Below are positions 1 through 64,000 of a stretch of 64,000 nt of DNA, piece after piece; the first letter of the stretch is position 1; the number at the start of each line of letters is the position of its first letter. Both the position numbers and the translations under genes were made by a program. This stretch comes from Roseateles oligotrophus. Lineage in GTDB: Bacteria > Pseudomonadota > Gammaproteobacteria > Burkholderiales > Burkholderiaceae_C. The DNA lies in assembly GCF_014204525.1 (NCBI RefSeq), contig NZ_JACHLP010000004.1, forward strand, positions 1 to 64,000, in the 5' to 3' direction. The notes under the pieces were generated by a model. It searched no databases. It saw only the letters and a list, made by a program, of their open reading frames with translations, and was not told the origin of the DNA.

Positions 1-78
1 ATCCCGAACAGGACAGTGAAATGACTCAGCGCCGATGATAGTGCGGATTCCCGTGTGAAAGTAGGTCATCGTCAGGCT
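1..78 (+). rRNA. rrf: 5S ribosomal RNA, 3' part
   Basis: The window opens inside a 5S rRNA. The conserved 3' half is visible: CCGAACAGGACAGTGAAA, then AGCGCCGATGATAGTG, then the 3' strand GTAGGTCATCGTCAGGCT. The 5' part lies outside the window. An intrinsic terminator follows at once, so this is the end of an rRNA operon. Confidence 0.92.
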
Positions 79-90
79 AATATCAAAGTC

Positions 91-124
91 AAAACCCCCA
101 GCTCGCGAGAGTTGGGGGTTTTTG
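91..124 (+). terminator. Intrinsic terminator of the rRNA operon
   Basis: A hairpin with arms AACCCCCAGCTC and GAGTTGGGGGTT (one wobble) and a GCGA loop is followed by a run of T. It starts about 12 bases after the 5S end. It ends the rRNA transcript and separates it from the convergent yfiB gene. Confidence 0.85.
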
Positions 125-208
125 CTTTGGGGGTCGATTCCGTAGTACACCTGTTTCTCCGCGGCAATGGCATCGCCTTTTCCTGGCGGCTTTAACTCGG
201 TTTTGGAT

Positions 209-745
209 TCAGACGGCAGGAATGATCAGAATCACCCGGCGATTCTGGGCTCGACCAGCCTCTGACTTGCTATCGGTTATCGGTTTTTGGGCACCGAAAC
301 CTTTGACCTGCATTTGAGCCGCCTTCATACCGGCCTCGACCAGTGTTTGGGCAACGGCATGGGCGCGCCGTTGTGACAGGCGCTGGTTGTAGTCAGGGCT
401 GCCTACATTGTCGGTATGGCCTTCGATGCGTATGGCTTCGATGCCGCTGGCCTGCATGGCTTGGGCCACGCGCTGGATGGAGGCGATATGGTGGGGTTGA
501 AGCCGATCCGAGTCGAATTCGAACAAGAGATTGGTGTTCAGATTCAATTCCCAGCCCTCATCGGTTTCAACGAAGCCAAGCGCCCTGAATTGATTCACTT
601 GAACGGCCGTGTACTTTTCGGGCTTGGCCTTGGGGATGGGGGGCGTCTGAGCGCAGGCGGAGAACAGCAGGATGCTGCTCAGCATCAATAGATGCAGGCT
701 TGTGCGGCGCTGCTTTTGACGACAAGACTGGTCTTTGTTGATCAT
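209..745 (-). CDS. yfiB: OmpA-family lipoprotein, YfiB-like
   Basis: This 178-residue protein begins with a basic stretch, a hydrophobic segment (about 18-30) and a lipobox ending F-S-A-C at about residue 31, so it should be an outer-membrane lipoprotein. The C-terminal two thirds are an OmpA peptidoglycan-binding domain, with the TDNVG..DYN..LS..RA signature near 112-130 and a closing NRRV. It is the last gene of a three-gene operon; its ATG overlaps the stop of the diguanylate cyclase gene as ATGA. In the Pseudomonas YfiRNB system, YfiB binds peptidoglycan and sequesters YfiR, releasing YfiN. The assignment rests on domain type plus operon order. Confidence 0.85.
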   Translation of the reverse strand: MINKDQSCRQKQRRTSLHLLMLSSILLFSACAQTPPIPKAKPEKYTAVQVNQFRALGFVETDEGWELNLNTNLLFEFDSDRLQPHHIASIQRVAQAMQASGIEAIRIEGHTDNVGSPDYNQRLSQRRAHAVAQTLVEAGMKAAQMQVKGFGAQKPITDSKSEAGRAQNRRVILIIPAV

Positions 746-2040
746 AAGGGAGCTCCTTTTTCGCTCAAGTTACCCAGTCCCGCATGGCTGCTGCTGGGCA
801 TAGGGCTTGGGCTTTTGTTTGGCGAGGCGGCCATGGACTTCTCCCGGTACATGGCCAGGTCTGCGGTTCGCAACAGGTTTTCGGCGCTGTCGCCATCTTT
901 GGGGAAGGCGGCGATGCCTATGCTCGCGCTCAATGTGAGGCTGATACCGGCGCCAATGGCGATCGGCGTTTCTCGCAGCGAAGTCAGCAGTTGCTGCTGG
1001 ATCCGTGCCGCATCGCTGCTGTGGCGCAGCGGGCGTAACAGAATGACGAACTCATCGCCGCCCAGGCGGCCGACCAAATCGCTGTCCCTCACATTGGCGC
1101 GCATGCGCTGGACCAGTTCGACCAGAACCTTGTCGCCAGCGTCGTGCCCGTAGCGGTCGTTCACTTCCTTGAATTTGTCAGCGTCCAGGAAGAGCAGGGC
1201 CAATTCGGTGTTCTTGAGTTGGGCTTCGGTGATGGAGTCTTGCAGCTCTTGCTCGAAGTAGGCGCGATTGGCGGCGCCGGTGAGCGCGTCGTGCTTGGCG
1301 GTGAAGCTCAGCAAATCGTGGTCGCTGCGCAGGGCTTCGTGTCGGCGCTGCAATTCGGCCTCATTGGCCTGGACTTCGGCCAGCAAGGCGTTGAAGTCGG
1401 CCCCCAGTTGGTCGATTTCCTTCACCTGAGCCGTGGGGGCTCTGCGGCTGTAGGCCCGTTCTTCGCGTACCGCGCGGGTGTGTCGGGCCAGGGCTAGCAA
1501 GGGATCGAGGATGATGTGCTCGATGCGGCGAGAGGCCCATAAAACCGTCAAGGCGGTGAGCAAGATGCCCAGCAGAATTGCACCCAAAGACCAGGCCAGG
1601 GTCAGTAGCAGGGCGACGCTGTCGCTTTGCAACTCGACTCTGGCCACCTCCATGCCGTCCAGTTGGACGCTGCTGCTGGCCTGCATGGGGAAGAGCCAGC
1701 GGGCCAGGCGCGAAAGCCGGCTGTGTTGGCTGGCGCGGTGGTAGGCGGCCAACTCCGTGCCGTTGGACAGCAGCACCCGTGCCTCGTTCAGGCCCTCACG
1801 GTCGACGATGTTTTTCAGTACAAGCCGGGTGGCCTCCGCATCCTGGAACATCACGGCGGCTTCGACCGAGTAGCTGATGGAGCGGCCGACCAGCTCCAGA
1901 TTGTGGCTTAGCGAAGCTCTCAGCGCGAAGAAGGAAGAGCAGGACAACAGCAGGCCGACCGTCAGCAAGGCCACCAAGGCGACGCGAAGCTGCGCCCGGT
2001 GCAGCACGCTGGCCAGGGAGCTGGAGCGTGGTGTGCTCAC
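742..2040 (-). CDS. yfiN: Membrane diguanylate cyclase, YfiN/TpbB-like
   Basis: This 432-residue protein has a membrane segment near residues 18-42, a periplasmic domain of about 110 residues, a second membrane segment near 148-170, a HAMP-like linker, and a C-terminal GGDEF domain. The catalytic GGDEF motif is intact. An inhibitory-site RxxD (RDSD) lies exactly five residues before it, so feedback inhibition by cyclic-di-GMP is expected. It should make cyclic-di-GMP from two GTP. The start is GTG; its first bases overlap the yfiR stop as GTGA, and its own stop overlaps yfiB. In the known system YfiR represses it from the periplasm. Confidence 0.87.
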   Translation of the reverse strand: MSTPRSSSLASVLHRAQLRVALVALLTVGLLLSCSSFFALRASLSHNLELVGRSISYSVEAAVMFQDAEATRLVLKNIVDREGLNEARVLLSNGTELAAYHRASQHSRLSRLARWLFPMQASSSVQLDGMEVARVELQSDSVALLLTLAWSLGAILLGILLTALTVLWASRRIEHIILDPLLALARHTRAVREERAYSRRAPTAQVKEIDQLGADFNALLAEVQANEAELQRRHEALRSDHDLLSFTAKHDALTGAANRAYFEQELQDSITEAQLKNTELALLFLDADKFKEVNDRYGHDAGDKVLVELVQRMRANVRDSDLVGRLGGDEFVILLRPLRHSSDAARIQQQLLTSLRETPIAIGAGISLTLSASIGIAAFPKDGDSAENLLRTADLAMYREKSMAASPNKSPSPMPSSSHAGLGNLSEKGAPL

Positions 2041-2630
2041 GATTTGCTCACTGGGCCACGCGGCTTGGCCAGGCGCAAGACCTGGGCATTGACCCGCAAG
2101 CCGCTGCGGGTGACGGCGTCCAGATTGACCTCGAAACGGGTCGAGCTGCCGGCCTTGGACAGGCAGAAGAGCCCGCCATCGCTGCAGAATTCGGGTTCAT
2201 AGCCTATGGTCAGCACGGGCTTGCGATCCAGCTTGCGCAGGGCGGAGCGCGCAGCCGGGCCGTTCCAGCCCTCGAAATAGACCAGATCGCAGGCCCCGGG
2301 CAAGGGCGAGTTGGCCTCGACGCGTATCAGCAGGAGTTGGTGTCGGATCTTGCTTTGCTCTAGCTGTTGGAGCAGATCAAGGGCTTCGCGTTGGCTGCCG
2401 GTGATGCAGGCGCTCAGGCTGCGGCTGGGGCCGGGCCAGACCGTGTAGTTCAGGATGCCGGCGACGATGGCTGCCGTGCTCAACGGCGTTTCGGCCCCGG
2501 CCAGATTGTGGGCGAGATCTGCTGCGCTGTTTTGCGCCGCGGCCAGTGCCGGGGCAATGCAAAAGATCGCGCTCAGCAAGGCCTGGGGGAGCAGCTGTCT
2601 GAAACGGGTTGGGGCAAAGCCTGAGCGCAT
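2037..2630 (-). CDS. yfiR: Periplasmic repressor of the diguanylate cyclase, YfiR-like
   Basis: I chose the ATG that gives a 197-residue protein with a signal peptide (hydrophobic to about residue 32, Ala-rich cleavage region); the open frame runs further upstream but that part reads as noise. Four cysteines in the mature part (75, 114, 149, 156) are spaced 39 and 7 apart, the same spacing as the two disulfides of Pseudomonas YfiR as I recall them. YfiR is a periplasmic redox-sensitive inhibitor of YfiN. It is the first gene of the operon. No strong Shine-Dalgarno is visible, so the start is the least sure part. Confidence 0.8.
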   Translation of the reverse strand: MRSGFAPTRFRQLLPQALLSAIFCIAPALAAAQNSAADLAHNLAGAETPLSTAAIVAGILNYTVWPGPSRSLSACITGSQREALDLLQQLEQSKIRHQLLLIRVEANSPLPGACDLVYFEGWNGPAARSALRKLDRKPVLTIGYEPEFCSDGGLFCLSKAGSSTRFEVNLDAVTRSGLRVNAQVLRLAKPRGPVSKS

Positions 2631-2912
2631 GTGCTGATACAAAAAAACGTAAGGCCTGGGCGCATTTTGCCCGCCGATGCCGCTCAGTGCCCGTCTTGAT
2701 TGGGAGTTGGGTGCAGACTCAGAGAAGCACCGCACGAAAAAGCTGTTTGTGTGATCGGGCTTCGATGCTTGGCGTTCTGGAGAGGCCTCGCGTGGGCTGC
2801 GTACACTTCCCGGGCCTGCGCTCTTGAACTCGTGCGACCATATTGAAAACTGTGCGTGCCCAAGCGTCGGCGGGGCTTGTTGAGGGGGATGCGTCAAGTG
2901 AGGGAGTTTGAT

Positions 2913-5900
2913 ATGCGGCAGAAATTCGGCCTGGGCCTGGTCGTGCTGGGCCTGTGGCAGCTGTCCGCCGGATCGGCTATCGCGGCTCCAGCCGCCGCGG
3001 CCAGCGCGCTCGCGCCGACGGGCCTGCGCCAGGAGGTGCTGGATGACTTCAGGCCTTTGCCGACCCCGGCCAAGGGGCGCGCGAAGGCTACGGCCAATGT
3101 CGCAGCCAAGCCACCGGCCTCGGCCTGGACGGTCAGCAGTTCCGAGCAGGTGCGCGCCAGCTTGCGGCAGGACCCGAAGTCCGGTCAGTGCATGGACTAT
3201 GACTTTGCCGGCGTTTCCGGCTATGCCGTCCTGCGCCGGGCCTTGCCCACCCACTGGCCCGAGCGCTTTGAGCTGCTAGCACAAATCAAGGGCAGCGGGG
3301 CCGGTGTCAATGATTTGCAGATCAAGCTGATCGATGCCGGCGGCGAGAACGTCTGGTGGGCCAACAAGGTCAATTTGCAGATGCCGAGCAAGCTCACCGA
3401 GCTCAAGCTGCGCAGCCGCCAGATCGACTTTGCCTGGGGGCCCAGCAAGGACCGCCGGCTCAAGCAGACCGAGAGCATCGAGTTCGTGGTGGCCGCTGGC
3501 CAGACCGAGCGGGGTGGTGGCAAGGGCAGTTTCTGCCTGGCCGGACTGGCCATGAACGAGAAGCTGCCGGAGCCGCCCTATTGGCCCGAGCCCATCGTCA
3601 CGGTGGACTCGGGCTTTGTGGATTTTGACTACCAGCTGCCGCGCGAATTCAACGGACTGGCCCTGCGCTGGCCTGCGTTTGCGCGCGGCCTCAATTACGA
3701 GGTTCTGGCCTCGAATGATGGCAAGGCCTGGAGCCTGCTGCGCAGCGTCAAGGGCAGCGACGGCGGCTTGGACGCCCTTTTTCTGCCGGACAGCGAGGCG
3801 CGCTATCTGCGCGTCAAGTCCAGTGTGATGGCGCAGCCCTCGGTGAATTTGCGCAGCGCGGCCGCCTGGCCGGGCTTGAATTCGCTGCTGGCCAGCTTGG
3901 CACAGGACAAGCCCAAGGCCGAGGTGCAGCGAGGGGATATTCCGCGCGCCTGGCTGGGCGAGCAGAACTACTGGACCCTGGTGGGGGTGGATGGTGGCGG
4001 TCCGCGCTCGGCCTTGCTGAGTGAGGATGGCGCGCTGGAGATTGGCCGCGGCGGCTATAGCGTGGAGCCCGCGGTCAAGCTGGACGACGGCAGCATCGTC
4101 AACTGGGCCTCGGCCAAGATCAGCCACAGCTTGCGCGACGGCTATCTGCCCCTGCCCAGCGTGCATTGGCAACATCCGGCGCTGAGCCTGGACATCGAGG
4201 CCGTGGCCGATGGCCCGCGCGCGGCGCCCAGCTTGCTAAGCCGTTATGTGCTGCGCAATACCGGCGATCGCCGTCAGCTCTACACCTTGATGCTGGTGCT
4301 GCGGCCTTGGCAGGTCAATCCGCCCCAGCAATTCCTGGCCACCCCGGGCGGGGTGACGGCTGTGCGCAGCCTGCGCTGGCAAGGCGGGGATTTGCAGGTC
4401 AATGGTCAGCCCGGCTTGCACCCCACGGAGGCGCCGCAGCAAGTGTCCGGCCTGGCTTTTGATTCCGGCCTCAGCCTCAAGGCCTTGCTGGCTGCGCCTG
4501 GCATCGGCAGCCTGAGCGATCCGCAAGAGCATGCCTCGGCCCTCATGCAGTTCCGGGTCTTGCTGGCCCCGGGCGAGAGCAAGACGGTGGGCTGGAGCGC
4601 GGCGCTGGGCGGACTGGATCTCAAGAGCAGCAAAAGCAGCAATCTCAGTCTGGCCGAACTCGACAACCGTTTCGACCTGGCCGCCGCGCATTGGCGTGAG
4701 CGCCTCAACCGGGTGGCCATCGTGCTGCCCGGCACGGGCCAGCCGATTGCCAACACCTTGCGGACCTCGCTGGCGCATATCTTGATGTCGCGCGAGGGTG
4801 CGGCTCTGCGGCCGGGGACCCGGGCCTATGCCCGCAGCTGGATCCGTGATGGCGCCATGATGGTGGCGGGCCTGGTGAGGTTGGGCGAGATCGATGCCGC
4901 GCGCGAGTTTGTCGACTGGTATGGCGAGCGCCTGTTCGTCAGCGGCAAAGTGCCCTGCTGCGTGGATCAACGCGGCTCAGACCCGGTGGTTGAGAACGAC
5001 AGCCAGGGCCAATACCTCTACGCCGTGGCCGAAGTCTGGCGCCACAGCCATGACCATGAGTTCTTGCAGCGCCACTGGGCGCGGGTGCAAAGCGTGATGA
5101 CCTGGATGGAAGGCCTGCGTCAGAGCGAGCGGGGCGAGGCCAATAAGAGCCTGGACCGGGCGCATCTCTTCGGCCTGCTGCCGCCCTCGATCAGCCACGA
5201 GGGCTATTCCGACAAGCCGGCCTATTCCTACTGGGACGATTTCTGGGCCCTGCGAGGCTATAAGGACGGCGTACACATCGCCCGCGCGCTGGGGCAGTTC
5301 CAGATCGCCCAGCAATGGGCGGCCCAGCGGGACGAGTTCCAGCGGGAGCTGGTGGCCTCCATCGCCGCCACGTCCAAGCGCTTCCATATCGACACCATTG
5401 CCGGGGCCGCCGACCGGGGGGACTTCGATGCCACCTCGTCCACCATCGCACTCAACCCGGCGCAGGCCCAGGACGTGCTGCCGCAAGCCCTGCTGAACGG
5501 CACGTTTGAGCGCTACTGGACCGAGATGAATGCCCGCAGCGAGGGCCAGCGCACCTGGACGGACTACACGCCGTATGAGCTGCGCAATGTGGGGGCGCTG
5601 CTGCGTTTGGGTCAGTCTCAGCGGGCCCATGCCATGCTGAACTTCTTCTTCAAGGACCAGCGCCCGGCGGGCTGGAACCAATGGGCCGAGGTGGTTTTGC
5701 CCGAGCCTCGCGAGCCGCGCTTTCTGGGCGAGATGCCTCATGCCTGGGTGTCGTCCGACTACATACGCTCCGCGCTGGACATGTTTGCCTACGAGCGCGA
5801 GGCCAGCGGCGAGCTGTTGATAGGCGCGGGCCTGCGGGCCGAGTGGTTGGGGCAGGGGGAGATCGCGATGCGCGGTTTATCCACGCCCTATGGCCCGCTG

Positions 5901-6092
5901 AGCTATGCCTTGCACAAGGAGAGCTGGGGCTGGCGCCTGGAGCTGGAGCAGGCCGGTGCGCCCACCCGTTTGCTGTGGCCGGACGGCATGGCTTTGCCGC
6001 GCGCGGCCACCGAGGGCCGTCCGCTCAAATGGCAGGGTAGGGAATTGCTCTTGCCGGTGGCACCGGCCACCGTGCGTTTGTCGGCCGACTGA
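2913..6092 (+). CDS. Large secreted glycosidase-like protein
   Basis: The chosen ATG has an AGGGAG site at 2901 and opens a signal peptide (cleavage near residue 24), giving 1059 residues. The N-terminal half (about 70-350) is beta-rich and resembles two carbohydrate-binding or discoidin-type modules. The C-terminal half (about 600-960) looks like an (alpha/alpha)6 barrel. It has a SWIRDG motif near 641 and SYWDDFW near 770, reminiscent of glucoamylase and GH63-like enzymes. The likely role is binding and cutting a glycan outside the cytoplasm, but substrate and family are unknown. It stands alone, divergent from yfiR, with no sugar transporter or regulator next to it. Confidence 0.7.
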   Translation: MRQKFGLGLVVLGLWQLSAGSAIAAPAAAASALAPTGLRQEVLDDFRPLPTPAKGRAKATANVAAKPPASAWTVSSSEQVRASLRQDPKSGQCMDYDFAGVSGYAVLRRALPTHWPERFELLAQIKGSGAGVNDLQIKLIDAGGENVWWANKVNLQMPSKLTELKLRSRQIDFAWGPSKDRRLKQTESIEFVVAAGQTERGGGKGSFCLAGLAMNEKLPEPPYWPEPIVTVDSGFVDFDYQLPREFNGLALRWPAFARGLNYEVLASNDGKAWSLLRSVKGSDGGLDALFLPDSEARYLRVKSSVMAQPSVNLRSAAAWPGLNSLLASLAQDKPKAEVQRGDIPRAWLGEQNYWTLVGVDGGGPRSALLSEDGALEIGRGGYSVEPAVKLDDGSIVNWASAKISHSLRDGYLPLPSVHWQHPALSLDIEAVADGPRAAPSLLSRYVLRNTGDRRQLYTLMLVLRPWQVNPPQQFLATPGGVTAVRSLRWQGGDLQVNGQPGLHPTEAPQQVSGLAFDSGLSLKALLAAPGIGSLSDPQEHASALMQFRVLLAPGESKTVGWSAALGGLDLKSSKSSNLSLAELDNRFDLAAAHWRERLNRVAIVLPGTGQPIANTLRTSLAHILMSREGAALRPGTRAYARSWIRDGAMMVAGLVRLGEIDAAREFVDWYGERLFVSGKVPCCVDQRGSDPVVENDSQGQYLYAVAEVWRHSHDHEFLQRHWARVQSVMTWMEGLRQSERGEANKSLDRAHLFGLLPPSISHEGYSDKPAYSYWDDFWALRGYKDGVHIARALGQFQIAQQWAAQRDEFQRELVASIAATSKRFHIDTIAGAADRGDFDATSSTIALNPAQAQDVLPQALLNGTFERYWTEMNARSEGQRTWTDYTPYELRNVGALLRLGQSQRAHAMLNFFFKDQRPAGWNQWAEVVLPEPREPRFLGEMPHAWVSSDYIRSALDMFAYEREASGELLIGAGLRAEWLGQGEIAMRGLSTPYGPLSYALHKESWGWRLELEQAGAPTRLLWPDGMALPRAATEGRPLKWQGRELLLPVAPATVRLSAD

Positions 6093-6116
6093 GGACGGTG
6101 CAGCCGAGGGAATAGA

Positions 6117-6971
6117 TCAAGCCAGGGCCTGGGCCGCGCCCATGCGCTCGACCCGGCGGTGTAAAAAGGCGCGGGCCAGGCTGGACTCGGCCTGCAGTCG
6201 CTGGCCGATATAGAGCTCGCGGCGGCGCTCCTGGATCTGGCTGCGCAGGCGGCAGGCCATCACGCCCAGCGGGTCCAGGCCCACCTCCTCGGCCTGGCTG
6301 ATGGCGTTGCAGAGCTTGTGCATGGGGTGGTTTTGCAGGGCGCTCAAATGCGCTTGCACCACCCGCAGGCGGCCTTGCACGGCCTGTTCGCTGCGACCCA
6401 GCCAGGTATTGATGGCGTCGGCATTGCCGCCGTGGACCTTGACCGGGTCTTCGCCGGCGGCCAGCAGAAGGGCGGCGATGCCGCTGCGGTCCTCGCGGGC
6501 ATAGGCCTGGTTGACCTGCATCATGGCCTGCTCGCGCTGTAGGCGCTGGGCATTGTTGCTGGCGAAGTCGGGGTGCAGGCGCATGGCCGCACGGCGGTAA
6601 AGCGTTTTGAGGCTGGGCGGCGCCAGGTCCACCAGGCCGCCTGCAGGCTCGGCCGGCAAGGGGGCGCCGGCCGGTAGCTGAGGCAGCAGGGGCAGGGCGG
6701 TGGCTTGCGGGGCGCGGGGGGCCTGCACCTCGACACCGTTGCGCCGCAAGGCTTCGGCCAGGCAATGGGTGGCGCTATGCAGCTGGGATTCCAGGGCGTC
6801 GAGCTCCAGATAGTGCTCGCCCAGGGCCTCGGTGTAGCGGTCCACAAAGCGCTGGATCTCGCTGCGCAGCTTGTCGAAGGTTTTTTCCTGCTCGCTCAGA
6901 AACTTCTGCATCTCGCTCAACTGACTACGGCGGCGTTCCAGTCCATGTCGGGATAGCGCTGTATTCGACAT
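6117..6971 (-). CDS. J-domain (DnaJ-like) protein
   Basis: This protein of about 284 residues has an N-terminal coiled coil (about 10-80), a Pro/Ala-rich linker, and a J-like helix pair with an HPD tripeptide at about 133-135, followed by the usual basic helix and an N-Q-A-Y stretch. HPD is the residue set that J proteins use to stimulate Hsp70 ATPase, so a DnaK co-chaperone role is plausible. There is no Gly/Phe region or zinc finger. A start two codons upstream is equally possible, and no clear ribosome site decides. It converges on the glycosidase-like gene with only 24 bases between stops. Confidence 0.65.
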   Translation of the reverse strand: MSNTALSRHGLERRRSQLSEMQKFLSEQEKTFDKLRSEIQRFVDRYTEALGEHYLELDALESQLHSATHCLAEALRRNGVEVQAPRAPQATALPLLPQLPAGAPLPAEPAGGLVDLAPPSLKTLYRRAAMRLHPDFASNNAQRLQREQAMMQVNQAYAREDRSGIAALLLAAGEDPVKVHGGNADAINTWLGRSEQAVQGRLRVVQAHLSALQNHPMHKLCNAISQAEEVGLDPLGVMACRLRSQIQERRRELYIGQRLQAESSLARAFLHRRVERMGAAQALA

Positions 6972-7050
6972 TGTCATGAGCGAGTCTAGGGTTTGGATGC
7001 GAGTGGATTTGAGCTCATATTGTGGACGGCCCTGGCCCTGGCTCAAAGCG

Positions 7051-7075
7051 AAAACAGCCCGCTGGCGGGCTGTTT
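7051..7075 (-). terminator. Intrinsic terminator after hppA
   Basis: A perfect 10-11 bp stem (AAACAGCCCGC / GCGGGCTGTTT) lies about 20 bases past the hppA stop. On the minus strand it is followed by TTTTCGCTTTG. It is the likely end of the hppA transcript. Confidence 0.75.
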
Positions 7076-7096
7076 ATCCGGCGATTTACCCTGTGA

Positions 7097-9241
<2,145 letters not shown>

Positions 9242-9379
9242 GTAACTGTCTCCTGTTCTAGTGATTGCCGTGATCGAACAACGCGCCTGCAAGCTCAGCC
9301 CCGGTACAGCCAGAACGGGCCCAGGTCACGGGGCCGAGCTTAAGTGATGGCTTCGCGACAAAGCAATTGAGCACCCCGG

Positions 9380-9406
9380 TGTTTACCCAATGTGTGCGGG
9401 TAAACA
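9380..9406. repeat. Perfect inverted repeat between hppA and ppa
   Basis: TGTTTACCC and GGGTAAACA form perfect 9-bp arms separated by 9 bases. It lies about 140 bases upstream of the hppA start and 115 upstream of the ppa start. No T-run follows on either side, so it reads as a protein-binding operator rather than a terminator. The binding protein is unknown. Confidence 0.5.
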
Positions 9407-9522
9407 AGGGGGTTAGGGGCCTTGGAATGGGCTTGTTTTGAGGCGCATCAGGCCGCTGTCAGTTCATGGCAAGGCCAGCCCTTAGAATCCGGGTTTCCCC
9501 CGGGCAATCAAAGCAGAAACTC

Positions 9523-10062
9523 ATGAGCTTGCACAATGTGACCCCTGGCGCCAAGGCGCCTGAGCAATTCAACGTCATCATCGAGATCCCGATGAATGCC
9601 GATCCGATCAAGTACGAGGTGGACAAGGAAAGCGGCGCCCTCTTCGTCGACCGTTTCATGACCACGGCCATGCACTATCCGTGCAACTATGGCTATATTC
9701 CGCAGACCCTGTCGGACGATGGCGATCCGGTCGATGTGCTGGTGATCACGCCTTTTGCCCTGACGCCTGGCGTCGTCGTGACCTGCCGTGCCATCGGCGT
9801 GCTGAAGATGGACGATGAAGCCGGTGGCGACGCCAAACTGCTGGCCGTGCCCATCGACAAGATCCTGCCCATGTACACCCACTGGCAAAAGCCTGAGGAC
9901 GTGAACAAGATGCGCTTGAACGCCATCCAGCACTTCTTCGAGCACTACAAGGATCTGGAGCCGAATAAATGGGTCAAGGTGCAGGGCTGGGAAGGCCCCG
10001 AGGCCGCCCGCGCCGAGATCGTCTCCGGCATCGAAGCCTATCAAAAGGCCAACCAGGCCTGA
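9523..10062 (+). CDS. ppa: Soluble inorganic pyrophosphatase
   Basis: This 179-residue protein is a family I enzyme that hydrolyses PPi to two phosphates in the cytoplasm. The E-Y-E/K-type metal and substrate residues are present: KYEVDK, the active-site [10 protein letters not shown] motif, and [14 protein letters not shown]. Length is normal for the bacterial hexameric type. The in-frame upstream extension is ignored because MSLHNV fits the family start. A terminator follows. Sitting back to back with hppA, it competes for the same substrate: heat-wasting hydrolysis against energy-conserving hydrolysis. Confidence 0.95.
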
Positions 10063-10085
10063 GACCGCCGCGGTCAAGGAAGACC

Positions 10086-10117
10086 AAGCGCCTCGCGAAA
10101 GCCGGGCGCTTTTTTTA
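10086..10117 (+). terminator. Intrinsic terminator after ppa
   Basis: Arms AAGCGCC and GGCGCTT enclose a 12-base loop and are followed by seven T. It lies about 25 bases past the ppa stop and just before the convergent acyltransferase gene end. Confidence 0.75.
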
Positions 10118-10121
10118 CGCC

Positions 10122-11306
10122 TCAGCCCGGGGCCTTGAAGGGCTGGTGAGACTCCAGCTCATCGACGTAGCCGCGCATGGCCTGGCCCTCCTGGGCCAGA
10201 AAATCGGCCACCGCTTCTTTGAAGCCCGGGTGGGCCAGCCAGTGGCTGGACCGGGTGGGCACGGGCAGCAGGCCGCGCGCCATTTTGTGCTCGCCCTGGG
10301 CCCCGCCTTCAAAGCGCCGATAGCCCTGTTCGATACACCATTGCAGGGGCTGGTAGTAGCAGGCTTCGAAGTGCAGGCAGGAAATAGGCTCTACCGCGCC
10401 CCAGTAGCGGCCGTAAGCCGCGCCCTGTGCCGGGTCCAGCGCAATCAAGGAGGCCGCGACGCGGCTGCCGTCGGCCCGGCAGGCGATGAAGAGCAGCCAA
10501 TGTTCCGCCATGGTGTCGGCCACGCGGGCAAAGAAGTCCCGGCTCAGATAGGGCGTGCTGTGGTGGGCGCGGTAGGTGAGCTGGTAGCAGCGGTAGAAGA
10601 AATCCCAGTCCTGTTCGACGATTTGTGCGCCTTGCCGCGCCTCAAACCAAATGCCGGCCTCGCGCACGCGGCGCCGCTCCTGCTGGATTTTTTTGCGCTT
10701 CTCACGCTGCAGCGAGGCCAGAAAGTCCTCGAAGCCGGCATAGGGCTCTGGGCACCGGTTCTGCCAATGGAACTGCACACCCTGGCGTTCCATCCAGCCC
10801 TGGGCTTGGGCCGCCTGATGGTCGGCCGCCGTGCCGAAGAGCAGGTGGGCGGAGGACAGCGTTTGTTGGCGAGCCAGCGCCTCCAGGCCTTGCATCAAGA
10901 CCTGACGCGCAGCCTCATCGGTAGCCAGCAGGCGGCTGCCCGGCACCGGCGTGAAGGGCACGGCCACCAGCAGCTTGGGGTAGTAGGCCAGGCCGTGGCG
11001 TTGATAGGCATCGGCCCAGGCCCAGTCAAACACATACTCGCCATAGGAATGACTCTTCAGATAGGCCGGGCAGGCGGCCACCATCTCGTCGCCATGCCAG
11101 ACGCTGAGGAACTGTGGCCGCCAGCCGCTGCGGGCCGCGGCGCTGCCCGATTCATGCAGGGCACGAAAGTACTCCAGGCGCATAAAGGGCGTGGGCTGGC
11201 TTTGCTGTGCCAGCAACCGATTCCACGGGGCCAAGGCCGGATCGGCAGGGTTCTCGTGGACCCGAATGACATAATCGAGCTGAGCTGTTTTCAATCCAAT
11301 CCTCAT
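10122..11306 (-). CDS. FemAB-like / GNAT acyltransferase family protein
   Basis: This protein of about 394 residues matches the proteobacterial FemAB-like family (peptidoglycan-biosynthesis-type, GNAT fold). Visible features are the basic EKRKKIQQERR stretch after the first domain, the LTYRAHHSTPYLS segment, and the C-terminal FEGGAQGEHKMARG motif followed by a conserved HP. The biological substrate of the family is not established. The chosen ATG overlaps the ATG of nadE on the other strand within one CATG, so the two genes diverge with no space between. A slightly shorter start using a TTG cannot be excluded. Confidence 0.75.
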   Translation of the reverse strand: MRIGLKTAQLDYVIRVHENPADPALAPWNRLLAQQSQPTPFMRLEYFRALHESGSAAARSGWRPQFLSVWHGDEMVAACPAYLKSHSYGEYVFDWAWADAYQRHGLAYYPKLLVAVPFTPVPGSRLLATDEAARQVLMQGLEALARQQTLSSAHLLFGTAADHQAAQAQGWMERQGVQFHWQNRCPEPYAGFEDFLASLQREKRKKIQQERRRVREAGIWFEARQGAQIVEQDWDFFYRCYQLTYRAHHSTPYLSRDFFARVADTMAEHWLLFIACRADGSRVAASLIALDPAQGAAYGRYWGAVEPISCLHFEACYYQPLQWCIEQGYRRFEGGAQGEHKMARGLLPVPTRSSHWLAHPGFKEAVADFLAQEGQAMRGYVDELESHQPFKAPG

Positions 11307-13017
11307 GTCCGTCAAAGTCGCGCTGGCGCAAATCAATGTCACCGTGGGTGACATCCAGGGCAATGCCCAAAAAGTCGTGGACTGGGGCCGTCGTGCCCAT
11401 GCCGCCGGCGCCCGATTGTTGCTGACACCCGAGTTGAGCCTCTGTGGCTACCCCCCGGAAGACCTTTTGCTGCGCCCGGCTTTCATCCAGGCCTGCGACG
11501 AGGCCGTCGCCTGGATCGCTGCGGAGCTGCGCGATTGTGCGGGCTTGCATGTGGTGCTGGGCCACCCCTATCAAAAGCCCGAGCAGAAAGCGGCCGAAGC
11601 CGCCGAGTCGGAGCAGGCTCGCAGCAAGAGCTGGGCCGTGCCGGACCGTTTCAACGCCGCCTCGGTGCTGGCCGGGGGTCAGGTCTTGCAGACCTACTGC
11701 AAGCGCGAGCTGCCCAATTACCAGGTCTTCGACGAGCGCCGCTATTTCGTCTCGGGCCGCGACGCCGGCGAGGCGCCGGTGGTGTTCGAGGTCGATGGCC
11801 TGCGCTTTGGCCTGAATATCTGCGAGGACGCCTGGTTCGAGGAGCCGGCCCAGGCCGCCAAGGCGGCCGGCGCGCAAGTCCTGTGCGTGCTGAATGCCTC
11901 GCCCTTCCATCTGGGCAAGGTGGAGGAGCGCGAGCAGCGCATGGCCCAGCGGGTGGCCGAGCTCGGCCTGCCCCTGCTGTACTCCCATCTGGTGGGCGGG
12001 CAGGACGAGGTGGTGTTTGACGGCGCTTCCTTTGCGCTGGATGCGCAGGGCCGGGTGGCCGCGCGTGCGCCCATGTTTGAAGAAGATTTGACCCTGATCG
12101 AGATCGACGCGGACGGTTCTGTACAGGGTCAGGTCTTGCCCCTGCCCGAGCTGGAGGCACAGGCCTGGGCCGCCCTGGTCACCGGCGTGCGCGACTACGT
12201 GGGCAAGAACGGCTTTCCCGGTGCCCTGATCGGCCTGTCGGGCGGCATCGATTCGGCCTTGGTGCTGGCGGTGGCGGTGGATGCGCTGGGCGCCGACAAG
12301 GTGCGCACGGTGATGATGCCCTCGCCCTACACGGCCGATATCTCCTGGATCGATGCCCGTGACATGGCCGAGCGTCTGGGCGTGCGCTATGACGAAAAAT
12401 CCATCGTCCCCATGTTCGAGGCCTTCAACACCAGTCTGGCGGACGAATTCAAGGGCCTGCCGCTCGATGCTACCGAAGAGAATATCCAGGCCCGCATCCG
12501 TGGCACGCTCTTGATGGCCTTGTCCAATAAGTTCGGCGCCATCGTGCTGACCACCGGCAATAAGAGCGAGATGGCGACCGGCTATTGCACGCTGTATGGC
12601 GATATGGCGGGTGGTTTTGCCGTCATCAAGGACGTGGCCAAGACCCTGGTGTTCCGCCTGGCACGCTGGAAAAATCAGCAGCCCAGCTTGCGTGCAGATG
12701 GCACGCTAGGCCCGGTGATCCCCGAGCGCATCATCACCCGCCCGCCCTCGGCCGAGCTGCGGCCCGACCAGAAGGACCAGGACAGCCTGCCACCCTACGA
12801 GGTGCTGGACGCCATCTTGGCCTGCTATATGGAAGAGGACCAATCCATCGCCGAGATCATCGCGGCCGGTTTCGCGTCGGCCGATGTGGAGCGGGTCACC
12901 CGCCTGATCAAGATCAACGAGTACAAGCGCCGCCAGGCGCCGGTCGGCATACGCATCACCCACCGGGCCTTTGGCCGGGATTGGCGCTATCCGATCACCT
13001 CAAAGTTCCGTGCTTAA
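11305..13017 (+). CDS. nadE: Glutamine-dependent NAD+ synthetase
   Basis: The 570-residue enzyme catalyses the last step of NAD synthesis, amidation of deamido-NAD. The N-terminal nitrilase-type glutaminase domain (1 to about 265) shows the Glu-Lys-Cys triad in LTPELSLCGYPP, CKRELPNY and NICEDAW. The C-terminal synthetase domain has the ATP pyrophosphatase loop LSGGIDSA near 310 and the TGNKSE motif. The ammonia released from glutamine channels between domains. It is followed 39 bases later by glnB, and both genes concern glutamine nitrogen, so cotranscription is likely. Confidence 0.96.
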   Translation: MSVKVALAQINVTVGDIQGNAQKVVDWGRRAHAAGARLLLTPELSLCGYPPEDLLLRPAFIQACDEAVAWIAAELRDCAGLHVVLGHPYQKPEQKAAEAAESEQARSKSWAVPDRFNAASVLAGGQVLQTYCKRELPNYQVFDERRYFVSGRDAGEAPVVFEVDGLRFGLNICEDAWFEEPAQAAKAAGAQVLCVLNASPFHLGKVEEREQRMAQRVAELGLPLLYSHLVGGQDEVVFDGASFALDAQGRVAARAPMFEEDLTLIEIDADGSVQGQVLPLPELEAQAWAALVTGVRDYVGKNGFPGALIGLSGGIDSALVLAVAVDALGADKVRTVMMPSPYTADISWIDARDMAERLGVRYDEKSIVPMFEAFNTSLADEFKGLPLDATEENIQARIRGTLLMALSNKFGAIVLTTGNKSEMATGYCTLYGDMAGGFAVIKDVAKTLVFRLARWKNQQPSLRADGTLGPVIPERIITRPPSAELRPDQKDQDSLPPYEVLDAILACYMEEDQSIAEIIAAGFASADVERVTRLIKINEYKRRQAPVGIRITHRAFGRDWRYPITSKFRA

Positions 13018-13395
<378 letters not shown>

Positions 13396-13421
13396 GCCGC
13401 CGGCTTGCTCGGCTCAGTAAA

Positions 13422-13451
13422 AAAGCCCGCGACGGCAACGGCGCGGGCTTT
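13422..13451 (+). terminator. Intrinsic terminator after glnB
   Basis: A perfect 10-bp stem (AAAGCCCGCG / CGCGGGCTTT) with a 10-base loop, followed by a short T-rich stretch, lies 26 bases past glnB. Its symmetry means it could also serve the convergent RDD gene. Confidence 0.75.
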
Positions 13452-13473
13452 GTTCATTCGGGCGAACAGGGAG

Positions 13474-13995
13474 TTATTTCTTCGTCGGCAATTGGGTCAC
13501 CAACTGAGTGCCGCAGATCACATCGTGCAGGAATTGTTTCTGCGGCTGGATCAGGGTCAGCAAGACGTAGGCAAGCACGCCCACGGTGAGGCAGCCAAAG
13601 ATGGCGGCGGGGCTGTGCAGGTCCAGCAGCCAGGCACTCAGCAGGGCGGGCATGAACCACAGCCAGCTGAGGGCATAACGGGCCAGCGCGCGGGCTTGCG
13701 TCAGCGGCCGCCCCTGGCGGTCCAGCACCCGGATATGCCAGGCCTTCATCGCCACCGTTTGGCCGCTACGCGACCAGAACCAGGCGAAGTAAATGCCCAG
13801 CACGGCGAATAAAAAGGCCTGCAAGGCATGCTGCCCTTGCAGGGCATGGCGCTGCTGGGTCAGGGCCGAGAAGAAGTAGCCAGCCACAAACACCACACCG
13901 AACAAGACCACCCCCTCATACACAAAGGCGGCCATGCGGCGCGACAGCCCTGGCCGCTCAAAGCTTGCGGCCACCTGGTTCTCGCTTGCACTCAT
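13474..13995 (-). CDS. RDD family membrane protein
   Basis: This 173-residue protein has three to four membrane segments (near 24-44, 57-74, 104-124 and 130-148) and the RDD pattern, with Arg in RPGLSRRMAAFVYE near the first helix and a KAWHIRVLDRQG stretch before the third. RDD proteins are of uncertain function; some are linked to sodium/proton transport. Its ATG overlaps the stop of the DUF3106 gene as ATGA, so it is the last gene of the coupled sigma-factor operon. The longer open frame upstream is a shadow of the DUF3106 gene. Confidence 0.8.
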   Translation of the reverse strand: MSASENQVAASFERPGLSRRMAAFVYEGVVLFGVVFVAGYFFSALTQQRHALQGQHALQAFLFAVLGIYFAWFWSRSGQTVAMKAWHIRVLDRQGRPLTQARALARYALSWLWFMPALLSAWLLDLHSPAAIFGCLTVGVLAYVLLTLIQPQKQFLHDVICGTQLVTQLPTKK

Positions 13996-14897
13996 GGCTG
14001 TGGCTTGGGGGGCGTCTGCGGCTTCTTGGGCAGCAAGGTCTTGCTGTCCACCAGGCTGGGGTCGGCAAAGACCTTGGTCTGACCGGCTTGCTGGTGGGCG
14101 GGGGGCAGATTGCGCGTCTGATTGATCAGCACGGTGCTGGCGCCGGATTTGGCCTGCACCACCGAGGGCGCAACCGATTTGCCCAGGGCCGCCTTGGGCG
14201 CGGTCGGCACACGGTTGGACTTGGCTTGCACGCCGTTGACATCCAAGCCCGGTGCAGGCAACTCGACGGCCTTGCGGGCTTGTTTTTTCTGGGCCTTCTC
14301 GGCCAGGGCCTGGCGTTCTTCCGGGCTGAGGGCCTGGTAGGCCTCCCACTTGGCCTGACGCTCGTCCGGCTTGACCTGCTGGGCCACCTGAAAGCCCACG
14401 CGGGCACGCTGCCGTTCCGCCGGGCTCAGGTTGGCCCATTCCCGCATGCGTTCTTGCAGGCGGGCCTGCTCCGCCGCGGGCAGGCTGGCGTAGCGAGCCG
14501 CCACTTCCAGCCATTTGCCCTTGCGGAACTCGTCCAGCTTGTCCCAGTCTTTTTCAAGCGGGGCCAGGGCGGTTTTCTGCGCGGCGTTCAGCCCCTGCCA
14601 ATTGGGTGGCGGCAGCAGCGGGGTAGCCGCATGCGGCAGGCCTGCCGTGGGCGCCAGGGGTTTAACGGCGGCTGGGGCAGGGCGAGGCAAGGGGCTGCTG
14701 GCTGGCGCTTCGAGGGCCAGGGGCTGGGCCGTGGCGGAAGCCGCGACCGAGGCAGGCTCCTGTGCGGCTTGGGCCAGAACCAGGCCGTGGCAAAGCAAAC
14801 AGCTCAGCGCCAGGGCGCCGAGCTGCAAGCTTGTTTTCTTGGAGTATGGGCTCGGAACAAGAGCTGCCGAGTCAGGAGCCGGGAAACGTTCGCGCAT
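13992..14897 (-). CDS. DUF3106 periplasmic protein
   Basis: This 301-residue protein has a long N-terminal tail, a hydrophobic signal segment near residues 23-43, an Ala/Pro-rich linker, and a helical DUF3106 core (about 97-210). The core has repeated W-x-x-L, L-P-A/S-x-E-Q-x-R and LSPEERQ turns, resembling the LTxxQ-type helical envelope stress proteins in style only. The C-terminal third is low complexity, rich in Lys, Pro and Gln. It abuts the DUF3619 gene with no spacer and overlaps the RDD gene. A sensor or buffer role in the periplasm for the sigma factor encoded upstream is my inference; the family has no known function. Confidence 0.75.
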   Translation of the reverse strand: MRERFPAPDSAALVPSPYSKKTSLQLGALALSCLLCHGLVLAQAAQEPASVAASATAQPLALEAPASSPLPRPAPAAVKPLAPTAGLPHAATPLLPPPNWQGLNAAQKTALAPLEKDWDKLDEFRKGKWLEVAARYASLPAAEQARLQERMREWANLSPAERQRARVGFQVAQQVKPDERQAKWEAYQALSPEERQALAEKAQKKQARKAVELPAPGLDVNGVQAKSNRVPTAPKAALGKSVAPSVVQAKSGASTVLINQTRNLPPAHQQAGQTKVFADPSLVDSKTLLPKKPQTPPKPQP

Positions 14898-15377
14898 TCA
14901 AGACCCGTCGCTGTGTTGCTCTTCGCTGAGGAATTCCGAGAAGCCGGGGTCGCTGTAGGCGGACGGCGGCAGATGGTCGGACAGCAGGGCGGTGTCGATC
15001 TCGGCGGAGGCATTGATCTGCTGGTACCACTGGGTGTGCTGAATCAGGAACAGGCCCAGCACCAGCATCAGCAAGGGCAGCAGGGAGGCGAATTTGAGCC
15101 AGCGCGGCGAGCCCTCGCTACCGCCCTGGCCTCCGCCCAGCGCCAAGGTGGCGCCCGTCTGCAGCACCGGGGTGCTGGGGGCCAACTGAACTTGGGCGGC
15201 GCGCGCCGTCTTGGCCCTCAGCAGGGCTTGTTCGCGGGCGAAGCGCAGGCGCTCCGAGATGTCGTGCGGCAGGGTTTCATTGCGCTCGCTTAAGTCCGCC
15301 GCCACGCGCAGGCCAAAGCGCGTCATGCGGGTTTCGAGTTCCTGCGAAAAATGAGAAGAGTGGCTTGTTGTGCTCAT
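14898..15377 (-). CDS. DUF3619 single-pass membrane protein, candidate anti-sigma factor
   Basis: This 159-residue protein has a helical cytoplasmic N-terminus (1 to about 90), one membrane helix (about 93-113, WLKFASLLPLLMLVLGLFL) and a short outer tail with the conserved-looking LLSDHLPPSAYSDPGF.EFL. That topology matches membrane anti-sigma factors, although there is no zinc HxxxCxxC motif. Its ATG overlaps the sigma-factor stop as ATGA, which gives tight stoichiometric coupling. Function of DUF3619 is not established; the anti-sigma reading is inference from topology and position. Confidence 0.75.
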   Translation of the reverse strand: MSTTSHSSHFSQELETRMTRFGLRVAADLSERNETLPHDISERLRFAREQALLRAKTARAAQVQLAPSTPVLQTGATLALGGGQGGSEGSPRWLKFASLLPLLMLVLGLFLIQHTQWYQQINASAEIDTALLSDHLPPSAYSDPGFSEFLSEEQHSDGS

Positions 15378-15991
15378 AGTGTGATCCCCTTGGCCTTCAG
15401 CGATTTTGCCAATGAATGGGTGGCACGGGAGCAATGCGTTTTGACGCTGCCTTCCGAACATCCCATGACGGTGGCTGTCTCCGCGACATCCAGCTCCTCC
15501 CAGTAACGCAGCAGAAAGGCTTCGCGTTGACGCTCCGGCAATTCGGCCACTTCCGCCTCGATGGCTTGCAAGATCTGCACCCGCGAAACCTCGTCGGCGG
15601 CGCTGAGGGCGCCGAGCGCGCCTTCCTGGCCTTCCAGCATTTGCAGCAGGTCGAAATCGCTGTCGGGGTCGTTGGACTCGAAGTCCGACATGTTCTGCAT
15701 CACCGCCGTTCTGACCTTTTTGCGGCGGAACCAGTCCATGGTTGCGTTGGACAAGATGCGTTGAAACAACAGCGGCAACTCGGCCGCCGGGCGGTCGAAA
15801 TATTTTTCGGCCAGCTTGATCATGGCGTCCTGGACGATGTCCAGCGCACCGTCGTCATCGCGCACGAGATAGGCGGTGCGCTTGAATGCACGCCGGTCGA
15901 CGCTCTTCAGAAAGTCGTTGAGTTCTTTGTCGGTGGCCAAGGATGAAGCGGGGGAGCCCGGGGCTGGAAATTGGTGCGCGGAGTATCGCAT
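15374..15991 (-). CDS. Sigma-70 family (ECF-like) RNA polymerase sigma factor
   Basis: The protein has about 205 residues. Region 2 runs from about 25 to 90 (RTAYLVRDDDGALDIVQDAM, then the core-binding and -10 helix ending TMDWFRRKKV). Region 4 runs from about 140 to 200 (LPERQREAFLLRYWEELDVAETATVMGCSEGSVKTHCSRA). No region 1 or 3 is present, so it is ECF-like. The start is uncertain: I give the ATG, but a TTG ending at 15940 would begin LATDKEL, which looks like the usual family start. It heads a four-gene coupled operon and diverges from ilvB. Confidence 0.85.
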   Translation of the reverse strand: MRYSAHQFPAPGSPASSLATDKELNDFLKSVDRRAFKRTAYLVRDDDGALDIVQDAMIKLAEKYFDRPAAELPLLFQRILSNATMDWFRRKKVRTAVMQNMSDFESNDPDSDFDLLQMLEGQEGALGALSAADEVSRVQILQAIEAEVAELPERQREAFLLRYWEELDVAETATVMGCSEGSVKTHCSRATHSLAKSLKAKGITL

Positions 15992-16207
15992 TGCGTGGCC
16001 TGTGCGCTGCACGACCCATGCTCGCGGGGGCTGGCTTGTGCAAACTCCGTGCATAATGTTGCTTCGCACAATGAAGTTACTGGTCTCAAGCTGGCTGCCC
16101 GACCCGGGTGCCATGTTTTTTGATTGCGCAGGTTCCGAGTCCACCTCACAAGGGTGCGAGAAGGGACACCGATGGTTTTTCGTTAGAGAAATTCACAAAG
16201 GTTTTAT

Positions 16208-17998
16208 ATGGATTTGCATAGCGCGGAAGTCAAGCGTGCCCCTGCGGCACATTCGCATTCCTCCCAATCTACGTCAACGTCTTCCGAGCTGAACGGCTCC
16301 GAGGCGCTGGTTCGCTGCCTGCAAGCCGAGGGTGTCAAATACCTCTGGGGCTATCCAGGCGGCGCAGTGCTCTACATCTATGACGCACTGTTTAAACAAG
16401 AAACCATCCAGCACGTGCTCGTGCGCCATGAGCAGGCCGCTGTTCATGCGGCCGATGGCTATGCCCGCGCCACCGGCGATGTGGGCGTGGCCCTTGTGAC
16501 CTCGGGCCCTGGGGTGACCAATGCCATCACCGGCATCGCCACCGCCTATATGGATTCCATCCCCATGGTGATCGTGACCGGCCAAGTGCCCACGCCCGCC
16601 ATCGGCCTGGATGCTTTCCAGGAGTGCGACACCGTCGGCATCACCCGTCCCATCGTCAAGCACAACTTCCTGGTCAAGGACGTGCGCGATCTGGCCATGA
16701 CGATGAAGAAGGCCTTTCACATCGCTCGTACCGGCCGCCCCGGCCCGGTGGTGGTGGACATCCCCAAGGATGTCTCCATGGCCAAGCTGCCCGGTTTCAG
16801 CTATCCGCAGCATGTGGAGATGCGCAGTTACAACCCGGTGCGCAAAGGCCATTCGGGCCAGATCCGCAAGGCCGTGCAACTGCTGTTGCAGGCCAAACGC
16901 CCGTACATCTATTCGGGTGGCGGCGTCATCCTGGGCGAGGCCTGTGCCGAACTGCGCGAGCTGAGCGCATTGCTGGGCTATCCCATCACCAACACCTTGA
17001 TGGGCCTGGGCGCTACGCCCGCCAGCGATCCAAAGTTCCTGGGCATGCTGGGCATGCACGGCACTTTTGAAGCCAATATGACCATGCAGAACTGCGATGT
17101 TCTGCTGGCCGTGGGTGCGCGCTTCGATGACCGGGTGATAGGCAACCCGGCGCACTTCGCCTCGGTGGATCGCAAGATCATCCATGTGGACATCGACCCT
17201 TCGTCGATCTCCAAGCGGGTGCGGGTGGACATCCCCATCGTCGGTGACGTCAAGGACGTGCTGCAGGAATTGATCTTCCAGGTCAAGGAAGCGCAGGCCA
17301 AGCCCGATGCTCAGGCCATCAACACCTGGTGGAGTCAGATCAATGAATGGCGCCGCAAGGACTGCCTGGTCTACAAGCCCTCCACCGACGTCATCAAGCC
17401 GCAGATGGTGGTCGAGACCCTGTGCCGCCTGACCCAGGATCGCGACACCTATATCACCTCCGATGTGGGTCAACACCAGATGTGGGCGGCGCAGTACTAC
17501 CGCTTCGAGCAGCCGCGCCGCTGGATCAACTCCGGCGGCCTGGGCACCATGGGTGTGGGCCTGCCCTATGCCATGGGCATCAAGCTGGCCAAGCCGCAGT
17601 CCGATGTGTTCTGCGTGACGGGCGAAGGCTCCATCCAGATGTGTATCCAGGAGCTGTCCACCTGCCAGCAGTACAAGACGCCGGTCAAGATCGTCGCCTT
17701 GAACAACCGCTATCTGGGCATGGTGCGGCAGTGGCAGGAGCTGGACTACGGCGGCCGCTATTCCCATAGCTATATGGAAGCGCTGCCCGACTTCGTCAAG
17801 CTGGCCGAGGCCTACGGCCATGTGGGCCTGCTGGTGACGCGGCCCGAGGATGTGGAGGGCGCTTTGAAAGAGGCCATCCGCCTGAAGGACCGCACGGTCT
17901 TTCTGGACATCCGCACCGATCCGACCGAGAACGTCTGGCCCATGGTCCAGGCGGGCAAGGGCATTTCGGAAATGCGATTGGGGTCCGAAGACCTCTGA
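16208..17998 (+). CDS. ilvB: Acetolactate synthase, large catalytic subunit
   Basis: This 596-residue ThDP enzyme makes 2-acetolactate from two pyruvates, or 2-aceto-2-hydroxybutyrate, the first common step of valine, leucine and isoleucine synthesis. The catalytic Glu lies in RHEQAAVHAADGYARATG and the ThDP motif is GEGSIQMCIQELSTCQQ...NN. A Ser/Thr-rich N-terminal tail of about 30 residues precedes the enzyme core. A weak AAAGG site lies 7 bases before the ATG. ilvH follows after 166 bases and ilvC after that, forming the ilvBHC block. The symbol could equally be ilvI. Confidence 0.95.
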   Translation: MDLHSAEVKRAPAAHSHSSQSTSTSSELNGSEALVRCLQAEGVKYLWGYPGGAVLYIYDALFKQETIQHVLVRHEQAAVHAADGYARATGDVGVALVTSGPGVTNAITGIATAYMDSIPMVIVTGQVPTPAIGLDAFQECDTVGITRPIVKHNFLVKDVRDLAMTMKKAFHIARTGRPGPVVVDIPKDVSMAKLPGFSYPQHVEMRSYNPVRKGHSGQIRKAVQLLLQAKRPYIYSGGGVILGEACAELRELSALLGYPITNTLMGLGATPASDPKFLGMLGMHGTFEANMTMQNCDVLLAVGARFDDRVIGNPAHFASVDRKIIHVDIDPSSISKRVRVDIPIVGDVKDVLQELIFQVKEAQAKPDAQAINTWWSQINEWRRKDCLVYKPSTDVIKPQMVVETLCRLTQDRDTYITSDVGQHQMWAAQYYRFEQPRRWINSGGLGTMGVGLPYAMGIKLAKPQSDVFCVTGEGSIQMCIQELSTCQQYKTPVKIVALNNRYLGMVRQWQELDYGGRYSHSYMEALPDFVKLAEAYGHVGLLVTRPEDVEGALKEAIRLKDRTVFLDIRTDPTENVWPMVQAGKGISEMRLGSEDL

Positions 17999-18164
17999 GT
18001 CTGGGTCAGTGGGGCCGGGGCGTTCGCGTTACCGCGCGGCGTCGGTGGCTCCACCAGCCAGGTGACGAGTTCGGACAAGCCCTGTCATTCATCCATCGAA
18101 GAGCGTGGCCAAGAGCCGGTGGTTACCGCTGCCGGCTTGAAGAGCGCGAAGGACGACACCCCTC

Positions 18165-19719
<1,555 letters not shown>

Positions 19720-19737
19720 TTACCGAGCAAAGCCTCT

Positions 19738-19774
19738 AAAGCCGCGTGCGCTCACGAGCCCACGCGGCTTTTTT
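19738..19774 (+). terminator. Intrinsic terminator after ilvC
   Basis: An 11-bp perfect stem (AAAGCCGCGTG / CACGCGGCTTT) is followed by T6. It lies 19 bases past ilvC and closes the ilvBHC transcript before pssA. Confidence 0.88.
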
Positions 19775-19804
19775 GTGCCTGCCCCTGTTGTATCCTTGCG
19801 CCCC

Positions 19805-20653
19805 ATGATTGATCCCAAAAACAAGCTCCGGGCCGACGGGCCGGAAGAAGATGATGAGGGCGTGCAGGGCCAGCCCCGTCCGCGCCGCAAAGGCATTTAT
19901 GTGCTGCCCAATGCCATCACGCTGGCGGCACTGTTCTCGGGCTTTTACGCCATCGTGATGGCCATGAATGGCCGTTTCGAGGTGGCTTGCATCGCCATCT
20001 TCTGCGCCGCCGTGCTGGACAGCCTGGATGGCCGCGTGGCCCGCATGACCAATGCGCAAAGCGCGTTTGGCGAGCAGATGGACAGCCTCTCCGATATGGT
20101 CAGCTTTGGTGCCGCGCCGGCCCTGATCGTCTATATCTGGGCCTTCAAGGACATGGGCAAGCTGGGCTGGATCCCGTCCTTCGTCTATATCGCGGGCGCG
20201 GCGCTGCGCCTGGCCCGCTTCAACGTCAATATCGGCGTGGTCGACAAGCGCTTCTTCCAGGGCCTGCCCAGCCCGGCGGCGGCGGCCGTGGTCATCGGCA
20301 TGATCTGGGCTTTTGATGATGCCGGCTTCAAGCAGGTGACCCAGCTGCCCTGGGTGGTGTGGACGGCCTTCGGCCTGACCCTGTTCGCCGGCCTGTCCAT
20401 GGTGACCAATGCTCCGTTCTACAGCTTCAAGGTCGTGGGTGCGCGCCGCACCGTGCCCTTTGTCGTGCTGGTCGCGATTGCTCTGGCCATTGTGCTGATC
20501 AGCCAGAACCCGCCGCTGGGCCTGTTCGCCATCTTCTGTGCCTATGGGCTGTCGGGTTATGTCATCTATGCCTGGCGCAAGGCCAAGGGCCGGCCGGTCA
20601 GCATGATTGCCACTTCAACGGATGAGCCCGATGAAAAGGGTTTGCACCATTGA
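19805..20653 (+). CDS. pssA: CDP-diacylglycerol--serine O-phosphatidyltransferase
   Basis: This 282-residue integral membrane enzyme makes phosphatidylserine, the precursor of phosphatidylethanolamine. The CDP-alcohol phosphotransferase motif is complete (DSLDGRVAR, then G...MDSLSD near 82-105). Six to eight membrane segments follow a charged N-terminus. It is the eukaryotic/Bacillus-like type II PssA rather than the E. coli PLD-type. The ATG is 31 bases after the ilvC terminator. The promoter of the following leu leader overlaps its stop codon. Confidence 0.9.
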   Translation: MIDPKNKLRADGPEEDDEGVQGQPRPRRKGIYVLPNAITLAALFSGFYAIVMAMNGRFEVACIAIFCAAVLDSLDGRVARMTNAQSAFGEQMDSLSDMVSFGAAPALIVYIWAFKDMGKLGWIPSFVYIAGAALRLARFNVNIGVVDKRFFQGLPSPAAAAVVIGMIWAFDDAGFKQVTQLPWVVWTAFGLTLFAGLSMVTNAPFYSFKVVGARRTVPFVVLVAIALAIVLISQNPPLGLFAIFCAYGLSGYVIYAWRKAKGRPVSMIATSTDEPDEKGLHH

Positions 20654-20677
20654 GGCCTGGGCCTCACGTGCTATATT
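20650..20677 (+). promoter_or_regulatory. Promoter of the leuA leader
   Basis: A -35 box TTGAGG (20650-20655, overlapping the pssA stop) and a -10 box TATATT (20672-20677) are 16 bases apart. The predicted transcription start falls at about 20684-20685, on the first base of the leader-peptide ATG, so the leader would be leaderless. Confidence 0.65.
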
Positions 20678-20684
20678 GCGTGCC

Positions 20685-20738
20685 ATGAATTTCCTGCGCG
20701 TGCCCGCTCTACTACTAGGATCCCAACGGGTTCCTTGA
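20685..20738 (+). CDS. leuL: leuA leader peptide (attenuation)
   Basis: A 17-codon reading frame encodes MNFLRVPALLLGSQRVP. Codons 9-11 (20709-20717) are three successive CTA, a rare Leu codon in DNA this GC-rich. A small hairpin (GGATCCC / GGGTTCC, 20718-20734) overlaps the region just behind these codons, and an intrinsic terminator follows at 20772. This is the classic layout of leucine attenuation: slow decoding of CTA by scarce Leu-tRNA should alter folding and spare the terminator. The ATG lies 8 bases after a -10 box, with no ribosome site, so translation is probably leaderless. Confidence 0.75.
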   Translation: MNFLRVPALLLGSQRVP

Positions 20739-20771
20739 TCGCGCACGTCCATCCAAACGTTGAGATCTCGT

Positions 20772-20804
20772 CGGCCCGTATGCAAGCAGCAGCGGGCCGT
20801 TTTT
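20772..20804 (+). terminator. Attenuator terminator before leuA
   Basis: Arms CGGCCCG and CGGGCCG (7 bp, 14-base loop) are followed by five T. It sits between the leader peptide and leuA. The upstream segment ACGGG (20726-20730) can pair with CCCGT in the left arm (20775-20779), a possible but short antiterminator. Confidence 0.75.
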
Positions 20805-20856
20805 GTTTCTACCTTTGACCTGTTGCTTGCGAATTCACCTCACCTGGAAACTGACC

Positions 20857-22563
20857 ATGTTGAAGCAAGCACAGACCAAGTACCGCGCCTTCCCCCCCGT
20901 CGCCCTGGCCAATCGGACCTGGCCCGATGTCCAGCTGACTCGCGCGCCGCAATGGCTCAGCACCGATCTGCGCGACGGCAACCAGGCCTTGATCGAACCC
21001 ATGGACCCGCAGCGCAAGCTGCGCATGTTCCAGATGCTGGTGAAGATTGGCTTCAAGGAAATCGAGGTGGGCTTCCCCTCGGCCTCGCAGGCGGACTTTG
21101 ACTTTGTGCGCCTGCTGATCGAGCAAGACCACATCCCCGCCGATGTCAGCATCCAGGTGCTGACCCAGGCCCGCCAGCCCCTGATCGCCCGCACCTTTGA
21201 GTCGCTGCGGGGCGCACGGCGCGTCATCGTCCATCTCTACAACGCCGTCGCGCCGGTGATGCGCCGGGTGGTGCTGGGCCTGGACGAGGACCAGATCGTC
21301 GATCTGGCCGTCACCCACACCCGCATGGTGCGCGAGTTGGCGGCCCAGCAGCCGGCCACCGAGTTCCTGTTCCAGTATTCGCCGGAGATGTTCTCGGGCA
21401 CCGAGCTGGCTTTCTCCAAGCGCGTGGTCGATGCCGTCACCGAGGCCTGGGGAGCTAACGCGCAGCGCAAGTGCATCATCAACCTGCCCGCCACGGTCGA
21501 GCATTCCACCCCGAATATCTTTGCCGATATGGTCGAGTGGATGGACCGGCATCTGGCGCGGCGCGAGGCCATCGTGCTGTCGGTCCATCCGCACAACGAT
21601 CGCGGCACCGGCACGGCGGCGGGGGAGTTCGCCCTGATGGCTGGGGCCGATCGCATCGAGGGCTGCTTGTTCGGCAATGGCGAGCGCACCGGCAATGTGG
21701 ACCTGGTCAATATCGCCCTCAATCTCTACACCCAGGGCGTGGACCCGGAGCTGGATTTCTCCGACATCGACGAGGTGCGCCGCTGCGTCGAGCATTGCAA
21801 TCAGCTGACCGTGCATCCGCGCCACCCCTATGTGGGCGATTTGGTCTACACCTCCTTCTCGGGCTCGCACCAGGATGCGATCAAAAAGGCTTTTGCCGCC
21901 CGCAAGGAGGGCGAGATCTGGGACATGCCCTATCTGCCCATCGACCCCAAGGACCTGGGCCGCAGCTATGACGCGGTGATACGCGTCAACAGTCAGTCGG
22001 GCAAGGGCGGCATTGCCTATCTGCTGGAGGCCGAGTACGGGGTGGAGCTGCCGCGTCGCCTGCAGATCGAGTTCAGCCAGGTCGTGCAGGCGGTGATGGA
22101 CGATGCGGGCAAGGAATTGTCGGCCGCCGACCTGTGGCGCATTTTCGAAGGCGAGTACGGTCTGGCCGAGGCTGAGGCCGCCGCCAGCCTGCAGCAGACC
22201 GTGCTGACGGACGCCGCCGCAGGCCAGGTGGCTCTGCGGGCCCAGGCCCTGATCGGCCAGAGCCGCCTGGACCTGCAAGGCCAGGGCAGTGGCCCCATCG
22301 ACGCTTTTGTCGACGGCCTGAACCGCCAGCTGCCCGTCGGCCTGCGGGTGCTGGACTATCACGAGCATGCCATCGGCAGCGGGGCCAATGCGCGGGCCGT
22401 GGCCTATCTGGAGCTGCGCATCGCCGAGAGCCAGACCCTGTTCGGCGTCGGCATCGATGCGAACATCGTCAATGCCTCGCTCAAGGCCATCGTCTCCGGC
22501 CTGAACCGTGCCGCCCGGCAGGGCCGTCTGCCCCAGCGCTCCGAGCCGGTGGCGTCGATCTGA
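20857..22563 (+). CDS. leuA: 2-isopropylmalate synthase, fungal/actinobacterial-like type
   Basis: This 568-residue DRE-TIM enzyme condenses acetyl-CoA with 2-ketoisovalerate, the first leucine-specific step. The metal and catalytic motifs are [15 protein letters not shown] near the N-terminus and [11 protein letters not shown] near 245. The C-terminal LeuA allosteric domain (about 420-568) should bind leucine for feedback control. The longer N-terminus ([17 protein letters not shown]) and the [10 protein letters not shown] variant mark the longer subfamily, distinct from the second leuA downstream. Control is by the attenuator just upstream. Confidence 0.93.
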
Positions 22564-22613
22564 AGCATTAGCCAAGCCAGCCCTCGTCAAGATTTCAAGG
22601 AAAGCCCCTCCCC

Positions 22614-24155
22614 ATGAGCCAGCAACTGATTATTTTCGACACCACCTTGCGCGACGGCGAACAAAGCCCCGGCGCCTCCATGACCAAGGACGAGAAGCTG
22701 CGCATCGCGCGCCAGCTGGAGCGGCTCAAGGTCGATGTGATCGAGGCCGGCTTTGCGGCCTCCAGCAATGGCGACTTCGAGGCGGTCAAAGCGATTGCCG
22801 ATGCGATCCGCGACAGCACCGTCTGCTCGCTGGCGCGCGCCAACGACCGCGATATCGCCCGCGCCGCCGAGGCCTTGAAGGGCGCGGCCCGTTCGCGCAT
22901 CCACACCTTCATCGCCACCAGCGAGCTGCATATGGAGAAGAAGCTGCGCATGACGCGCGAGCAGGTGCTGGAGCAGGCCATCCAGGCCGTGCGCTTCGCC
23001 CGCAATCTGAGCGATGACATCGAGTTCTCGCCCGAGGATGGCTATCGCTCCGACCCCGAGTTCCTGGCTCGGGTGGTGGAGGCGGTGATCAAGGAAGGTG
23101 CGCGCACCATCAACATCCCCGACACCGTGGGCTATGCCATTCCCGAGCTTTACGGCAACTTCATCAAGAGCTTGCGCGAGCGCGTGCCCAATTCCGACCA
23201 GGCCATCTGGTCGGTGCACTGCCACAACGATCTGGGCATGGCCGTGGCCAACTCCCTGGCCGGGGTGCAGATCGGCGGTGCGCGCCAGGTCGAGTGCACC
23301 ATCAACGGCCTGGGCGAGCGGGCCGGCAACTGCTCGCTGGAAGAGGTGGTGATGGCGATCAAGACGCGCCGCGACTACTTCGGCCTGGACATCAATATCG
23401 ACGCCAAGCAGATCGTCGCCGCCTCCAAGCTGGTGTCACAGACCACCGGCTTCGTGATCCAGCCCAATAAGGCCGTGGTGGGGGCTAACGCCTTCGCCCA
23501 TGCCTCCGGCATCCATCAGGACGGCGTGCTGAAGGCGCGCGACACCTACGAGATCATGCGCGCCGAAGACGTGGGCTGGAGCGCCAACAAGATCGTGCTG
23601 GGCAAGCTGAGCGGCCGCAATGCCTTCAAGCAGCGCCTGCAAGAGCTGGGCATCACGCTGGAATCCGAGGCCGAGGTCAACGCCGCCTTCGTCCGCTTCA
23701 AGGATCTGGCTGACCGCAAGAACGAGATCTTTGACGAAGACATCATCGCCCTGGTGATGGACGAGTCCGTCACCGCCGAGCATGAGCATTTCCGCCTGGT
23801 GGCCCTGGCCCAGCGCTCCGAAATGGGCGAGCGTCCGCAGGCCCATGTGGTGTTTGCCGCCGGTGAGGTGGAGCACAGCACGCATAGCGAGGGCAATGGC
23901 CCGGTGGACGCGGTGCTGCGGGCGATCGAGTCGGCCGCCCAAAGTGGCGCCGAGATGCTGCTCTATTCGGTCAATGCCATCACCAGCGGCAGCACAGAAT
24001 CGCAGGGCGAAGTGACGGTTCGCCTGCAGCATGCGGGGCGTGTGGTCAATGGCGTGGGGGCCGATCCCGACATCGTCGTGGCCTCGGCCAAGGCTTATCT
24101 GAGCGCGCTCAACAAGCTGCATAGCAAGACCGAGCGAGTCGCGGCCCAGGGTTGA
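22614..24155 (+). CDS. leuA: 2-isopropylmalate synthase, classical bacterial type
   Basis: This 513-residue enzyme catalyses the same reaction as the gene before it but belongs to the shorter bacterial subfamily. It has [14 protein letters not shown] at the N-terminus, [13 protein letters not shown] near 202, and a C-terminal allosteric domain with [14 protein letters not shown]. An AAGGAAAG site lies before the ATG, 50 bases after the first leuA, so both may be on one attenuated transcript. Two leuA types in tandem suggest different leucine sensitivity or a partly divergent substrate, for example a citramalate synthase-like role for one copy. The sequence does not decide this. Confidence 0.92.
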
Positions 24156-24354
24156 GCAGGCCTTGTCCCGGTCCAGGCTTGCGGAGCCTGTGTAGGCGAA
24201 ATGGCAAAAATGCGCGTTGAAGTTTGCCGGGCTAGGGTTTCTACGTCCTGCTTGATACGAAGCTCCGCTTTAAAAGCGGGGCCTAAGCTTTTGATCTTGC
24301 CTGTGTTTTTCCTATCCCCTAAACTAAGCGCCAGACCTTGGGACCGGATTGAAG

Positions 24355-25425
24355 ATGATTAAATCAATGTTGTCACGCACCTTGCTGTGCGCCGCTTTGG
24401 TGGCGACAGGCTTGGCCCTGCCTGCGCAGGCCGCGTCAAACACACGGGCCAAGGCAAGCTCTGCCAAACAAAGCGTCCAGAAAAGCGCCCAGAAAGCACC
24501 GGTCAAAAAAGCCCGTGCGGGCAAGCAGAATGTGGCGGCCACCAAGTCTTCGCGCAGCGTTCGCAAGGTGGCCGCGGTTGCCGCAGCGGCGACGGTGGTG
24601 GCGGCCAAGCCCACTTATGGCCAGCTCTACGGCTTGCACGCGGTCGAAGATCCGCTGGATCTGAAGTCCAGCGTGGCCCTGGTCATGGACCAGGAAACCA
24701 ATGAGGTCTTGTTCTCCAAGAATCCCTCGGCCGTCCTGCCCATTGCCTCCATCACCAAGCTGATGACGGCCCTGGTGGTGGTGGACGCCGGCCAGTCCAT
24801 GGACGAGAAGCTGAGCATCACGGACGAGGACATCGATTCCGAGAAGGGCACCCGTTCGCGCCTGGTCGTTGGCACGACGCTGACCCGTGGCGAGATGATG
24901 CATCTGGCCCTGATGTCGTCCGAGAACCGCGCCGCCAACGCCATGGGTCGCAACTATCCCGGCGGCTTGCCGGCCTTTGTGGCCGCGATGAACCAGAAAG
25001 CCCAGTCCCTGGGCATGACGGATACCTTCTACGTCGAGCCCACCGGCCTGTCCAGCCGCAACCAGTCCAGCGCCAAGGATTTGGCCGCCCTGGTCAAGGT
25101 GGCGCATGAAGTGCCCCTGCTGCGTGAGCTGTCCACTTCGCGTGAGTACCAGGTCGCCCTGGGTCGCCGCCAGGTCGCCTTCCACAGCACCAATGGCTTG
25201 CTGAACAACCCGGGCTGGGATATCGGCCTGCAAAAAACCGGCTTCATCAACGAGGCGGGTCGTTGCCTGGTGATGCAGGCGCGCATGGCGGGCCGCAAGC
25301 TGATCATGGTGTTCCTGGACTCCACTGGCAAATACTCGCGTCTCGGTGACGCCGAGCGGGTGCGCAAGTGGATCATCAGCAATCCGGCCGAGCTGAATCA
25401 TCCCAAGCTCAAGACCAATGGCTGA
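24355..25425 (+). CDS. pbpG: D-alanyl-D-alanine endopeptidase / carboxypeptidase (PBP7-like)
   Basis: This 356-residue periplasmic serine peptidase of the S11 family has a signal peptide (cleavage after LPAQA, about residue 26) and a very basic, Lys/Ala-rich linker of about 55 residues. The catalytic domain has SxxK in PIASITKLMT, SxN in SSENRAAN and KTG in LQKTGF. It cuts D-Ala cross-links in peptidoglycan. The catalytic domain stops soon after KTG, without the C-terminal beta domain and amphipathic anchor of DacA, so PBP7 is the better match. A TTG two codons earlier is an alternative start. Confidence 0.88.
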   Translation: MIKSMLSRTLLCAALVATGLALPAQAASNTRAKASSAKQSVQKSAQKAPVKKARAGKQNVAATKSSRSVRKVAAVAAAATVVAAKPTYGQLYGLHAVEDPLDLKSSVALVMDQETNEVLFSKNPSAVLPIASITKLMTALVVVDAGQSMDEKLSITDEDIDSEKGTRSRLVVGTTLTRGEMMHLALMSSENRAANAMGRNYPGGLPAFVAAMNQKAQSLGMTDTFYVEPTGLSSRNQSSAKDLAALVKVAHEVPLLRELSTSREYQVALGRRQVAFHSTNGLLNNPGWDIGLQKTGFINEAGRCLVMQARMAGRKLIMVFLDSTGKYSRLGDAERVRKWIISNPAELNHPKLKTNG

Positions 25426-25440
25426 TCACGTTGACTCAAT

Positions 25441-25472
25441 AAAAAAACGCGCTCATCAAGCGCGTTTTTTTA
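25441..25472 (+). terminator. Bidirectional intrinsic terminator
   Basis: A stem of about 12 bp (A7-ACGCGC / GCGCG-T7) with a 7-base loop has A- and T-runs on both sides. It can end pbpG on the plus strand and the convergent iclR-type gene on the minus strand. Confidence 0.9.
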
Positions 25473-25493
25473 TGCCGCTTGCAGCGCTCGAAC

Positions 25494-26264
25494 TCAGCCG
25501 CCGCGGTAACCCAGCTCGGCCGAGATCTGCGCCGCTGTTTCCTTCAGGCGCGCCAGCCAGGACTCTTCCAGGCGATCGGCCGGGGCCGAGATGGACAGGC
25601 CGGCGATCAGCTTGGCCTGATCGTCGTAGATGCCGGCGGCCATGCAGCGCACGCCCAGTTCCAGCTCCTCGTCATCGCGCGCCACGCCGCGCTGGCGCAC
25701 CAGGGCCATCTCGCGCTCCAGGGCAACGATATCGGTCAGGCTGTTGCGGGTGTGGCCGGCCAGGCCGGTGCGGGTGGCATAGCTGCGCACGCGCAAGGGG
25801 TCGTCGCTGGCCAGAAAGAGCTTGCCCACCGAGGTCAGGTGCAGGGGGGCGCGGCCACCCACGGCGCGCACCACCTGCATGCCCGAGCGTTCGCTGTAAG
25901 TGCGCTCGATGTAGACGATCTCATCGCCCTGGCGCACCGAGAGATTGACCGGCTGGTGGGTGAATTTGTGCAGCTCGCGCATCGGGCCTATGGCGGCATC
26001 ACGCACGTCCAGGCGCGCCTTGACCAGATTGCCCAGCTCCAGCATGCGCATGCCCAGGCGGTAGCTGCCGGCTTCGGGCCGGTCGACAAAGCGGCCTATG
26101 GCCAGGTCGTTGAGAATGCGGTGCGCGGTGGAAGGGTGCAGGCCCGTGCTGGCGCTGATCTCCTTCAGGGACACCGGATCTTGATGACTGGCCAACACAT
26201 CCAAGAGCGAAAACATGCGTTCCAGCACCTGGATGGCTGGCGCCTTATCCTCTTTGCTTTTCAT
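25494..26264 (-). CDS. IclR family transcriptional regulator
   Basis: This 256-residue regulator has an N-terminal winged helix-turn-helix (about 10-70, VSLKEISASTGLHPSTAHRILNDL) and the IclR effector domain (about 80-250, with YIERTYSERSGMQVVR, APLHLTSVGKLFLA and LGVRCMAAGIYD). Effectors for this family are small organic acids or aromatics; the ligand here is unknown. It diverges from the TIGR03790-like gene, which is the most likely neighbouring target. The long open frame continuing upstream on this strand is a shadow. Confidence 0.9.
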   Translation of the reverse strand: MKSKEDKAPAIQVLERMFSLLDVLASHQDPVSLKEISASTGLHPSTAHRILNDLAIGRFVDRPEAGSYRLGMRMLELGNLVKARLDVRDAAIGPMRELHKFTHQPVNLSVRQGDEIVYIERTYSERSGMQVVRAVGGRAPLHLTSVGKLFLASDDPLRVRSYATRTGLAGHTRNSLTDIVALEREMALVRQRGVARDDEELELGVRCMAAGIYDDQAKLIAGLSISAPADRLEESWLARLKETAAQISAELGYRGG

Positions 26265-26290
26265 GCAGACATTGTGCGGGAGTTTGATTT

Positions 26291-26308
26291 GTTTTGTATT
26301 GCGAAAAC
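26291..26308. promoter_or_regulatory. Possible IclR-type operator
   Basis: GTTTTGTATTGCGAAAAC has 5-bp inverted arms GTTTT / AAAAC in the 117-base gap between the IclR gene and the divergent secreted-protein gene. Position and size fit an autoregulatory IclR site, but the match is short. Confidence 0.3.
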
Positions 26309-26381
26309 CGCATCCGCGCCTCGATATGGTTTCCTCGGAGCAACACCGGCCGTTCTCGGCCATCAATACCGGGCTTCGGGC

Positions 26382-27503
26382 TTGATTCTGGGCCGCCTGT
26401 TTGCTCTCTGGCTGGTGCTTGTTTTGTCTCTGGCCGCGGGGTCGGCCGCATGGGCTCAGGCTGCCAGCGCGCCCGTGGCGCCAAGCGCCAGCGCCCCGCC
26501 TGTGCCGGCGCCGGCCTGGCAGCGCTTCGCCCGCTTGCAAGGCCGTATCACTGCGGCACAACTGGGCCTGGTGATCAACAGTGCCGACCCTTATTCGGTG
26601 GCGGTGGGTGAGTACTACGCCGCGCGCCGCAACATCCCCGAGGCCCATATCCTGCGGGTGAGCTTGCCGCTGCGCGCGACCCTGGATGTGGCCGAGTTCG
26701 AGGCCTTGCAGGCGCAGATCAAGGCCGAGCTGGGCCCCGAGGTGCAGGCCCTGGCCCTGGCCTGGACCCAGCCCTATGCCGTGGCTTGCAATTCCATCAC
26801 CAGCGCGCTGGCCCTGGGCTTCCAGCCAGACATCTGCAAAAACAGCTGCGCGCCCTCGCAGCCCTCGCCCTACTTCAATTATTTTGGCGCCCAGCCTTTC
26901 AGCGATCTGGGCCTGCGGCCGGCCATGTTGCTGGCCGCGCGCAGCGTGGACAGCGGCAAGGCCTTGATCGAGCGTGGCATTGCCGCCGATCACAGCCTGC
27001 CGGGCTTCAGCCCGGCCAATGCCTATTTCGTCAGCACCAGCGACACGGCCCGCAATGTGCGCGCCAGCCTGTTCCCGCCGGCCGGCCGCTTGCCCGGCGT
27101 CAATGTGCAGCCCCTGGCGCAGCAGGCCCTGCCCGGTTTGACGCGCACCTTGATCTATCAAACCGGCCAGCTCAACGTGCCCGGCCTGGAGCAGGTGGAG
27201 TGGCTGCCCGGCGCCCTGGCCGACCACCTGACTTCTTTCGGCGGGCAGTTGGAGCGGCGTCTGGACAAGGGCAATGTGCAGATGAGCGCGCTGGACTGGC
27301 TGGAGGCCGGTGCCACGGCCAGTTATGGCACGGTCAGCGAGCCCTGCAACCACCGGCAGAAGTTCCCGCATCCGCAGTTCCTGCTGCTGGCCTATCTGCA
27401 GGGCGTGTCGGCCCTGGAGGCATATTGGCATAGCGTCTTGTGGCCGGGCCAGGGCGTGTTCATCGGCGAACCCCTGGCCGCGCCCTTCAGCCGGGCTTTT
27501 TGA
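26382..27503 (+). CDS. TIGR03790-like secreted protein of unknown function
   Basis: This protein of about 373 residues has a signal peptide ending near WAQA. The mature part has YSVAVGEYYAARRNIPEAHILRV near its start and a C-terminal TASYGTVSEPCNHRQKFPHPQF...GVSALEAYWHSV...GEPLAAPF, the pattern I associate with the TIGR03790 family. No enzyme activity is known for the family. Only a TTG gives a good signal peptide in this frame, so the start is provisional. Its 3' end overlaps the 3' end of hpnE by 17 bases, tail to tail. Confidence 0.7.
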   Translation: MILGRLFALWLVLVLSLAAGSAAWAQAASAPVAPSASAPPVPAPAWQRFARLQGRITAAQLGLVINSADPYSVAVGEYYAARRNIPEAHILRVSLPLRATLDVAEFEALQAQIKAELGPEVQALALAWTQPYAVACNSITSALALGFQPDICKNSCAPSQPSPYFNYFGAQPFSDLGLRPAMLLAARSVDSGKALIERGIAADHSLPGFSPANAYFVSTSDTARNVRASLFPPAGRLPGVNVQPLAQQALPGLTRTLIYQTGQLNVPGLEQVEWLPGALADHLTSFGGQLERRLDKGNVQMSALDWLEAGATASYGTVSEPCNHRQKFPHPQFLLLAYLQGVSALEAYWHSVLWPGQGVFIGEPLAAPFSRAF

Positions 27504-28788
27504 GGGCTTGGCGGGCGGCGGCCATGCCGGCCCGCACCGCGCCTTCCAGCGTGGCGGGGTAGGGGCCTTGCACATAGTCGCCGGCGGCCTGCAGGCCGGG
27601 GGCGATCTCGCGTGGCGGGCGCTGCAGGCCGGGTGTGCAGGCAAAGGTGGCGCGCTTTTCGGCCAGCACGCGCTGGATGCGGGGCGGGCTGGCCCAGTCC
27701 AACTCCCGCAGGGCCTGGGCCAAGACCTGTTCGCCGGTGGCGGCCAGGCCTTTGTCCACCCAGGCGGCCGCGCCGCTGATGACGAAGGCAAAGGCGCCGC
27801 TGCGCTCGCCCTGCTGGCCGAGCTGGCCCAGATCGAAGGCGAACTGCGCGGGGGCAAGCGGCCCCTCCTGCAAGGCCAGCATGGGCGCGGGCAATGTGCT
27901 GCCGGGGCTGTGCAGATAGACGGTGATGATGGGCTCGTAGCGCAATTGCGCCGCCTGGGCCGCCCAGGCGGGCTGGATGTCGGCGCACAGCCGGGCCGCC
28001 TCGACCGCGCTGCAGGCCAGGATCAGCTGATCGAAGTATTCCTTATCAACAAGCCAGCCGCTGCCGCTGCGGCTCAGCTGCTGCACCCGCTGGCTCAGGC
28101 GCACATCGGTCTTGCGCGCTTGCAGCCAGTTTTGCGCCGGTGTGGCCAAAAGCTCGCTGAGCGGTAGCCGGGGCAGCAGCAGATCGGCGCTGCCGGGGCC
28201 GCTGAACAAGGCGTCGTGCAGCACGCGCAGAAAAGTCTGGGCGCTGGCCTGGGCCGCCGGGGTGTTGAGGGCGGCCACGCACAGGGGTTCGATCAGGTCT
28301 TGCCGGACGCATTCCGGCAGGCCGGCCGTCAGGCCTTGCACGGTCCAGGTGGGCGGGCAATGGAAGCCGCGCAGCAGCCAGCCGCCGGCGGCCGCCAGCA
28401 GGCGCAGGCGGGCCAGCAGGGGCCAATTGCGATAGGCCAGCACGCCGCGCGCAAAGCTCGTTAGCGGCGCGCCGGCGGGCAGCTGCAGGCCCTCGTGGCG
28501 GGGGTAGCGCAGGCGCAGCGGCGTGCGCAAAAAAGCCTGGCCCAGATCCACGCCCAGGGCTTGCATCAGGGCCAGGCTCTGGCTGTAGGCGCCGATCAGG
28601 ATGTGCTGGCCGTTGTCCAGCTGGGCAAAGGGCGGGGTCTCACCGGTGGCCAGGCTGCGGGCGCGGCCACCCAGTTGCCCGGCCATTTCGATCAGCGTGA
28701 CCTGGGCGCCTTGCTGGCAGGCGCTGACGGCCGCCGCGATGCCGGCCCAGCCACCGCCGATGACGGCCAGCCGAGTCGGCGGGATCAA
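27487..28788 (-). CDS. hpnE: Hydroxysqualene dehydroxylase (squalene-associated FAD enzyme)
   Basis: This 433-residue flavoprotein has an N-terminal dinucleotide-binding motif VIGGGWAGIAAA with the following E-M-A-GQLGGRARS segment, and a C-terminal FAD motif QAAGDYVQGPYPATLEGAVRAG. With HpnC and HpnD it converts farnesyl diphosphate to squalene; HpnE reduces hydroxysqualene. The start is TTG, overlapping the hpnD stop as TTGA. It is the last gene of the hpnCDE operon. Confidence 0.9.
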   Translation of the reverse strand: MIPPTRLAVIGGGWAGIAAAVSACQQGAQVTLIEMAGQLGGRARSLATGETPPFAQLDNGQHILIGAYSQSLALMQALGVDLGQAFLRTPLRLRYPRHEGLQLPAGAPLTSFARGVLAYRNWPLLARLRLLAAAGGWLLRGFHCPPTWTVQGLTAGLPECVRQDLIEPLCVAALNTPAAQASAQTFLRVLHDALFSGPGSADLLLPRLPLSELLATPAQNWLQARKTDVRLSQRVQQLSRSGSGWLVDKEYFDQLILACSAVEAARLCADIQPAWAAQAAQLRYEPIITVYLHSPGSTLPAPMLALQEGPLAPAQFAFDLGQLGQQGERSGAFAFVISGAAAWVDKGLAATGEQVLAQALRELDWASPPRIQRVLAEKRATFACTPGLQRPPREIAPGLQAAGDYVQGPYPATLEGAVRAGMAAARQALKKPG

Positions 28789-29633
28789 CGCCCCGTCCAG
28801 TTGGTGCGCATGGCGATCCAGACCTTGCGCAGCGGGGTCAGCGAGATGCGCTGTTCCAGCACGCGGAAGCCCTCCAGCTCGATCTCGCGCAGCAGGGCGC
28901 GGTAGATATTGGCCATCATCAGGCCGGGCTTTTGCGCCTTGCGGTCGGCCTCGGGCAAGAGGGCGAAGGCCTCGTCATAGAGTTGGTGGGCGCGCTGCGT
29001 CTGGAACTTCATCAAGGCGCTGAAACGTTCGCTATAGCCCCAGGGCTTGCTGCGCAGCAAGATCTCGTGCGCCTTGACGTCGAACTGCTGCAGCTCGGAG
29101 ATGGGCAGATAGATGCGGCCGCGGCGGGCGTCGTCGCCCACGTCGCGGATGATATTGGTCAGCTGCATGGCCTGGCCCAGCTTGTGGGCGTAGGCAATGG
29201 TCTGGGCCTGGCTGCGGCCGAAGATGCCCGAGGCCACCTCGCCCACCACACCGGCCACCAGATGGCAGTAGCGTTGCAGGCCGGGGTAGTCGAGGTAACG
29301 GGTTTGTTCCAGATCCATCTGGCAGCCGTCGATGACGGCGTTGAGATGATCCAGGCGGATATCAAAGGCCGCGCAATGCGGCAGCAAGGCTCGCATCACC
29401 GGGTGCTGGGGCTGGCCGGCGAAGGCCTGGGCGGCCTCCTTGCGCCACCAGGCCAGCTTGGTAGCGGCCACGCTGGCGTCCAGGGTCTCGTCCACCACAT
29501 CATCGACCTCGCGGCAGAAGGCATAAAAAGCCGTGATGGCCGCCCGCCGTGGCGGTGGCAGAAAGGAGAAGGCGTAGTAGAAGCTGGAGCCGCTCTTGGC
29601 GGCCTTGTCCTGCACATACTGCTCGGGACTCAC
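28785..29633 (-). CDS. hpnD: Presqualene diphosphate synthase
   Basis: This 282-residue all-helical prenyltransferase has two Asp-rich metal motifs, DDVVDE near 43 and DVGDDARRGRIYLP near 165. It joins two farnesyl diphosphates head to head to presqualene diphosphate. The GTG start overlaps the hpnC stop as GTGA. It lies between hpnC and hpnE, the order seen for the bacterial three-enzyme squalene route. Confidence 0.92.
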   Translation of the reverse strand: MSPEQYVQDKAAKSGSSFYYAFSFLPPPRRAAITAFYAFCREVDDVVDETLDASVAATKLAWWRKEAAQAFAGQPQHPVMRALLPHCAAFDIRLDHLNAVIDGCQMDLEQTRYLDYPGLQRYCHLVAGVVGEVASGIFGRSQAQTIAYAHKLGQAMQLTNIIRDVGDDARRGRIYLPISELQQFDVKAHEILLRSKPWGYSERFSALMKFQTQRAHQLYDEAFALLPEADRKAQKPGLMMANIYRALLREIELEGFRVLEQRISLTPLRKVWIAMRTNWTGR

Positions 29634-30484
29634 GGGGTTTCCTTTGTTGGGACTTGGCTTGGGCGCATGAGCGCAGCGCGCAGCAGCAAGGTGGGGCCGT
29701 CCAGCACACCGATCTTGGGGCGTTGGACGAGGCTGGCATATTGCATCAGCCGGATTCTCTCAAGAATTCGCAGGCCGCCTTGGATCACCAGCCGCAGTTC
29801 CCAGCCGGCCCGGCCCGGGATTTGATGCACCAGGGGCGCGCCCTCAAGCATCAGCTGTTCGGCCCAGTCGCATAAATCGCGGATCAGGGCGCGTGCCGCC
29901 GGGCTGTCCTGGCAGTTCAACAGGGCTTGTGTGTCGAGGCCATGGTGCTGCAGATCGCTCTGCGGCGCGTAGACCCGGCCGTTCGGGCCATCGCGTGTGA
30001 AGTCCTGCCAAAAATTGATCAGCTGCAGGCTGCTGCAGATGGCATCGGAGCGGCGCAGGGCGCTGGCCTCGCTCACGCCGTAGAGATGCAGCAGCAGCCG
30101 CCCCACCGGATTGGCCGAGCGGCTGCAATAGGCCAGCAGTTCGGCGCGATCGCGATAGCTGTGTTGGTGCAGGTCTTGCTCGAAGGCGTCCAGCAGCTGT
30201 TCAAGCAGGGGCAGGGGCAGCCGATGCTGCTGCAGCACGGGGCCTAGCGGCGTGAAGACCTGGGCGGCCCAGCGCGGCGAGGGTGTTTGGCCCCGGGCCG
30301 TGGCGTGCAGGTCGGCGCGGTAAGCCTGCAGGTCTTGCTTGCGTTGGGCGGGGCTGGCCTCGCCCTCATCGGCCAGGTCATCGGCCGTGCGGGCGAAATG
30401 GTAGAGGGCCGCAATGGCCGGGCGCAGGGGCTTGGGGCACAGCCAGGAGGCGACGGGGAAGTTTTCGTAGTGTTCTATGCTCAC
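29630..30484 (-). CDS. hpnC: Hydroxysqualene synthase
   Basis: I start at the GTG that gives MSIEHYENFPVASWL, the usual family N-terminus, for a protein of 284 residues; the upstream 70 codons in frame are not protein-like. Motifs are the first Asp-rich DDLADE near 35 and LINFWQDFTRDGPNGRVYAP near 160. It converts presqualene diphosphate to hydroxysqualene. It is the first gene of hpnCDE. No hopene cyclase gene is in the window, so the fate of the squalene (hopanoid or other) is not shown. Confidence 0.88.
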   Translation of the reverse strand: MSIEHYENFPVASWLCPKPLRPAIAALYHFARTADDLADEGEASPAQRKQDLQAYRADLHATARGQTPSPRWAAQVFTPLGPVLQQHRLPLPLLEQLLDAFEQDLHQHSYRDRAELLAYCSRSANPVGRLLLHLYGVSEASALRRSDAICSSLQLINFWQDFTRDGPNGRVYAPQSDLQHHGLDTQALLNCQDSPAARALIRDLCDWAEQLMLEGAPLVHQIPGRAGWELRLVIQGGLRILERIRLMQYASLVQRPKIGVLDGPTLLLRAALMRPSQVPTKETP

Positions 30485-30570
30485 AAGCGAGATTGTGCGG
30501 GGCAATTTCACGCGCCTTTCTACGCGCCGGCGCGCTTGCAGCTTTTTGCGCAAGCTGGGGGCCGTGCTGT

Positions 30571-30620
30571 TTGACAGCGCTTGGGCCCTTGCATACATTA
30601 CTGACCCATTAGTCAATAAC
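30571..30620 (+). promoter_or_regulatory. RND pump promoter with overlapping inverted-repeat operator
   Basis: A -35 box TTGACA (30571-30576), a 17-base spacer and a -10 box TACATT (30594-30599) form a near-ideal sigma-70 promoter. An inverted repeat covers the -10 and start: ATTACTGAC (30597-30605), 6 bases, GTCAATAAC (30612-30620), 7 of 9 positions matching. This is the usual place and size for a TetR-type repressor site of an efflux operon. The repressor gene is not in the window. Confidence 0.6.
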
Positions 30621-30692
30621 GTTTTTGCCCCGCTGCGAGGCCCTGGATGGCGGCTTGCGCGGGGGTTGGGAACGCAAAACTTGAGGTTGTCC

Positions 30693-31820
30693 ATGCCCCT
30701 TCAGTCTCCAAAGGCCTTGCTGCTGACTCCTATGCTTTTATTGCTGGCGCTATTGAGCGCTTGCGGCAAGCCGGACAGCCTCCCTGAACCCGAACGCGCC
30801 GTGCGCACCCTGGTCTTGCAGGCGGACTCCGCGGGCATGAGCTATGAGTACGCTGCCGAGATCCGCGCCCGCAGCGAATCGCGCCTGTCCTTCCGGGTGG
30901 GGGGCAAGATCTTGGCGCGCAAGGTGAATTTGGGCGATGTGGTCAAGCCCGGCCAGCTGCTGGCTCAGCTGGATCCGCAAGACCTGCTGCTGGCGCGCAC
31001 GGCGGCCGATGCGGCGGTGTCGGCCGCGCGTACCAATCGCGATCAGGCTGCCGCTGATTACAAGCGTTATATCGATCTGGAGAAGCAGGGCTTCATCAGC
31101 GCGGCCGAGTTGGAGCGGCGCAGCTCGGTCTTCAAGGCCGCGCAATCGCAGCTCGACCAGGCCAAGGCCCAGGGCAGCGCCCAGGACAATCAGACCGGCT
31201 ACGCCCAGCTGATTGCCGATGTGGCGGGCGTGGTGACCGGCGTGGATGCCGAGCCCGGCATGGTGGTGGCGGCCGGCACGCCAGTGCTGCGCATTGCCCA
31301 GGACGGGCCACGCGATGTGCTGTTCTCGGTGCCCGAAGATCAGGTTGCCATGTTCCGCCAGGTGGCCAGCCGGCCCGGCGCCCTGAAGTTCAAGCTCTGG
31401 GGGCCTGGCCAGTCGACCAGCGATGCGGTCTTGCGCGAGGTCTCAGCCGCGGCCGACCCGGTGACCCGCACCTTTTTGATCAAGGCCGATGTGGGACGGG
31501 TTGAGACCCGCCTGGGCCAGACGGCCGTCGTCAGCCTGCAGCCACCGCGCACCGAGCAAGTCATCAAGCTGCCGCTGACGGCCTTGTTGCAGGAGCAGGG
31601 CAAGAGCTCGGTCTGGCTGCTGGACCCGGCCAGCATGAGCCTGAAGGCGCAGCCGGTGAAGATCGCCGGGGCGGAGGGCAATGAGGTGGTGATTGCCGCG
31701 GGCCTGCAAGCGGGCCAGGAGGTGGTGGTGGCCGGCGTGCATGTGCTCAAGGCGGGCCAGAAGGTGCAGCGCTACCAGTCGCCGGCTTTGGCGACGCAGC
31801 CGGCCTCGGCCGCGCGTTGA
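30693..31820 (+). CDS. RND efflux periplasmic adaptor (membrane fusion) lipoprotein
   Basis: This 375-residue protein has a signal peptide with lipobox LSAC near residue 23, so it is likely anchored in the inner membrane. The core follows the adaptor pattern: barrel-sandwich half (RLSFRVGGKILARKVNLGDVVKPGQLLAQLD), helical hairpin (about 95-145), second lipoyl half (VAGVVTGVDAEPGMVVAAGTPVLRIAQ), then beta-barrel and membrane-proximal parts. It connects the inner-membrane pump to an outer-membrane channel. A TTGAGG site lies before the ATG. The permease gene follows 13 bases later. Confidence 0.92.
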   Translation: MPLQSPKALLLTPMLLLLALLSACGKPDSLPEPERAVRTLVLQADSAGMSYEYAAEIRARSESRLSFRVGGKILARKVNLGDVVKPGQLLAQLDPQDLLLARTAADAAVSAARTNRDQAAADYKRYIDLEKQGFISAAELERRSSVFKAAQSQLDQAKAQGSAQDNQTGYAQLIADVAGVVTGVDAEPGMVVAAGTPVLRIAQDGPRDVLFSVPEDQVAMFRQVASRPGALKFKLWGPGQSTSDAVLREVSAAADPVTRTFLIKADVGRVETRLGQTAVVSLQPPRTEQVIKLPLTALLQEQGKSSVWLLDPASMSLKAQPVKIAGAEGNEVVIAAGLQAGQEVVVAGVHVLKAGQKVQRYQSPALATQPASAAR

Positions 31821-31833
31821 GGCGGGAGTTTTG

Positions 31834-34800
31834 ATGAGTCATCAAGATCAAGCCTCGGTGAGTTCGGGCAGCGGCGGCCCTCGCAATTTCAATATCTCAC
31901 GCTGGGCGCTGGAGCACCCGGCGCTGACGCGTTACCTGATGGTGGTGCTGATGCTGATGGGCTTTGCGGCCTACTTCCAGCTCGGCCAGGACGAGGACCC
32001 ACCCTTCACCTTCCGCCTGATGGTGGTGCAGGCCTTCTGGCCCGGCGCCACGGCCCAGCAGGTGGCCGAGCAGGTGACGGACAAGATCGAGAAGACCTTG
32101 CAGGAGGTGCCTTACTCCGACCGCGTGCGCAGCTACACCAAGCCGGGTGAGTCCCTGACCATTTTCATGCTGAAGGAAAACACGCCGGCCAAGGAGGTCA
32201 GCGAGGTCTGGTACCAGGTGCGCAAACGGGTGGGCGATATGGCGCGCACCTTGCCGCAAGGCGTGATCGGGCCGGTCTTCAACGATCAGTTCGGCGATGT
32301 CTATGGCTCCATCTTCGCGCTCTCGGCCGACGGCTTCTCGCGCGAGGAACTGCGCGAGCAGTCGGAGCGGGTGCGTTCGGCCCTGCTGAAGGTGCGCGAC
32401 GTCGCCAAGGTGGAGTCCTTTGGCGTGCAGCCCGAGAAGGTCTTTGTCGAGATCTCGCAAAAGCGCCTGGCCAATCTGGGTCTGGACGTCAACCAGGTGA
32501 TCGCCCAGTTGGGTGCACAGAACGCGGTGGAGAGCGCCGGGGTTTTGAATGCGGGCGGCGGCAATCTGCAGGTGCGGGTGCAGGGCCAGTTCAATTCGGT
32601 GCAGGCGCTCAAGGACTTTCCGATCCGCGCGCTCAACCCGGCCAGCGGCCAGGCCAGCTCGCTGCGCCTGGGGGATATTGCCGAGATCAAGCGCGACTAT
32701 GTGGACCCGCCCGCTGTGATGGTGCGCCACCAGGGCAAGGATGTGATCGCCCTGGGCATCTCCATGGCCAAGGGCGGCGACATCGTCGCCATGGGCAAGG
32801 CCTTGCAGGGGGCGGTCGTCGATATCCGTAAAAACCTGCCCGCCGGCATCGAGCTGGAGCAGATCCAGGACCAGCCCCAGGCGGTGACCCGCTCGGTGAA
32901 TGAGTTCGTCAAGGTCTTGATCGAGGCGGTGGTGATCGTGCTGGCCGTCAGTTTCATCTCCCTGGGCCTGCACACCAAGCCCTTGCGGGTCGACATCTGG
33001 CCTGGCCTGGTCGTGGCCATCACCATCCCGCTGGTGCTGGCGATTACGTTTGTGACCATGTTTTACTGGGGCGTGGGCCTGCACAAGATCTCGCTGGGCT
33101 CGCTCATCATCGCCCTGGGTCTGTTGGTGGACGACGCCATCATTGCGGTGGAGATGATGGTGCGCAAGCTGGAGGAGGGCTACGACAAGATGACCGCCGC
33201 CACCTTCGCCTACGACGCCACGGCCATGCCCATGCTGACCGGCACCTTGATCACCGCCGTGGGCTTTCTGCCCATAGGCATGGCCAAGTCCAGCACCGGT
33301 GAATACACCTTCGCCATCTTCGCGGTGACGGCCGCGGCGCTGGTGATCAGTTGGCTGGTGTCGGTCTACTTCGTGCCCTATCTGGGCGCCTTGCTGCTCA
33401 AGACCCATCGCTCCAACGAGGGCGGCGAAGCGCATGAGCTGTTTGACACTCCCTTCTACAACCGCTTCCGCGACCTGGTGCGTTGGTGCGTGCTCAATCG
33501 CTGGAAGACGATAGGCATGACGCTGCTGGTGTTTGCGCTCGGTTTGGGCGGCATGGGCCGGGTGCAGCAGCAGTTCTTCCCCGACTCCAGCCGGCCGGAG
33601 ATCCTGGTCGATCTGTGGCTGCCCGAGGGCTCCACCATCCAGCAAAGCCAGGCCGTGGCCAAGCGTTTCGAGGCCCGCATGATGCAGGAGCAGGGCGTGG
33701 CCACGGTCAGCACCTGGATAGGTTCGGGCGTGCCGCGCTTCTATCTGCCGCTGGACGTGGTCTTCCCCCAGCCCAGCGTCAGCCAGGCCATCGTGCTGCC
33801 CAAGGATCTGCATGAGCGCGAGGCCTTGCGCAAGCGCCTGCCGGCCCTGATGGCGGCGGAGTTCCCCGAGGTGCGCACCCGCATCAAGCTGCTGCCCAAT
33901 GGCCCGCCGGTGCAGTACCCGGTGCAGTTCCGGGTGGCGGGTGAGAATGTGGAGGAGGTGCGGCGCTGGGGCGACCAGGCCAAGGCCATCCTGGCGGCCA
34001 ACCCCCATATGCGCGGGGTCAATGACAACTGGAACGAGTCCATCAAGGTCTTGAAGCTGGAGATCGACCAGGACAAGGCGCGCGCCCTGGGTGTCAGCAG
34101 CCAGGCCCTGGCGCAGACCTCGCGCACCCTGCTGTCGGGCAATACCATCGGTCAGTACCGCGAGGGCGACAAGCTGATCGACATCGTCTTGCGCCAGCCC
34201 CTGGACGAGCGCAATGCCATCACCGATATCGGCAACTCCTATGTGGCCACGGCCAGCGGTCGTGCCATTCCGCTGACCCAGATCGCCAAAGTGGGCTTTG
34301 CCTGGGAGCCCGGCGTGCTGTGGCGCGAGGGGCGCAATTACGCGGTGACGGTGCAGGGCGATGTGAGCGAGGGCCTGCAAGGGGCCACGGTGACCGCCGA
34401 GGTCTGGCCGCAGATGCAGGCCTTGCAGGCCAAGATGCCGCCGGGCTACACCATCTCGGTGGCTGGCGCGGTGGAGGAGAGCAGCAAGGGCCAGGGCTCG
34501 ATCGCCGCCGGCGTGCCCATCATGCTCTTCATCACCTTCACCCTGCTGATGCTGCAGTTGCAGAGCTTCTCGCGCTCCATGCTGGTCTTCCTGACCGGGC
34601 CGCTGGGCATCGCCGGCGTGGCGGGTGCTTTGCTGATCTCGGGCAAGCCTTTTGGCTTTGTGGCCCTGCTGGGCGTGATCGCCTTGATGGGCATGATCAT
34701 GCGTAATTCGGTGATCCTGATCGACCAGATCGAGCAGGACAGGGCCAAGGGCGTGCCGGACTGGCAGGCGGTGGTGGAGTCGGCCGTGCGGCGCTTCCGC

Positions 34801-34977
34801 CCCATCGTGCTGACGGCCGCTGCCGCGGTGCTGGCCATGGTGCCCTTGTCGCGCAGCGTGTTCTGGGGGCCGATGGCCGTGGCCATCATGGGCGGCCTGA
34901 TCGTGGCCACCGCGCTGACGCTGCTGGCGCTGCCGGCCATGTATGCCGCCTGGTTCCGCATCAAGAGGCCGGATTGA
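31834..34977 (+). CDS. RND efflux inner-membrane permease
   Basis: This 1047-residue HAE1-type pump has a first membrane segment near 33-52, large periplasmic loops, and the central helix bundle with the proton-relay Asp pair in LLVDDAIIAVEMM near 435. The protein duplicates the same pattern in its second half (GMIMRNSVILIDQIEQD). The substrate cannot be predicted. A GGGAG site precedes the ATG. No outer-membrane factor gene follows, so it must share a TolC-like channel encoded elsewhere. Confidence 0.94.
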   Translation: MSHQDQASVSSGSGGPRNFNISRWALEHPALTRYLMVVLMLMGFAAYFQLGQDEDPPFTFRLMVVQAFWPGATAQQVAEQVTDKIEKTLQEVPYSDRVRSYTKPGESLTIFMLKENTPAKEVSEVWYQVRKRVGDMARTLPQGVIGPVFNDQFGDVYGSIFALSADGFSREELREQSERVRSALLKVRDVAKVESFGVQPEKVFVEISQKRLANLGLDVNQVIAQLGAQNAVESAGVLNAGGGNLQVRVQGQFNSVQALKDFPIRALNPASGQASSLRLGDIAEIKRDYVDPPAVMVRHQGKDVIALGISMAKGGDIVAMGKALQGAVVDIRKNLPAGIELEQIQDQPQAVTRSVNEFVKVLIEAVVIVLAVSFISLGLHTKPLRVDIWPGLVVAITIPLVLAITFVTMFYWGVGLHKISLGSLIIALGLLVDDAIIAVEMMVRKLEEGYDKMTAATFAYDATAMPMLTGTLITAVGFLPIGMAKSSTGEYTFAIFAVTAAALVISWLVSVYFVPYLGALLLKTHRSNEGGEAHELFDTPFYNRFRDLVRWCVLNRWKTIGMTLLVFALGLGGMGRVQQQFFPDSSRPEILVDLWLPEGSTIQQSQAVAKRFEARMMQEQGVATVSTWIGSGVPRFYLPLDVVFPQPSVSQAIVLPKDLHEREALRKRLPALMAAEFPEVRTRIKLLPNGPPVQYPVQFRVAGENVEEVRRWGDQAKAILAANPHMRGVNDNWNESIKVLKLEIDQDKARALGVSSQALAQTSRTLLSGNTIGQYREGDKLIDIVLRQPLDERNAITDIGNSYVATASGRAIPLTQIAKVGFAWEPGVLWREGRNYAVTVQGDVSEGLQGATVTAEVWPQMQALQAKMPPGYTISVAGAVEESSKGQGSIAAGVPIMLFITFTLLMLQLQSFSRSMLVFLTGPLGIAGVAGALLISGKPFGFVALLGVIALMGMIMRNSVILIDQIEQDRAKGVPDWQAVVESAVRRFRPIVLTAAAAVLAMVPLSRSVFWGPMAVAIMGGLIVATALTLLALPAMYAAWFRIKRPD

Positions 34978-35218
34978 GGGCCGCGCCCAGCAGCACTTCC
35001 CCTGTTTTTTCTCGGCACGCCGGGCCTGGATTCAGGCCTGTCGAGTGCATTTCCTGCTCCGGGTTTTCCTGGGTCGCGAAAATCGCTCTCGCAAATGGCT
35101 ACAATCCACGGTTTGCCGAATTGCCGCAGTCTTGCTGAGCGGTCGGTCACCGGGTTTGCTTGAGCTTTTGCCTCGCAAACTCATGGTGCCCAACGTCAAG
35201 CGAGTCTGAAATCCTCTA

Positions 35219-35305
35219 GCGCGGGTGGCGAAATTGGTAGACGCACCAGGTTTAGGTCCTGACGCCTTCACCGGCGTGCCGGTTCGAGTCCGGCCCCGCG
35301 CACCA
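35219..35305 (+). tRNA. leuX: tRNA-Leu, anticodon UAG
   Basis: This 87-base type II tRNA has acceptor arms GCGCGGG / CCCGCGC with encoded CCA, D-loop AAATTGGTAGAC, anticodon loop TTTAGGT (TAG), a long variable arm, and T-loop GGTTCGAGTCC. It decodes CUA (and other CUN), so it should be the tRNA that reads the three CTA codons of the leuA leader. It lies 23 bases before tig and is probably on the same transcript. The symbol is nominal. Confidence 0.95.
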
Positions 35306-35328
35306 GATAACTTTGTATTGAGTCAACT

Positions 35329-36645
35329 ATGGCTGTCACCGTCGAAACCCTCGAAAAGCTCGAACGCCGCATCACGCTCACGCTGGCGGCTGCTGACATC
35401 AACAGCGAAGTGGAACTTCGTCTGAAGAAGCTCGCCCGCACCGTCAAGGCCGATGGCTTCCGCCCCGGCAAGGTGCCGATGAGCGTGGTCACCCAGCGTT
35501 ACGGCTACTCCGTCCAGTACGAAGTCATGAACGACAAGCTGGGCGAGGCCTTCTCGGCCGCCGCCAACGAAGCGCAGCTGCGCGTCGCCGGTGCTCCCAA
35601 GATCGCCCAGAAGGACGAGTCGCCCGAAGGCCAGATGGCTTTCGACGCCACCTTCGAGGTCTATCCCGAAGTCAAGATCGGTGACCTGGCCGCTGCGGAC
35701 GTCGAGCGCGTCGTCAGCGAGGTGACCGAGGAAGCGATCGACAAGACCGTCGACATCCTACGCAAGCAGCGCCGCAGCTTCGCTCAGCGCGCTGCCGCCG
35801 ATGTGGCGGGCGAGGGTGATCGCGTCAGCATCGACTTCGAAGGCAAGCTGGACGGCGAGCCCTTCGCCGGCGGCAAGGCCGAGGGTTTCCAATTCATCAT
35901 CGGCGAAGGCCAGATGCTGGAAGCCTTTGAGAAGGCCGTGCGCGGCATGAAGGCGGGCGACTCCAAGACCTTCCCCCTGGCCTTCCCCGAGGACTACCAT
36001 GGCAAGGACGTGGCCGGCAAGGAAGCCGACTTCCTGGTGACGGTCAAGAAGATCGAAACCCAGCACCTGCCCGAAGTGAACGAGGCGTTTGCCAAGTCCC
36101 TGGGCATCGCCGACGCCAGCGTCGAAGGCCTGCGCGCCGACATCAAGAAGAACCTGGAGCGCGAAGTCAAGTTCCGCGTGCTGGCTCGCAACAAGGGCGC
36201 CGTGATGGACGCTCTGGTGGCCGCCGCCGAACTCGACGTGCCCAATGCCCTGATCGCCGGCGAGACCGAGCGCATGGTGGCCGCCGCCCGCGAAGACCTG
36301 AAGAAGCGCGGCGTGAAAGATGCCGACAAGGCGCCCATCCCCGAGGAAATCTTCCGCCCCCAAGCCGAGCGCCGCGTGCGCCTGGGCCTGGTGGTGGGCG
36401 AGCTGGTGCGTTCGAACAATCTGCAGGCCAAGCCCGAGCAGCTGCAAGCCCATATCGAAGAGCTGGCACAGAGCTACGAGAAGCCCGCCGAAGTGGTGCG
36501 CTGGTACCTGAGCGACCGCAATCGCCTGGCCGAAGTGGAAGCCGTTGTGGTTGAAAACAATGTGACCGACTTCGTGCTGGCCAAGGCCAAGATCAGCGAC
36601 AAGGCCCTGCCTTTCGACGAACTGATGGCTCAGCAAGCCAACTGA
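35329..36645 (+). CDS. tig: Trigger factor, ribosome-associated chaperone
   Basis: This 438-residue chaperone and peptidyl-prolyl isomerase has an N-terminal ribosome-binding domain with the signature [12 protein letters not shown] near 42-53, an FKBP-type isomerase domain (about 150-245, [19 protein letters not shown]), and a C-terminal helical chaperone domain. It meets nascent chains at the exit tunnel. It heads the conserved tig-clpP-clpX-lon cluster, with its own terminator before clpP. Confidence 0.97.
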
Positions 36646-36669
36646 TTCGCACCCGCGTTTCAGCCGGAG

Positions 36670-36698
36670 AGCGCCGTTCCGCAAGGGCGGCGCTTTTT
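36670..36698 (+). terminator. Intrinsic terminator after tig
   Basis: A 7-bp stem (AGCGCCG / CGGCGCT) with an 11-base loop is followed by T5. It lies 25 bases past the tig stop. Confidence 0.75.
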
Positions 36699-36714
36699 GC
36701 ATTTTTGGCCTGTC

Positions 36715-36753
36715 TTGGCCGCCGCTCTTGTGGCGACATAATCAGCCCCAAAC
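36715..36753 (+). promoter_or_regulatory. clpP promoter, sigma-70 and possible overlapping sigma-32
   Basis: TTGGCC (36715-36720), a 17-base spacer and CATAAT (36738-36743) fit a vegetative promoter. Overlapping it, CTTGTGG (36727-36733), 12 bases and CCCCAAAC (36746-36753) resemble the heat-shock sigma-32 pattern CTTGAAA ... CCCCATNT. Heat induction of clpP is well known in other proteobacteria. Confidence 0.45.
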
Positions 36754-36787
36754 TCTGTATCACCAAGCTGTCTTGCAAAGGATCTTC

Positions 36788-37396
36788 ATGAGCGCGCTGG
36801 AAATCAACAATCTGGGCATGGTGCCCATCGTCATCGAACAATCGGGCCGCGGCGAGCGCGCCTACGACATCTACAGCCGCCTGCTGCGTGAGCGCATCAT
36901 CTTCTTGGTCGGCCCGGTCAATGACGCCGTGGCCAATCTGGTCGTGGCCCAGCTGCTGTTCCTGGAGAGCGAGAACCCCGACAAGGACATCTCCCTCTAC
37001 ATCAACTCGCCCGGCGGCAGCGTCTCGGCCGGCATGTCCATCTACGACACCATGCAGTTCATCAAGCCCCAGGTCTCGACCCTGTGCATGGGCATGGCCG
37101 CCAGCATGGGCGCCTTCTTGCTGGCTGCGGGCGAGAAGGGCAAGCGCTTCGCCCTGCCCAATGCCAAGGTGATGATTCACCAGCCCCTGGGCGGCACCCA
37201 GGGCCAGGCCACCGACATCGAGATCCATGCCCGCGAGATCCTGAAGACTCGCGAGCAGCTCAACCGTATCCTGGCCGAGCGTTCGGGCCAGAGCCTGGAG
37301 AAGATCCAGAACGACACCGAGCGCGACTACTACATGTCCGCGGCGGAGGCGCAGAGCTATGGTCTGATCGATGGTGTGCTCGAGAAGCGGCCTTGA
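36788..37396 (+). CDS. clpP: ATP-dependent Clp protease proteolytic subunit
   Basis: This 202-residue serine peptidase forms the double-heptamer chamber of ClpXP and ClpAP. The catalytic Ser lies in [10 protein letters not shown], the His in VMIHQPLGG, and the Asp follows in the TERDYYM region. The ATG is preceded by AAAGGATC. The N-terminal pro-region is short. clpX follows 128 bases later. Confidence 0.97.
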
Positions 37397-37441
37397 TAGC
37401 TCAGCGTCAACGGCTTTCCCACATCCAACAGCCAGCGTAAG

Positions 37442-37468
37442 CAGGGCCTTTTCCGGACAAAGGCCCTG
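37442..37468 (+). repeat. Perfect hairpin between clpP and clpX
   Basis: A 10-bp perfect stem (CAGGGCCTTT / AAAGGCCCTG) with a 7-base loop lies in the clpP-clpX gap. No T-run follows, so it is not a standard terminator. It may be an RNA processing or stability element that lets clpP and clpX be expressed at different levels. Confidence 0.55.
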
Positions 37469-37524
37469 TCCGCGTTTGAACTATCATTCCAGCAGGCACT
37501 AACGCCTGAAAGACAAGCAGATCC

Positions 37525-38793
37525 ATGGCCGAGAAAAAAGGCAACTCCAGCGAAAAAGTCCTCTACTGCTCCTTCTGTGGCAAGAGCCAGCATGAGGTGA
37601 AGAAGTTGATTGCTGGCCCGTCGGTGTTCATCTGCGATGAATGCATCGAGCTGTGCAACGACATCGTGCGCGACGAAGTGCCGGCCGAGACCCCGGCCGC
37701 CCGCGCCAGCAAGTCGGACCTGCCCGTGCCCAGCGAGATCAAGGCCAGCCTTGATCAATACGTGATCGGGCAGGATGTGGCCAAGCGCACCCTGTCGGTG
37801 GCGGTCTACAACCACTACAAGCGTCTGCGCCATATGGCCAGCACCAAGGACACGGTGGAGCTGGCCAAGAGCAATATCTTGCTGATCGGCCCGACCGGCT
37901 CGGGCAAGACCTTGCTGGCCCAGACCCTGGCCCGCCTGCTCAACGTGCCTTTTGTGATCGCCGATGCCACCACCTTGACCGAAGCCGGTTATGTGGGTGA
38001 GGACGTCGAGAACATCATCCAGAAGCTGCTGCAGAATTGCAATTACGACGTCGAGCGGGCCCAGCGCGGCATCGTCTACATCGACGAGATCGACAAGATC
38101 TCGCGCAAGGCCGACAACCCCTCGATCACCCGTGATGTGTCGGGCGAAGGCGTGCAGCAGGCCTTGTTGAAGCTGGTGGAAGGCACGATGGCTTCCGTGC
38201 CCCCACAAGGCGGCCGCAAGCACCCTAACCAGGATTTTCTGCAGATCGATACGACCAATATCCTGTTCATCTGCGGCGGTGCCTTCGACGGCCTGGAGAA
38301 GGTGATCCAGAACCGCTCCGAGAAGACCGGCATCGGCTTCGGTGCCTCGGTCAAGAGCAAGGACGAGCGCCGCATCTCGGAAATCTTCCGCGAGGTGGAG
38401 CCGGCCGACCTGATTAAATTCGGCATTATTCCGGAGCTGGTGGGCCGCCTGCCCGTCGTCGCCACTCTGGGTGAATTGACCGAAGACGCGCTGATCCAGA
38501 TCCTCACCGAACCCAAGAACGCTCTGGTCAAGCAGTACCAGCAGCTGTTTGCCATGGACGGTGTGGAGTTGGAGATCCGCCCCTCGGCCCTGACCGCCAT
38601 CGCCAAGAAGGCTTTGGCCCGCAAGATCGGTGCGCGCGGCCTGCGCTCCATCATGGAGCTCTCGCTGATCGACACCATGTTTGAACTGCCCGCCCTGGAC
38701 GGCGTGGACAAGGTCGTACTGGACGAGCACACCATCGAAGAGAACGCCAAGCCGCTGCTGGTTTACCGCGAACAGGCGAAGGCCAGCGCTTAA
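37525..38793 (+). CDS. clpX: ATP-dependent Clp protease ATP-binding subunit ClpX
   Basis: This 422-residue AAA+ unfoldase has an N-terminal C4 zinc finger (CSFCGKS ... CDECIELC), Walker A GPTGSGKT near 123, Walker B IVYIDEID, the pore loop VGEDV region, and the ClpP-docking IGF loop (KTGIGFGAS). It selects and unfolds substrates for ClpP. The hairpin at 38809-38833 follows the stop. Confidence 0.97.
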
Positions 38794-38808
38794 TCACCCT
38801 GACCGAAA

Positions 38809-38833
38809 AGCAGCGGCTGAATCGGCCGCTGCT
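38809..38833 (+). terminator. Hairpin after clpX, possible terminator
   Basis: A 9-bp perfect stem (AGCAGCGGC / GCCGCTGCT) with a 7-base loop lies 16 bases past clpX. It lacks a T-run, so termination would be partial and some transcripts could run into lon. Confidence 0.5.
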
Positions 38834-38849
38834 AAAGCAAATTCGGCGT

Positions 38850-38887
38850 CTTGCAATTGCCCGCTCAGACCGCATTTGAGGTCTGAG
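38850..38887 (+). promoter_or_regulatory. Possible lon heat-shock promoter and leader palindrome
   Basis: CTTGCAA (38850-38856), 14 bases and CGCATTTG (38871-38878) resemble a sigma-32 promoter. Overlapping the -10, CTCAGACC (38864-38871), 8 bases and GGTCTGAG (38880-38887) form a perfect 8-bp inverted repeat ending 14 bases before the lon ATG. It could be an operator or a leader hairpin next to the ribosome site GAGAGG. Confidence 0.4.
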
Positions 38888-38901
38888 AAAGAGAGGTTTT
38901 C

Positions 38902-41310
38902 ATGTCCGGTCATCCCGTTTTGCCTGCGGAACTCATCACGCTCCCGCTGCTGCCGCTGCGCGATGTGGTCGTGTTCCCGCATATGGTGATCCCGCTGTTT
39001 GTGGGTCGCCCCAAGTCCATCAAGGCCCTGGAAGCCGCGATGGAAGCTGGTCGTCAAATCATGCTGGTGGCACAAAAGGCCGCCGGCAAGGACGAACCCA
39101 AGTCGGACGATATGTTCGAGGTGGGTTGCGTCTCCAGCATTCTGCAAATGCTCAAGCTGCCCGATGGCACCGTCAAGGTGCTGGTCGAAGGCCTGCAGCG
39201 CGCTACCACGCAGACCATTACCGACGGCGAGGAGCATTTCGTCGCTGAGGTGATGCCCATCCCGCCCGAGGCCGACACCAAGCCCGAGATCGAGGCCTTG
39301 CGCCGCGCGGTGACCCAGCAGTTTGATCAGTACGTCAAGCTGAACAAAAAGATCCCGCCCGAGATCCTCACCAGCATTGCCGGCATCGACGATGCGGGCC
39401 GCCTGGCCGACACCATCGCCGCCCATCTGCCGCTCAAGCTGGATGCCAAGCAATCGGTGCTGAATCTGTCCGAAGTGGGCAAGCGCCTGGAGACCTTGCT
39501 CGACCTGCTGGAGCACGAGGTCGACATCCTGCAGGTGGAAAAGCGTATCCGTGGCCGTGTCAAGCGCCAGATGGAGAAGAGCCAGCGCGAGTACTACCTC
39601 AACGAGCAGGTCAAGGCCATCCAGAAGGAGTTGGGCGACGGCGAGGACGGCGCCGATATGGAGGAACTGGACAAGAAAATCCAGGCCGCCAAGATGCCCA
39701 AGGAGGCCCGCAAAAAGGCCGATGGCGAGCTGAAGAAGCTCAAGCTGATGTCACCCATGTCGGCCGAAGCCACGGTGGTGCGCAACTATATCGAGACCCT
39801 GGTCAATCTGCCCTGGAGCAAGAAGACCAAGATCAAGCACGACCTGTCTAACGCCGAAAGCGTGCTGAACGAAGACCATTACGGTCTGGAAAAGGTCAAG
39901 GACCGCATCCTCGAATATCTCGCGGTGCAAACGCGGGTCGACAAGGTCAAGGCACCCATTCTGTGCTTGGTGGGTCCTCCGGGGGTTGGCAAGACTTCGC
40001 TGGGCCAGTCGGTGGCACGCGCCACAGGCCGCAAATTCGTTCGCATGGCCCTGGGTGGCGTGCGTGACGAGGCCGAGATCCGTGGCCACCGCCGCACCTA
40101 TATCGGCTCCATGCCGGGCAAGGTGCTGCAAAGCCTGTCCAAGGTTGGCACCCGCAACCCGCTCTTCCTGCTCGACGAGATCGACAAGCTGGGCATGGAC
40201 TTCCGCGGTGACCCGTCCTCGGCCCTGCTGGAGGTGCTGGACCCTGAGCAGAATCACACCTTTGGCGACCATTACGTCGAGGTCGATTTCGACCTGTCCG
40301 ATGTGATGTTCATCGCCACCTCGAACTCGATGAACATCCCCCCGGCCCTGCTGGACCGGATGGAAGTGATACGCCTGTCGGGCTATACCGAGGACGAGAA
40401 GGTCAATATCGCCCAGCGCTATCTGCTGCCCAAGCAGAGCAAGAACAACGGTGTGCAGGACTCGGAGATGGAAGTCACCGAATCCGCTATCCGCGGCATC
40501 ATCCGCTACTACACGCGTGAAGCCGGTGTGCGCTCGCTGGAACGCGAAGTCTCCAAGATCTGCCGCAAGGTGGTGAAGAGCCTGGCGCTGAAGACTTTTG
40601 TGGGCAAGGCCGTCGTGACCGAGGACAACCTCAACGACTATCTGGGCGTGCGCAAGTACGACTTCGGCCGCGCCGAGAAGAAGAATCAGGTTGGCCAGGT
40701 GGTTGGCCTGGCCTGGACCGAGGTGGGCGGCGATCTGCTGACCATCGAAGCCACGGCCATGCCGGGCAAGGGCAATATCATCCGCACCGGCTCGCTGGGC
40801 GATGTGATGAAGGAGAGCGTCGAGGCCGCCCGCACCGTGGTGCGTTCACGCGCTCGCCGCCTGGGCATCAAGGACGAGTTGTTCGAGAAGCGCGATGTGC
40901 ACGTCCATGTGCCCGATGGCGCCACGCCCAAGGACGGCCCCAGCGCGGGTGCGGCCATGACCACGGCCTTTGTCTCGGCGCTGACGGGCATCCCCGTGCG
41001 TGCCGATGTGGCCATGACCGGCGAGATCACTTTGCGCGGCGAGGTTACGGCCATCGGCGGCCTGAAGGAAAAGCTCTTGGCAGCGCATCGGGGCGGCATC
41101 AAGACCGTGATGATCCCCGAGGACAATGTCAAGGACCTGCAGGACATCCCGGCCAACGTCAAGGATCAACTCGAGATCGTGCCGGTGCGCTGGATAGACC
41201 GGGTGCTGGAAGTGGCGCTGGAGTCCGCACCTCTTGCTCTGCCTGAGGAAGAGCCCGCCGTCGCGGCCAAGCCGGCCGAGGTGGTGGTGACGCCTGCGGC
41301 CACCCACTGA
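38902..41310 (+). CDS. lon: ATP-dependent Lon protease
   Basis: This 802-residue LonA protease has an N-terminal substrate domain (1 to about 300), an AAA+ domain with Walker [10 protein letters not shown] near 356 and Walker B LFLLDEID, and a C-terminal peptidase domain. The catalytic Ser lies in [11 protein letters not shown], with the Lys in [10 protein letters not shown] downstream. It degrades misfolded and short-lived regulators. It is the last gene of the tig-clpP-clpX-lon cluster. The C-terminus ends in an Ala/Pro/Val-rich tail. Confidence 0.97.
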
Positions 41311-41325
41311 GCGCATGGGCCATGC

Positions 41326-41377
41326 GAATTTGACCGGGTGAAAAATTTTCACTTTGCTTGCAAAGCCGGTCAAATTC
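41326..41377. repeat. Nested inverted repeats between lon and the tRNA cluster
   Basis: Outer arms GAATTTGACCGG (41326-41337) and CCGGTCAAATTC (41366-41377) are a perfect 12-bp match. Just inside the left arm a second palindrome, GTGAAAA-A-TTTTCAC (41338-41352), has 7-bp arms. No T-run follows. A promoter-like pair TTGCAA (41358-41363) and TACAAT (41382-41387), 18 bases apart, overlaps the right arm and may drive the tRNAs. It could be a lon terminator or an operator for the tRNA promoter. Confidence 0.6.
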
Positions 41378-41478
41378 AGCATACAATCTTTGTCTTGATT
41401 CGAGCAGAGTAAGTTTTGCAGGCAATCATTTCAAATGAAATGCCCAGTCAAAATACTGCTTTGTGAGATTCATTCCCT

Positions 41479-41554
<76 letters not shown>

Positions 41555-41566
41555 AAATTTGATGTC

Positions 41567-41592
41567 AAAGGAAGCCTTCGGCTTCCTTTTTT
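41567..41592 (+). terminator. Intrinsic terminator after the first tRNA-Gly
   Basis: A 10-bp perfect stem (AAAGGAAGCC / GGCTTCCTTT) with loop TTC, followed by further T. A second small inverted repeat, AGTCAGAG / CTCTGACT (41593-41600 and 41614-41621), follows before tRNA-Cys. Confidence 0.85.
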
Positions 41593-41633
41593 AGTCAGAG
41601 GCTCACCAAAAGGCTCTGACTGCAAAGTTCCAA

Positions 41634-41707
41634 GGCGCGATAGCAAAGCGGTTATGCCCCGGATTGCAAATCCGGTTAGTCCAGTTCGACTCTGGATCGC
41701 GCCTCCA
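41634..41707 (+). tRNA. cysT: tRNA-Cys, anticodon GCA
   Basis: This 74-base tRNA has acceptor GGCGCGA / TCGCGCC, anticodon loop TTGCAAA, T-loop GTTCGACTC and encoded CCA. The D-arm has the loop AGCGGTTA typical of tRNA-Cys. Confidence 0.95.
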
Positions 41708-41715
41708 AACACCAT

Positions 41716-41791
41716 GCGGGTGTAGCTCAGTTGGTAGAGCGCGACCTTGCCAAGGTCGAGGTCACGAGTTCGAGCCTCGTTACCCGCTCCA
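41716..41791 (+). tRNA. glyV: tRNA-Gly, anticodon GCC (copy 2, variant)
   Basis: This 76-base tRNA-Gly has the same anticodon loop TTGCCAA, but with several compensated stem changes (acceptor GCGGGTG / TACCCGC, anticodon stem CGACC / GGTCG). It lies 8 bases after tRNA-Cys, so the two share a transcript. Confidence 0.95.
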
Positions 41792-41843
41792 ACAAACAAA
41801 CCGGTACGCACCGGGTTCGAGGCCAGCAGGTCTCGGGCGAAAT

Positions 41844-41919
<76 letters not shown>

Positions 41920-41926
41920 GATTCAA

Positions 41927-41951
41927 AAAGGGAAGCCATGTGCTTCCCTTT
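41927..41951 (+). terminator. Terminator-like hairpin after the third tRNA-Gly
   Basis: A 10-bp perfect stem (AAAGGGAAGC / GCTTCCCTTT) with a 5-base loop. It resembles the hairpin after copy 1, as if a tRNA-plus-hairpin unit had been duplicated. The T-run is short. Confidence 0.65.
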
Positions 41952-42005
41952 CCTGTTTATAGGCATGGCCGCGCAGAGATAATGCCCGCCAGGCTTGGAT
42001 ACCCT

Positions 42006-42092
42006 GCCCGGGTGGTGAAATTGGTAGACGCAGCGGACTTAAAATCCGCCGGCCGCAAGGCCGTACGGGTTCAAGTCCCGTCCTGGGCACCA
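42006..42092 (+). tRNA. leuZ: tRNA-Leu, anticodon UAA
   Basis: This 87-base type II tRNA has acceptor GCCCGGG / CCTGGGC, anticodon loop CTTAAAA (TAA), a long variable arm and encoded CCA. It decodes UUA and UUG. The symbol is nominal. Flagellar genes begin about 290 bases further on. Confidence 0.95.
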
Positions 42093-42177
42093 AGGCTTTC
42101 CTGCTGTGATGCAGTTCTGTGAAGGACTGAATTTCCGCCCGCAGCGGCCGAAAACATCGGGGTAGCAGGAGAAGTCC

Positions 42178-42372
42178 ATGAAATCCGTGAATCAGCAGAA
42201 TCCCGACTTGAGCCCCGAGGTTCGCGCCACATTGGACTTTGTGTTGAAGACCGCGGCGCTGTTGTTCAGGCAGCGTGCGACGGCGAACTCCCTGGCCTTG
42301 CCCGACCCACAGGCCAGGGCATATGGGGCCGAGGACCATGCCGATCCGCAGGGACAGCAGCTCGCCAGATAG
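42178..42372 (+). CDS. Small ORF, unknown function
   Basis: A 64-codon frame with a very good ribosome site (AGGAGA, 7 bases before the ATG). The N-terminal 35 residues (DLSPEVRATLDFVLKTAALLFRQR) could form an amphipathic helix; the rest is polar and of odd composition. It ends 5 bases before the convergent fliR stop. I do not recognise it. It may be a real small protein or a decayed gene between the tRNA and the flagellar block. Confidence 0.4.
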   Translation: MKSVNQQNPDLSPEVRATLDFVLKTAALLFRQRATANSLALPDPQARAYGAEDHADPQGQQLAR

Positions 42373-42377
42373 GCGCT

Positions 42378-43142
42378 TCAGCCAAATATCGCCAGCATGC
42401 GTTCCAGCGCCACCATAAAAGGCGTTTGCATCAGGGGCAGGGTGGCAACCATGCCGATCAAGCCTATGCTGACGGTCAGCGGGAAGCCGACCGAGAACAC
42501 GCCGATCTGTGGCGCCACGCGCGAGATCACGCCCAGCACCAGATTGACGAACATCAGCATCGTGATCAGGGGCAGGGCGATCCACAGCCCCATGCGGAAG
42601 ATGTCCGCGCCCCAGGTCTGCGGCTGGGCCACGCGCAGGAAGTGAAAAGGCTCGTCGCCGACCGGAAAGGCGTGAAAGCTCTGCACCAGGGCATTGATCA
42701 AGAGCAGATGGCCGTTGATGGCGATGAACAGAAACGCCACCATGCTGCCGAAGAAGCGCGCACTGGCCGTGCCCTGGCTGCCGGTGGCGGGGTCGAAGAA
42801 GCCGGCGTAGTTCAGGCCCATCTGCAGGCCGATCAACTCGCCCGCAAACTCCAGCGAGGCAAACACCAGCCTGACGGCGAAACCCATGGACAGGCCGATC
42901 AGCAATTGCTGCACCAGCAACAGCATCAGCGTGGGCAGGGAGTCCAGCGGCGTCAGCGGCATGGCCGGCAGCGAGGGCTGGGCGGCGATGGAGATGAACA
43001 AGGCCAGGCCCACCCGCACCCGCATGGGCACATTGCGCTGGCTGAAGATGGGCATGCCGGCGAACAGGGCCAGCGTGCGGATGAAGGGCCAGAGCAGTGG
43101 GTTGAGCCAGCCCAGCAGCTGGGCTTCGGTGAAGGAGATCAT
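42378..43142 (-). CDS. fliR: Flagellar export apparatus protein FliR
   Basis: This 254-residue integral membrane protein has about six hydrophobic segments and the family pattern MISFTEAQLLGWLNPLLWPFIRTLALFAGMPIFSQR at the start. FliP, FliQ and FliR form the export gate of the flagellar type III secretion apparatus. It is the last gene of the fliLMNOPQR run, 10 bases after fliQ. Confidence 0.95.
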   Translation of the reverse strand: MISFTEAQLLGWLNPLLWPFIRTLALFAGMPIFSQRNVPMRVRVGLALFISIAAQPSLPAMPLTPLDSLPTLMLLLVQQLLIGLSMGFAVRLVFASLEFAGELIGLQMGLNYAGFFDPATGSQGTASARFFGSMVAFLFIAINGHLLLINALVQSFHAFPVGDEPFHFLRVAQPQTWGADIFRMGLWIALPLITMLMFVNLVLGVISRVAPQIGVFSVGFPLTVSIGLIGMVATLPLMQTPFMVALERMLAIFG

Positions 43143-43152
43143 CCTGGATCGC

Positions 43153-43422
43153 TCAACCCACGGCCTGCGGGATGGCTTGCAAAGTGCGTTGGATGTATTC
43201 CACCAGGGTGCTCACCATCCAGGGCCCGGTGACGGCCAGCACCAGCACGGCGGCGATGACCTTGGGCACAAAGCTGAGGGTGGATTCATTGATCTGGGTG
43301 GCGGCCTGGAACACGCTGACCAGCACGCCCACCAGCAGCACGGTCAGCAGCACCGGGGCGGCCACCAGCATCAGGATGTAGAGGCCTTGCTGGCCGACGG
43401 TGAAGACTTGTTGTGCGTCCAT
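43153..43422 (-). CDS. fliQ: Flagellar export apparatus protein FliQ
   Basis: This 89-residue protein is two long hydrophobic helices (about 15-40 and 50-75) with the conserved loop FQAATQINESTLSFVPK between them. It is a subunit of the FliPQR export gate. It lies 10 bases from both neighbours, so expression is strictly operonic. Confidence 0.95.
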   Translation of the reverse strand: MDAQQVFTVGQQGLYILMLVAAPVLLTVLLVGVLVSVFQAATQINESTLSFVPKVIAAVLVLAVTGPWMVSTLVEYIQRTLQAIPQAVG

Positions 43423-43432
43423 GATCTTGCCC

Positions 43433-44194
43433 TCAGGTCACAAAGGAGGCCGCCAGCGAGCCCAGCAGCAGGTTCCAGCCATCGGCCAGCACAAACAGCA
43501 TCAGCTTGAAGGGCAGGGCCACCAGCACGGGCGAGAGCATCATCATGCCGAGGCTCATCAGCACGCTGGAGACGATCATGTCGATGACCAGAAAGGGGAT
43601 GAAGATCAGGAAGGCGATCTGGAAGGCGCTCTTCAGCTCGCTGGTCACAAAGGCCGGCACCAGCACCTTGAAGGGCACGTCCTCGGGCTTGACGCTGCTG
43701 TCCAGCTTGGCCAGGCGGGTGAACAAGGCCACATCGGCCTGCCGCGTCTGCTTGAGCATGAAGTTACGCATCGGCGGCTCGGCCTTCTGGATGGCCTGCT
43801 CAAACGGGATCTGGCCCGCGCTATACGGTTGCCAGGCCTCGGTATAGACCTTGTCCAGCGTCGGGCTCATGACGAAGAAGGTCAGGAACAGCGACAGGCC
43901 GACGATCACCTGATTGGGCGGTGCGGCCTGGGTGCCCAGGGCCTGGCGCATCAGCGACAGCACGATGACGATGCGGGTGAAGCCCGTCATCATCAGCAGC
44001 ACGGCCGGCAAAAAGCCCAGGGCCGTGAAGAACAGCAGGGTCTGTATGGGCACCGAGTAGCTGCTGCCGCCGCCGCCCTGGCCGATCAGCAGGGGCAGGG
44101 TGGCCGGTGGCGGGGTGGGGCCGGCGGTCTGGGCCCAGGCGGTGCTGGCGAGCAGGCCCAGCAGGGGCAGGAGCAGAAGGGTCTTACTGCGCAT
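43433..44194 (-). CDS. fliP: Flagellar export apparatus protein FliP
   Basis: I use the ATG with a GGAG site 8 bases upstream, giving 253 residues; a GTG six codons earlier is possible. A cleaved signal peptide (to about TAWAQ) is followed by four membrane helices and the central periplasmic loop with KQTRQADVALF. It has the FliP signature GLSLFLTFFVMSPT and the C-terminal LVIDMIVSSVLMSLGMMML. It forms the core of the export gate. It overlaps the fliO end by 11 bases. Confidence 0.95.
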   Translation of the reverse strand: MRSKTLLLLPLLGLLASTAWAQTAGPTPPPATLPLLIGQGGGGSSYSVPIQTLLFFTALGFLPAVLLMMTGFTRIVIVLSLMRQALGTQAAPPNQVIVGLSLFLTFFVMSPTLDKVYTEAWQPYSAGQIPFEQAIQKAEPPMRNFMLKQTRQADVALFTRLAKLDSSVKPEDVPFKVLVPAFVTSELKSAFQIAFLIFIPFLVIDMIVSSVLMSLGMMMLSPVLVALPFKLMLFVLADGWNLLLGSLAASFVT

Positions 44195-44531
44195 CCCGGT
44201 CTCCGCTGCCACGCAAACGCGCGCCCAGCAACTGGGCGAAGGGTGCGGTCGTGGATGGAGCAGCCGCCTCTGTTTGTGGCGCCATCTCGTGCAAGGTGCT
44301 GATCTGCTGGCCCGTTACGCCCAGCACCAGCCAGCGGCGCTCTTCGCCCTGGCCGACCTCGACGGTCAGCAGGCGCTGGCTGGGCGAGATGGGCAGCTGG
44401 GCCACCACGCGCATCAGGCCATGGGCCTGGGCGCCGCCGCCCAGCGGCGTGCGCTTGAGCAGCCACAGGGCCAGGGGGATCAGGCACAGAATGGCCAGAA
44501 ACCACACAAAGGGAAGCAGGGAGGAATTCAT
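44184..44531 (-). CDS. fliO: Flagellar biosynthesis protein FliO
   Basis: This 115-residue protein has one membrane helix at the N-terminus (PFVWFLAILCLIPLALWLL) and a small soluble domain with VVAQLPISPSQRLLTVEVGQGEERRWLVLGVT, the usual FliO core. It assists assembly of the FliP ring. The chosen ATG (MNSSLL) is 14 codons inside a longer frame. Confidence 0.88.
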   Translation of the reverse strand: MNSSLLPFVWFLAILCLIPLALWLLKRTPLGGGAQAHGLMRVVAQLPISPSQRLLTVEVGQGEERRWLVLGVTGQQISTLHEMAPQTEAAAPSTTAPFAQLLGARLRGSGDRDAQ

Positions 44532-44610
44532 GCTGGAGATTGTCTCCAGCGGCCTGTCGGGTAAAGCGCGCAAAAAAGGTCTGAATCGAGGCCTGACTCG
44601 GGCTTGGCTC

Positions 44611-45048
44611 CTAACCTTTGGACAGTCGTCGCATGCGCTCCGAGGGCGTCACGATATCGGTCAGGCGGATGCCGAATTTGTCGTTCACCACCACCACCTC
44701 GCCCTGGGCGATCAGATAGCCGTTGACCAGCACGTCCATGGGTTCGCCGGCCAGGGCGTCCAGTTCCACCACCGAGCCCTGGGCCAGTTGCAGGATGTTC
44801 TTGATCGGGATGCGGGTGCGGCCTAACTCAACGGTCAGCTGGACGGGGATGTCCAGAATCATATTGATGTCGCCGCTGGGCAGATTGTTGGGTGTGGGCG
44901 AGAAATTGGCAAAGCTGGCCGGCGCCACCTGCTCGGAGGCCTGCTGCACCTCCTCCGCCACATCATTGGGCTTGGCCTCGGCCAGGGCGGCGGCCCACTC
45001 GGCCGCCATTGCGTCTTGTTCTTCGGAGGAGGGGGTATCAGGTGACAT
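44611..45048 (-). CDS. fliN: Flagellar motor switch protein FliN
   Basis: This 145-residue protein has an acidic, variable N-terminal 65 residues and a C-terminal SpoA domain (about 70-140, LDIPVQLTVELGRTRIPIKNILQLAQGSVVELD...VLVNGYLIAQGEVVVVNDKFGIRLTDI). It forms the lower C-ring and the docking site for FliH. Its start lies inside the end of fliM (11-base overlap). Confidence 0.96.
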   Translation of the reverse strand: MSPDTPSSEEQDAMAAEWAAALAEAKPNDVAEEVQQASEQVAPASFANFSPTPNNLPSGDINMILDIPVQLTVELGRTRIPIKNILQLAQGSVVELDALAGEPMDVLVNGYLIAQGEVVVVNDKFGIRLTDIVTPSERMRRLSKG

Positions 45049-46042
45049 TGCGGGCTCCCAGCCAGCCTTGGTCGGGGCTGGTCAGCATTTTTTCAACTTT
45101 GATCGCGTACTTGCCGTTGGAGGTGCCGTAATGGCAGTCGTAGACGGGCACGCCGTCGATCTTGGCCTTGATCATGGTTTCCAGATCCAGCTCGATGAAG
45201 TCGCCGGGCTTGAAGGCCAGCAGTTGTTCCACCGTGGCCGGGGCCGTGCCCAGCTCGGCCACCAACTCCACCTTGGCGTCCTGGATCTGGTGTTTGAGCA
45301 GATTGACCCAGCGGCGGTCCGGCTCGGTGCTGTCGCCCACCGTGGTCGAGTACAGCACGTCGCGGATGGGCTCCAGCGTGGCGTAGGGGATGCAGAAGTA
45401 GACCGTGCCGCTGGTCTCGCCGATCTCCAGCGTGAACGAGGTCGAGACCACGATTTCGCTGGGTGTCGCGATATTGGCGAACTGGGGCTGCATCTCCGAG
45501 CGCTGGAACTCCAGCTCCAGTGGGTAGATGCCCTTCCAGGCCTTGTGATACTCGGCCGTGATCACCTCGACCAGGCGCAGGATCACGCGCTGCTCGGTGG
45601 CCGAGAAATCGCGGCCCTCGATGCGCGCATGGAATTTGCCGATGCCGCCGAACAGCGAGTCGATCACCGCGAACACCAGCGTGGGGTCGCAGACGATCAG
45701 CCCCGAGCCACGCAGGGGCTTGACCGAGACGATATTGAAATTGGTCGGCACCACGATCTCGCGCAGAAAGGCCGAGTACTTCTGCACCTTGATGCCGCCG
45801 ATGGCGACCTCGGGGCTTTTGCGGATGAAGTTGAACAGGCCGACGCGGATATTGCGGGCGAAGCGCTCGTTGATGATTTCCATCGTGGGCATGCGCCCAC
45901 GCACGATGCGTTCCTGGCTGGCCAGGTTGTAGTCGCGTATGCCGCCGACCTGCTCTTCCTCGGCGTCCAGCTTCTGGCTCTCGCCGGTGATGCCTTGCAG
46001 CAGGGCATCGACTTCGTCTTGGGAGAGGATTTGTTGATTCAT
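45038..46042 (-). CDS. fliM: Flagellar motor switch protein FliM
   Basis: This 334-residue protein has an N-terminal CheY-P-binding peptide (ILSQDEVDALLQGI), a middle CheC-like domain with the GGxG-type contact to FliG (LFGGIGKFHARIEGR), and a C-terminal SpoA domain. It sets the direction of rotation. It lies 25 bases after fliL. Confidence 0.97.
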   Translation of the reverse strand: MNQQILSQDEVDALLQGITGESQKLDAEEEQVGGIRDYNLASQERIVRGRMPTMEIINERFARNIRVGLFNFIRKSPEVAIGGIKVQKYSAFLREIVVPTNFNIVSVKPLRGSGLIVCDPTLVFAVIDSLFGGIGKFHARIEGRDFSATEQRVILRLVEVITAEYHKAWKGIYPLELEFQRSEMQPQFANIATPSEIVVSTSFTLEIGETSGTVYFCIPYATLEPIRDVLYSTTVGDSTEPDRRWVNLLKHQIQDAKVELVAELGTAPATVEQLLAFKPGDFIELDLETMIKAKIDGVPVYDCHYGTSNGKYAIKVEKMLTSPDQGWLGARNVT

Positions 46043-46067
46043 GGCGAATCACCCTTGCACGGCAGGC

Positions 46068-46658
46068 TCACTGGACGATGAAGGTCGAGAACAAGACATT
46101 GCTCACCGGGCTCTCGACGGGGCGCTTTTTCTTCTTCTTTTTCTTCGTGCCTTCCGGTGGAGGCTCCTCGTCTTCGTCCTCCAGCTCGATGCCCATGGGG
46201 CGCACCGACTCGCGCTTGATCTCGCGCGCCAGCTTCTCCTTGCCCTCCAGGGTCAGCAGTTCGGCCGAGGACTTGTGCGAGAGCAGCATCAGGATATTGC
46301 TGCGGATGGCGGGCAGATAGGCCTTGATCTGGTCGGCCGTGTGGGCGTCGCCCACCTCCAGCGTGACGCCGATCTGGGCGAAGCGGTCGACTTCCTTGTC
46401 CGATAGATTGACGGTGAAGGGGTCCAGCGGCACAAAGGTCGGTGGCGTGCCGGGTTTGGGGGCATGGGCCGCGGGCGCCGGGGCGGCATGCGCTTCCTCG
46501 GCCCCTTCCTCGCCCTCGGCCGGGGCCTTCTTCTTCATCAGCATCAGCGCGGCGCCGCCGCCGAGCAAGACCAGCAGCAGAACGGCAGCAACAATGATGA
46601 TCAGCTTTTTGTTTCCCCCGCCTTTGGGGGCTTCAGCGGCTGCGGGCGCAGTGGCCAT
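46068..46658 (-). CDS. fliL: Flagellar basal-body protein FliL
   Basis: This 196-residue protein is longer than usual: a Gly/Lys N-terminus, one membrane helix (about 18-40), a charged Ala/Pro linker, and the periplasmic FliL domain (about 80-150). An insertion near the C-terminus (EDEEPPPEGTKKKKKKKR) breaks the domain just before the final strand SNVLFSTFIVQ. FliL surrounds the stator and tunes torque. It heads the fliLMNOPQR run. Confidence 0.92.
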   Translation of the reverse strand: MATAPAAAEAPKGGGNKKLIIIVAAVLLLVLLGGGAALMLMKKKAPAEGEEGAEEAHAAPAPAAHAPKPGTPPTFVPLDPFTVNLSDKEVDRFAQIGVTLEVGDAHTADQIKAYLPAIRSNILMLLSHKSSAELLTLEGKEKLAREIKRESVRPMGIELEDEDEEPPPEGTKKKKKKKRPVESPVSNVLFSTFIVQ

Positions 46659-46843
46659 GAAAACTCCTGTGAGATTCGATCCGGCCCCGGGCCGCTTGCG
46701 GATGCAAGAGTGGCCAGGAGCGCTTGTTGAGGCCCATTATTGAGGCGCGGCCAAGGGGGCAAGCCGTGAAAAGAAGGACGGGGGCTCGCCAAATCGCCAT
46801 TCGTCTGAAATTCCGGGCCCGGCCTGCCGTTTGGTGCAGGGGT

Positions 46844-48307
46844 TCAGGCGTAGAGATCGACCACGCCCTGGCTCTTGCGGGCGCTGACCGGGCTGCCGAG
46901 GCCGTTGACTTGGTTTTCGACCGGCAGCGCGCTGCGCTCTGGTGAGCGGCTGCCGCGGCGGCCTTCTTCACCGGCCTGGGCCGAGGCCTGGCCTGGCTGA
47001 TTCATCTGCTGCTGAAACACACCGCCACCGCTGAGGGTGAGGCCGTTGTCGCGCAAGGCGGCCGCCAGATCGGGCAGGCCGCGCTCCAGCACGGCGCGGG
47101 TCTCGGCATTCTCGGCATGGAAGGACACCTGGGCCTGCTGGCCGTCCACGACGATCTGCACCGCCACCGGGCCCATCTCCGCGGGGTTCAGATGCAAACG
47201 GGCTTCTTGCACGCCCTCGGCCGCCAGCACGCTCAGGCGGGCCGCCATCTCGGGCACAAAGGCCGGGCTGTGCAGGGGCTGGGCCAGCATGACCGGATGG
47301 CTGGCCGGTGTTGCCGCTGCCTCGGGCCTGGCGGCGCCGGCCGCCGCGCCTGCCGTGGCCGCGCTCAGTGCCGCGCTGAAGCTGGCCCCAGCCTCGGCAG
47401 AAGCCGGGGCGGCGTTCGTCGAAGCGTCGGCGGCTTGCAGGGACTGACCGAAGGCGGTCGCCGTGGCCTTCTGCATGCCTTCGGCGGCGTTTTTGTCGAG
47501 GCTGCTGGCGGCGCTGCTGCCGCCCTGGCCTGCGGCCGGCCTGGCCGTGTTGGCCGCGCCATCGAGGGCCTTGGCGCCATCGCGGCGGGCCGGATGGGCG
47601 CCCTGCAGCGGGCCGCCTTCTTCGCTCGATGCCAGTCCGCTCTTGGCCTCGTCCTCCGTTGACTCGCCACTGGCGCCACCGGAGGGCCGGCCGCCGGCTT
47701 GATCGCTCAGCGGCGGTAGCGCTTGGGCATCGAGTTCGGGTTTGCGGGGCTGAGGGCTGCCGGGCTCAGCGGCTTCCGCGGTCGCGGCGACGTCGCTGCC
47801 ATCCTTGGCACCGGTTTTTTTGCTGCTGGCCAGGGCTTGCGCGTCTTCGGCCGCGGCTTCGCCGCCGGCCCTAACGCCGTCTTCACCGGGCAGGGCCGTC
47901 TTGCCCGTGTAGGCCGGGGTGGGCTGGGAGGAGCGGCCGACCCGGTCGGTGCTGCCATTGCCGCTGCCATTCAGGCTGCGGCGCGCCGTCAGGCGGGCTT
48001 CTTGCTGCTGTGCTTCGCGGCGGGCATTGTTGCTGCGTTCCAGTTCCTTGCTGGCGCTGTCCTTGCTCTCGGCATGGGCCCGCTCTTGCTGCGCGGTCTG
48101 CGAGGGCGGCGGCACCGGTGTGGGCAGGGGCGGGGGCAGTTGGGCGCTGGGAGGCAGGCTGGGCTTGGGCGGGCTGAAGGTGCTCAACAAGGCGGAGAAC
48201 TGCGCGCCGCCCTGCTGCGCGCCCGAGCCGGCTCGGTCCGCCGTGGACGAGCCGGGCGGACTCAGTGGGCCGGTGTTGCCGTAGATGGAGCTGGAAACCG
48301 TACTCAT
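46844..48307 (-). CDS. fliK: Flagellar hook-length control protein FliK
   Basis: This 487-residue protein has a long low-complexity N-terminal ruler (about 1-330) rich in Ala, Ser, Pro, Gln and Gly, and a conserved C-terminal domain (about 350-445, EARLHLNPAEMGPVAVQIVVDGQQAQVSFHAENAETRAVLERGLPDLAAALRDNGL). That domain switches export from hook to filament proteins. The 185 bases between its stop and fliL hold no gene or clear hairpin that I can see. Confidence 0.93.
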   Translation of the reverse strand: MSTVSSSIYGNTGPLSPPGSSTADRAGSGAQQGGAQFSALLSTFSPPKPSLPPSAQLPPPLPTPVPPPSQTAQQERAHAESKDSASKELERSNNARREAQQQEARLTARRSLNGSGNGSTDRVGRSSQPTPAYTGKTALPGEDGVRAGGEAAAEDAQALASSKKTGAKDGSDVAATAEAAEPGSPQPRKPELDAQALPPLSDQAGGRPSGGASGESTEDEAKSGLASSEEGGPLQGAHPARRDGAKALDGAANTARPAAGQGGSSAASSLDKNAAEGMQKATATAFGQSLQAADASTNAAPASAEAGASFSAALSAATAGAAAGAARPEAAATPASHPVMLAQPLHSPAFVPEMAARLSVLAAEGVQEARLHLNPAEMGPVAVQIVVDGQQAQVSFHAENAETRAVLERGLPDLAAALRDNGLTLSGGGVFQQQMNQPGQASAQAGEEGRRGSRSPERSALPVENQVNGLGSPVSARKSQGVVDLYA

Positions 48308-48331
48308 GCTTGACTTTCGCTATGCGCCTGC

Positions 48332-48802
48332 TCAGGCACTCAGGCGCACAAAGGGGTTGTAGGCGGCCTGCGTGCTGCGGGCGGCTTGCTCGTCGCAGGC
48401 TTTTTGTTCCTGGCGCTGGACGGCGCGGTTGATCTCCAGGCGACGGCGCTCGATCAGCTTGCCGATCGAGGCCACGCGCATCTCGGCCTGGCGCAATTTG
48501 TCACGGCTGGCGAGCAGGCGCTGGTCGGCGTACTGGGTGATATTGCTCTGGCTGCTGATGGCCTCGTCCAAGCGGCCGCCAAAGCTCTGGTAGCAGCCGA
48601 CGATGTCCATGGTGCCGCGGGCGGCGAATTGCTGGGCCCAGCGCTGCTGGTAGTCGCTGCGGTATTGGGCCAGCTCGCCATGTTGCTGGCGGGCTTGGTG
48701 GGCGCGTTTTTCGGCGTCCTGGAACAGGCGCAGGGCCTCGTCGCGCTCGCTTTCGGCGCGCTCCAGCAGGATGCTCAGGACTTGCAGATTGGCTGAATTC
48801 AT
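48332..48802 (-). CDS. fliJ: Flagellar export protein FliJ
   Basis: This 156-residue, almost entirely helical coiled-coil protein (LLERAESERDEALRLFQDAEKRAHQARQQ...) is the central stalk that works with the FliI ATPase. The ATG chosen (MNSANLQ) lies inside a longer frame whose upstream part overlaps the fliI gap. It is 24 bases from fliK. Confidence 0.88.
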   Translation of the reverse strand: MNSANLQVLSILLERAESERDEALRLFQDAEKRAHQARQQHGELAQYRSDYQQRWAQQFAARGTMDIVGCYQSFGGRLDEAISSQSNITQYADQRLLASRDKLRQAEMRVASIGKLIERRRLEINRAVQRQEQKACDEQAARSTQAAYNPFVRLSA

Positions 48803-48879
48803 GAAACTCACTCCAGGGGGGAGCGCCGGAGCAGGGGCTTGTGCATCCGACCTCCTGTTATCGCGCATATCGGCCGTTC

Positions 48880-50385
48880 TCAAGCTTCCTTAATAAGGGC
48901 AGATAACTGGTTAATACTTTCATTCAAGTGGGCCGGGCTGTGCATGTCTTGCTGCAGCAGGCGGTTGATGTCCGGGTGCAGGCGCACGGCCAGGTCCAGC
49001 TCGAAGTCATTGCCGGGCACATAGGCGCCCAGCTGGATCAGGTCGCGCGCCTTGTTGTATTTGGCGAGCAACTGGCGGCAGCGGCGGGCGGCCTCGATAT
49101 GCGGGCGGGCCGCCACATTCGTCATCACCCGCGAGATCGAACGCTCGATGTCGATGGCCGGGTAATGGCCGGCCTCGGCCAGCTCGCGCGAGAGCACGAT
49201 ATGGCCGTCCAGAATGCCGCGCGCCGCATCGGCGATGGGGTCTTGCTGGTCATCGCCCTCGCTCAGCACGGTGTAGAAGGCGGTGATCGATCCCTCGCCC
49301 GCCAGGCCGTTGCCGCTGCGCTCCACCAACTGGGGCAGCTTGGCAAAGCAGCTGGGTGGATAGCCCTTGGTGGCCGGCGGCTCGCCGATGGCCAGGGCAA
49401 TCTCCCGCTGAGCCATGGCGTAACGGGTCAGCGAGTCCATCAGCAAGAGCACATGCTGGCCGCGGTCGCGGAAGTTCTCGGCGATGGCGGTGGCGTAATG
49501 CGCGCCCTGCATGCGCACCAGCGGCGGCGCATCGGCCGGGGCGGCCACGACGACGGAGCGGCGCAGGCCTTGCTCGCCCAGGATGTCTTCGATGAATTCC
49601 TTCACCTCGCGGCCGCGCTCGCCGATCAGGCCGACGACGATCACATCGGCCTGGGTGTAGCGGGCCATCATGCCCAGCAGCACCGATTTACCCACGCCGG
49701 TGCCGGCAAACAGGCCCAGGCGCTGGCCACGGCCCACGGTCAGCATGGTGTTGATGGCGCGCACGCCGGTGTCCAGCGGGCTGCGCACCGGGTCGCGGTC
49801 CATGGCATTGATGGGGCGGCGCACCATGGGCTCGGCATGCGCCATCTGCAGCGGGCCGGCGCGGTCCAGCGGGTGGCCGTGGGAATCGACCACCCGGCCC
49901 AGCAAGCCATCGCCCATGGGCAGGTGCAGGCCGCGGTCTTCACCGCGGCGCCAGGGGTGCATGGGTTTGCCCAGCTGCGGGCTGATCAGGGGCAGGGCAC
50001 GCGGCAGCACCATGGCACCGCTGGACAAACCCTGAATATCATCGGTAGGCATCAGATAGGCACGGTCGCCCGAGAAGCCCACCACCTCGGCCTTGACCGG
50101 GCGCAGGCCGCGCTGCGGATTGGCGCCCGAGCTGGGCATCTGGATCTCGCAGACCGAACCCACCGGCACCTTGACGCCGGTGGCCTCCAGCACCAGGCCG
50201 GCCACGCGCACCAGCTTGCCCTGCGATTCCAGCGGCACCGGGTTGCCGGCAAAAGCCTGCATATCGTTCAGATACTGCTGCCAACGGCCCGCGCGGGTGT
50301 TGTAGCGAGGGGCGGTGCCGTCCAGGCCCGGCTCGGGCGTGGCGGGGCCATGGGGGTTCAGATCGAGATCCGCAAAGCCGCTCAT
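48880..50385 (-). CDS. fliI: Flagellum-specific ATP synthase FliI
   Basis: This 501-residue ATPase of the F1-beta/type III family has Walker A GLFAGTGVGKS near 200, the RGREVKEF segment, Walker B VLLLMDSLTRYA, and the C-terminal ring-contact domain. It energises export with FliH and FliJ. I start at MSGFADL because the in-frame extension upstream is the repeat element, translated as DTETQRHR. N-terminal residues are longer than in E. coli FliI. Confidence 0.96.
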   Translation of the reverse strand: MSGFADLDLNPHGPATPEPGLDGTAPRYNTRAGRWQQYLNDMQAFAGNPVPLESQGKLVRVAGLVLEATGVKVPVGSVCEIQMPSSGANPQRGLRPVKAEVVGFSGDRAYLMPTDDIQGLSSGAMVLPRALPLISPQLGKPMHPWRRGEDRGLHLPMGDGLLGRVVDSHGHPLDRAGPLQMAHAEPMVRRPINAMDRDPVRSPLDTGVRAINTMLTVGRGQRLGLFAGTGVGKSVLLGMMARYTQADVIVVGLIGERGREVKEFIEDILGEQGLRRSVVVAAPADAPPLVRMQGAHYATAIAENFRDRGQHVLLLMDSLTRYAMAQREIALAIGEPPATKGYPPSCFAKLPQLVERSGNGLAGEGSITAFYTVLSEGDDQQDPIADAARGILDGHIVLSRELAEAGHYPAIDIERSISRVMTNVAARPHIEAARRCRQLLAKYNKARDLIQLGAYVPGNDFELDLAVRLHPDINRLLQQDMHSPAHLNESINQLSALIKEA

Positions 50386-50409
50386 GAGAAGCAAAACTCC
50401 GAAAGACGA

Positions 50410-50506
50410 CCACAGAGACACAGAGACACAGAGAAATGCCAGGAATTCAATTGAATGGCCTCTGTGTCTCTGTGTCTCTGTGTCTCTGTGGTTGAAATTG
50501 AATTCC
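50410..50506. repeat. Microsatellite inverted-repeat element between fliI and fliH
   Basis: Left arm 50410-50434 and right arm 50467-50491 are a perfect 25-bp inverted repeat built from the 8-bp unit ACAGAGAC / GTCTCTGT (three units left, four right). A second inverted repeat, GGAATTCAATT (50442-50452) and AATTGAATTCC (50496-50506), is interleaved with it. The element fills most of the 165-base gap inside the operon. It looks like an inserted repeat of the ccacagagacacagag type found scattered in several bacterial phyla; that comparison is from memory. Confidence 0.8.
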
Positions 50507-50550
50507 ATGTTTCTCCGCGAACGCCGGGTGCTGCCAGGGATTTTGGATGT

Positions 50551-51348
50551 TCATGGCTGACCCTCGGCATCTTCATCGGTGCTTGGCTGGGCCTGACCGC
50601 GGCGGTCTTCCCACAGCGAGGTCTGGCCCATGGCCGCGGCCGCCTGTTGCCAGCGGGCGGCCAGGCTGGCGTCCACGCTGCTGATATCGGACTCGACCTT
50701 GCAGCCACCGCGTGCCACCTCGGGGTCGGGCAGGACTTGCGCCTCGCGGGCCCGCATCTCTTCGCCGGCGCCCTCCATCACCAGGGGGTAGTCGGCCGGG
50801 TTGACGCGCACCCGCACATGCCGGGCCGAGAGCTGCAAGGCCTCGACCGCATCGTGGGCCACCTTGGCGATGTGCTCGGGGCGCTGGCTGATCTCGCTGC
50901 GCACCACCTGACGGGCCAACTCCACGGCACAGCGCGCCAGGGTCCGGGCCATTTCTTCTTCCATGGCGAGGAAGTCGGCATCAAAGTTCTGCACCAGCAC
51001 GCCCAACTGGGCGGCCATCTGTTTGGCAAAGCTCTGCTTGAAGGCGTCGAGCGCGGCCATGCCGTCGCGGTAGCCGTCCTGATAGCCGGCCTGGCGGGCC
51101 TCGTGCAAGAGCTCTGGCAGATCGGGCTCGGGCTCGGGTGTAGGCGGCGGGGTCGTGGGTGGCGGGGCGGGCGCGCTGACCGCAGGGCGCTTCTCGTTCA
51201 TGGCGCCGTGCAAGGCGTCGGGGTTCCAGGCGGCAAAGTCCTGCAGCTCTTCGCGCGGGATGAAGCGGCTATAGCTGCTGGCGCGTGGCGCGTTGGCGTC
51301 GCGCTGCGGCGGCGGCACCTGGCGGGGGGGGGTACGGCTGGCGGACAT
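50551..51348 (-). CDS. fliH: Flagellar assembly protein FliH
   Basis: This 265-residue protein has a disordered Pro-rich N-terminus (about 1-80), a GxxxG-like helical stretch (ARQAGYQDGYRDGMAAL), and the C-terminal FliH domain (about 120-230). It is the peripheral stalk and negative regulator of FliI. It is 15 bases from fliG on one side and 165 bases from fliI on the other because of the repeat element. Confidence 0.92.
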   Translation of the reverse strand: MSASRTPPRQVPPPQRDANAPRASSYSRFIPREELQDFAAWNPDALHGAMNEKRPAVSAPAPPPTTPPPTPEPEPDLPELLHEARQAGYQDGYRDGMAALDAFKQSFAKQMAAQLGVLVQNFDADFLAMEEEMARTLARCAVELARQVVRSEISQRPEHIAKVAHDAVEALQLSARHVRVRVNPADYPLVMEGAGEEMRAREAQVLPDPEVARGGCKVESDISSVDASLAARWQQAAAAMGQTSLWEDRRGQAQPSTDEDAEGQP

Positions 51349-51363
51349 GATTCTTCAGCGCGC

Positions 51364-52359
51364 TCAGACGAACTGGTCGTCGCCGCCACCGGCCAGCACG
51401 ATGGTGCCTTCGTCGACCAGGCGGCGCACGATCTTGAGCATTTCCTTCTGCTCGGCCTCCACCTCGGAGAGGCGCACCGGGCCGCGCGATTCGAGGTCTT
51501 CCTTGAGCGTCTCGGCGGCGCGCGAGGACATATTGCGCAGGATCTTCTCGCGCAGCTCGGCGCTGGCACCCTTGAGGGCGACGATGAGCGATTCGCTCTG
51601 CACCTCTTTGAGCACGGCCTGTATGCCCTTGTCGTCGATCTTCTCCAGATCGTCGAAGGTGAACATGTTGTCCATGATTTTCTGCGCCAGGTCGGCGTCG
51701 GCCTCGCGGATGTAGTCCAGCACCGAGGCCTCGACGCTGGAGCCCAGCATATTGATGATCTCGGCGGCCGACTTGACGCCGCCCAGATTGGATTTCTTCA
51801 TGCGCTCGCCGCCGGCCAGCAGCTGGCTCATCACCTCGTTCAAGTCCTTCAGCGCGGTCGGCTGGATGCCGTCCAGCGTGGCGATGCGCACGAGTACCTC
51901 GTTACGCTGACGCTCTGTGAAGACGCGCAGGACGGAGCTGGTCTGGTCGAAGTCCAGGTGGGCCAGCACGGCGGCGATGATTTGCGGGTGCTCGTTGCGC
52001 AGCAGCTCGGCCACCGAGGTGGCGTCCATCCACTTCAGGCTCTCGATGCTGGAGACATCGCTGCCTTGCAGGATGCGGTCCAGCAGCAGATTGGCCTTGT
52101 CGTCGCCCAGGGCCTTGCGCAGCACCGAACGTACATACTCATCGGTATCGCTGACCAGGGTGCTCTGGGTGCCGGCCACCTCGTCGAAGCGCACCAGCAC
52201 CTGCTCGACCTTCTCGCGCGAGACCACCTTGAGCTTGGCAATCGTCTCGCCCAGGGCCTGCACCTCCTTGGGCTGCAGATGCTTGAACACCTCCGACGCC
52301 TCCTCCTCGCCGAGTGACATCAGCAGAATGGCGGCGTCTTCTACTCCGGATTCGTCCAT
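51364..52359 (-). CDS. fliG: Flagellar motor switch protein FliG
   Basis: This 331-residue protein has an N-terminal FliF-binding domain, a middle domain with the EHPQ motif (LLRNEHPQIIAAVLAHL near 125), and a C-terminal torque domain with the charged helix RNMSSRAAETLKEDLESRGPVRLSEVE. It transmits stator force to the rotor. It is 47 bases from fliF. Confidence 0.97.
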   Translation of the reverse strand: MDESGVEDAAILLMSLGEEEASEVFKHLQPKEVQALGETIAKLKVVSREKVEQVLVRFDEVAGTQSTLVSDTDEYVRSVLRKALGDDKANLLLDRILQGSDVSSIESLKWMDATSVAELLRNEHPQIIAAVLAHLDFDQTSSVLRVFTERQRNEVLVRIATLDGIQPTALKDLNEVMSQLLAGGERMKKSNLGGVKSAAEIINMLGSSVEASVLDYIREADADLAQKIMDNMFTFDDLEKIDDKGIQAVLKEVQSESLIVALKGASAELREKILRNMSSRAAETLKEDLESRGPVRLSEVEAEQKEMLKIVRRLVDEGTIVLAGGGDDQFV

Positions 52360-52406
52360 GAAGTTTCTCAGCGTCGGTCAGTGTGGTTGGCTGGGGCCTG
52401 CGCCGC

Positions 52407-54107
52407 TCAAGCGGCTTCGCCCGTCATCCAGGAGCGCATGATGTTGGCCACGGCGATCGGGTTCTCGCGGGCCAGCAGGCGGGCGCGCTCCAGCTTGTCA
52501 TTGGTCAGCGGGGCTTCCAGGGCGGGCAGGCCGCCGTGGCCCAGCGCGGGCAACTGGTTCTCGTCGTCGACAACGGCATGGAGCTCATTGCCCTCGGCGT
52601 CCTTGTCTTCGGCGGGGGCCGGCGGCGGCGGGTTGGCGGCGCGTATGGCCGGCCGCACCATGCCGAAGACGGCGATCAAGGCAACCGCCACCAGGGCCAG
52701 GGGCACGATGGAGGCGCGCAGCATATCGAGCACGACGGGCTGCTTCCACAGCGGCACATCCGCGCTGTCCTGCTTGTCCACCATGAAGGGGGCGCTGACG
52801 ATCTTCAGCGAGTCGCCGCGCTCCTGGCTGAAGCCCATGGTTTCCTTGACCAGGGCCGTCAGCTTGTCCAGCTCTTCCTGCGGCACCGGCACGCTGTTCA
52901 CCTTGCCCTTGGGGTCGGTGCTGGAGCGGTGGTTCAGCACCACGGCGGCATTCAGGCGCTTGACGGTGCCGGTGGCGTTACGCACCACTCGCACGGTCTT
53001 GTCCAGCTCGTAATTGGTGACGGCCTCGCGGCGGCTGCTGTTGTTGCCGGGCGTGCCGCCGGCGGTCTGCAGCGGGGCCGAGGCGCCGGTGATGGGGGCC
53101 GTGGCCGGCACCGGCGGCTGGTTGGTGGCAGCACCCGGCACGCCGGTGGGCAGGGCCGGTGTGCCGTTCTGGCTCTCGTTGGTCTGCGAGCTGCGCACCG
53201 CGGCCGTCAGGTTCTGGCCCTGGTTGGGCTTGTATTCCTCGGCGGTCGATTCGATCTGCGAGAAGTCCACATCGGCCGTCACCGTGGCGCGCAGGTTCTC
53301 GCGGCCCACCACCGGCTCCAGCAGCTCGTAGATGCGCTTGTTGATATTCGCCTCGATCTGCTGCTTGTACTGCAGCTGCTGGCTGTCCAGGCCGTTGCCG
53401 TTGTCCGTCGTGTTGGACAGCAGGGCACCGGTCTGGTCCAGCACGCTGACGGCCTTGGGTGCCAGCTCGGGCACCGAGGCCGACACCAGGTGCACGATGC
53501 CGGCGATCTGGGCGCGGTCCAGCGTGCGGCCACCGCGCAGCGTCAGCATGACCGAGGCGCTGGGCTTTTGCTGCTCGCGAAAGAAACCGTTCTGCTGCGG
53601 CATGGCCAGGTGCACGCGGGCATCGGCCACATCGGCCAGAGCGGTGATGGTGCGGGTCAGCTCGCCCTCCAGGCCGCGCTGGAAGTTCAGGCGCTCGTTG
53701 AACTGGGTCTGGCCGATGGAGGTCTTGTCCATCAGCTCGAAGCCCACGGTGCTGCCCTTGGGCAGGCCGGCCGAGGCCAGCTTCATGCGCACATCGTAGA
53801 CCTGGGTGGCGGGCACGAGGATGGTGCCGCCGGGCTCGTGGCGATAGGGCACGCCCAGCGTGGTCAGCTGGGCAATGACGGCGCCGCCGTCCTTGTCCGA
53901 CAGGCCGGTGAAGACGGGGCGGAAGTCGCCTTGGTTGGACCACAGCGTGATGGCCAGCACGGCGGCGGCCAGCAGGGCCAGGCCGCTGCCCATCATCAGC
54001 TTGTTGCGCAGAGGCAGGGCCGCCAGGCGCGTGCCAAAGCTCTCGCTGCCGTTCGGGGCGGCCACGGGCATTGCTGCTGTGACGGTGGGGCTGAGAGCGT
54101 TGTCCAT
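52407..54107 (-). CDS. fliF: Flagellar MS-ring protein FliF
   Basis: This 566-residue protein has two membrane helices (about 34-54 and 468-488), a large periplasmic part with the ring-building motifs, and a C-terminal cytoplasmic FliG-binding tail (RARLLARENPIAVANIMRSWM). The region at about 310-365 is a low-complexity insert rich in Thr, Ala and Pro. It is the first gene of the fliFGHIJK run, divergent from fliE. Confidence 0.97.
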   Translation of the reverse strand: MDNALSPTVTAAMPVAAPNGSESFGTRLAALPLRNKLMMGSGLALLAAAVLAITLWSNQGDFRPVFTGLSDKDGGAVIAQLTTLGVPYRHEPGGTILVPATQVYDVRMKLASAGLPKGSTVGFELMDKTSIGQTQFNERLNFQRGLEGELTRTITALADVADARVHLAMPQQNGFFREQQKPSASVMLTLRGGRTLDRAQIAGIVHLVSASVPELAPKAVSVLDQTGALLSNTTDNGNGLDSQQLQYKQQIEANINKRIYELLEPVVGRENLRATVTADVDFSQIESTAEEYKPNQGQNLTAAVRSSQTNESQNGTPALPTGVPGAATNQPPVPATAPITGASAPLQTAGGTPGNNSSRREAVTNYELDKTVRVVRNATGTVKRLNAAVVLNHRSSTDPKGKVNSVPVPQEELDKLTALVKETMGFSQERGDSLKIVSAPFMVDKQDSADVPLWKQPVVLDMLRASIVPLALVAVALIAVFGMVRPAIRAANPPPPAPAEDKDAEGNELHAVVDDENQLPALGHGGLPALEAPLTNDKLERARLLARENPIAVANIMRSWMTGEAA

Positions 54108-54221
54108 GAGCTGACCGTGAGGTGTCCGGTGAAATGCGAGGGCAGGCGGGCGAATTCGTGTGCTTGTTCACGGCGCCACGGGCAAGGTGGCGCGATGACT
54201 GAATTATTCGGATTTGCACCC

Positions 54222-54248
54222 TCAAGAAAGCGGCGAACAAGCCGAGGA
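54222..54248 (+). promoter_or_regulatory. Sigma-28-like (FliA) promoter of fliE
   Basis: TCAAGAAA (54222-54229), 11 bases and GCCGAGGA (54241-54248) match the FliA pattern TAAAGTTT-N11-GCCGATAA in spacing and in 10 of 16 positions. It lies 105 bases before the fliE ATG. Confidence 0.45.
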
Positions 54249-54353
54249 AGCGGCCCTATCTCCCTCCTTCGCGGCGGGGGCTTGGCCCTAGACTTCTCTC
54301 CATCGCCACTCCTGCGTCCCGCATCTGGCCTGCCCAGGCAAGGATGGTTCACC

Positions 54354-54677
54354 ATGGATCTGAAGCTCAAACCGTTTGATTTCGCCCAAGCCGCCGCGCG
54401 CGCCGGCCTGGGCCTGAACGGCCAGCCCTTGGCCAAGTCCAAGGCGGTGGGCGGCGCCAGCTTTGGGGACGCCATGGCCCAGGCCATGAAGGGGGTGAGC
54501 CAGGCCCAGCAGGAATCCAGCCGCCTGCAGCGCGAGGTGCAGCTGGACAACCCCACCGTCAGCCTGGAAGAAACCATGATCGCGATGCAGAAGTCGCAGC
54601 TCGGTTTTCAAGCCACCTTGCAGGTGCGCAACCGGCTGGTTTCGGCTTATTCCGAGATCATGAATATGCAGGTCTGA
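54354..54677 (+). CDS. fliE: Flagellar hook-basal body protein FliE
   Basis: This 107-residue protein has the conserved C-terminal half (VQLDNPTVSLEETMIAMQKSQLGFQATLQVRNRLVSAYSEIMNMQV). It joins the MS-ring to the rod and is the first substrate exported. An AAGGA site lies before the ATG. It stands alone on the plus strand, divergent from fliF; the accessory insert begins after it. Confidence 0.95.
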   Translation: MDLKLKPFDFAQAAARAGLGLNGQPLAKSKAVGGASFGDAMAQAMKGVSQAQQESSRLQREVQLDNPTVSLEETMIAMQKSQLGFQATLQVRNRLVSAYSEIMNMQV

Positions 54678-54816
54678 GGCCGGACACAAGGCCCGGAAGG
54701 GGCTTGTGCCTGCCGAAGGCCAATTGGCGATACAAGCCAATTGGCTGAGCTCGCGCGCAGAGGCCGACAGGCGTCTGTGGCTGAGGCTTTGGCTTACACT
54801 CGCCGGCACGCCCTGA

Positions 54817-55293
54817 CTACACGCGGTAGTCGTACACAAAGCGGCGGATTTTCGTGGCGGTGATGCCTGCCGAATCGGCATGCGCGGGGTTGATGAGGAT
54901 GTTGTCCTCTTCGGCAATGATCACGGACGGCACTGCCAGCAAGGCAGTGGCCGCCAGACGCAGCCATGCCGAACCGAGATTGCGAGAGACGAGACCTTCG
55001 GGGATGGCGTCCCAGCCCACCGTCGGCGGCCGGGTAAGCACTTGGCGCGCCGCCCAGACGGCGTCCGGCACGTCGATCCGCACCAGGAATCGATTCCAGG
55101 GCAGCTTGCCGGCGCCCTTGCCGAAGTGCGCCCGCGTCTCCCATGCCGCCAACGCCACGGAGGTCGCGGCATACGTCAGGTGTTCACCCGGGTGGTTCCA
55201 GCGCGAGCCCTTGCTGGCGGCGCCCTTGCCGGCGAGATCGTCTGCGGTCCATTGGGGCGTATCCGAAGCGATGCGCCACAAGTGGACCGTCAT
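54817..55293 (-). CDS. RES domain toxin
   Basis: This 158-residue RES-domain protein has the Arg-Glu-Ser-type active-site pattern: LWRIA at the start, GSRWNHPGEHLTYAATSVALAAWE, and a late Ser in the SRNLGSAWL segment. Characterised members degrade or modify NAD+ (NADase, NAD phosphorylase or ADP-ribosyl transfer) and halt growth. The gene overlaps the upstream antitoxin gene by 4 bases. It is at the border of the accessory insert next to fliE. All key residues appear intact, so it should be active. Confidence 0.88.
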   Translation of the reverse strand: MTVHLWRIASDTPQWTADDLAGKGAASKGSRWNHPGEHLTYAATSVALAAWETRAHFGKGAGKLPWNRFLVRIDVPDAVWAARQVLTRPPTVGWDAIPEGLVSRNLGSAWLRLAATALLAVPSVIIAEEDNILINPAHADSAGITATKIRRFVYDYRV

Positions 55294-55844
55294 GCCGGCA
55301 GTCCTCCACGCATGCGCCCAAGCACCTGCTCGACAGCGCGCAGGCCTTCATGGTTTCTGAGCATCTCGGCCGGGGTTTTGCCGCCGAGTTCGGGCAATTC
55401 TTCCCGCATCCATTGCGCGAGCCAGGCGTCCAGATCAAAGTCTCGCAACTGCGCAGGATCGCCACTCTCTTCGAGTAAGCGGCGCAGCGTGGCGGCGATG
55501 CGCAAAAAGCCCATGACCCGGTGGCCTGCCACATCTGGCAGCGGATCACCGGCGCCGTCCTTGCGCCGGAATGTCGTCGCTGAGACCCCGATCATGTCCA
55601 TGACGCTGGAGGCGGCCAGGCCGGTCGCGCCAGCGATCACATCGACAAGGTAGGTGGGGACCCCCACCTCCACGGCATCAAACAGCGCCACGCCGGGTGA
55701 ACTCATCACGCGGCCGACCAGATCGTTGAATGCGCTGCGTCGAAAACGGGGGTCCGATTGCCGCCCCTTCACAGAGACGACCCAAAAGTCACTGGCTGAC
55801 CGAGCCTTGCCGCGGGTTGCGGGATGACTTTGTAGCGCCGGCAT
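55290..55844 (-). CDS. Xre/MbcA/ParS-type antitoxin
   Basis: The protein has 184 residues from the ATG with a GGAG site (a TTG four codons upstream is weaker). An N-terminal helical region with an Xre-like helix-turn-helix (about 70-105, VIAGATGLAASSVMDMIGVSATTFRRK) leads to the C-terminal toxin-binding domain (DUF2384-like, about 110-180, with ELPELGGKTPAEMLRNHEGLRAVEQVLGRM). It neutralises the RES toxin and probably represses the operon. Order antitoxin-toxin with ATGA coupling is standard. Confidence 0.88.
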   Translation of the reverse strand: MPALQSHPATRGKARSASDFWVVSVKGRQSDPRFRRSAFNDLVGRVMSSPGVALFDAVEVGVPTYLVDVIAGATGLAASSVMDMIGVSATTFRRKDGAGDPLPDVAGHRVMGFLRIAATLRRLLEESGDPAQLRDFDLDAWLAQWMREELPELGGKTPAEMLRNHEGLRAVEQVLGRMRGGLPA

Positions 55845-56216
55845 GGCTGGCTCCAAATGGCTGATTTCAACAGGGCAAATGGTACATCGATCCAGTCAGC
55901 CCGATTGCCTCGACTGGTAGGGAAGTTAACGCCCTCTACACCGCAGGCGTCACCCAGCCAGGGAGATCGAACGGGGTCACTGCGCTGCGCTGTATTTCTG
56001 CAGAATGAGCTTATCAACGCTGCTTCACCGCAAGCCGACCAAACGCTCTGCGGTGACTAGACAGCCACCCCATGCCCTCCTTCAATGGCGGCAGGCTCAG
56101 GGTACACAAGACATCAGCGTTCACTGCCATCGTGGTCCCCTTGGTTCGGAACTCATGAGCCTTGTCGGCGGGCTATAGTGCCGGCTATCGATGCTGCAAA
56201 TGCCAATCTTTTGATG

Positions 56217-56232
56217 CTGTGTAAAAATACAG
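56217..56232. promoter_or_regulatory. LexA-type (SOS) box
   Basis: CTGTGTAAAAATACAG is an exact CTGT-N8-ACAG palindrome with an A/T-rich centre, the gamma/betaproteobacterial LexA consensus. It lies 3 bases before a short ATG frame and 145 bases before a 75-residue hypothetical gene on the plus strand. Confidence 0.65.
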
Positions 56233-56235
56233 TTG

Positions 56236-56307
56236 ATGAAAAAAATAAAGCTCGACAAGACCCTGGCGCCAATACCGGCCGCCTGTTTTTGCCGACAGGG
56301 TTTTTAG
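56236..56307 (+). CDS. Very short ORF behind the SOS box
   Basis: This 23-codon frame (MKKIKLDKTLAPIPAACFCRQGF) begins 3 bases after the LexA-type box. A small hairpin (CCTGT / ACAGG, then GTTTTT) overlaps its end. It could be an SOS-induced small peptide or the 5' remnant of a lost SOS gene such as a umuD-like one. There is no ribosome site, so it may not be translated at all. Confidence 0.2.
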   Translation: MKKIKLDKTLAPIPAACFCRQGF

Positions 56308-56376
56308 GGCAATAGGCGTTTGCCGCTCGACAAGTCAGACATCACCAGATCCTCAGTACCCTCATCAGAGCCTTCA

Positions 56377-56604
56377 ATGCCTAAAACCCAAGTCACAAAA
56401 AACGAACTCATCGTCATCTGCGAGCAAAAGCTGCCGTCAGAGAGCTTTTACACATCTGACATGCGAGTCAGTGATATTCAGCGCCTGCCATCGGGCTATC
56501 GCGTGGAAATCCTGGTTTCCGATAGCGCATCAGTGCTGAATGTTCTTCAAGGACAGCACTTCTCGCAATGGGTGTCCGACAACTTTGATGTAACCGATCT
56601 CTGA
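56377..56604 (+). CDS. Hypothetical small protein
   Basis: The 75 residues from MPKTQV (an upstream in-frame ATG would add 19). The sequence looks protein-like: KNELIVICEQKLPSESFYTSDMRVSDIQRLPSGYRVEILVSDSASVLNVLQGQHFSQWVSDNFDV, alternating strands and helices with no membrane segment. I do not recognise the family. Base composition is lower in GC than the flagellar genes around it, fitting acquisition with the insert. It might be under the LexA-type box upstream. Confidence 0.5.
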   Translation: MPKTQVTKNELIVICEQKLPSESFYTSDMRVSDIQRLPSGYRVEILVSDSASVLNVLQGQHFSQWVSDNFDVTDL

Positions 56605-57151
56605 GCCTCGATCAAGGTAAGTCTTGGTGCAAACTCGTCAACCGATAGAGTTCTCGTGGCCTTTGTCTAGCGATATCTAACGAGTAAGGACAGGACCGCT
56701 GGTGGCATTCAGATGATGAGTTATGTCCACTGTAGATTGATCCGAGGGATCGAGTGGCCGAGGGCGAACTGGATGGACCATGGCCCGACTGCAGCGAAGG
56801 GTCAATTGTCAAGTTGGCGTCAATGATGCGGGCTTGGCCTCCTGCCGGGCAGCGTTTTTTGCCTGCGGTCTGCGCAAGTGTTGCGCAGACTGCGTGATGT
56901 GAGTTGTTTTGTCGCGTTACTGCTGGTTCGTGGCCGTGCTCGGATCGGCTTTGTCGGGTCGCACTGGTGGCGGCGCGGTGCAGGGCGGCACGGACCCAGC
57001 GCGGCCGGACCCCGCTGCTGGCCGGCAACATGGCGGGCATCAGTGCGCAGCCCAGGGCGCAGCAACTATTTGTCATCCAGCCGTTGCAGACTGTGCTCGC
57101 ATAGCAGGGCCGGTCGCGATCAAGCGGGCATAGTCACAACAAGGTGATGCC
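56605..57151. other. Gene-poor stretch of the accessory insert
   Basis: I see no supported gene. A minus-strand frame of 154 codons spans it but has Ser/Arg/His-rich, non-protein-like composition. A small hairpin of the TTGCGCAGAC type (GTCTGCGCAAGTGTTGCGCAGAC, 56868-56890) is present. It may be the scar of decayed mobile DNA. Confidence 0.4.
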
Positions 57152-57397
57152 ATGACGCCCATCGAATCTCAATGGATCGAGCGGCTGAAACAGTTGCCGC
57201 CCAAGCGCGTCGCCGAGGTGCTGGACTTTGTGGCGTTCCTGGCCGCGCGCGAGGAACGCGCGGCAGCGCCGCAGCGGCTCAGCGACGGGCTGGCACGGTT
57301 GGTTGCATTGGCCTTGCCGGCCATCACCGAGGACGAAGTCGAGGACGAGATTCAGGCCGCAAGGCGCGAACGGCGGGCATCTCAGCAAGAGGCTTGA
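57152..57397 (+). CDS. Antitoxin-like protein (VapB/DUF2281 type)
   Basis: This 81-residue protein has WIERLKQLPPKRVAEVLDFVAFLAAREER at the N-terminus, the pattern of DUF2281/VapB-like antitoxins, and an acidic-then-basic C-terminal toxin-wrapping tail. A good AGGTGAT ribosome site lies before the ATG. It is followed by the start of a PIN-domain toxin gene 3 bases later, but that toxin is truncated, so this antitoxin is an orphan. Confidence 0.65.
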   Translation: MTPIESQWIERLKQLPPKRVAEVLDFVAFLAAREERAAAPQRLSDGLARLVALALPAITEDEVEDEIQAARRERRASQQEA

Positions 57398-57400
57398 GCG

Positions 57401-57481
57401 ATGCGCTTGGTTCTCGACACGAATTTGCTCGTGTCTGAGGTGATCTCGGCCGGGCTGCTGCGCTGCCGCGCCAACTGCTGA
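57401..57481 (+). pseudogene. Truncated PIN-domain toxin (VapC-like)
   Basis: The frame starts MRLVLDTNLLVSEVISAGLL, the typical N-terminus of a PIN ribonuclease toxin including the first catalytic Asp, but a stop arrives after 26 codons. The remaining Asp/Glu residues of the PIN site are missing. The frame is cut 27 bases before the end of the convergent fimT-like gene, so the break is probably the edge of the insert. It is not expected to be functional. Confidence 0.7.
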
Positions 57482-57508
57482 ATTAGGTTCAAGGGTTGAG
57501 GGATACCC

Positions 57509-57988
57509 TCAGCAAGACTGCCGCTCCGGCGCATCTCGCCCGCACAGCCTGGCTCGCCCCATGGCATTGAGCGAGACCCGCAGATGCTGGCCTCGCTCGG
57601 TCCTGAAGGCCGCGTCGCCGAACTGTTCCACCTGGCCGCGGCCGGCCGAGAAGGCCGCGTCCTGGGCGATGTCCAGCAGCACATGGGGGAAGTGCTCTTG
57701 GTCCATGCGGCTGATCGAGCAGACCTGCGCTGCGCAGTCGCAGGCCTGGCCGCGGCTCAGGCCCCAGCACCATTGCTTGCCGGGCTTGTAGCTGATGTAG
57801 ACGGTGGTGTTCTCGCGAATGCTCAGCTCACGCGCCATGCGCATGTCTTGCGCCAGGGCTTCGCCGGCCAGGCGCAGTTGCTGGCGCTGCAGCAAGTTGT
57901 GATAACTGGGTACGGCCACGGCCAGCAGGATGGCGGTGATGGCAATCACCACCGCCGCCTCCAGCAGGGTGAAGCCTTGCTGGCTCAT
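57509..57988 (-). CDS. GspH/FimT-type pseudopilin
   Basis: This 159-residue protein begins with a type IV prepilin leader (MSQQG cut before FTLLE) and a 20-residue hydrophobic helix, followed by a FimT/GspH-like globular domain with four Cys in the middle (WCWGLSRGQACDCAAQVC). It would need PilD to be processed. It is unusual here: no other pilus or secretion gene is nearby. Its ATG overlaps the ycgR stop as ATGA, so it is tied to the flagellar operon. Confidence 0.8.
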   Translation of the reverse strand: MSQQGFTLLEAAVVIAITAILLAVAVPSYHNLLQRQQLRLAGEALAQDMRMARELSIRENTTVYISYKPGKQWCWGLSRGQACDCAAQVCSISRMDQEHFPHVLLDIAQDAAFSAGRGQVEQFGDAAFRTERGQHLRVSLNAMGRARLCGRDAPERQSC

Positions 57989-58761
57989 GGCGAGAGCTTT
58001 TTGCGCAGCAGGCGGCCCAGTTTCTGTACTTGGTCGATATAGCGCTGCAGCAGGCGCTCGGCCTCGTTGTCGATGCGGGCGAAGTTGAGTCCCAGCAGCA
58101 GGCCGCCTTCGGCGTCGGGGCGCAGATTCTGGACCCGCAGCCCGGCCTCAAACCGGGTTTCGCGGTCCAGTTCGATGCGGGCGCTGGCGATGTCGCTGCC
58201 GGCCTCGGGGGCCTCCAGCCCGGCCGGCCAGAGCAGGGCCAGGCCGCCCAGGCTCAGGTCCAGGATGCGCAGCTGCAGCTCTTGCCCGCTTTCATGCGGG
58301 TGGGGCAGGCGCAGCTGCGGCGTGCGGCTGCTGGGGCGCACGCGGAAGGACTGGCGGCGCTGGAAGCGGTAAAGCCGCTGCGGCATGGGGCTGCGCAGCA
58401 CCGCGCCGCGGGCCAGGGCCTGGCTGCTGAGCAGCAGCAGGCCTTCGAGCTCGAACTGCAGCTTGATCTGGTCCAGATAGGCCACCGCCGTGACCTCCTC
58501 GGCGCTGAGCAAGTCGGGCAGCAGCGGGTCGTCGGGATGCACATCAAAGCCCAGGGCGCCGAACTGGCCGTCCACGGCGCTCAGGCAGCTCTGCATCGAC
58601 AGGCCTGCCGGCGTGCTCAGCGTGATGGGGATCTGCTGCTCCTGCAAGGCCTGCAGCAGGACCAGCACCTCGGCGCTGCCCTGGATACGGAAATCGCCCG
58701 AGGCTTCCGGATCGGAGGCCTCGGGCGATGCGGGCTGGAAGGGGCTGTTGAAGCGGCTCAT
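57985..58761 (-). CDS. ycgR: PilZ-domain flagellar brake protein, YcgR-like
   Basis: This 258-residue protein has an N-terminal YcgR domain (about 25-130) and a C-terminal PilZ domain with the RxxxR motif (RRQSFRVR near 135) and the DLSLGGLAL motif near 170. It should bind cyclic-di-GMP and slow the motor. It lies between fliT and the fimT-like gene, 63 bases after fliT. It is the likely output partner for cyclic-di-GMP made by enzymes such as the YfiN at the left of the window. Confidence 0.88.
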   Translation of the reverse strand: MSRFNSPFQPASPEASDPEASGDFRIQGSAEVLVLLQALQEQQIPITLSTPAGLSMQSCLSAVDGQFGALGFDVHPDDPLLPDLLSAEEVTAVAYLDQIKLQFELEGLLLLSSQALARGAVLRSPMPQRLYRFQRRQSFRVRPSSRTPQLRLPHPHESGQELQLRILDLSLGGLALLWPAGLEAPEAGSDIASARIELDRETRFEAGLRVQNLRPDAEGGLLLGLNFARIDNEAERLLQRYIDQVQKLGRLLRKKLSP

Positions 58762-58824
58762 CGGGGGTTGGGCCGGGGCGCTGATATAGGCCCCTGGGCT
58801 GGGTGAGGATAGCTCAAGGCAGGC

Positions 58825-59124
58825 TCAGTGCAGGGTCTTGCTCTTGCCGGTCATGACGCGGTCCAGATCGTCCAGCCAGGGCTCGGCCAGATGGCGGATC
58901 TCGGCATCGTTGACCAGGATGCGCTGCATGATGCGGGTCTTCAGCTTGGCCTCGTCGGGGGCGAGCTTTTCGCTCGTGGCCGCATGCTTGAGCTGCGAGA
59001 TCAGCAGCACGCAAGCGCCTTCGAGTTTGACAACTTCATCCCAGTTGCCGGAACGGGCGGCGCACAGCATGTCGGCGCTGGCTTGTTCGATGGCTTCGTA
59101 ATAGCTCAGGAGTTGGGTGTTCAT
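58825..59124 (-). CDS. fliT: Flagellar chaperone FliT
   Basis: This 99-residue all-helical protein (LLSYYEAIEQASADMLCAARSGNWDEVVKLEGACVLLISQLK...) matches the FliT pattern in length, composition and place after fliS. FliT is the chaperone of the FliD cap and, in enterics, an anti-FlhDC factor. The family is poorly conserved, so context carries weight. Confidence 0.78.
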   Translation of the reverse strand: MNTQLLSYYEAIEQASADMLCAARSGNWDEVVKLEGACVLLISQLKHAATSEKLAPDEAKLKTRIMQRILVNDAEIRHLAEPWLDDLDRVMTGKSKTLH

Positions 59125-59173
59125 CGCTAGTTCCGCAGGAGACTGTGTTGAGTGTTTGGGCTGGTGGCCTTGA

Positions 59174-59605
59174 TCAGGCGGCGCGCTGCAACTCGGGCTT
59201 GCTGCCGATGGCCGTCCAAGCCTCGCGAACAGGGGTCAGGATGCGCTGGCATTCGGCCACGGCCTCGGCATCGCTGTGCAGATTGGCGCGAGTCAAACGC
59301 ATGCAGATATAGGCGTACAAATCGTTGAGGTCGGTGGCCAGTGGGCCGGCTTCCAGATTCAGGCCGGCCTTCAGGCCCTCGTCCAGGATGCGCACGGCGC
59401 GCATCAGGCTGCGATTCTTCAGCTCCAGATTCTGGGTCTGGATGGCGATCCGGGCCTGGTTCATGGCATCGAAGAGGCCGTCGAACAGCATGGCGATCAG
59501 GCGATGCGGGCTGGCGCCGTGTACGTCGGTTTCCAGGCCCACCTTGCTATACATCGAAGCCTTCTGGCCGCGTGCCGCGAAAGGGGATGAGGTGTTGCCG
59601 TACAT
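59174..59605 (-). CDS. fliS: Flagellin export chaperone FliS
   Basis: I start at MYGNTSS, giving 143 residues; the in-frame extension is discarded. It has the FliS core YSKVGLETDVHGASPHRLIAMLFDGLFDAMNQARIAI and the later LYAYICMRLTRANL helix. It binds the flagellin C-terminus and prevents early polymerisation. It is 48 bases from fliT. Confidence 0.93.
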   Translation of the reverse strand: MYGNTSSPFAARGQKASMYSKVGLETDVHGASPHRLIAMLFDGLFDAMNQARIAIQTQNLELKNRSLMRAVRILDEGLKAGLNLEAGPLATDLNDLYAYICMRLTRANLHSDAEAVAECQRILTPVREAWTAIGSKPELQRAA

Positions 59606-59772
59606 GTGTTGTTTCCCAGTTTGTCCGTCTTGAATTGTTTTCGGCCTGGGGGCGACAAACTTGAGGCGGCGGAGGCGGGAATTTGCCGCGCCTGCTGCAT
59701 GCAAAACGCCCAGCGGGCCGGGGCGGCGCGCTGGGCGTTGGCGGGGGATCTCGGCCTTGGGGCGGGCGTGGA

Positions 59773-61212
59773 TTACTTCACGCCAAACTGCTGGTTGACA
59801 TAGCTCTGCAGGCCGGTCAGCTTGGCCATGCTCTTGTCCAGGGCGGTGTAGCTCGCCCGCATGCGGGCCTCCACCAGGGTCAGGCGCAGGTTGATCTTGT
59901 CCTGGTCGTTGCCATTGCGGTTGATGGTCTCCCGCAAGCTGGTTTGCTTGGAATTGAGCGTGCCGTCAAAGCTCAGGGCGGCGGAGGTGAGGGCGGCCAT
60001 GCGCTGGGTGATGCCGTTATTCGTGGGGTCGGCACTGTCCAGGCCCGAGAGCATTTTCTTGAGTGCGGGCAGATTGCCGATGGCGCCGTCCAGCTTGGCC
60101 GCGTTGACCTTGAGCGTGCCGTCGGCCTGCGGGTCCAGGCCGATATCGGCAAAACGCGCGAGGCTGCCGCCCAGGGTGCTGGAGCTGCTGGCCAGGGTGC
60201 GCAGCTGGCCTTGCAGGGCGATGGCCGTGCTATCCCCTTGCAGCGGCCCCGAGGACGCGGCGGTGGTGCCAGACTTGGGCGTGTACTTGGTCTGGTCTTT
60301 CATGAAGCTCGCCAGCGAGTTGTAGGCCGTGGCGAAGTCGTTGATGGCCTTCTTGATCGCGTCCTTGTCGGGGCCGACGGAGATGCTGACGTCGCTGCTG
60401 GTGGTCTTGTTGAAATTAACGGTCAGGCCGTCGATCACATTGCTGACGGTATTGCTCTCCGACACCACGTCGATGCCGTTGATCTTGCCCACGGCGCTTT
60501 GCGCGTACTGCGCTACCTTGGCCGTGGTAATGCCATTGCTGGGGTCGTAGGCCAGCGATGACAAGCCCGGGCCGCCGCCCGGGCCGGGCGCCGTCTCATT
60601 GGCGCTGACGCGGAAGGCATTGCTGGCGCCGGTATTGGCCGAGCGCAGCACCAGGCGCGAGCCTTGCGCGTCGCTCACCACCGAGGCGACGACGCCGGCG
60701 CCGGCGGCATTGATCTTGTCGCGCGCGGCCGTCAGGCTGTCTTCGCCGGCGCCGATATTGATGGTGACGGCCGATTTGCCCGCGGTGGGTGTGAAGGCGG
60801 TGTTGTCGGCATTCCAGGCACCCAGCTCGATGGTCAGCGAGCCCTGGCCTATGGTGGTGGCGGTGCTGGGAATGTAGCCGCCCGTGATGGTCTGTGCCGC
60901 CGCGAGCTTGGACACGCTGACGGCATAAGTGCCCGCCACCGAGGCCTGGTTGGTGGCGGCGCTGACCGAGCTCGCGTCCGAGGAGGAGGACAGATTGGCG
61001 CCCCAGGTATTGGGGTCGTTGAGCTTTGTGGCCGCATCCTTCAGGGCGCTGATATTGCTTTGCAGCTTGCCGTAGGACGAGAGCTTGGCCTGCAAGCTTG
61101 TCGCCTTGGTCTGCAGATCGACGACGGGCTGACGTTCGATGCTCATCAGCTTGGCGATGATCTCCTCAACAGGTAAGCCGCTACCTGCGCCTATCGATGA
61201 AATGGTGGCCAT
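59773..61212 (-). CDS. fliD: Flagellar filament cap protein FliD
   Basis: This 479-residue protein has an N-terminal coiled coil (MATISSIGAGSGLPVEEIIAKLMSIERQPVVDL), a variable Ser/Thr-rich centre, and the C-terminal coiled coil (about 400-470). It caps the growing filament and places flagellin subunits. It lies 167 bases from fliS and 284 bases from the flagellin gene on the other side. Confidence 0.95.
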   Translation of the reverse strand: MATISSIGAGSGLPVEEIIAKLMSIERQPVVDLQTKATSLQAKLSSYGKLQSNISALKDAATKLNDPNTWGANLSSSSDASSVSAATNQASVAGTYAVSVSKLAAAQTITGGYIPSTATTIGQGSLTIELGAWNADNTAFTPTAGKSAVTINIGAGEDSLTAARDKINAAGAGVVASVVSDAQGSRLVLRSANTGASNAFRVSANETAPGPGGGPGLSSLAYDPSNGITTAKVAQYAQSAVGKINGIDVVSESNTVSNVIDGLTVNFNKTTSSDVSISVGPDKDAIKKAINDFATAYNSLASFMKDQTKYTPKSGTTAASSGPLQGDSTAIALQGQLRTLASSSSTLGGSLARFADIGLDPQADGTLKVNAAKLDGAIGNLPALKKMLSGLDSADPTNNGITQRMAALTSAALSFDGTLNSKQTSLRETINRNGNDQDKINLRLTLVEARMRASYTALDKSMAKLTGLQSYVNQQFGVK

Positions 61213-61300
61213 GGTCTGATCTCCAGTAAACCGTGCATTGCTTGGGCCCGCAACAGGCCCGGGGCAAGCGGGGGGTATCGCTGTTGTCGGTCGAAGCTAG

Positions 61301-61338
61301 AAAAACTAAAGGCGGCCGAGCCTGAGCCGAGCCGCCTT
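61301..61338 (-). terminator. Terminator after the first flagellin gene
   Basis: Arms AAGGCGGC and GCCGCCTT (8 bp) with an internally paired loop are followed on the minus strand by TTAGTTTTT. It lies about 160 bases past the flagellin stop and 90 bases before fliD. Confidence 0.7.
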
Positions 61339-61383
61339 GAGCAGGAGTAGCGCTTTTGCCCCGGGGCGGGCGAGCTGCGTCTC

Positions 61384-61497
61384 AGAGTGGCTAACAAAAC
61401 TCAGCGCAGCGGTCCTGGCTAGGCGCGCCGTCGAAGACAGTACGCCAGGTACGGCGAGACGGTGCAACGACGCCAGGAGAGTTTTGTGAGCCGCTCT
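61384..61497. repeat. Long imperfect inverted repeat after fliC
   Basis: Arms 61384-61402 (AGAGTGGCTAACAAAACTC) and 61479-61497 (GAGTTTTGTGAGCCGCTCT) match at 17 of 19 positions. A second pair, TCCTGGC (61413-61419) and GCCAGGA (61472-61478), continues the stem inside. The right arm touches the flagellin stop codon. On the minus-strand transcript this would fold into one long stem in the fliC 3' UTR. Confidence 0.6.
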
Positions 61498-62342
61498 TAG
61501 CCCTTCAGCAAGGCCAGCACCTGCTGCGGCATCTGGTTGGCCTGGGCCACCATGGCGTTGCCGGCCTGCTGCAGGATTTGCGTGCGGCTGAGGTTGGAGG
61601 TCTCCGCCGCATAGTCTGCATCCATGATGCGGCTGCGGGCGGCGCTCTGGTTTTCCACCGAGACCTGCAGATTCGCGATCACGGCGTCGAAGCGGTTTTG
61701 CGAGGCACCCAGTGTGGCGCGCTGGCTGGAGACGGTATTGATGGCCGCGTCGATGGCGTCGATCGAGGTCTTCAGCGAGGTGCTGGTGTCGGCATTGGAG
61801 ATGGTGGTGCCGGTAACCGTCAGTATGGTGGGATCGGCCGTCATGTCGGTGGTCGAGACGGTGATGACGTCTTCGGGACCGGTATTCGGGCCGACCTGAA
61901 AGTCTTGCGGCGTGGCGGCATCGGCGCCCAGGATCTTTTTGCCGTTGAAGGTCGTGCCGCCCAGCACACGGTTGATTTCCGAGGCCAGCTGGGTGTATTC
62001 CTTGCCGATGGAATCGAGGTCGGCCGTGGTGTTGGTGGCGTTTCGGGCCTGTACCGCCAGTTCTCGCATGCGCTGCAGGCTGTCGCCGACCTTGGACAGT
62101 GCGCCTTCAGCCGTCTGCGCCAGCGAGATGCCGTCGTTGGCATTGCGGATTGCGACATTCATGCCGCGCACCTGGGAGTTCATGCGTTCCGCAATGGCCA
62201 GGCCGGCCGCGTCGTCCTTGGCCGAGTTGACCCGCAGGCCGGATGACAGCCTTTGCATGGAGACTGACAAGGAGCCCTGCGACATGTTCAGATTGCGCTG
62301 GGCATTCAGCGAGCCGATATTGGTGTTGATGGTCTGGGGCAT
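61497..62342 (-). CDS. fliC: Flagellin (copy 1 of 3)
   Basis: This 281-residue flagellin has the conserved N-terminal domain (INTNIGSLNAQRNLNMSQ..., LSSGLRVNSAKDDAAGLAIAERM) and C-terminal domain ([45 protein letters not shown]), with only a short middle. It therefore forms D0/D1 and little surface domain. A GCAGGAG site lies before the ATG. It differs clearly from the next copy in the middle part and in Met/Val positions. Confidence 0.95.
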   Translation of the reverse strand: MPQTINTNIGSLNAQRNLNMSQGSLSVSMQRLSSGLRVNSAKDDAAGLAIAERMNSQVRGMNVAIRNANDGISLAQTAEGALSKVGDSLQRMRELAVQARNATNTTADLDSIGKEYTQLASEINRVLGGTTFNGKKILGADAATPQDFQVGPNTGPEDVITVSTTDMTADPTILTVTGTTISNADTSTSLKTSIDAIDAAINTVSSQRATLGASQNRFDAVIANLQVSVENQSAARSRIMDADYAAETSNLSRTQILQQAGNAMVAQANQMPQQVLALLKG

Positions 62343-62545
62343 TTGAGCACTCCTGCAAAATCCGGTAGTCCCGGCCGGGCCGGCGTGATTTGACGGCGTC
62401 CGATCGGTTCGACGCTGTCCTGCGGCCCGGCGGCAACTTGCTTGGCGCGGACGTCGGGTCGTCAATCACTTTGGAACCCGATGAGCAAATTCTCAGTGTG
62501 CTTGAGCATTCCAAAAGCCCAAAAAAGAGGGCAAACCACGGCCAT

Positions 62546-62584
62546 AAAAAAGCTCCGGCCCTGACCAGAGGTCAGGGCCGGAGC
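62546..62584 (-). terminator. Strong terminator after the second flagellin gene
   Basis: A perfect 15-bp stem (GCTCCGGCCCTGACC / GGTCAGGGCCGGAGC) with loop AGA is followed on the minus strand by T6. It ends the transcript of the flagellin gene at 62644. Confidence 0.92.
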
Positions 62585-62643
62585 CGGGTTTTCTGCTTCG
62601 GGGGTCAGGTCTTGCCTGGCCCCGTGGTCGATGCAGGGCTGCC

Positions 62644-63483
62644 TTAGCCGCGCAGCAGCGACAGCACTTGCTGGGGCAGTTGGTTGGCCTGCGAGATCAT
62701 CGCATTGCCTGCTTGTTGCAGGATTTGCGCACGGCTCAGATTGGCGGTTTCCGAGGCGTAGTCGGCATCGGTGATGCGGCTGCGTGAGGCGGTCTGGTTC
62801 TCCACCGAGATCTGCAGATTGGAGATGATGGCGTCGAAGCGGTTTTGCACCGCACCGAAGGTGGCGCGCTGGCCGCTGACGGTGGTGATGGCGGTGTCGA
62901 TATTGTCGATCACGGTCTTCAGCGTGGCGGCCGTGTCGGCATTGCTGATGCTGGCACCGGTGACGGTGGTGATGGTGGCGTCGGCGGTCAAGTCGGTGGT
63001 GAGCACGTCCACCGAATCGTTGGCCGTGGTGTTGGCGCCGATCTGGAAGGTGTTGGTGCCGGCGGTGGCCAGGATGGCCTTGCCGTTGAAGGTGGTGCCG
63101 CCCAGCACGCGGGTGATTTCCGAGCCCAGCTGGGAGAATTCCTTGCCGATGGAGTCCAGGTCGGTGGTGGTGTTGGTGGCGTTACGGGCCTGCACGCTCA
63201 GTTCACGCATGCGTTGCAGGGCGTCGGTGACCTTGGCCAGGGCGCCGTCGGCGGTCTGCGCCATCGAGATGCCGTCGTTGGCATTGCGCACGGCCACATT
63301 CATGCCACGCACCTGGCTGCTCATGCGGTCGGAGATGGCCAGGCCAGCGGCATCGTCCTTGGCCGAGTTGATGCGCAGGCCGGAAGACAGGCGCTGCATG
63401 GACACGGCCAGCGAGCCCTGCGAGGTGGAGGTGTTGCGCTGAGCGTTCAGCGACATCAGATTGGTGTTGATGATGGAGCTCAT
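62644..63483 (-). CDS. fliC: Flagellin (copy 2 of 3)
   Basis: This 279-residue flagellin starts MSSIINTNLMSLNAQRN and ends ...[27 protein letters not shown], with the same short middle as copy 1. The first 16 codons of the open frame are outside the normal start. It has its own strong terminator and a long upstream gap, so it is transcribed separately from copy 1. Which copy is the main filament protein cannot be told from sequence. Confidence 0.95.
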   Translation of the reverse strand: MSSIINTNLMSLNAQRNTSTSQGSLAVSMQRLSSGLRINSAKDDAAGLAISDRMSSQVRGMNVAVRNANDGISMAQTADGALAKVTDALQRMRELSVQARNATNTTTDLDSIGKEFSQLGSEITRVLGGTTFNGKAILATAGTNTFQIGANTTANDSVDVLTTDLTADATITTVTGASISNADTAATLKTVIDNIDTAITTVSGQRATFGAVQNRFDAIISNLQISVENQTASRSRITDADYASETANLSRAQILQQAGNAMISQANQLPQQVLSLLRG

Positions 63484-63704
63484 ATCAATCCTTTTCGGTG
63501 TTGAAAGACTTGCCGGAAATCCGGTCTTCACGGTCGATAACTAGGCTGCTTGAGGAGGCAGCTTTGCCAGCAAACACACGGGGCTTGCGCCCGGGTATTT
63601 GCACCATCCGCGTCCTGCTCAATTCGCGCACTCGCACGGTGCTGCGCTTGAGCCGGCTGACCGGACCACGGAGTCCCTTGTATTCCTCGGACCCGTTGTT
63701 TTGC

Positions 63705-63732
63705 TTATCGACGACACCTTGGCTTGACTTGA
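63705..63732 (-). promoter_or_regulatory. Sigma-28-like promoter candidate for flagellin copy 2
   Basis: Read on the minus strand: TCAAGTCA, 12 bases, GTCGATAA. This is close to the FliA pattern (TAAAGTTT, 11 bases, GCCGATAA) with a spacer one base long and one -10 mismatch. It lies about 220 bases before the start codon, so the leader would be long. Confidence 0.4.
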
Positions 63733-63750
63733 GTTCTTTTCATCAAAAGT

Positions 63751-63774
63751 GCCGCTCGTGCGTTGACGAGCGGC
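63751..63774 (-). terminator. Hairpin after the third flagellin gene
   Basis: A perfect 9-bp stem (GCCGCTCGT / ACGAGCGGC) with a 6-base loop, followed on the minus strand by ACTTTTGATG. It is the likely terminator of the third flagellin gene. Confidence 0.65.
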
Positions 63775-63864
63775 GGGGGGGAGGGCGGTCAGGGGGCTTG
63801 TGCCGGAGGCATGAGTCGTCCTGTACTTGTTTGATTACTCAGGGCCGGCTGGAGCGGCCCGGGG

Positions 63865-64000
63865 TCATCGAAGCAGGGAGAGGACTTGCTGCGGCATCTG
63901 GTTGGCCTGCGCAATCATCGCGTTACCGGCCTGCTGCAGGATTTGCGCGCGGCTCAGATTGGCGGTCTCCGTCGCGTAGTCGGCATCGGTGATGCGGCTG
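63865..64000 (-). CDS. fliC: Flagellin (copy 3 of 3), C-terminal part
   Basis: The window ends inside this gene; only the last 45 or so codons are present. They read [19 protein letters not shown], then [19 protein letters not shown], then VLSLLR, the flagellin D0 end. It lacks the final Gly of the other two copies. The N-terminus lies outside the window. Confidence 0.93.

Follow-up and report, generated by a model that had tools for sequence, protein, structure and literature searches.

A probable leucine attenuator with a leaderless-type leader peptide upstream of leuA in Roseateles oligotrophus and its relatives

The first of two leuA genes in the window (the whole stretch of DNA analysed, 64,000 nt of Roseateles oligotrophus) is preceded by a short open reading frame with three consecutive leucine codons, and the start codon of this frame lies directly behind a promoter-like −10 box, with no space for a ribosome-binding site. 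The locus raises the question of whether leuA is controlled by attenuation and, if so, whether translation of the leader peptide begins on a leaderless transcript.

In the ORF listing, the + strand of the window carries the genes in the order ilvB-ilvH-ilvC-pssA-leuA-leuA. The names of ilvB, pssA and both leuA genes come from NCBIfam models, while ilvH and ilvC were assigned from their translations. The genes of interest are as follows.

19775–20653, + strand: pssA, CDP-diacylglycerol-serine O-phosphatidyltransferase, the upstream gene (ORF list; NCBIfam TIGR00473)
20857–22563, + strand: leuA, yeast-type 2-isopropylmalate synthase (NCBIfam TIGR00970 over cut-off)
22614–24155, + strand: second leuA, in tandem, bacterial type (PRK00915 group; NCBIfam NF002087 and TIGR00973 over cut-off)
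35219–35305, + strand: tRNA-Leu(UAG), which reads CTA (window scan; context only)

The tandem leuA pair (20857–24155), one of yeast and one of bacterial type, lies behind one leader; some family members (among L166–L191) place a similar leader before the second-type leuA instead. No leader of the scanned type was found before ilvB (15900–16300). The tRNA-Leu(UAG) gene that the preliminary description placed in the window is present, and its position, 14 kb away, is no proof of anything.

The leader region between pssA and leuA begins with the following features.

20650–20655, + strand: −35-like hexamer TTGAGG, weak and not conserved in relatives (promoter scan; promoter logo)
20669–20677, + strand: extended −10, TGCTATATT (sequence; relatives; promoter logo)
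20685–20738, + strand: leaderless-type leader ORF of 17 codons, MNFLRVPALLLGSQRVP (read directly; layout at 107 of 110 loci)
20709–20717, + strand: putative regulatory codons CTA CTA CTA (sequence; genome count; codon usage)

The 17-codon peptide with CTA-CTA-CTA that had been described before leuA is read directly from the DNA (ATG AAT TTC CTG CGC GTG CCC GCT CTA CTA CTA GGA TCC CAA CGG GTT CCT TGA), giving a short ORF with a run of end-product codons ahead of a biosynthetic gene. It is the sole ORF of 8–45 codons in the window (64 kb, both strands) with a −10 scoring at least 5 placed 5–10 nt upstream. The run itself is unlikely to have arisen by chance, as was first argued from codon rarity: CTACTACTA occurs seven times in the 5.34-Mb genome, against 101 occurrences of the reversed control, and CTA is absent from the 206 Leu codons of six window genes and occurs once among 1217 in 25 leuA genes (25 of the 80 named relatives). 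At the other six CTACTACTA sites the longest open frame reads TAC TAC TAC or TAC TAC TAT (Tyr), so the leader holds the only Leu CTA triplet of the genome, if the longest open frame at each site is taken as the gene.

Relatives were the best 80 of 583 confirmed named leuA loci together with the 30 best loci in 200 genomes belonging to the same GTDB family, with some duplicates; the closest among the best 80 named loci was Paucibacter sp. KBW04 (93% identity). The leader layout was found at 107 of these 110 close leuA loci (95 distinct upstream sequences), each time as an ATG ORF of 16–25 codons with two to five consecutive Leu codons. Shuffles of the 107 regions gave a mean of 0.6 and the opposite strand gave none. 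CTA accounts for 207 of the 328 codons in the Leu runs of related leaders. Among the three loci lacking a leader, L018 has 3 nt of upstream DNA, and L100 and L111 have no such ORF by the rule used.

A further 74 leuA upstream regions from the family were scanned by a strict rule, which 60 passed (shuffles 0.1). The 14 misses consist of nine divergent leuA copies (55–62% identity), two closer copies (L118, in which the ORF is present but has a poor −10, and L140) and three second-type leuA genes (L175, L183 and L190). Four divergent copies (L157, L161, L162 and L163; 57–59% identity) have a different leaderless-type Leu leader, reading ..LVLGRGL or ..LVPGRGL.., without the GGCCC/GGGCC hairpin described below. 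In two genomes (G018 and G120) the divergent leuA copy lies far from the other leuA.

Outside the family, 66 leuA regions from 45 families of the order were covered (26 from the best-30 list and 40 picked to cover families), and a leader was found in 40 of them, representing 27 of the 45 families. The whole set of 70 gave 41 leaders, against a shuffle mean of 0.9 and a maximum of 4. These leaders use mostly CTG codons, and many of the peptides end in LLLRPAR or alike. The conservation expected across relatives therefore holds for the layout, in 107 of 110 close loci and 27 of 45 other families, but only in the window's own family is the CTA triplet typical. Of the best 29 leuA loci from other orders of the class, five look leaderless (L278, L280, L283, L285 and L288); the start motif of leuA was not found in two of the five. 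Four of these five leaders end in LP or LLP.

A promoter scan over 901 nt returned one promoter-like site, TTGAGG-16-TATATT (shuffle mean 0.2). Its −35-like hexamer is overlapped by the stop codon of pssA (20651–20653), the −10 hexamer TATATT occupies 20672–20677 with a TG extension at 20669–20670, and the ATG follows 7 nt further on. The start of transcription is predicted at or beside the A of the leader ATG, within about 1 nt. In 94 distinct sequences from the window's family, the promoter consists of an extended −10, TGTGCTANATT, and no −35 is conserved. T and G stand ahead of the hexamer in 94% and 93% of these sequences, and the TG extension is present in 100 of the 107 related leaders. 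Of the −35/−10 pair originally proposed to start transcription at the leader ATG, the TG-extended −10 is thus kept in relatives, but the TTGAGG −35 is not.

The other families show a second promoter design, TTGC, 17 nt, TATATT (40 sequences), in which each base of TTGC is found in 85–95% and the ATG lies 6–7 nt past the −10 in 32 of the 40. Within the 107 leaders the spacing between −10 and ATG is 7 nt in 43, 8 nt in 28, 10 nt in 22, 9 nt in 7 and 6 nt in 7, and in the 10-nt group, made up mostly of Variovorax, a 5′ UTR a few nt long is likely. The ATG lies 6–8 nt past the −10 in 78 of 107 leaders of the window's family and in 35 of 40 from other families. That two different promoter designs lead to the same place speaks for a transcription start at the ATG.

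The best-surviving alternative is an ordinary leadered transcript, with the true promoter further upstream (e.g., read-through from ilvBHC-pssA) and the −10-like box incidental. Since leuA lies downstream of ilvB-ilvH-ilvC-pssA on the same strand, upstream transcripts may enter the leader. The conservation of the −10 is also partly built in: the search rule required A and T at positions 2 and 6, and in later scans T at position 1 as well, so the conservation of those three letters is by construction. The TG extension, the TTGC −35 and the −10/ATG spacing lie outside the conservation forced by the rule, yet they are kept at the frequencies given above, and shuffled regions contain almost no such leaders. 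In the window, GCGTGCC alone stands between the −10 and the ATG, with no Shine-Dalgarno sequence, and a spacing of 6–10 nt in 107 of 107 leaders leaves no space for a ribosome site. A leadered transcript is improbable on this evidence. Both the lack of room for a ribosome site and the leaderless reading put forward in the preliminary description are supported by the comparison, the latter by the layout at 107 of 110 close loci and by its modified form in 27 of 45 other families. The broad pattern TATANT-N5-8-ATG, with 29 genome sites versus 32 for the reversed control, is uninformative alone.

Further elements lie between the Leu run and leuA.

20718–20734, + strand: possible 1:2 pause hairpin within the ORF, GGATCCC-AAC-GGGTTCC, interrupted by a T-T mismatch (fold; comparison)
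20726–20731, + strand: predicted antiterminator arm ACGGGT, in the 3′ end of the ORF, pairing with 20774–20779 (GCCCGT) (pairing counts; alignments)
20772–20808, + strand: intrinsic terminator, CGGCCCG-14 nt-CGGGCCG and U tract (sequence; scan; stem invariant in alignments)
20782–20792, + strand: 5′ strand of a distal helix, the terminator loop, GCAAGCAGCAG (pairing test; alignment)
20820–20830, + strand: 3′ strand of the distal helix, CTGTTGCTTGC, past the terminator and 26 nt before leuA (pairing test; alignment)

The intrinsic terminator that had been noted ahead of leuA is seen as arms CGGCCCG (20772–20778) and CGGGCCG (20793–20799) around a 14-nt loop, followed by TTTTTGTTT, and so stands between the leader and the gene. 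A simple terminator scanner missed this hairpin, as it accepts loops of 3–8 only, and its two matches fall in pssA. The GGCCC..GGGCC hairpin is present in 160 of 169 family leaders (the 107 and 62 of the 74) and missing in nine. An intrinsic-terminator scan was passed by 158 of the 160 hairpin leaders versus 12 of 160 shuffled. The U tract after the hairpin is broken, with T at frequencies of 0.81–1.00 at positions 2–4 after GGGCC, 0.43–0.57 at the next three positions and 0.83–0.97 at positions 8–10. Leaders from outside the family (L199–L251) have an intrinsic-terminator-like site in seven of 40 cases (2 shuffled), and the 20 nt past their stop codons are C-rich and G-poor (46% C, 8% G). A reasonable guess for these is Rho-dependent termination, exposed when the ribosome leaves, as a candidate mechanism.

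Structural conservation was counted in two alignments, A2 (27 Comamonadaceae-type rows) and A3 (16 Roseateles-type rows), taken from the 59 rows of A1. A1 comprises the leader of the window plus 58 of the 79 named leaders; the others were more than 95% alike to a kept one. Among the 16 rows not counted, L048, L055 and L086 lack the distal helix and others have arms that align in another register. The terminator stem is invariant in both A2 and A3.

The terminator loop is complementary, mostly over 8–12 bp, to a stretch that follows the U tract and precedes leuA, where the distal 3′ strand lies about 26 nt (median) before the gene. For 145 distinct hairpin sequences, the pairing score was 22.4 with the sequence's own strand, 18.3 after exchange of strands among species (sd 0.24) and 14.9 for shuffled sequences; the helix is missing in 11 of the 145, whose scores (<16) are near the shuffled mean. 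Each alignment contains 15 cells with double-sided changes, a number reached by none of 500 shuffles. The number of pairs with double-sided changes is a weaker result (equalled or exceeded in 78 and 10 of 500 shuffles), and since 13 of the 15 covarying cells in A2 stem from one pair, there are fewer independent events than cells. Slid controls gave at most 49% pairing versus 97–98% for the distal helix. Because its 3′ strand is transcribed after the terminator, the helix cannot decide the termination of its own transcript, and it could form only in read-through transcripts or in trans. It could be an H-type pseudoknot with the terminator, a replacement of the terminator in read-through mRNA, or a trans pairing with the terminated leader.

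This helix bears on a second alternative, less probable still than an upstream promoter, in which leuA is controlled at translation initiation, as has been proposed for the actinobacterial LEU element, and its ribosome site is gated by the hairpins. The covarying pairing of the terminator loop with RNA shortly before leuA fits such control, and a pseudoknot is also predicted in the LEU element as described in PMC1262725. Three results speak against it: the hairpin is followed by a U tract, if a broken one; the distal strand does not pair specifically with the region before leuA (12.0 own, 12.1 swapped, 149 sequences), and its candidate role in sequestering the leuA ribosome site is not supported by these values; and the Leu run does not pair with the leuA Shine-Dalgarno box, there being no CTACTACTA complement in 20831–20856.

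The predicted antiterminator helix of the leucine attenuator, ACGGGT:GCCCGT, is short (6 bp). CGGG[C/T] is found in 143 of the 160 hairpin leaders; the outer pair is matched too in 115 of these (99 A-U, 8 U-A, 6 G-C and 2 G-U) and mismatched in 28. GGG[C/T] after the Leu run is missing in eight of the 160. The four pairs CGGG:CCCG are invariant in both alignments. In the 27 Comamonadaceae-type sequences 96.3% of pairs hold, with six outer-pair mismatches in 26, and there is no covariation because there is no variation beyond these mismatches. In the 16 Roseateles-type sequences 97.9% hold, the outer pair changing from A-U to U-A in four and being mismatched in two; the covariation score was matched by one of 500 shuffles, and the number of pairs changed on both sides was not unusual (413 of 500).

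The CGGG motif falls in two reading frames, in 46 and 53 of the 99 leaders having CGGG, where it encodes part of P-R-V-R in one clade and of H-G-R-R-R in the other (e.g., CCA CGG GTT and CAC GGG CGG). This use of two frames indicates that the RNA, not the peptide, is conserved. In 71 of the 99 leaders CGGG starts 8–11 nt past the final Leu codon of the run, and in all 99 it lies 9 or 13 nt ahead of the stop codon. The least probable alternative, an arrest peptide whose conserved C-terminus (PRVR or GRRR) senses leucine or itself stalls the ribosome, can point to C-terminal residues strongly kept within clades (GRRR in 48 of 107, PRVR in 32 of 107), but an arrest peptide would keep its residues, and the element shared here is a nucleotide motif complementary to the terminator arm.

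At the position of the possible pause hairpin, 1:2 hairpins score 11.9 versus 9.2 for shuffled sequences (51 distinct sequences), with no convincing covariation, and the RNA of the window folds only moderately better than shuffles (z −1.5).

From the promoter position, the ORF, the codon run, the terminator, the alternative pairing and their conservation, it is very probable that the region is a ribosome-mediated leucine transcription attenuator with a leader peptide made from a leaderless transcript, and the leucine attenuator of the preliminary description stands up to comparison. We infer the transcript start, leaderless initiation, stalling and the leucine response as follows. RNA polymerase would start on the A of the leader ATG or no more than about 1 nt from it and, with no 5′ UTR or ribosome-binding site, the ribosome would load on the 5′ AUG. 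When charged tRNA-Leu(UAG) is scarce, the ribosome would stall at CTA CTA CTA and leave ACGGGT (20726–20731) free to pair with GCCCGT (20774–20779). This pairing would take the 5′ arm of the terminator, and transcription would continue into leuA. With ample leucine, the ribosome at the stop codon would cover ACGGGT, the terminator (20772–20799) would form and leuA would not be transcribed from the leader promoter. The antiterminator and terminator are mutually exclusive, and a ribosome footprint would leave the arm free on a stall at the first Leu codons of the run and mask it at the stop codon. As read from the sequence, this is a classic attenuation switch in compact form.

Leaders of similar type precede other amino acid genes. 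The pattern TGCTANATT-N5-8-ATG has three sites in the genome (control 1): one at the leuA leader, one before a TetR-like regulator and one before a Phe-rich ORF, MISRPVCFFFAYFWFSGPRRLRGDDANTR, that precedes a gene reading as DAHP synthase (aroG); the regulator and the DAHP synthase were identified by eye from sequence. By comparison, TGTTANANT has no genome sites (control 8), and TGATANANT has one (control 7), a 12-codon ORF without an amino-acid run. A leaderless-type Phe leader (FFF) with a terminator-like hairpin lies before the DAHP-synthase-like gene at L295 (own genome, contig 6, near 340189). Leaderless-type Phe leaders were found in 22 of the best 30 aroG relatives in 100 family genomes (L326–L355; shuffles 0.05), and leaderless-type Trp leaders before 22 of 23 full-length trpE genes in 25 family genomes (L356–L378; shuffles 0.05). 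The trpE leaders have closely spaced Trp codons, mostly in ..GAWPWR.., and that of the window's own genome (L362) reads MFITRKHIKGSHDRGAWPWRRPLHDFKR. Elsewhere in the order, leaderless-type Trp leaders were found at only three of the best 30 trpE loci, and these were weak. For Leu, Phe and Trp, the predicted leaderless-type attenuator leaders of the window's family form a class, of which the Leu leader reaches furthest.

A more speculative proposal, and a doubtful one, is that the distal helix adds a second layer of control on top of this family-wide leaderless Leu/Phe/Trp class. The terminated leader RNA, whose loop would be exposed, would pair in trans with the read-through leuA mRNA (or an H-type pseudoknot would form in cis), tuning leuA. 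If this is true, the waste product of attenuation, the terminated leader RNA, would itself tune leuA.

The predicted switch follows the same logic as the enterobacterial leu attenuator. Enterobacterial leuL carries a ribosome site in its 5′ UTR, in contrast to the window leader, which has no space for one. The leu operon attenuator of E. coli and Salmonella is described with a 28-residue leader containing four Leu (PMC6123439); the leuA leader region here differs from it in having its antiterminator arm inside the ORF and an extra covarying helix past the terminator, and in giving no Rfam match even at E 10. Streptomyces lividans is reported to have leaderless leader peptides, leuL1 before leuA and leuL2 before leuS (PMC8079986). 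Like leuL1 (MRFGLLLLSCRGEGL), the window leader is a short Leu-rich ORF before leuA on a leaderless transcript, predicted here; unlike leuL1 of this actinobacterium, which is described as lacking a typical Rho-independent terminator (PMC8079986), it has one. The LEU element of Actinobacteria, as described in PMC1262725, resembles the region studied here in its leader ORF with a Leu run and its predicted pseudoknot before leuA. In that element, however, it is the Shine-Dalgarno box of leuA that the Leu codons pair with, and other elements of an attenuator are described as missing (PMC1262725), whereas the pseudoknot-like helix of the Roseateles leader uses the terminator loop and the base stem differs.

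In Sinorhizobium meliloti, a proteobacterium, the trpL attenuator RNA is described as beginning at the leader ATG, and the terminated RNA (rnTrpL) and the peptide act in trans (PMC7298713). The leuA leader shares such a beginning at the leader ATG, predicted here, but S. meliloti trpL is an alphaproteobacterial Trp system, whereas the window leader is for Leu and trans roles are a possibility. In two Betaproteobacteria, leaderless mRNAs are reported to be enriched among regulators (PMC4603805 on transcription start sites in B. cenocepacia; PMC7563307 on those in C. metallidurans); the terms leuA and leader peptide are absent from the main texts of both papers. Searches of the openly accessible literature yielded no description of a betaproteobacterial leaderless leader peptide. 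None of the 4227 models of Rfam 15 matched the region 20600–20900 up to E 10; at gathering thresholds the whole window gave six tRNAs only, and there was no match in six related leuA/aroG loci or in four aroG/trpE loci, so that the scanned Leu, Phe and Trp leaders match no Rfam family.

In textbook attenuation, the ribosome is bound at the ribosome site of the leader and is coupled to the polymerase just ahead. At the Roseateles leuA leader, the ribosome would instead load on the bare 5′ AUG of the nascent RNA. Across much of a large bacterial order, amino-acid sensing would then regularly begin with leaderless initiation, and these conserved short leaderless ORFs with clear outputs would be a natural test bed for ribosome recruitment during transcription.
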